Source: a virus. Taken from it: a stretch of 20,985 nucleotides of DNA. Location of the stretch: positions 1 to 20,985 of the IMG/VR virus record IMGVR_UViG_3300035181_000160; one strand, written 5' to 3'. The notes beneath the pieces are model-generated. The model was not told where the DNA came from. It saw only the letters and a list, made by a program, of their open reading frames with translations, and did not search any database. Shown one piece after another: positions 1 through 20,985 of this stretch (its first letter is position 1; every line of letters begins with the position of its first letter). The translations under genes were made by a program, and so were the position numbers.

Positions 1-49
1 CCAATGCCGGTGCGATGGAACCGATGGCCGTCTTGAGGTCAAAGCTCAT
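1..49 (-). CDS. Partial hypothetical phage protein (N-terminus only)
   Basis: Only about 16 N-terminal codons lie in the window (MSFDLKTAIGSIAPAL); the gene runs off the left edge. Two in-frame ATG codons exist, at 55 and 49. I chose 49 because a GGGGG Shine-Dalgarno-like run ends 7 bases before it and only 1 base before the other. It begins 15 bases after the endolysin stop, so it belongs to the same lysis operon. The opening resembles small Ala/Gly-rich hypothetical proteins that often follow phage endolysins, but too little is visible to assign a function. Confidence 0.6.
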   Translation of the reverse strand, partial: MSFDLKTAIGSIAPAL

Positions 50-64
50 ATTCATACCCCCGAA

Positions 65-535
65 TTAGGCCGCGCTTGCGACCTTGAATAAACGATTCAT
101 CCACCCCCGACCATAATTCGGCCAGGTATTGAGTTTCATATAAGCTAACGCACGAAGTGTCATGAAGTTAGCCGTCTGGTCTGGAGTAGCTTGAACGGCC
201 TTTTGCATCGTCAATGGTCCAAGTTCGCCATCCACCTGCACGCCAACAGCACTCTGCAATAATAGCGTAGCGGAGAACGTGCCTTGATTGACTGCACTAT
301 CAAAGACGTACAGACTCAACGGCCAAGGGATTTCGTCGCACCGCATCCGGTCCCAATAATCGCGCAGGTAGATTGACATGGCGTCGTCCTCAGTAAGATT
401 GGCAATATCCAGATTCGGGTACGCCTTCTTGCTGATGCCCCATTTCGTTTCACCGCCCGGGTCGTTCGGGTCATTTACATATCCGCCTTCGACTCCAACC
501 ACAATCGTAAACGCTCTATCGAAATCTCCGGTCAT
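65..535 (-). CDS. Endolysin, glycoside hydrolase family 108-type muramidase
   Basis: 156 residues. The N-terminus carries the GH108 signature EGGYVNDPNDPGGETKWGIS (residues 16-35), with Glu16 as the expected catalytic acid. A C-terminal segment around VQVDGELGPLTMQKAV matches the peptidoglycan-binding domain usually paired with GH108. Family members cut the glycan backbone of peptidoglycan, so this protein should lyse the host cell at the end of infection. There is no signal peptide, so release would depend on a holin; the flanking small proteins are candidates. The length is a little short for the family (usually about 160-190) but both parts are present. Its start overlaps the stop of the upstream 83-residue gene (ATGA), which implies translational coupling. 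Family call confident; exact cleavage chemistry is inferred. Confidence 0.9.
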   Translation of the reverse strand: MTGDFDRAFTIVVGVEGGYVNDPNDPGGETKWGISKKAYPNLDIANLTEDDAMSIYLRDYWDRMRCDEIPWPLSLYVFDSAVNQGTFSATLLLQSAVGVQVDGELGPLTMQKAVQATPDQTANFMTLRALAYMKLNTWPNYGRGWMNRLFKVASAA

Positions 536-783
536 CGGTCGGCCTTTCCATCGAGTTTATCTTCGATCTTATCCAGCTTGGCAAATAGCGCATCGGACAG
601 TTTCATAAAATCATTTTTATGGACGTATTGCCCCGCTACTAGTATTTCCACGTGGGATAATTTCTCGGCCAGGTTTTTGTCGGCTTCCTGCAATGCCTTG
701 AGCGAATCCCACGCCGCTTTGAGATATGCACCCAGGATCACATTGGCAAGAGCAATCGCTATATCTATCGTATTCTGTTCCAT
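532..783 (-). CDS. Small coiled-coil phage protein of the lysis cassette, possible holin or accessory protein
   Basis: 83 residues. The N-terminal 25 residues (IDIAIALANVILGAYLKAAW and neighbours) form a short hydrophobic or amphipathic segment. The rest is charged and predicted helical (KALQEADKNLAEKL, then DALFAKLDKIEDKLD near the C-terminus), typical of a coiled coil. Proteins of this shape are common beside phage endolysins. The single N-terminal hydrophobic helix allows a holin-like or membrane-tethered role, but no recognised holin family can be named. It ends in an ATGA overlap with the endolysin and starts 8 bases after the 93-residue gene. The Shine-Dalgarno is poor, so it may rely on coupling. 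Confidence 0.7.
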   Translation of the reverse strand: MEQNTIDIAIALANVILGAYLKAAWDSLKALQEADKNLAEKLSHVEILVAGQYVHKNDFMKLSDALFAKLDKIEDKLDGKADR

Positions 784-791
784 GCATTCAC

Positions 792-1073
792 TTATTTAAT
801 GGCGTTTTCACAATGATTCGGATGAAGATAATCGAGCAACTGGCAGAGCCAGCATCCCCATTTAGCTCCTCGTTGCCTAGCGTATTCGGCCCGCGCCGAA
901 ATGGTCATTGAAGCATTTCCGCCCCAAGGTACGTTCCAGCTTTCATCCTCAGCGATCAGGCATTGCCAACCTCGATCTCCGCCAGACAGAACGATGCATG
1001 ACGCCCACAGATAGCGGATCGGTGCAATGCAAAGCAGAACGATCCATAGTGCCAGCCTGATGACGTAATTCAT
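792..1073 (-). CDS. Conserved phage membrane-anchored protein of unknown function
   Basis: 93 residues. Residues 4-28 are strongly hydrophobic (IRLALWIVLLCIAP then RYLWASCIV), giving one transmembrane segment or uncleaved signal anchor. The remainder has a pattern I recognise from hypothetical proteins in the lysis region of proteobacterial phages: WQCLIAED, then a GG-containing loop, TISARAEYARQRG, LLDYL and a closing HC. Five cysteines are present. The start has a Shine-Dalgarno (AGAGG) 8 bases upstream. It precedes the 83-residue gene by 8 bases. Function unknown; location suggests a role in lysis or envelope disruption. Confidence 0.72.
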   Translation of the reverse strand: MNYVIRLALWIVLLCIAPIRYLWASCIVLSGGDRGWQCLIAEDESWNVPWGGNASMTISARAEYARQRGAKWGCWLCQLLDYLHPNHCENAIK

Positions 1074-1076
1074 ACC

Positions 1077-1181
1077 CTATTCCTCTGTGGATTGTGGCCA
1101 AATGATCCGCCCAAAGACCGCCATCCAATGCAAACCTACCACGTATTTCAGATGCAGATGACGAACGGCAGCGGGAGCCAT
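1077..1181 (-). CDS. Possible 34-residue ORF coupled to the downstream membrane protein
   Basis: A minus-strand ORF begins at ATG 1181 and encodes 34 residues ending in RIIWPQSTEE. Its TAG stop lies 3 bases before the next gene's ATG, in the same GAGGAATAG stretch that supplies that gene's Shine-Dalgarno, an arrangement typical of coupling. The composition is protein-like, with hydrophobic residues in the middle and an acidic end. Against it: the Shine-Dalgarno is weak and the length is within chance. No function can be assigned. Confidence 0.35.
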   Translation of the reverse strand: MAPAAVRHLHLKYVVGLHWMAVFGRIIWPQSTEE

Positions 1182-1198
1182 CCGCGCTTTTTGCTTTC

Positions 1199-1223
1199 GG
1201 TTACGTGAAGGTTACGGTATGAT
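1199..1223 (+). promoter_or_regulatory. Phased GGTTACG direct repeats abutting a TATGAT box
   Basis: GGTTACG occurs at 1199-1205 and again at 1210-1216, exactly 11 bases apart, about one helical turn. A TATGAT hexamer resembling a sigma70 -10 box follows at 1218-1223. No good -35 is present at 16-18 bases, so any promoter would need an activator, and the repeats are natural candidate sites. Transcription from here would run directly into the terminator at 1245-1278. Function inferred only. Confidence 0.35.
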
Positions 1224-1244
1224 TGCGGCTATCGGTAGTATTTG

Positions 1245-1278
1245 GGGTCGGGTTCTGATTGGGAACCCGGCCCTTTTT
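1245..1278 (+). terminator. Strong rho-independent terminator, plus strand
   Basis: An 11-bp stem with one G-T wobble pairs 1245-1255 with 1263-1273 around a 7-base loop and is followed at once by TTTTTG then TTTT. The flank on the other side has no T-run for minus-strand transcription, so it is directional. It points against the late operon. It could end a short transcript starting near 1229 or shield alpA from antisense transcription. Confidence 0.78.
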
Positions 1279-1301
1279 GTTTTAGGTCATGTCGCGGCCC
1301 C

Positions 1302-1508
1302 TTATACCGATGCTATCAGAGCGCGAATGTCCTCGACGCGCCAGGCAGTAATGCGCGGCCCGAGTTTTACCGGCTTGGGGTATCGTCCGCTTCGGACTCC
1401 ATCCCACCAGCAACTTTTCCCGATGGGAATTATCGGGGGAATTCCAGCCTTGGGGTCGCCAATTATTTGCGGCAATCTAAGAAAGCCGGTTTCAGGAAGT
1501 TTGTTCAT
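1302..1508 (-). CDS. alpA: AlpA-family phage transcriptional regulator
   Basis: 68 residues with the AlpA/MerR-like winged helix pattern: FLRLPQIIGDP, then PIGKSCWWDGVRSGRYP as the recognition region, then PVKLGPRITAWRVEDIRAL. AlpA proteins are small DNA-binding factors; the E. coli CP4-57 member activates the prophage excision gene. A Shine-Dalgarno (AGGAG) sits 9 bases before the ATG. The gene lies between the fibre-associated gene and the lysis genes in late orientation, with a 146-base upstream gap after 1655 in which I see no convincing promoter. No integrase is in view, so its usual partner is missing. It might regulate lysis or late genes, or act with an integrase outside the window. 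Family confident; role open. Confidence 0.87.
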   Translation of the reverse strand: MNKLPETGFLRLPQIIGDPKAGIPPIIPIGKSCWWDGVRSGRYPKPVKLGPRITAWRVEDIRALIASV

Positions 1509-1654
1509 TGCGTCGTGCTCCTATCTGACTGTCGGATGCCATTGGATGTAAGTCTATCGAAGCGGATTTTATTTGTCTACGACATGGACAGAATTGCGCG
1601 AAAGTCGCTGTTAATCTGTCCCTCTGGTTATTCGTCTGGAGATGGCGAACAGGA

Positions 1655-2101
1655 TCAATTCGGCCATTGCAGCAATGGAAGCTCGGCTTCAAGCTCTTCC
1701 CACGTCGGAGCCTGCCGAGTACCTGACTGAACTGCGCTCAGGATTTCATAGCACTTAGCCCACGTCGCGTCGCGTTCCTGCACGCAGTATTGTCCTTCCC
1801 CGGAGAATTTTGGATTCGTGCTAGTCGTATATGTGCACGCCGAAAGAATTCCATCGTAGCCACGAGTACGCGCGAATGTGTCGAGACGGGATTGGACCCC
1901 TACGGAGAATTCTGCGACGATTTCCTCTGGCGTCTTTGGCGGGGGAGGAAGATTGACAAATGACGTTCCATCCCACGTCGCGCCGAGTTGAACCGACTCG
2001 GGCGCTTCGACAAGCGTGTAAAGCTCGCCGTAGCAATCAAGCGAAGGAACTTCCCAAAGATCAACTACTTTACCGTTTTCAATTCTTGCTGCTCGCATCA
2101 T
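1655..2101 (-). CDS. Tail-fibre-associated phage protein (possible fibre assembly or tip protein)
   Basis: 148 residues. The N-terminal half (residues 1-55) is a small beta-rich segment reading RIENGKVVDLWEVP and LGATWDGTSFVNLPPPP. The C-terminal half is helical, with SRLDTFARTRGYDGILSACT, GQYCVQERDATWAKCYEIL and a final ELEAELPLLQWP. I recognise this C-terminal pattern from proteins encoded right after tail fibre or tail spike genes in many phages, where it is annotated as a fibre assembly or hypothetical tail protein. It overlaps the fibre gene stop (ATGA; a second in-frame ATG follows immediately). The coupling supports a chaperone or fibre-subunit role. No enzymatic motif seen. Confidence 0.7.
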   Translation of the reverse strand: MMRAARIENGKVVDLWEVPSLDCYGELYTLVEAPESVQLGATWDGTSFVNLPPPPKTPEEIVAEFSVGVQSRLDTFARTRGYDGILSACTYTTSTNPKFSGEGQYCVQERDATWAKCYEILSAVQSGTRQAPTWEELEAELPLLQWPN

Positions 2102-3444
2102 TCAAACTCCCAAATTTCGATGTAGCCGGGGCCGCCATTGCTGCCTGCTATGCCGCTTCCGGTGGCGCCGCCTGCTCCGCCGCCGCTGAGGCCGGCGCTT
2201 GGACCGGGGCCATTGCCGCCTCCGATGCCGCCGCCGCCAAGAACGCAGTTGCCGCCATTTCCGCCAGTGCTGGTGCTTCCCCCGGCGGAGACAGCGGCAG
2301 CACCGCCTGGTCCGCCACGCATATTAGTGCCTCCTCCACTCGTAGATCCTCCGCTGCCGCCGGTGCCGCCAGTGGTGCCGCTGCCGCCGGTGCCGGCGGC
2401 GCCTGCGCCGGCCGATATGCCGGCAATCGTCGTTGCGCCGCCTGAGCCGCCGGCGGATCCGCTGCCGCCGCCTAAACCGGCAGCACCCACCGAATAGGCG
2501 TAAGACGCTGCGGGTGAGGTGATAAATAAATCGCCATATCCGCCGCCGCCTCCGCCTCCGCCGCCCGCTGCGCTGCTGCTTCCGCCGCTGCCGCCGCCGC
2601 CGCCGATAGCCCGGATCAATAGCCGGTTGATATTGGCCGGCTTGGTGTATGTCCCGCTGCCAGCCGTAGTGTAGCGTGTGATGTTGTAAAGTCTCCCGAG
2701 GGAGGCCGCCCCGAATGTTCCATTGCCGCGCAAGACCTGGTTCACGTCGTTTGGCGGTGTAGGCACCAGGCCGCTAGTTGTGGCGGTCATGGTGGCAATG
2801 GCCTGGAACGTCCTATCCCCGCGCAGGAACGTCGTGTTATCTGCCGTCCCGCCGCCGAGGGCTGTCGTTTGGACGGACGCGGTAGATGTGCCGGTGAGGA
2901 TGGTCGCAGTGGAAGCGCTGTTTACCGAGGTCCCGACCAACTGGAATTGCGTCCCGTCATAAACCACCTCAACGACTGCCCCGGAAGGAATATCACCGAC
3001 AGCAAGAGCGGTTGCCCCGTTCTTGGTAATCGCCTTCGCCCCCAAGCCGTTTAGGTTGAGCGTGACAGATGTTGTGGTGTTCGCCCCGGACGAGACAAAG
3101 CGGAAGCACTGACCGGCTGCGTAAGCCCCCATCCCAATCGCCGCTACAGCGGTGATGGTATCTGTTCCGGAAACAGAAGTAAGCCATTCGTAGGTGTTGT
3201 CCTGGCATTGTGCTGCCGATGCATATTCGTTACGGTTTTGAGCATTGGCCACATTGATATGCCTGAAGCCAGTCATGGGCAGGTTATTGGTTATCGGAGT
3301 CTGACCGTCCTGAGAGATCGATTGCGTTAGAGCGGTGGCAATGTCGGTCATCGTGTTATTGGCCCAATTAGGATCAATGGTGGTGCCGTTGTTTACCGGG
3401 TTGCCGGATGGTAACGAGTAGGAGCCGGAGCCGTTACGGGACAT
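2098..3444 (-). CDS. Tail fibre / receptor-binding protein with glycine-rich C-terminus
   Basis: 448 residues. Residues 1-85 match the virion-attachment end typical of podophage fibres: MSRNGSGSYSLPSGNPVNNG, then WANNTMTDIATALTQSI, DGQTPITNNLPMTGF and HINVANA. Residues 90-175 are a beta-rich shaft segment, followed by a linker (TGTSTASVQTTAL and GDRTFQAI). From about residue 265 (YTKPANINRLLIRAIGGGGG) to 440 the protein is dominated by glycine, serine and alanine, and it ends GPGYIEIWEFE. Gly-rich terminal domains of this type occur in fibres and adhesins that bind receptors; a polyglycine sandwich fold is known for the gp38 adhesins of T2/S16-like phages. Here the Gly-rich tip is fused to the fibre. 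It should recognise the host surface. Coupled to the 148-residue gene. Confidence 0.85.
   Translation of the reverse strand: MSRNGSGSYSLPSGNPVNNGTTIDPNWANNTMTDIATALTQSISQDGQTPITNNLPMTGFRHINVANAQNRNEYASAAQCQDNTYEWLTSVSGTDTITAVAAIGMGAYAAGQCFRFVSSGANTTTSVTLNLNGLGAKAITKNGATALAVGDIPSGAVVEVVYDGTQFQLVGTSVNSASTATILTGTSTASVQTTALGGGTADNTTFLRGDRTFQAIATMTATTSGLVPTPPNDVNQVLRGNGTFGAASLGRLYNITRYTTAGSGTYTKPANINRLLIRAIGGGGGSGGSSSAAGGGGGGGGGYGDLFITSPAASYAYSVGAAGLGGGSGSAGGSGGATTIAGISAGAGAAGTGGSGTTGGTGGSGGSTSGGGTNMRGGPGGAAAVSAGGSTSTGGNGGNCVLGGGGIGGGNGPGPSAGLSGGGAGGATGSGIAGSNGGPGYIEIWEFE
2127..2605 (-). repeat. Low-complexity glycine-codon tract in the fibre gene
   Basis: On the plus strand this reads as dense runs of GCC/CCG/CCA trinucleotides; on the coding strand it is GGN-rich, encoding GGGGGSGG, AGGGGGGGGGYG, GGSGSAGGSGG and similar. 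The periodicity is imperfect and mostly codon-level. Such tracts can expand or contract by slippage. They also create long open frames on other strands (1960-2497) that are not genes. Confidence 0.6.
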
Positions 3445-3462
3445 GTGCTATCCTTCAGACGA

Positions 3463-3485
3463 TAATAAACCCCGCACGGTGCGGG
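3463..3485 (-). terminator. GC-rich hairpin upstream of the fibre gene
   Basis: CCCGCA at 3471-3476 pairs with TGCGGG at 3480-3485 around a 3-base loop. In the minus direction it is followed by GTTTATTATC, a T-rich but broken tail, so this is a moderate terminator or mRNA end-stabilising hairpin. It lies between the ejection gene stop (3605) and the fibre start (3444), where it could reduce or separate fibre expression. It also lies just upstream of the plus-strand ORF at 3500. Confidence 0.5.
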
Positions 3486-3499
3486 CTGGAGTGTGAAAA

Positions 3500-3646
3500 A
3501 TGAACTTTTCTACGCTGCTCGGAATCGCTGCGATTCCTTTGTTTTCTCTTGCTATTCGCGGCCTAGCGCACTTGATCGGGCTTGTCGCGATTAGATTTTT
3601 GCCGTCATGGCTGAGTCGGGTTCTGACGCAGAAGATTGGACATTAA
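3500..3646 (+). CDS. Possible 48-residue hydrophobic protein antisense to the ejection gene 3' end
   Basis: Plus-strand ATG at 3500 with a GGAG Shine-Dalgarno 8 bases upstream opens a 48-residue frame ending TAA. It encodes MNFSTLLGIAAIPLFSLAIR then GLAHLIGLVAIRFLPSWL and a basic end (SRVLTQKIGH). Two hydrophobic stretches suggest one or two membrane helices. It occupies the otherwise gene-free gap 3445-3604 and overlaps the last 42 bases of the 594-residue gene antisense. Hydrophobicity, a good ribosome site and the gap all favour a real gene; short length and opposite orientation argue caution. No promoter is evident. A small membrane or lysis-modulating protein is possible. Confidence 0.5.
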   Translation: MNFSTLLGIAAIPLFSLAIRGLAHLIGLVAIRFLPSWLSRVLTQKIGH

Positions 3647-5389
3647 GGCGGCTAACGCTGGCGGATAAACCGGGCCTAGTGCAGCGGCAGTATTCGCCAG
3701 TGGAGACAGAACAGGACTTGCCGCCATTGCGCCTTTTTGGGCGGCCCCAAGTGCCGCCGCCATGTTTTTAGCCGCTGAGACAGACGGGCCGCTTGTATAA
3801 ACGCGGCTTGCTATATTGCCGGGGATCGACAAGGCCCAATCCATCGGGTTCAATGACCCCATTCGAGTTGCCGATCCTGAGTCTCCTACCAGCGGCTGGA
3901 AAGCCTGGGCAAATCGTGCCGCGTCATACATCGGGGTATGATTATTGCCGAATAGAAACCCGGTGCGGTCTTTCTGCTGAAGCAACGAAGCCAATGCGCG
4001 CCCGTTCACATTGCCACTGGACGGGTTAACCACGTTGCCACGCCCAGTAAGCAACATCAGGTTGCGATATTGCCCCCGCGCTGTATTAAGCGCATCCGCT
4101 AGGTCTGGACGGCCAGAGTCACGTAAGCCATTAGCCAGCACATCATCAACATGGTCTTTTACATCGCCCAATGCCATGCCTAGCTGACGGTCTCCACTGC
4201 CGCTGGTCATTTGGTTGTAGGATGACTTTCCGAGTTTGCTTGCGAGGTCTGTAAGCTGCTCAGTGGTGGCGCTTCCATTGGCGGCGTTGTTCATGAACCG
4301 ATTGACTAGCGGATGGTCGGTGATGGATTTCGTACCGTCACCGATTAGGCCTTGATAGTCGGACTCAGTTTGCGCAAGCTTGCCAAGGAACGCATCAGGA
4401 TCAATCGGAACCGCCCCCTGCCCTTTGATCCCTTCGTAAACCTGTCCGATGCGATCGGCAGCATTTCCGAGCGTCACACTGTCGAGCGTCGGGGAATCCT
4501 CACCAATGCCAGATGCCCAAATTCTATTTAGGGTTGTGTTGTTAGACGCCTTGATTGCGTTGAATGGGCCGGAGGTAGACGGATGGCTTTCCATGAACGC
4601 TTCGGCCTGCTGGAGCGGGATACTGCCGCTTACTTGCCCAGGTGTCGCCCGGAAGCCGAGACTTTGACCAGTAGACATTGCGGCCTGTTGCGCAGGGTTG
4701 AGTCCAGCAGCCGAACCGGGAGGAACTACTCCTGGACCGAATCCGCCACCACTGGCCGAGGCGTTAACCCCTTCAGATGCGATAGTTGAGCCTGCAGAAC
4801 CAGCAGAACCAGCACCACCAGCAGAACCAGCATTCCCACCCAGCGCTCCTGCCATGTTCTGAGACTTAAAAGAATTGGCTAGACGTTGCGCATATCCAGA
4901 AGCATATTTACCCGCTGCCCCGCCTAATGAGCCAAGCGCAGCATTAGTCCATGCACTATCACCGCCGCTAGTTGGCTGGGCTGCCCCAAGCGCACCTCCC
5001 AAAGCCATTGAACCGACATAGGTGTTCACGCCGGGGATTAGCATGGCTGGATACGCTGCTGCAGTATCCCCCGCCAGGTTACCCCACCATCCGGATCGTG
5101 TATTCATAAGCGGGGCCATTGATGTTTTCCAATCTGACACCTCTTGCGGAGTGGCTTGCCCGAACCGCTGTTTAGCACCAAGCATTAGCCCTTCTACCGC
5201 ACCACCGGCAGACGCAATGAAGCGATCCATAGGTGACATGCTGGCAACCTGATTTTGATACAGATTAGCCATAGACGGAACAGCGGCAGACGGCACAGCA
5301 TCTGCCCTCATATAATCAGCAAGGCTAATCGTGTGAGCAGAAGGCGTACCCGCAGCATCGGCCCTCATCAAGTCGGCTAGGCTGGGCAT
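3605..5389 (-). CDS. Putative internal virion / DNA ejection protein
   Basis: 594 residues, directly after the 649-residue gene (TAAATG). The N-terminus has a near-repeat, SLADLMRADA (residues 3-12) and SLADYMRADA (22-31), a plausible short linear binding motif. Residues 100-165 are rich in Ala and Gly and hydrophobic (GDTAAAYPAMLIPGVNTYVG, GALGAA), as expected for a protein that enters membranes. Then comes a GSAG low-complexity linker and a helical, charged middle, with another Ala-rich C-terminus. Size, composition and position between the tail/muralytic protein and the fibre match podophage ejection proteins, which leave the capsid with DNA to form a channel across the envelope. No clear family can be named, so the role is inferred from context. 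Confidence 0.65.
   Translation of the reverse strand: MPSLADLMRADAAGTPSAHTISLADYMRADAVPSAAVPSMANLYQNQVASMSPMDRFIASAGGAVEGLMLGAKQRFGQATPQEVSDWKTSMAPLMNTRSGWWGNLAGDTAAAYPAMLIPGVNTYVGSMALGGALGAAQPTSGGDSAWTNAALGSLGGAAGKYASGYAQRLANSFKSQNMAGALGGNAGSAGGAGSAGSAGSTIASEGVNASASGGGFGPGVVPPGSAAGLNPAQQAAMSTGQSLGFRATPGQVSGSIPLQQAEAFMESHPSTSGPFNAIKASNNTTLNRIWASGIGEDSPTLDSVTLGNAADRIGQVYEGIKGQGAVPIDPDAFLGKLAQTESDYQGLIGDGTKSITDHPLVNRFMNNAANGSATTEQLTDLASKLGKSSYNQMTSGSGDRQLGMALGDVKDHVDDVLANGLRDSGRPDLADALNTARGQYRNLMLLTGRGNVVNPSSGNVNGRALASLLQQKDRTGFLFGNNHTPMYDAARFAQAFQPLVGDSGSATRMGSLNPMDWALSIPGNIASRVYTSGPSVSAAKNMAAALGAAQKGAMAASPVLSPLANTAAALGPVYPPALAALMSNLLRQNPTQP
4792..4836 (-). repeat. Five tandem 9-bp units encoding a Gly-Ser-Ala linker
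   Basis: On the plus strand, units CTGCAGAAC, CAGCAGAAC, CAGCACCAC, CAGCAGAAC and CAGCATTCC run head to tail from 4792. They encode the Gly/Ser/Ala linker inside the putative ejection protein. Units two and four are identical, consistent with expansion by slippage. Confidence 0.75.
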
Positions 5390-7339
5390 TTAGAATGCTC
5401 CCAATTTAGACAGCGCATCGGTCTTGTTGATGAAGTTCGGGTCTTGCTTTAACACACTTTGCAGGAAGGTTCGCGCAGCCGCTGGATTGGACTCGCGCAG
5501 CGCTTTGTATTGCCAGATGCGCGGGTCGGCGTTCTGGTCGAAAGCCATTTCCTTCTGCTGGTATCCAACTGCGTCTCTGTTGTTTCCATAAGGCGACAGG
5601 ATCGCGGCCTTGGCCTTAATCATCTCGTTTGCCCCAACAAGGTTTCCAACTGCTTCATGGATGGCATCTGCGGTCATGTGCGAACCTGGGAACGCGGATT
5701 CCAGGAGGGTTCTGGCCGAGTCCGTACCCATGCCACCCGAACCCAAGCGAGCAACGATTTGGCTGCTGTATTTGTTCAGCAGGTCATTCGCCGTCTGCGC
5801 GTCATTTGCCTGCGTTGTTCCTGGAATGAGCGAGATAAGACCGTTGGCAAAAGCCAGTTTACTTGATGCCGGTCCGACGATGGCTTTTTGTGCCAGTCCG
5901 TTGATGTTTTGCAGATATGACGTGGTGGTCTGCGCTTGGCGATTGGCTTCCTGAAGGCTAGCCCATGCTTCCTGACTCTTGGTCGCTTGCGTTGTAGCAG
6001 CGGAAGAATCACCAAGGCGCGGTCCTGCCGCCATCGGTTTAGGTTGAGCGTTACCGAAGATGCGCGAACCCTGCTCGTGCAGCATGATCCCGGTTCCAAC
6101 TGCCTGACGGATGGCGGGATTGTTTAGGTCGATTGGCTGGTTAGGATCAAGACCCAAACGATGCGCAACGTCCTTGATGTAGGCTTGGGTGTCGTTCTCG
6201 ATCGGAGGTGCCCAGCGGTTAATCACGCCGGAAAGCGTGTTGATTCCCTTCGCACTGTATGCTTTCAGGTTGTTATCGATTGCTAACAGCCCTTCCTGCG
6301 GGGTTGCAAACGACTGGAACCCGGTAGACGCGCCTTGCGGACGGAGGTTGCTAAAGTTGTTTCCCGGAACTCCACCGCCTGCTGCTTGAGCCGCGATCGT
6401 TTTCGGCATGAGCTCCATTTGCTGCGTCTGCGGATTGTAGGTCTGTACCATATCAACCATGCCGGAACCTGCCGATGTCCCTGCCGCGTTGCGTTGAAGT
6501 GCCTGCGGATAGGTGACAGGCTGGCCTTCAAGCGTCTGAAGCCCGCTAGGAGCAGTTGCTCCTTGGTTGTAGGTAGGCATAGTGCCACCAGGAATCTCAG
6601 GTACGAAGCCCACCGGCTGCATAGTAGTCGGGTTGATATACATGCCGTTCTTCTCGATCAGTCCGTCCTTGGCCGCTTTCTCCACTGTATATTGAGCTAT
6701 CGAACGCGGGTCAATTCCCTGCGCCTGCCAGTTATTCATTTCCTGAGTTGGTGCCGGTGCCGTCCTTGCCCAAAACGCCTTAGCCGCTTCCGGACTGAGA
6801 CCGTCGAGGATCATGGACTGGATGACGTTTTGCTGGTTGAATGGGTTAGCTTGAGCCGGGGAGCTGATAGGTGCCGAAGTCTGGCCCGAGTAGGGATTTG
6901 CCTGGGGTGTACCTGCCGAATTGGGAGCCAAGTAGGCCCCCTGTGAGAAAGGGCTAGACGCACCGCCTGGCGTCGGCTGTGCTGTAACCTGGGGAGTGGG
7001 TTGCGATTGGCCATACATCGAAATAGAGCCGTCACCTCCGTACCCTGGAAGCCGAGACAGCATCGCGTTCATATTTCCGATATTCTGCTTCATCAGGTAG
7101 GCATTCCCACCCGACGCCATCTTGCTACCACCAAGAACCTGCGCAAGGCTAGACAGGTATTGTGTGACCGAAGGCGCAACATAATGGCCGCTGATCATCT
7201 GTCCTTGGTTAGGTTGCATCCCTTGTTGCATCAGAGCCTGACCAAGCTGTATGGCCTGCTGTTGACGTGCATATTCTGTAGGGTCGAAGTTTGGATTATT
7301 CGCCATCCCAACCGACTCGAGGATATTTGGGTCTGCCAT
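5390..7339 (-). CDS. Virion protein with peptidoglycan-hydrolase-like domain (ejection module)
   Basis: 649 residues. The N-terminal 220 residues are rich in Gln, Pro, Asn and Ser. Around residues 320-430 lies a domain I recognise from virion-associated lytic proteins: GNNFSNLRP, GFQSFATPQEGLLAIDNNLK, GINTLSGVINRWAPP, NDTQAYIKDVAHRLGL and QPIDLNNPAIRQAV. Such domains occur in phage internal virion proteins thought to open the peptidoglycan locally during DNA entry. The C-terminal 200 residues are helical (LLNKYSSQIVARLGSGGMG onwards), suited to the inner channel. The gene starts 9 bases after the PP-loop fusion gene with a GGAAT ribosome site and abuts the next ejection gene. Hydrolase activity is inferred; a catalytic Glu cannot be assigned with certainty. 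Confidence 0.75.
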   Translation of the reverse strand: MADPNILESVGMANNPNFDPTEYARQQQAIQLGQALMQQGMQPNQGQMISGHYVAPSVTQYLSSLAQVLGGSKMASGGNAYLMKQNIGNMNAMLSRLPGYGGDGSISMYGQSQPTPQVTAQPTPGGASSPFSQGAYLAPNSAGTPQANPYSGQTSAPISSPAQANPFNQQNVIQSMILDGLSPEAAKAFWARTAPAPTQEMNNWQAQGIDPRSIAQYTVEKAAKDGLIEKNGMYINPTTMQPVGFVPEIPGGTMPTYNQGATAPSGLQTLEGQPVTYPQALQRNAAGTSAGSGMVDMVQTYNPQTQQMELMPKTIAAQAAGGGVPGNNFSNLRPQGASTGFQSFATPQEGLLAIDNNLKAYSAKGINTLSGVINRWAPPIENDTQAYIKDVAHRLGLDPNQPIDLNNPAIRQAVGTGIMLHEQGSRIFGNAQPKPMAAGPRLGDSSAATTQATKSQEAWASLQEANRQAQTTTSYLQNINGLAQKAIVGPASSKLAFANGLISLIPGTTQANDAQTANDLLNKYSSQIVARLGSGGMGTDSARTLLESAFPGSHMTADAIHEAVGNLVGANEMIKAKAAILSPYGNNRDAVGYQQKEMAFDQNADPRIWQYKALRESNPAAARTFLQSVLKQDPNFINKTDALSKLGAF

Positions 7340-7348
7340 GTTTATTCC

Positions 7349-8470
7349 CTAGTTATTCAGTTCACAAATTCCGCACTCGGCAACCAAGTTATTGACCGCG
7401 TTTTGTGCTGCTGCTGCCACGATAGATATTTTCTGCCGATATTCTTCGAACCTATCCGCGTGATGCTTTTTCAGGTACGCCCCGCGACCATCGCCCACCC
7501 ATGCTGTGCAGACTAGGCAATCCCCGGAATGTGGCATTCCCTCGGTGTAATAGCGTGGTATTTCCCAGCCGTTCTGCTTGATGTACTGGAAAACCTGCTC
7601 CGTACTCCAGTCCTCTATAGGATACAGGAACTCAAAGCCATCTAGCACATCCCCGGATCGGGCCGTACCCTTGAATAATTCATCAACCCGCTGCCCCCGG
7701 ATAATTAGCGTTATTCCGTCCTTTATCATCCGCTCATGCATTGGCTGCATGACTACACGCGAACAGCAGGAGAATCTATCCTGCAATAGCACGGTTTCAG
7801 CTACTCTTAGATTGTGGCTTGTCAGTGAGGAAGAATAAGGAATCACATCTGATGGCATCCCGTGGAGCGCGATAACTGAATCCCGTTTCCCGTCAATCTC
7901 GATAAAATTCGGGACGCTACGCCTGACTTTATCAACGACCTCGACCACTTCTGGAAATGGGTCTCCTGTATTAAGCCAATAGACCGTTATCCTGTCCAAA
8001 TAGGGCCGCATCATTTCCAGCGTAGCAATGGAATCCTTGCCGCCAGAAAATTGCAGTGCGATCCGTTCGTGTCTTGCAATGATCGAATCAAACAACTCTG
8101 GAAAAAAATCACGAACATCTGCAATTGGCTCATTTGCCGAGTCTAATATCGGCTGCATGAAGGCAGAAAACTCTGGATGCTGCATGAACGGGTCGTCACC
8201 GCCGTCGCATACATAGGCTTTGCATCCTGCTGGTCTGGCATCGTAGATACTGCACTGGTTATCAACATGGAACGGGCAGCCTGAAGCACGCACTGCATGG
8301 CGCATGGGTTTGTGGTTTGCCAGTTCCCTGCCGCTTATCTTGGCAGCTTCCTGCGCTTCGGTGATGGTCATCACCACAAGCCGGTCTGTCCCGCCCACAT
8401 TGCAGCACTTACCGCACCCTGTACCACAATAGGAAGGTAGTCTTTCGCTTGCAAATTGTTCAGGTGTCAT
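7349..8470 (-). CDS. YkgJ-type cysteine cluster fused to PAPS/APS-reductase-like PP-loop domain
   Basis: 373 residues from ATG 8470 (a TTG lies one codon earlier, but TGATG overlap with the upstream stop favours the ATG). Residues 15-95 form a YkgJ-like metal-binding domain with C15, C19, C22, C23, then C65 in GCPFH, C73 in QCSIYDARP, C83 and C88. Residues 135-325 form a PP-loop ATP-pyrophosphatase domain with SGGKDS at 142-147, NTGDPFPE at 167-174, CC at 235-236 and CLVC at 318-321. The CC plus CxxC pattern matches the iron-sulfur ligands of APS reductases. The tail ends AECGICELNN, close to the reductase ECGLH motif but with Cys for His. Likely cytoplasmic sulfur or adenylation chemistry; substrate unknown. 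DndC-like or thiolation roles are alternatives. It sits, unusually, between tail and ejection genes. Confidence 0.85.
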   Translation of the reverse strand: MTPEQFASERLPSYCGTGCGKCCNVGGTDRLVVMTITEAQEAAKISGRELANHKPMRHAVRASGCPFHVDNQCSIYDARPAGCKAYVCDGGDDPFMQHPEFSAFMQPILDSANEPIADVRDFFPELFDSIIARHERIALQFSGGKDSIATLEMMRPYLDRITVYWLNTGDPFPEVVEVVDKVRRSVPNFIEIDGKRDSVIALHGMPSDVIPYSSSLTSHNLRVAETVLLQDRFSCCSRVVMQPMHERMIKDGITLIIRGQRVDELFKGTARSGDVLDGFEFLYPIEDWSTEQVFQYIKQNGWEIPRYYTEGMPHSGDCLVCTAWVGDGRGAYLKKHHADRFEEYRQKISIVAAAAQNAVNNLVAECGICELNN

Positions 8471-9288
8471 CAATAGATTGCCGCCGCCATAGCAATTGTT
8501 CCAAGCCCTGAAGTGGTATTTGCAGATTGTGCGTTCTGTGCGTTGACGTTGCCGAGTTGTGCGTTGTAGCTGGAATTTGCCGCCCCCAACAAATCCGCCC
8601 CGGATGTAGTGGATTGTTGAGCCGAGTTGACATAGTTAGGATTCTGAACCTGGGATCCAGTGCGCAATGCGTTAATCATGTTGATAGGCTGCATCTGGTT
8701 ATAGGCCTGCTGGTTGAATGCCTGATTATTGGCGTTCAATCCCATATTCATGCCCGCTGTCGTGGCTTGTGCGTATAGGTTGTTATTATTCTGGTTCTGC
8801 TGCTGCCAGGCGTTTTTCCACGCCTCAGAACCTTGGGTTACTCCCTGATTGGCCAGTTGTGCGGTAAGGTAGTTATTCGATCGATCCACCTGAGGTTGCA
8901 GTTGGGACATCATCGCATCTTGATATGACTGTCCGGGGTTGATTCCCGTCGAAGGGAGTAAAGACATATCGACACCGGGTTTGCTCAGGACCTGATTGGC
9001 GTACTGAAGCCCGTTATTCGCCGTCCCCAATAGCCCTATAGACAGGTTATTGTTCCGATCCAGCATTGTTTGTTGTGCTGGAGTAAGTGTTTGCGTCGCC
9101 GTCCATCGGGCATTGACGTTCGATGGATCATTCGGCATATCGGTAGAATAGTTCAGGTTCCCGTAGGGCGTGACCTGATTTACCCGGTTCGCCTGGGCCG
9201 CATATTGAGCCGCCTCGAGATTGCCGGCCGCCGTTGCATTGGCTGCGCCTACATAATCTGGTGGCGGAGGTGAGGATGATTTACCCAT
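8470..9288 (-). CDS. Putative podophage tail/internal virion protein, Gln/Asn-rich
   Basis: 272 residues. The opening MGKSSSPPPPDYVGAANATA, followed by NLEAAQYAAQANRVNQVTPY and GNLNYS, is a hallmark I recognise from proteins encoded between the nozzle and ejection genes of podophages. The rest is unusually rich in Asn, Gln, Ala and Ser, with little charge (NAWQQQNQNNNNLYAQAT; NNQAFNQQAYNQMQPINM). That suggests an extended or helical-repeat structure rather than an enzyme. The C-terminus is Ala-rich (LGTIAMAAAIY). The start follows the acetyltransferase stop by one base and the stop overlaps the PP-loop gene start (TGATG). It is somewhat shorter than many relatives. Exact virion role unknown. 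Confidence 0.7.
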   Translation of the reverse strand: MGKSSSPPPPDYVGAANATAAGNLEAAQYAAQANRVNQVTPYGNLNYSTDMPNDPSNVNARWTATQTLTPAQQTMLDRNNNLSIGLLGTANNGLQYANQVLSKPGVDMSLLPSTGINPGQSYQDAMMSQLQPQVDRSNNYLTAQLANQGVTQGSEAWKNAWQQQNQNNNNLYAQATTAGMNMGLNANNQAFNQQAYNQMQPINMINALRTGSQVQNPNYVNSAQQSTTSGADLLGAANSSYNAQLGNVNAQNAQSANTTSGLGTIAMAAAIY

Positions 9289-9289
9289 A

Positions 9290-9688
9290 TTATTTCCAGT
9301 TCAAAATACGGCACTTGTCTCGCCATAAAACCATGATGAGTATGTCGCCGCCGTCATCCGCCGCGCTCTTCATCACGCCTTCTATTTCGTACCCGATGTG
9401 CTTGTTGAGCCGGATAGCCTTGGTGTTGCTGGCGTTCACCATACCGGTGACTCGCTTGAGGTTGCATTTGTTGAAACAGTAGTCCGCAGCAGCGATCCAG
9501 AACCCCTTAGGCGCAGGTTCGTCTTGCCGTTGATGTGCGATCATGTTCACGCCGTTGAATGACTCAAAGGCAAATCCAGCGATTAGTTTTTTGTCCTTGA
9601 CGTAGCCGATTCCTACGGTATTCGGTCCGATAGCCGACCCAACCGCCTCATAAACCCAGGCGGCGACTTCCGGGCCTTGGACAATCAT
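9290..9688 (-). CDS. GNAT-like N-acetyltransferase of the tail block
   Basis: 132 residues. The GNAT fold pattern is visible: a central strand GVGYVKDKKLIAGFAFESF-like (GIGYVKDKKLIAGFAF here), a middle helix WIAAADYCFNKCNLKRV, then VNASNTKAIRLNKHIGYEIE, which matches the acetyl-CoA-binding and C-terminal motifs of RimJ/RimL-type acetyltransferases, and a final IMVLWRDKCRI strand. Similar short acetyltransferases are common beside the tail nozzle gene in podophages, but their substrates are unknown. It could modify a virion or host protein. It is packed between the nozzle gene (TAAATG) and the 272-residue gene (1-base gap), so it is co-expressed with structural genes. Confidence 0.78.
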   Translation of the reverse strand: MIVQGPEVAAWVYEAVGSAIGPNTVGIGYVKDKKLIAGFAFESFNGVNMIAHQRQDEPAPKGFWIAAADYCFNKCNLKRVTGMVNASNTKAIRLNKHIGYEIEGVMKSAADDGGDILIMVLWRDKCRILNWK

Positions 9689-11209
9689 TTATAGTATATC
9701 CCCTGGTTCCATGACAATATCCGTCGAAATCCAAATAACGTTTGTTCCCTTGGCCGCACACATGAAACGAGGCGCAGCGGCATAGCCGATGCCGTTGATT
9801 CCGTTCCACGACTTATAAATGGAGTTAGAGCCTCCGCCCCATTTCGCAGTGCCCCATATCGACATACCCCATACACCCCCGGATGGTGTTGAGTAGGTGA
9901 GAGAGGTACTCGGTGCCGTAGTGTCAAAATCTACATTGACGTTGGCATAAATGGCCGGCTGACCATTCGATGACACAATCGGGCGCATCATTGTGAATCG
10001 TTTTAACTTTCCGCGAAGCTCGAAATAGTTAAATGCCTGCAAGGCATCGCCGTTGATCTGTACCCCGGCATCGTCGTTGCCATACCATGCCTGACCGACA
10101 TAGCCATTGCCGCCGAAGTAAATCTGATCCTGCGACATTTCCCAGGTATTCGCTGCCCATCCGGTGAACCTGCACCATGCTCCGGTCACTGTGTTCTGCA
10201 CGTACTGTTCCTGTGACCCTGTGGCGACAGGTACATTCAGAAGCAGGGCATTTTGCAGTGGATAGGTGGTCGCCTGCCAGCCGAAGTTAGAACCATAAAG
10301 CGATGTGGCCGAACTGATAGCCCACTGAATATTGTCGGTGAGCGTTCCCTTATTTCCCAAATCAGAGAAGAACCTACCCTGGCTCATCGGGGTGAGTCCT
10401 TCCTGAGAAATCAGAAGCAAATCCGATCCGAATTTGGTAAAGCACTTACGCCCCATCGGTGAGCCGACATACCAGGTTCCGAGCAGACTCCATGCGTTCG
10501 AGTTGGAAGGATCGGTTCCGGAGTAGATCAGCATTTCACCCTCGGAGGTGATGAAGGCGACGTAATCGGACATTCCGAAACCGCCCTCTACCGTCCATTC
10601 GGCCATGCTGACCAGATACCCGCCCCTGCGACATAGCGAGCCGAAATCAAGCGAATTCGCAGTGCCTCCGACCGAGATAACCGGCAGATACCAAGCCCTC
10701 AAGCTTTTGGTTTCGATGAACCACACCCGCTGCTTAGCCACATATGGGTGAGTTAGCAGGGTTGTTGTGATACCGGTTATCGCAGGAGTAGAAGCCCCAT
10801 CGATGGCCGTCCAGGTAGTGCCGTTGTACAGAAGCGGCTTGTCTATGCCGTTCGCCAGATAGAGGAAGTTCCCACCCGGAGTGGCGACGTTGGTGTGATA
10901 CCACTTGTCTGAGGTTGCAGTAGTCCATACCGGTGCGCCCACCGCCCCGCCTGCGGTCACATCGTAGATATACGCGCCAGAGGCAGCAAACAGCTTTGTA
11001 TTAGCCCCGGCGTTGTAGGACATGACCGCATTGACCTGCCCACCCAGACCTGTAGCAAACTGCCTGTATCCATTGCGCAATATTACATCGGACGGACGCG
11101 GGAACCAGTTATTCAGATAGACCGCATTATTGGGCGGCATCTCTCCCAAAGAGTTCTTCGCGTCCCATCCCCCAACCGGGGCTGATAGTGAAAACGGGTT
11201 ACTGGCCAT
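9689..11209 (-). CDS. Tail nozzle / DNA stabilisation protein (P22 gp10-like)
   Basis: 506 residues. The start NPFSLSAPVGGWDAKNSLGE is followed by MPPNNAVYLNNWFPRPSDV and then repeated beta blades: FAASGAYIYDV, FLYLANGIDKPLLYNGTTW, DYVAFITSEGEMLIYSGTDP and YFGGNGYVGQAWYGNDDAG. This is typical of the beta-propeller tail nozzle proteins of short-tailed phages (P22 gp10 type, T7 gp12 type). The C-terminus shows TMMRPIVSSNGQPAIYANVN and Trp-rich GVWGMSIWGTAKWGG. It should form the distal tube of the short tail and hold packaged DNA. Length fits the family. It overlaps the adaptor gene by 11 bases, consistent with matched expression. Confidence 0.85.
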   Translation of the reverse strand: MASNPFSLSAPVGGWDAKNSLGEMPPNNAVYLNNWFPRPSDVILRNGYRQFATGLGGQVNAVMSYNAGANTKLFAASGAYIYDVTAGGAVGAPVWTTATSDKWYHTNVATPGGNFLYLANGIDKPLLYNGTTWTAIDGASTPAITGITTTLLTHPYVAKQRVWFIETKSLRAWYLPVISVGGTANSLDFGSLCRRGGYLVSMAEWTVEGGFGMSDYVAFITSEGEMLIYSGTDPSNSNAWSLLGTWYVGSPMGRKCFTKFGSDLLLISQEGLTPMSQGRFFSDLGNKGTLTDNIQWAISSATSLYGSNFGWQATTYPLQNALLLNVPVATGSQEQYVQNTVTGAWCRFTGWAANTWEMSQDQIYFGGNGYVGQAWYGNDDAGVQINGDALQAFNYFELRGKLKRFTMMRPIVSSNGQPAIYANVNVDFDTTAPSTSLTYSTPSGGVWGMSIWGTAKWGGGSNSIYKSWNGINGIGYAAAPRFMCAAKGTNVIWISTDIVMEPGDIL

Positions 11210-11900
11210 ATCCAGAGTCCGGGATATTATCCCATCCGATTAGGACGCTAGATAACTTGGGAGCAAAACTCAGGGTAGAAGCTCCTGCGTCGTTCGTTTT
11301 TGCTACAGACAAATAGCGCATGAATTCGACCTGATACTCTTGGGTATTGAAGCCCTTGACCGAGAAATACCTCAGCTTCAGACCAGTTATCATCAGTCGA
11401 TCAGGGAAAATGCAGACATCTGTATCCAGCGTGAACGAACTCTTAACCGTTGTGTCGGCTCCCGTCACCCATGCGTTCGTGATGTACTCGTAACCCACTG
11501 TTTCTCCGGTGTTGGTCGTTGGCCAGACATTCAGCGCATTGCCCATCAGCCGGTAACGTAGCCTTGGACCGACCGAGATATACGCGGAGGTCAGGAACTC
11601 CCATTGCTGAGGTGTCTCAGGACCGAGCATTTCCCACCGTTTAGATTTGTCATAGTGGGTCCTGTCAATTTGCCGATCATAGTCACTCGGTAGCGGATAA
11701 GAGGCTGCTCCAGTCGTGATGAATGTGTAGGCCTTCTGTAGCGCTTGCCAGTCGAATTCCCTGCTTAGATCGCCGCCAATGCCATTCAAAATGGCTAGCA
11801 TCTGCACTGTATCTGAGGCGGTATTGCCGGCCACATAGTTAGGCGCAGTGAGACCCATTTCTCCGCAAGCCTGCTGTACGATCTCAAGCAGCGTTTTCAT
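11199..11900 (-). CDS. Head-tail adaptor / tail accessory protein (P22 gp4-like)
   Basis: 233 residues. The N-terminal helix MKTLLEIVQQACGEMGL, then LAILNGIGGDLSREFDWQAL and YTFITTGAASYPLPSDYDRQ, is the recognisable start of podophage adaptor proteins that bind beneath the portal. Later parts (LRYRLMGNALNVWPTTN, VGYEYITNAWVT, FPDRLMITGLKLRYF, YQVEFMRYLSVAKTNDAG) fit the same family. It should close the portal after packaging and carry the nozzle. It abuts the 193-residue gene (TAAATG) and overlaps the nozzle gene. Length is near that of T7 gp11-like adaptors and longer than P22 gp4. Confidence 0.82.
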   Translation of the reverse strand: MKTLLEIVQQACGEMGLTAPNYVAGNTASDTVQMLAILNGIGGDLSREFDWQALQKAYTFITTGAASYPLPSDYDRQIDRTHYDKSKRWEMLGPETPQQWEFLTSAYISVGPRLRYRLMGNALNVWPTTNTGETVGYEYITNAWVTGADTTVKSSFTLDTDVCIFPDRLMITGLKLRYFSVKGFNTQEYQVEFMRYLSVAKTNDAGASTLSFAPKLSSVLIGWDNIPDSGYGQ

Positions 11901-12482
11901 TTAGTCGGCTTCCTGGTCTTCTTTTGCTGGTCTTCCACGCTTAGGCTTCTGCTCTTCAAATAAACGCGCCATGCGTTCGACCTGTTCTTTAAGGTCTGCG
12001 ATCTCTTGTTCGCGCTTCCGCAACTCCTCGGTCTGTGCCTGAACTAGTGCCGAATCCTTGGCATTTTCCAGATAGGCCTTGGCCTTATCACGCAACGCAT
12101 AGGGAGCCATCCCGGCGGCCATGCCGATTGACATAATCTGAATGTCGGAGGCATTAGCGATTTGTTCTACGGTATAAAACCTGAAATGACGAAGTTCCGC
12201 AGCCTGAGCGGCAGTCAGCAACGGCCATTCTCTTATAAGCGTGCCTTGCGTCTCGATTGAATCACTTTCGGTCTTCTCGTTTAGGTATTGCGCCCACTCA
12301 ATCGGGAAGCGGGTTTTGTGGCTTTCGTTCACGTACGTGTCAATGATCGAAGTCGAATTTCCTGGGATTTCGATCCGCACGAAGTCGGCCATGAAATGAA
12401 TAGGGCGGCCTTCACGCGAGGAAAGGAATTCATTCTGAATTGGCTTGGAATAGAAACGTACAGCAAGGGATTCGGTCTGCAT
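11901..12482 (-). CDS. Conserved podophage hypothetical protein with coiled coil and AT-hook-like tail
   Basis: 193 residues, first gene after the double hairpin at 12511-12558, with a GAGG ribosome site 7 bases before the ATG. Residues 28-110 form a compact region (HFMADFVRIEIPGNSTSIID, ESHKTRFPIEWAQYL, TQGTLIREWPLLTAAQAAEL) seen in podophage proteins encoded just before the adaptor. Residues 135-175 are a strong coiled coil (EELRKREQEIADLKEQVERM). The end has KRGRPAK (181-187), an AT-hook-like basic motif followed by an acidic tail. DNA binding is therefore possible but not shown. It may aid head completion or packaging. Function unknown. Confidence 0.72.
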   Translation of the reverse strand: MQTESLAVRFYSKPIQNEFLSSREGRPIHFMADFVRIEIPGNSTSIIDTYVNESHKTRFPIEWAQYLNEKTESDSIETQGTLIREWPLLTAAQAAELRHFRFYTVEQIANASDIQIMSIGMAAGMAPYALRDKAKAYLENAKDSALVQAQTEELRKREQEIADLKEQVERMARLFEEQKPKRGRPAKEDQEAD

Positions 12483-12510
12483 TTAGATGCCTCAAGTGGT
12501 TGAGTTTTGT

Positions 12511-12558
12511 TATGGGTTCTCTGTTAAAAACCCATAAAAAAAGGGGCCTAAGCCCCTT
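12511..12558 (-). terminator. Rho-independent terminator plus a second hairpin after the capsid block
   Basis: In the minus direction a 7-bp stem (AAGGGGC with GCCCCTT, 12541-12558, 4-base loop) is followed by a T-run (12542-12536). Just downstream a second perfect 8-bp hairpin (12511-12518 with 12529-12536) starts within that run. It lies between the 97-residue gene and the 193-residue gene, so tail genes need read-through or their own promoter, which I do not see. It probably steps expression down after capsid genes. Confidence 0.8.
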
Positions 12559-12577
12559 TCCACTCAGTGAGTGATGA

Positions 12578-12871
12578 TTAAACAGATGCTTTGCTGAACC
12601 AGCCGTAATCGCCCGTAGACATGGCTGTCGCTGGGGATGTGTATGAACCACCCGAACTAGTGGCCGAGAAGGTGCCCGCATTGACGGTACATACAGCGGT
12701 TGAAGCTGTGATAGATCCACCGGCCTTGGCGAAAACATAAATCTTGCCGTCCGAGGCAAAAACTTCCGTGCCAATGGCATGGGGAACCACCCGAGCGCCG
12801 GACGTGATGTCAGTGGCCAGTGTGGTATTCACCAAATCGATGCCGTGAATGATGCTGATAGGATATGCCAT
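12578..12871 (-). CDS. Small capsid-associated protein, likely decoration or cement
   Basis: 97 residues right after the major capsid gene, with the strongest ribosome site in the window (AGGAGG, 5 bases before ATG), implying high expression. The sequence is uncharged-polar and beta-rich: ISIIHGIDLVNTTLATDITS, EVFASDGKIYVFAKAGGSIT, TFSATSSGGSYTSPAT. It ends GDYGWFSKASV and is followed by a terminator. Position, size and expression signals fit a head decoration or cement protein, but no family is recognised with certainty. Confidence 0.65.
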   Translation of the reverse strand: MAYPISIIHGIDLVNTTLATDITSGARVVPHAIGTEVFASDGKIYVFAKAGGSITASTAVCTVNAGTFSATSSGGSYTSPATAMSTGDYGWFSKASV

Positions 12872-12883
12872 GTGATCCTCCTG

Positions 12884-13879
12884 TTAGGCGATCAACGCGC
12901 CGCAGAATTGCGGACCGTTGGAGGTGAGGTTGCCTGCCCAGCCAATGAGTTTGGTAATCGCGTCTTGGTTGACGGATTGCCGTTCGCCACCGATGGGAAC
13001 GTAGTTGCGGTCCTTGTGTGGACGGAGGAACAGATAGTCCGTGTTCAGGAACCACATGTGGTTTGCGGTCGCGTGAGCACCGATACCACCGCCCAGAACA
13101 ACATCCGCCGCCGTGCCGCCGCCGTAGAATTTAAGTGCAGCGAAACCTGCGCCGGCCATCTCGGGGTCAGATACCTTCTGAATGGCTTGCAGAGAATTGA
13201 CGTACATGCCGTAATAGGTATTGTCGGCTACGATCAGGTCGGCTTTATTGTTCCCCCGGATCAGTTTTACGGCCAGTTGTGTCATGTACTGCTGGATGTT
13301 GGCCGCTGAGACCGGTGCGCCGCCGTTGGTTACTCCGGAGTATACCTGGTTCTGCCAGAACGTCCATGTGGATCGAGCGATGCCGCCGTAAGTCGTACCG
13401 GACGGCGAATCTGCAATGGCCAGAGCCAAACCTGTCAGGTTCTTGCCGTTGTTGCCTGTGCCATCACCGTAAAGGTCGGTATCAATCCGATTCATCAGTT
13501 GGGCTTCTGCGACCTTAACTCGACCTTCGAGCAGGTCTATGATCTGTTCCTTGCCACTGTTCTGCAGCATTTCCAGACCGGAGATCGTTACCGCAGCGGC
13601 ATACTGCGCGATGGAAAACTGCGCAGAGCTGATCGGGCTGTTCGGGGTTACGTTAAGCACTTCGTAACCGGAATAGCTATTCACGTTAGACGTAGTGGTG
13701 TCGTTGTACATAATCTCTTCCAAGATCACGTTACCACCAGAAAATGGGCGAATGTTCCCTTTCTGCTTCAGACGTAGGAGAAGAGGGTTATTTTGGGTGA
13801 CATTATCTGCCAGTTCGCCGGAGCGATTTTGAATGGTAGTGGCGATAATGTCGGATATTGCACCGTTGGCGAAGGCCAT
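12884..13879 (-). CDS. Major capsid protein
   Basis: 331 residues. It follows the scaffold gene and precedes a small, strongly translated protein. The N-terminal helix (MAFANGAISDIIATTIQNRS), NPLLLRLKQKGNIRPFSGG with GNVILEEIMYND (an N-arm/E-loop-like stretch), EMLQNSGKEQIIDLLEGRVK as a spine-helix-like segment, DTDLYGDGTGNNGKNLTGLA and the C-terminal LNTDYLFLRPHKDRNYVPIG match capsid proteins of BPP-1-like and related phages, which adopt an HK97-type fold. Length is about that of the BPP-1 protein. Ribosome site AAGGA is 8 bases upstream. Fold inferred from resemblance. Confidence 0.88.
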   Translation of the reverse strand: MAFANGAISDIIATTIQNRSGELADNVTQNNPLLLRLKQKGNIRPFSGGNVILEEIMYNDTTTSNVNSYSGYEVLNVTPNSPISSAQFSIAQYAAAVTISGLEMLQNSGKEQIIDLLEGRVKVAEAQLMNRIDTDLYGDGTGNNGKNLTGLALAIADSPSGTTYGGIARSTWTFWQNQVYSGVTNGGAPVSAANIQQYMTQLAVKLIRGNNKADLIVADNTYYGMYVNSLQAIQKVSDPEMAGAGFAALKFYGGGTAADVVLGGGIGAHATANHMWFLNTDYLFLRPHKDRNYVPIGGERQSVNQDAITKLIGWAGNLTSNGPQFCGALIA

Positions 13880-13900
13880 AATGGTTTCCTTTTTCCGATA

Positions 13901-14878
13901 TTAAAAATGTCCACCGAGGGATGCTTCGACCGTTTCGGCCAATTGATCCCTGAGTGATTTTTTGCCAGTTCCACTATTCATCGCACCTGTAGGGCTTGCT
14001 GACTTCGGGGAGACTGCTTTTGCCTTCTTGGCCTGGACTTCTTTCATGCGCTCGGCTTCAGCCGCTTTGGAGTGTTCCTCCTGCTGCTTCTGCCAGACGT
14101 CATCATGGAGTCTGATAGCCTTTTCGTAGGCGGTTTTCAGGTCGGTCGCCATGCCACTCTGTAGGAGGTTGGCCATCGTGTCCCTGACGGCTTCAAAGTG
14201 CGGAGCCGTTGCTGCGAATTCCTGTATTTCATTGTTCAGCTTGGCTTGTTCCTGCTGTTGCTGAATGGTCTGTAGTTGGGTGAACTGGTTCTTAATCTGG
14301 CTCAGCTCTTGCGCCAGCATCCCGAACTGCGGGTTGTACTGATGGCCAGTAAGACTTTCCAGGTTGATCCCATAATCCGTCGCAAGTCGTGAGAACATCT
14401 GCAACTTCTCGTCTGGAGTTCCGAGCGCTAAGGTCCGATGCGCATTGCCTAGATTCTGTATCCATTGCGACGGATTGATGTTGTTCTGCTGAAGCTCCGG
14501 AAGGAACGGAGCAACGGCCTCGTAGATCGGAGAGGCAGAGTCCCATTGGTTCTTATAAGTTGAAACTCCCTTGGCGTACTGGCCCTCACGATCAAGGATG
14601 TATTCCCGGATATTCCCGGGCAGCGTTTCCCAGTCGTTCTCATATTCCTTCTTCCAACTCGTCGGTCGAGGAATGACCCGTCTAGGCTCTTCAATGGCCT
14701 GTTCAACGACAACCTGTTCCTCGGCCTTGATTTCCTCTTGGATTTCTTTTTCCTGGGCCTTGAAACGTCCTTGCTCATCCCGTGTCCGTTCCGACGCTTC
14801 GGACTCGGTTTCATTGCCAAGGCTTTGATATTCTTCGACTGCGGCAGCAAGAGTGTCGCGTAGAGTAGTCTCGCTCAT
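13901..14878 (-). CDS. Capsid scaffold protein
   Basis: 325 residues from ATG 14878, chosen because GGAG lies 5 bases before it; an upstream in-frame ATG (14899) lies in the terminator stem region. The protein is acidic, helical and Gln/Glu-rich. The segment SWKKEYENDWETLPGNIREY, then YEAVAPFLPELQQNNINPSQ, WIQNLGNAHRTLALG and QMFSRLATDYGINL is characteristic of podophage scaffolds. A coiled region (LSQIKNQFTQLQTIQQQQEQ) follows, and the C-terminus is basic and small-residue-rich (KKAKAVSPKSASPTG), the part that binds coat subunits in scaffolds such as that of P22. It should assemble with the capsid protein into the procapsid and then leave. Confidence 0.87.
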   Translation of the reverse strand: MSETTLRDTLAAAVEEYQSLGNETESEASERTRDEQGRFKAQEKEIQEEIKAEEQVVVEQAIEEPRRVIPRPTSWKKEYENDWETLPGNIREYILDREGQYAKGVSTYKNQWDSASPIYEAVAPFLPELQQNNINPSQWIQNLGNAHRTLALGTPDEKLQMFSRLATDYGINLESLTGHQYNPQFGMLAQELSQIKNQFTQLQTIQQQQEQAKLNNEIQEFAATAPHFEAVRDTMANLLQSGMATDLKTAYEKAIRLHDDVWQKQQEEHSKAAEAERMKEVQAKKAKAVSPKSASPTGAMNSGTGKKSLRDQLAETVEASLGGHF

Positions 14879-14889
14879 CTCAACTCCAT

Positions 14890-14910
14890 AAAAAAGCACC
14901 CGAAGGTGCC
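14890..14910 (-). terminator. UUCG-loop terminator directly upstream of scaffold
   Basis: In the minus direction GCACC, loop TTCG, GGTGC (14909-14896) plus one G-T pair is followed by six T (14895-14890). The T-run is 2 bases before the scaffold ribosome site. A cUUCGg loop is extra stable, which offsets the short stem. Since no promoter fits between it and the scaffold ATG, scaffold and capsid must be made by read-through, antitermination or processing here. Confidence 0.75.
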
Positions 14911-14931
14911 TTGTTGGTTATTGGTTAGGTA

Positions 14932-15288
14932 TTACGTAGCTAGCCAGCTGGTCGCCGAGAAACACCTGAATTGGTGCGTCGTCTGAGCGGTCTGGCTGTA
15001 AGCGGCATTCGTAGCGATAGCGTTGATGGCGGCCCCAGAAGGCGGATAGACCAGTAGGGCATTCGTGGCTGCAGAGGAATAGATGGTCACTGCGTCGCCA
15101 GGCATCCCAGCGGGAAGAATAACGCCGTTCGCTCCGGTGGCTCCGGTCACAGTCACAATGGATGTGCCTATCCTAGCGGCGGTGCCCTGGTTGGCTCCAG
15201 CTGCAGCAAGTGTGGATGGAACTCCGCCCATCGTCGAGGCGATTACAGGTGCTATGTGAGCACCGACAAGTTCGACTGCTAAAGTCAT
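14932..15288 (-). CDS. Small Ala/Gly/Thr-rich virion-like protein
   Basis: 118 residues from ATG 15288, preferred over the in-frame ATG at 15303 because an AAGGG ribosome site lies between them. The protein has almost no charge and is beta-rich: LVGAHIAPVIASTMGGVPST, RIGTSIVTVTGATGANGVIL, DAVTIYSSAATNALLVYPPS, ending HQFRCFSATSWLAT. Similar to the protein at 17605-17880 in style (a short beta sandwich-like sequence with a surface-protein composition). Located between the 91-residue gene and the terminator before scaffold. Could be a minor head or decoration protein; not assignable. Confidence 0.65.
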   Translation of the reverse strand: MTLAVELVGAHIAPVIASTMGGVPSTLAAAGANQGTAARIGTSIVTVTGATGANGVILPAGMPGDAVTIYSSAATNALLVYPPSGAAINAIATNAAYSQTAQTTHQFRCFSATSWLAT

Positions 15289-15299
15289 GATTTTCCCTT

Positions 15300-15575
15300 T
15301 CAATAACGCAATTTTGAATAGACCTGACGGGCAATTTGTTCCTTGAGCCGGTCAGGTCGAGCGGCTTGCGGAGTGATCTTTTCGTTTCCTATTTCGATGA
15401 CGTTATGGCGCTTAAGATGTTCACGGTGGGCTTTCCTGCCTTCGATCATCTCTCCTGTCACCTGGGACTTGTAAGGCTCGAAGTCGCCCATTATGGCTGT
15501 CGATTTGGCCTGATAGCTATCTACGATAGGCTCAAGAACCCATTTGCCATCCAATTTGATCTGTCTGTATCGCAT
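15300..15575 (-). CDS. Conserved podophage hypothetical protein after portal
   Basis: 91 residues. The pattern RYRQIKLDGKWVL, then MGDFEPYKSQVTGEMIEGRK, AHREHLKRHNVIEIGNE and a basic C-terminus (PDRLKEQIARQVYSKLRY) is one I recognise from small proteins encoded between portal and scaffold or capsid genes in many podophages. Basic and helical overall, with no membrane segment. It starts 2 bases after the portal stop. Function unknown; co-expression suggests a head-assembly role. Confidence 0.75.
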   Translation of the reverse strand: MRYRQIKLDGKWVLEPIVDSYQAKSTAIMGDFEPYKSQVTGEMIEGRKAHREHLKRHNVIEIGNEKITPQAARPDRLKEQIARQVYSKLRY

Positions 15576-15577
15576 AT

Positions 15578-17605
15578 TTAGTTAATCAGTCCAGCGCCAA
15601 TCTTTGCAACGGTGATGCGAGTTGCGGATTCAAGTTCAGATTTCCAGCGGTCGAAATCTTGTTGCTGTGTAGCCAGTTGCTGCTGCATCTGCATGTCCAT
15701 CTGCTTCAGGGCCGCGTCGTGCTGGAGCTTCATCTCTTCTTTCTGCGCGTCGATCTGCATCTGCTGCTGCTTGATCTGTGTATCGGCCTGGGTACGTGAT
15801 TGCTCGATCTGAATTTCTGCTTGAGCCTTAAACTGCTCGACCTGTTGCTCGTGCTGAATCTGGGCCTGTTGCTGTTGTTGTGCGGATTGTGCCTTTACCA
15901 TCTCCGGATTAGGAGGTTGTTGCTGTGGCTGTGATTTCAACTGTTCAGCCGCTTCGTCGATCACGCCTTCCATTGTCTTACCGACCTTAAAGCCGGCCAC
16001 ACCGAACTTCAGCAGTTCAATCGCTATCGGAACGATCTGCGGAGCCTGGGATGCGCCCTGGACGATCTTCTCGATAAACGCGGATGTCGCACTTAGAAAT
16101 TCCATCCGGTCCTGCTTTTCCTGCTGTTCGTCAGCAAAGACCAACGTGTCAGCCGCTACATCCACACGGAAATTCCTGGACGCATCGTTGCGCAGTAGCT
16201 GCATCGCCATCGGCAACATTTGCTGGTCAGCAGGAGACAGTTGATCGGCCCCGGACATCTTGAGGATGGTCATGTCGTCAAAATGCTTGCAGATAATCTG
16301 TGCCTTCAGGCGTAGCAGACTCGTTGCGTACTGGCTAACCTCGTCCTGATAGACCTTGAGCCTGAGTGTCGCGTAGCTGTTCTTTATGTTCTGCGCTGTC
16401 GCCGTCTCGCTGGCTTGCGTCTGACCTCGAAGAATGTCACTGATACCAGTGATCTCGTATATCTGGCTCTTGATCTGCTCAAATGCCGTATAGGCATCGT
16501 TCAGCGCCTGGGCAATGGGCGCAATTTCAACTAACTGGATCGATCCCGATAGTCCATTCTTCTCGGCGAACGCACCCCAGTTTTTGACTGGCAAAAGTTC
16601 TGTATTTCCGCCTTCCTTGAACAGTCTGGCCAGCTCCGGAATGGACGAATCATAGACGCCGAATACTTTTAGCGCCTTAATCAGTCCATCTATCCGGTCG
16701 GATAGAAGGTCTAATTGTGTGGCCTGGTCCTGATACAACGTAAAGTCTGGAACCGGAACCAGCGAGTCATTGGTTAGAGTGGCGTAAAGCGGACGCGGGC
16801 ATGGGAAAAAACCCTCTAAATCGAGTGGATCGTCCTTCTCATCTACAAACTTACCGAGTGATTTTGAGAGCCAGAACACGCGCCCGGCTTCCTTATCCCA
16901 TATCTCTATAATCAGGGCGCGTTTATCTACCCCGTCCGGATCGGTATTCTTGGTCTCGGTAGGCGAAGCATCTAATGGGATACGATCCGCATCATCACCA
17001 AATCGCTCCTGCAATGCCTGGCGGGTCAGATAGACCTTTCGCCAGACAATCGAGACTTCTTCCCACGTCCGCGCAACCGAATGACCAAAATCTTTCCAGT
17101 GTACGTAATCGGTTGGCGCGGCCTCAAAATCAAGTTTCTCAGAGACAGGATTATCGGCCTCAACATCTTCCGTAATCTCGGTTTCTACGTCCGATTTTGT
17201 GAAGGTTGGATCATAACGTACCCATGCAATCCCCCTCCCACCGAGAAAACGGTCATAGACCGACTGTCGGAGGGTCTGCTTGTAATCCGAGTAGTGCTCA
17301 ATTTCAAACTCTAGCGCACGCTCAAGAATCAGGCACGCTACCCGACCAACTGGGTCATTGTCTCTGTGCAATCGCGAAACATCGGGCTGCGGAATCCTTG
17401 CGAAGGTAGATGCCTTGAGGGTCTGGACATTCGACCACAATACATTAAATCGTGATCCGTCCGAATCACGAATATTCCTGGACTCATCCTTGTAACGGTC
17501 CATGATCTTCTTAACGCGACCCTCCCATTTCCTGAACTCGCGCTCGTATTGGGAGATGTGGTTGAGGTAATACTCAACCGACTTGGGTAGTACAACGTCA
17601 GTCAT
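15578..17605 (-). CDS. Portal protein
   Basis: 675 residues, in the size range of P22-type portals. The N-terminal part (KIMDRYKDESRNIRD, FNVLWSNVQTLKASTFARIP, ALEFEIEHYSDYKQTLRQSV, YDRFLGGRGIAWVRYDPTF) and the centre (LYQDQATQLDLLSDRIDGLI, ITGISDILRGQTQASETATA, QNIKNSYATLRLKVYQDEVS) match podophage portals. Twelve copies should form the DNA gateway at one capsid vertex, binding terminase, then adaptor. From about residue 560 to 655 the protein is a Gln-rich coiled coil (QQQQQAQIQHEQQVEQFKAQ), which would suit a long barrel extending into the capsid. Start overlaps the upstream stop (TGATG). Confidence 0.93.
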   Translation of the reverse strand: MTDVVLPKSVEYYLNHISQYEREFRKWEGRVKKIMDRYKDESRNIRDSDGSRFNVLWSNVQTLKASTFARIPQPDVSRLHRDNDPVGRVACLILERALEFEIEHYSDYKQTLRQSVYDRFLGGRGIAWVRYDPTFTKSDVETEITEDVEADNPVSEKLDFEAAPTDYVHWKDFGHSVARTWEEVSIVWRKVYLTRQALQERFGDDADRIPLDASPTETKNTDPDGVDKRALIIEIWDKEAGRVFWLSKSLGKFVDEKDDPLDLEGFFPCPRPLYATLTNDSLVPVPDFTLYQDQATQLDLLSDRIDGLIKALKVFGVYDSSIPELARLFKEGGNTELLPVKNWGAFAEKNGLSGSIQLVEIAPIAQALNDAYTAFEQIKSQIYEITGISDILRGQTQASETATAQNIKNSYATLRLKVYQDEVSQYATSLLRLKAQIICKHFDDMTILKMSGADQLSPADQQMLPMAMQLLRNDASRNFRVDVAADTLVFADEQQEKQDRMEFLSATSAFIEKIVQGASQAPQIVPIAIELLKFGVAGFKVGKTMEGVIDEAAEQLKSQPQQQPPNPEMVKAQSAQQQQQAQIQHEQQVEQFKAQAEIQIEQSRTQADTQIKQQQMQIDAQKEEMKLQHDAALKQMDMQMQQQLATQQQDFDRWKSELESATRITVAKIGAGLIN

Positions 17606-17880
17606 CAGGCCGTAAATACCGTCACGTTAGCCGTACCGCCTATCACAACGTAACAGCCATAACCCAGGCCGGCAGGAACCGAATAAAACTGGCCTGCGGT
17701 CAGTGCAATGGTGCCGGTAACAGGCAATGATGTTGTGGTTGTGGCCGAGTCATAAATAGCAATGGTTCCGCTCGTGGAGGTCGTGCATAAAACGCCGGCC
17801 AGCGTACACGGAACGTTCGAAACGTTCGCGCTCGCAGAGACATTATGGTAGCCGTAGCCATTTTGGTTGATGCCTGGCAT
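17605..17880 (-). CDS. Small virion-like protein of unknown function between terminase and portal
   Basis: 91 residues with very low charge and many Thr, Ser, Gly and Val: NGYGYHNVSASANVSNVPCT, TSTSGTIAIYDSATTTTSLP, QFYSVPAGLGYGCYVVIGGT. Pattern and length suggest a single beta-sandwich-like domain. A ribosome site (AGGA) 6 bases before ATG follows the terminase stop by 1 base, and its stop overlaps the portal start. Small proteins at this position occur in podophages, sometimes as minor head proteins, but I cannot name a family. Confidence 0.7.
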   Translation of the reverse strand: MPGINQNGYGYHNVSASANVSNVPCTLAGVLCTTSTSGTIAIYDSATTTTSLPVTGTIALTAGQFYSVPAGLGYGCYVVIGGTANVTVFTA

Positions 17881-17881
17881 A

Positions 17882-19216
17882 TCAAATCCTCGTGTTAGTT
17901 ATCCGCCGTTGGGAGGCGTACAGTTCGTCCAGTGTCACTGTGTTGTTACCGACAACGATGCCGCGTATTGGGTCGTCTGGCGCTTTAGGCTTTTGTTCTT
18001 CTCTCCACGCTACTGCTAGATACCTCAAGGCGTCTGATGCATGTGAGGTCCAATCGTGACGGGGATTAGTTTTGAATGCCTTCTTGTCCTCGTCCCACTC
18101 TCGCTGGTATTGCTTGATGGCCTCTATGCCGTCCCTGCATTTTGCAGAGTCAATCCAGATACGAGGAAACGCAGCACGGGCTGCTTGGATTCCGTCCAGC
18201 ATGTCAAGATGTGGCGTAATCGACAGGTGCTTATGTCCCAGGTAGTTCGAGAGTTGTTCAATGATCGATTTTCCTCCGGAGGCGAGCGTCTTTGCTCTAG
18301 CGTCATGAGGCAAGTAATGCGTCCCGTAGCTATATGGCTTTCCGGCAACTACGTTTCCATAGTGCTCTATGTCTCGGCCCGATGCGGCGTAATAGTCGAT
18401 TATGTGTATTTCTCCGCCGATGACCTGGTAGTACCATATCGCCGTATCGTCAGAGTATCCAAGGTCCCACGCGGTATGAACTTTGAATGCCTTTTGCCAT
18501 TCGACCCGTGTAATCCTTCCAGCGACTTCAGCCTGGTATATTTCACGACCCCATATCGCGCCAGGAATAGCAGCATCGAAGTCGCATTCCATTTCCTGCC
18601 GCCAAGCGTCATCATCCAACTCGGTTTTAAGCGCGTCGTATTCGGACTGAGGAAGAATTCCGCTGGCCGATGCCGTGATCTTGATGGCGAGCCATTCGGG
18701 ATCATTCGCAGCGCGGCTGTACATTTCCCAGAATAGGTTTCTACCTTTTGGCGTTCCGATGATGATCGCCTTACCCTGACGATCCGCCAACGCCGGCCTT
18801 ATAACGTAGTTCCAGACGCTCGGTTTCCAGTCTCCATATTCATCGGCGATTACATAATCAAAGAACAGACCACGCAGCGCATCAGCATTGTCCGCGCCGT
18901 AAAGCTGGATTCTAGACCCATTCGGATAATCAATCCGAAGTTCTGATTCGTTCATCGATACATCTGGAACTACTGACGAGTATCGCTTGAGATAATCCCA
19001 TGCAACGCTTTTTGCCTGACGGTAGAACGGGGCCAGATATGCACCACGGAAATCTATCTTAGGCGTCGTTAACGCTTCGCGGAGCAGGTGATTAATACAC
19101 GCAACCGTCTTGCCTGCTCGGCGATGTGCGACGATACAAGCCCATCGTTTTTGTGTGTTGTGTAGCGGCTTAAAAGCGTCTCTCGGCTTATACGGAATTT
19201 GTATCAGCTTTGCCAT
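17882..19216 (-). CDS. terL: Terminase large subunit
   Basis: 444 residues, near the family's usual length. The ATPase domain shows the variant Walker A AHRRAGKT (residues 30-37), Walker B DYVIADE (120-126) and the coupling motif IIIGTPKGRN. The C-terminal RNase H-like nuclease domain shows WDLGYSDDTAIW with its acidic residues, the IIEQL helix, and HASDALRYLAVAW carrying a late acidic ligand. It pumps DNA through the portal and cuts concatemers, acting with the small subunit and portal. It overlaps the small subunit gene by 13 bases and lacks a good ribosome site, so it is probably translated by coupling. Confidence 0.95.
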   Translation of the reverse strand: MAKLIQIPYKPRDAFKPLHNTQKRWACIVAHRRAGKTVACINHLLREALTTPKIDFRGAYLAPFYRQAKSVAWDYLKRYSSVVPDVSMNESELRIDYPNGSRIQLYGADNADALRGLFFDYVIADEYGDWKPSVWNYVIRPALADRQGKAIIIGTPKGRNLFWEMYSRAANDPEWLAIKITASASGILPQSEYDALKTELDDDAWRQEMECDFDAAIPGAIWGREIYQAEVAGRITRVEWQKAFKVHTAWDLGYSDDTAIWYYQVIGGEIHIIDYYAASGRDIEHYGNVVAGKPYSYGTHYLPHDARAKTLASGGKSIIEQLSNYLGHKHLSITPHLDMLDGIQAARAAFPRIWIDSAKCRDGIEAIKQYQREWDEDKKAFKTNPRHDWTSHASDALRYLAVAWREEQKPKAPDDPIRGIVVGNNTVTLDELYASQRRITNTRI

Positions 19217-19437
19217 GAGAACACATGCACCAATGGCTGATCCTCGTTACCGCGTACTTCAATCGCCTTTAGATCAGGTACTTCCTTGCCAATGACGATT
19301 CTCGCCGCGTTGACTTGGGCTTGGGTCATTTCTATTTCACCGTTTGCGAATTGATTCAAACGGTTAAGAAGCTGACTAGCCCTTATCAGGCGTTTTGTTT
19401 TATCGTCGTGATTAATCTTCTTGTTTCGTGCTGCCAT
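19204..19437 (-). CDS. terS: Terminase small subunit (short form)
   Basis: 77 residues, immediately before and overlapping the large subunit. The sequence KTKRLIRASQLLNRLNQFAN, EIEMTQAQVNAARIVIGKEV and PDLKAIEVRG matches small terminase subunits of podophages, where a helical region recognises and presents phage DNA. It is short for the family (usually 100 or more residues), missing an obvious N-terminal DNA-binding extension; basic residues at 4-16 may serve instead. The next gene upstream is the 50-residue ORF, 40 bases away. Confidence 0.82.
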   Translation of the reverse strand: MAARNKKINHDDKTKRLIRASQLLNRLNQFANGEIEMTQAQVNAARIVIGKEVPDLKAIEVRGNEDQPLVHVFSWQS

Positions 19438-19477
19438 TTTTAATTGCGGAGTGGTCCGCGCCTAAAATGATGATGGT

Positions 19478-19630
19478 TCAGGCAATTCCAAAGAAAGCTT
19501 TGATCTTGGACCAGGTATCGGACTCAAGGTTATGCACTTCTACGGGGATGGTAGCGATTTCGGTTTCGATCTTGGTAACTTCGTCGCGTGCATCGGCCAG
19601 CTTCTGGTTCAGTGAATCGATTACGGTCAT
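19478..19630 (-). CDS. 50-residue coiled-coil protein at the head of the late operon
   Basis: The start at ATG 19630 is chosen because GAGG lies 6 bases upstream; another ATG at 19636 touches that GAGG, and a longer reading to 19759 would run through the promoter region. The protein MTVIDSLNQKLADARDEVTK, IETEIATIPVEVHNLESDTW is acidic and helical with a heptad-like pattern, ending SKIKAFFGIA. It is the first gene after the candidate minus-strand promoter at 19671-19699. No family recognised. It could be a small regulator or assembly factor. Confidence 0.6.
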   Translation of the reverse strand: MTVIDSLNQKLADARDEVTKIETEIATIPVEVHNLESDTWSKIKAFFGIA

Positions 19631-19670
19631 ATTCATCCTCACATAATAAAGTATTCGGATTTCTTGGTTG

Positions 19671-19699
19671 ATTAAAAATATTTTGTTATTTACGCACAA
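19671..19699 (-). promoter_or_regulatory. Candidate minus-strand promoter of the late operon
   Basis: TTGTGC (19699-19694) lies 17 bases from TTTAAT (19676-19671), which matches TATAAT at five of six positions. The predicted start would be about 19664, leaving a leader of about 34 bases to the 50-residue gene. The -35 match is only three of six. Its -35 lies inside the left arm of the inverted repeat, so the same protein could block or recruit polymerase here. Confidence 0.42.
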
Positions 19700-19726
19700 A
19701 ACACTTGCAATCTTATTTTGTGCGTA
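19691..19726. promoter_or_regulatory. 11-bp inverted-repeat operator between divergent genes
   Basis: TACGCACAAAA at 19691-19701 is perfectly mirrored by TTTTGTGCGTA at 19716-19726, separated by 14 bases. The right arm fills the spacer of the plus-strand promoter up to its -10, and the left arm overlaps the candidate minus-strand -35. Arm centres are 25 bases apart, about 2.4 turns. This is the layout of a dimer- or tetramer-binding operator. As RNA the arms could pair, but no T-run follows, so a terminator is unlikely. Confidence 0.75.
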
Positions 19727-19732
19727 TATAAT
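19705..19732 (+). promoter_or_regulatory. Strong sigma70-type promoter for the plus-strand small genes
   Basis: TTGCAA (19705-19710), 16-base spacer, perfect TATAAT (19727-19732). The transcript would start near 19739 and give a leader of about 59 bases before the gene at 19798. The inverted repeat overlaps its spacer, so it is likely repressible. This is the best promoter match I noticed in the window. Confidence 0.8.
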
Positions 19733-19759
19733 AGAACTCATGGAAGGCAACAACGCCAA

Positions 19760-19789
19760 CCTACCGCACCTCGGGAAATCAGGGGTAGG
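19760..19789 (+). promoter_or_regulatory. Leader hairpin that can mask the ribosome site
   Basis: CCTACC (19760-19765) pairs with GGTAGG (19784-19789), and inside it CCT (19769-19771) with AGG (19781-19783), across a 3-base bulge. The right arm includes the first bases of the AGGAG ribosome site (19787-19791) for the next gene. Folding would lower translation of that gene, so control by protein or temperature is conceivable. Structure predicted by eye only. Confidence 0.4.
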
Positions 19790-19797
19790 AGTTAAAA

Positions 19798-20016
19798 ATG
19801 TCCAACATTACAAAGCTTATCGAAACCAACGAAATCCGCATCGTGTCTGGCGAAGGCGAAGTTGGAACTACTGAAATCTACAACGGCAAGCGTTCGCTGC
19901 GCGCAATCAAGATTCGCCTCACAAAAGAACGCTGCGGCGGAGACCGTTGGGCGTATGCCAAGGTTTTTAGCAATGCAGATGTATTCTTTAATTTCGAAAC
20001 AGGCGAATACTGCTAA
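19798..20016 (+). CDS. Hypothetical protein, first gene of the plus-strand operon
   Basis: 72 residues with a clear AGGAG ribosome site 6 bases before ATG and a strong promoter 66 bases upstream. The sequence is mixed alpha/beta and charged: ITKLIETNEIRIVSGEGEVG, EIYNGKRSLRAIKIRLTKER, WAYAKVFSNADVFFNFETGE, with two cysteines (one third from the end of CGG-type, one terminal). No membrane segment. I do not recognise a family. Promoter-proximal position with a regulated operator suggests an early or control gene. Confidence 0.72.
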   Translation: MSNITKLIETNEIRIVSGEGEVGTTEIYNGKRSLRAIKIRLTKERCGGDRWAYAKVFSNADVFFNFETGEYC

Positions 20017-20029
20017 AAAGGAATCGGCC

Positions 20030-20413
20030 ATGACACATGATAATCGTGGCCGCCTTACCGTCAATACAGATGGTAATTGGCGGCTCTACACAAACACACT
20101 ACCTGCCAAATCAACTGCGCTCGGCACAGTGACCAAGGACGAAACCGATACCGGCGCATTGGTGCGCATTGAGGCAACCGGCGCTTATGTCCAGGTCAAT
20201 GCGTCCGAGATTCGCTCTCTGGACGGCCGAAAGGTTGCGGCAGCACTTGGCACCGCTGGGAGACCGTCTGAGATGGCTGGGGGGAAGAAGGTAAATACCT
20301 ACCTGGACGCTGAAAGCATCGCTATCGCCACGCGCCTTGGCAATGGAAACGTCAGCGAAGGAATCCGCAAGGCACTCAAGAAAGCGATCGGTGATGACTG
20401 CCACGGTAGCTAA
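20030..20413 (+). CDS. Protein with ribbon-helix-helix-like C-terminus, possible regulator
   Basis: 127 residues from ATG 20030 (AAGGA 7 bases upstream). In-frame sequence continues upstream to an ATG at 19862, but that would overlap the previous gene entirely. Residues 1-65 form a beta-rich part: RGRLTVNTDGNWRLYTNTLP, TGALVRIEATGAYVQVNASE, IRSLDGRKVAAALG. The C-terminal part GRPSEMAGGKKVNTYLDAES then IAIATRLGNGNVSEGIRKAL resembles the strand-helix-helix of ribbon-helix-helix DNA-binding proteins, with VNTYLD as the DNA-contacting strand. Such proteins bind inverted repeats, so it is a candidate for autoregulation at 19691-19726. DNA binding is inferred. Confidence 0.72.
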   Translation: MTHDNRGRLTVNTDGNWRLYTNTLPAKSTALGTVTKDETDTGALVRIEATGAYVQVNASEIRSLDGRKVAAALGTAGRPSEMAGGKKVNTYLDAESIAIATRLGNGNVSEGIRKALKKAIGDDCHGS

Positions 20414-20420
20414 AACAATA

Positions 20421-20482
20421 GCAAAAATAGGGTTAAATGTCGGATTCTATTTTGTAGGGCTTTTTCCTACACTTATTTTTGC
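20421..20482. terminator. Inverted repeats between convergent genes, probable bidirectional terminator
   Basis: GCAAAAATA (20421-20429) matches the reverse of TATTTTTGC (20474-20482), and inside it TGTAGG (20453-20458) pairs with CCTACA (20466-20471). A- and T-rich flanks exist on both sides, as expected of a terminator serving the plus-strand operon and the minus-strand methyltransferase. The stems are imperfectly joined, so strength is uncertain. Confidence 0.5.
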
Positions 20483-20509
20483 GAACAACCGCTCCTGGGG
20501 AGCCCTTAG

Positions 20510-20985
20510 CTATGCGTTAGCAGGAAAAAGCATGTCGCCCTGCAACGCCGTCTCTCCAGCGCATACTTTTTCTTCATCGAACAGCCGTGGCTGCGCAATT
20601 GCCCACGCTATACGATCACAAGCAATGTCGAAATACTTGCGCTCTCGCTCAATCCCGGTAAATGCCTTTCCCAAGTTCACACATGCAACACCAGTGGTTC
20701 CGCTGCCCATGAATGGGTCGTAAACCGTAGTGCTTTCTGGAGATAGGCTTAGGCACCATTCCATTAAAGCCACAGGTTTTTGCGTTGGGTGAACGAGCCC
20801 GCCATAAACAGCGTTCCCTTCTCCCTCCATCCCTGCCCCGATCCAGTTCCATCTAAATGATTGCGACCTGGTTATAAAATTAGTCCAGGCTAATTCCATC
20901 TCTGCCTGTCTTATTTTTGTTCCGTTTTGGTTTATTTTAACCCAAGACAGCCATCCGGTCCTATCCGGTAACTTTGAGGAAAAAC
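20510..20985 (-). CDS. DNA methyltransferase, beta-class N6-adenine/N4-cytosine type (5' end outside window)
   Basis: At least 158 codons are visible; the frame stays open to the right edge, so the ATG at 20899 is internal. Visible order: a DRTGWLSWVKI region with MELAWTNF, then GLVHPTQKP (motif X), then VYDPFMGSGTTG (motif I, S-adenosylmethionine binding) and FTGIERERKYFDIACDRI (motif II). With motif I after motif X, the catalytic DPPY-type motif IV should lie upstream outside the window, giving the beta class. Phage orphan enzymes of this type modify the genome against restriction. It is convergent to the small plus-strand operon and separated by inverted repeats. No matching endonuclease is visible. 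Confidence 0.9.
   Translation of the reverse strand, partial: FSSKLPDRTGWLSWVKINQNGTKIRQAEMELAWTNFITRSQSFRWNWIGAGMEGEGNAVYGGLVHPTQKPVALMEWCLSLSPESTTVYDPFMGSGTTGVACVNLGKAFTGIERERKYFDIACDRIAWAIAQPRLFDEEKVCAGETALQGDMLFPANA

Follow-up and report, generated by a model that had tools for sequence, protein, structure and literature searches.

The cysteines of the CC and CxxC motifs of APS reductases ligate a [4Fe-4S] cluster, and the cysteine of their C-terminal ECGLH tail is catalytic. Phage genes labelled cysH or PAPS reductase are routinely tallied as sulfur-metabolism auxiliary genes, and the closest described relative of the gene reported here is of this kind: gp65 of phage JC1 exemplifies a 'PAPS reductase' moron of Lessievirus/Bcep22-like phages (PHROG 424). 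A PP-loop of related type occurs in DNA phosphorothioation, where DndC, a [4Fe-4S] protein and ATP pyrophosphatase, receives sulfur from DndA, for which the host IscS can substitute (PMC7188994), and where one cluster cysteine of DndC is essential (PMC11662687). In FliB, which methylates flagellin, methyl transfer requires a [4Fe-4S] cluster bound by a PF03692-like CX4CX3CC motif (PMC8598068).

Here we describe a gene that fuses a YkgJ-type cysteine module (CxxCxxCC) to a PP-loop domain (PAPS_reduct / PHROG 424), carried among the structural genes of a 20,985-base contig (the window) from an uncultured tailed phage. It occupies 7349..8470 on the minus strand (ATG at 8470, stop at 7349) and encodes 373 aa; the coordinates agree with those of a first-pass annotation of the sequence, to which we add the strand. 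The gene family is real, conserved and largely known already, while its accessory YkgJ domain is unusual; our literature search for a YkgJ-PAPS reductase fusion found no paper with both terms.

Two cysteine signatures in one protein

Both halves of the fusion score above their Pfam cut-offs, CxxCxxCC (PF03692) over residues 15-86 (E=5.5e-7, 30.6 bits against a cut-off of 23) and PAPS_reduct (PF01507) over residues 137-318 (E=1.2e-14, 55.2 bits against 22.5), so neither is a chance match and the fusion proposed in the first-pass annotation is borne out. The PHROG 424 profile, 'phosphoadenosine phosphosulfate reductase', matches the window protein (E=2.1e-34) as well as all 79 aligned members of the family.

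The PP-loop domain, of PAPS/APS reductase fold, spans residues 125-350 (7421..8098, minus strand, as are the motifs that follow). The SGGKDS loop at residues 142-147 (8030..8047) reads SGG[KR]DS in 79/79 aligned rows, the CC at residues 235-236 (7763..7768) is present in all 79, and the CLVC motif at residues 318-321 (7508..7519) is conserved in the 78/78 rows that reach that point; CC and CLVC are the probable Fe-S ligands. These motifs, all picked out in the first reading, are thus conserved family-wide, the CC..CxxC pair being of APS-reductase type. Across these 79 diverse rows S142, G143, G144, D146, S147, E174, D208, C235, C236, P243, R258 and G259 are invariant, and residue 145 is K or R. 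The collection was scanned with either SGG[KR]DS or the CxxC stretch as the pattern and the motifs were then required at the next step, which removed nothing but copies that were truncated or broken and a pair of very distant hits; CC never served as a search pattern. The CC/CxxC set is invariant, with truncated copies as the exception. In one copy of the fusion gene (L006:4448-5537) the frame is broken just after SGGKDS, by natural decay or by a sequence or assembly error.

The YkgJ-type cluster covers residues 15-88 (8207..8428, minus strand), with cysteines at C15, C19, C22, C23, C65, C73, C83 and C88. All eight are present in YkgJ order, as first described, but they are not conserved as a set of eight: L002, a relative with 97% identity, has Tyr in place of C88, whereas the other seven do not vary among relatives or among viral YkgJ proteins that stand alone. 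The N-terminus of the fusion has both the YkgJ seven-cysteine signature and a score above the Pfam gathering threshold. It shares with the YkgJ-family / FliB N-terminal motif (PF03692) all seven core cysteines and the Y..RP..C end, but here the module is joined to a PP-loop enzyme and the remainder of FliB is missing. By analogy with FliB, the module is probably a second metal site, likely a [4Fe-4S] one.

AlphaFold models the PP-loop domain with high confidence (pLDDT 87-98 in 10-residue blocks covering residues 131-360), whereas confidence is low for the last residues and for much of the YkgJ part; the latter stays at a pLDDT of about 45-75 in two runs, and a search for solved structures related to it by sequence returned none. 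Among solved folds, the PP-loop domain best matches those of PAPS and APS reductases (VIA Z about 15-16 over 180-199 residues, rmsd 2.8-3.9), followed by GMP synthetases and ATP sulfurylase; the [4Fe-4S] thiolases NcsA, LarE and TtuA also match, at Z about 11.

The PP-loop core departs from CysH

Taken with the annotation as 'PAPS reductase' of the homologues in the Burkholderia phages JC1, CSP3 and BcepIL02, this fold would suit an active assimilatory APS/PAPS reductase (CysH), one that raises sulfur assimilation by the host and its cysteine supply during infection, as phage papers propose. For comparison we took a genuine CysH, adjoining CysD, from Burkholderiales host genomes with prophage relatives (CysH L136). 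The spacing from CC to CxxC has the same value, 82, in this CysH and in the window protein, and in a profile alignment the CC and CxxC of the latter fall on those of the Mycobacterium tuberculosis APS reductase. Fold, CC and CxxC spacing are therefore common ground with CysH (TIGR02055), but the substrate loop is not. CysH L136 has SSLAAED at the position of the phage SGG[KR]DS, and the degenerate CysH-type loop is absent from the family, SGG[KR]DS occurring in every row, which gives the family the look of an ATP pyrophosphatase; CysD, SspD and DndC have the intact loop too, unlike CysH. Since CC and CxxC match CysH and the loop does not, an APS-reductase-type Fe-S site and an ATP-type loop appear to be combined in one protein. 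The residue after CC also differs, being Lys in CysH L136 and mostly I/L/V in the phage family, with no conserved Lys, and the curated TIGR02055 model for assimilatory APS reductase gives 30.2 bits against a cut-off of 235.3.

The C-terminal ECGIC (residues 365-369; 7364..7378, minus strand) had been read in the first-pass annotation as a redox tail altered from His to Cys. The motif is there, where a long helix predicted by AlphaFold (residues 338-366) ends, but it is lineage-specific and is not the CysH ECGLH tail. Only 11/102 rows have a cysteine within the last 14 residues, and most family members have none near the C-terminus. In CysH L136 the ECGLH cysteine lies 25 residues past CxxC, while the tail cysteines of the window protein lie at +45 and +48. 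The redox-tail reading fails because ECGIC is unconserved and its spacing is wrong (45 residues after CxxC against 25). The family gene is, moreover, tied to virion genes, not to sulfur genes. With an intact ATP PP-loop in place of the substrate loop, sulfonucleotide reduction by the window protein is disfavoured, and we regard a working CysH as rather improbable. The 'PAPS reductase' annotation of the family is probably misleading, and tallies of such genes as auxiliary sulfur genes may mislead in turn, because the family is without the sulfonucleotide-reduction signature and has an intact ATP-pyrophosphatase signature.

Resemblance to SspD and DndC

Judged by its motifs, the PP-loop family looks closer in logic to SspD and DndC, with an APS-reductase-type Fe-S site. 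It shares with these phosphorothioation proteins the SGG[KR]DS loop, intact and of ATP-pyrophosphatase type, and the layout of a Cys followed by CxxC, and some of the SspD sequence that follows CxxC resembles the phage profile (LK..HPEA). It differs from them in having CC and not a single Cys, and in lying far under the DndC cut-off (11.2 bits against 290.4 for the curated model); the family model for DndC likewise found no match in the phage's own record. PADLOC reports an SspD match (E=1.2e-4), but the profile scores, 40 bits for SspD and 37.5 bits for CysH, leave the two unseparated as candidates for nearest cellular kin, and the top NCBIfam matches are uncharacterised PRK13795-type proteins. 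Where the first reading had allowed ATP or adenylyl-sulfate binding, the DndC/SspD-like PP-loop is the better fit and the sulfonucleotide-reductase half of the proposal is unsupported.

The resemblance, and the ability of host IscS to serve the Dnd system (PMC7188994), would suit an enzyme that thiolates phage DNA (as phosphorothioate) or tRNA with host IscS as donor, protecting the DNA or adjusting translation. Known phosphorothioation, however, needs DndD/E or SspB/C, and no such partners (dndD/dndE, sspB/sspC) were seen among the genes scanned in the 21-kb window fragment or in the inspected parts of JC1; the DndC model is unmatched, and the gene is apparently expressed late, beside ejection proteins. 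A search of the window for structured RNA or tRNA genes found none. Altogether we consider nucleic acid thiolation quite unlikely.

A conserved neighbourhood of virion genes

In the window the fusion gene lies between structural genes with coupled starts, as first noted. Upstream, a virion structural protein gene (PHROG 6121; 8470..9288, minus strand) overlaps its start with its own stop (TGATG), and a GNAT acetyltransferase (PHROG 4470; 9290..9688, minus strand), supported by Pfam and PHROG matches and conserved in position, lies one gene upstream of the virion gene. Downstream, 9 nt separate the fusion-gene stop from the start of the gene for a large internal virion or ejection-type protein with a lytic-enzyme-like segment (PHROG 873, 7182, 2276; 5390..7339, minus strand). 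The only same-strand terminator-like sites listed between the fusion gene and position 12561 are one far upstream (12561-12537) and one inside the gene at 9689-11209, although the consensus scan found fewer sites than shuffled sequences did and is weak evidence. The start/stop coupling and the placement of these sites suggest that the fusion gene belongs to one long late operon. Whole-gene dN/dS between the window and near relatives is 0.11-0.17.

The same order recurs across the family. Of the 96 loci having at least 3 kb of upstream DNA, 75 have a same-strand GNAT gene upstream, separated from the PP-loop codons by a median of 1.1 kb, or space for about one gene; wherever annotation or profiles identify the intervening gene, it is a virion gene. 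The comparison of neighbourhoods called for in the first-pass annotation thus gives GNAT, virion gene and PP-loop enzyme as the common arrangement, and the remaining 21/96 loci have no detectable GNAT. In JC1 the virion proteome holds gp64 (the upstream neighbour of gp65), gp67 and gp68, and lists neither gp63 (the GNAT) nor gp65 (the homologue) (PMC9144972). Because gp65 is missing from the list while its neighbours are in it, these data argue indirectly against the earlier suggestion of a virion-packaged enzyme, bearing in mind that gp65 is the unfused form and that absence from a list is not proof (PMC9144972).

This arrangement invites the idea that the GNAT and the PP-loop enzyme, with a methyltransferase or YkgJ domain in some phages, act together as a cassette whose target for post-translational modification is the virion protein encoded between them. 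There are analogies: PP-loop proteins of the QueC family are reported to attach deazaguanine to proteins (PMC13279940), and FliB, with its PF03692-like motif, acts on flagellin (PMC8598068); the presence of gp64 in the JC1 virion, with gp63 and gp65 unlisted, is what would be expected of enzymes acting on gp64 (PMC9144972). Against this, the GNAT is undetected in about a fifth of the loci (21/96), and synteny within a fixed late operon may mean shared timing only. We hold this specific proposal to be unlikely.

A modular N-terminus

The PP-loop half is a member of PHROG 424, a large family in podophages. A tblastn search against named phages matched eight Burkholderia phage records at about 50% identity over residues 125-349, together with an Aeromonas phage and a metagenomic phage; the Burkholderia homologues likewise sit between virion genes. 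JC1 gp65 has about 50% PP-loop identity, the same motifs and the same gene order, but is 240 aa long, has no YkgJ domain and ends in MEIGG without a terminal Cys. The YkgJ domain is absent from the named-phage homologues inspected (JC1, phiA008, MW202711), and the N-terminal domain alone gave no significant match against named phages. Profile searching brought up at least 383 relatives in viral contigs, of which 80 were kept, and a further 15 loci lie in bacterial genome contigs, several of them from Burkholderiales or Alphaproteobacteria. On contig C40 of G002, a Caballeronia genome, a second, different PAPS_reduct-type gene (L144, with SGGKDS and GCMPC) accompanies a prophage relative.

Near copies of the entire fusion occur in a handful of contigs, with remoter fusions in L089, L132 and L133. 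A tree of 102 cores gathers the rows with YkgJ into a single supported group of eight, to which the unfused L018, L019 and L033 also belong. L019 and L133 share about 87-92% DNA identity around the YkgJ segment, and L019 lacks about 357 bp. Since these otherwise near-identical phages differ by that segment, the YkgJ module can be cleanly gained or lost, and the idea that it is essential to the core was rejected: core and flanks of L019 are near-identical to those of L133. A motif search of the DNA flanking the first 105 loci found no split version, with a stand-alone phage YkgJ beside an unfused enzyme.

Most family members have a bare N-terminus. In two other clades (13 rows) a class I SAM methyltransferase domain occupies the position of YkgJ (Pfam Methyltransf_11, up to E=1.5e-18); these relatives include L036, L070, L077, L062, L069, L097 and L031. 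It is suggestive, no more, that a methyltransferase alternates here with a domain that has been characterised in a methyl-transfer enzyme.

Proposed mechanism

We favour, with a probability of about one half, a late-expressed PP-loop ATP pyrophosphatase that bears a [4Fe-4S] cluster, activates its substrate with ATP and then transfers sulfur, the YkgJ domain being a lineage-specific addition. From the invariant motifs and the fold we infer cluster binding, ATP use and sulfur transfer, as follows. C235, C236, C318 and C321 would hold the cluster; ATP would activate a substrate group by adenylation, with release of PPi at SGGKDS; and sulfur from a host cysteine desulfurase such as IscS would be moved to the activated target, as in SspD, DndC and TtuA-type thiolases. 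The window protein would reduce neither APS nor PAPS. The YkgJ module may, as a second metal site, assist or extend the modification, in the place where sister lineages have a SAM methyltransferase or nothing. Candidate substrates are a virion protein, phage DNA or tRNA.

More broadly, it is tempting to speculate that GNAT, virion protein, PP-loop/Fe-S enzyme and swappable YkgJ or SAM-methyltransferase domain constitute a widespread podophage cassette that adds a new multi-step modification to a virion protein or phage DNA, and that the 'PAPS reductase' label is wrong; we offer this only tentatively. Conserved in a late operon and equipped with exchangeable modification domains, such a cassette would be a candidate, open to testing, for a phage modification not yet described.

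Other features of the genome

The end of the contig (20510-20983, minus strand) encodes the C-terminal part of an N6/N4 DNA methylase (PF01555, E=4.1e-17). The major capsid protein (12887-13879, minus strand) has 50% identity to its counterpart in Myxococcus phage Mx8 and the terminase is nearest to that of Rhodoferax phage P26218; as capsid and terminase have different kin, the genome appears to be mosaic.
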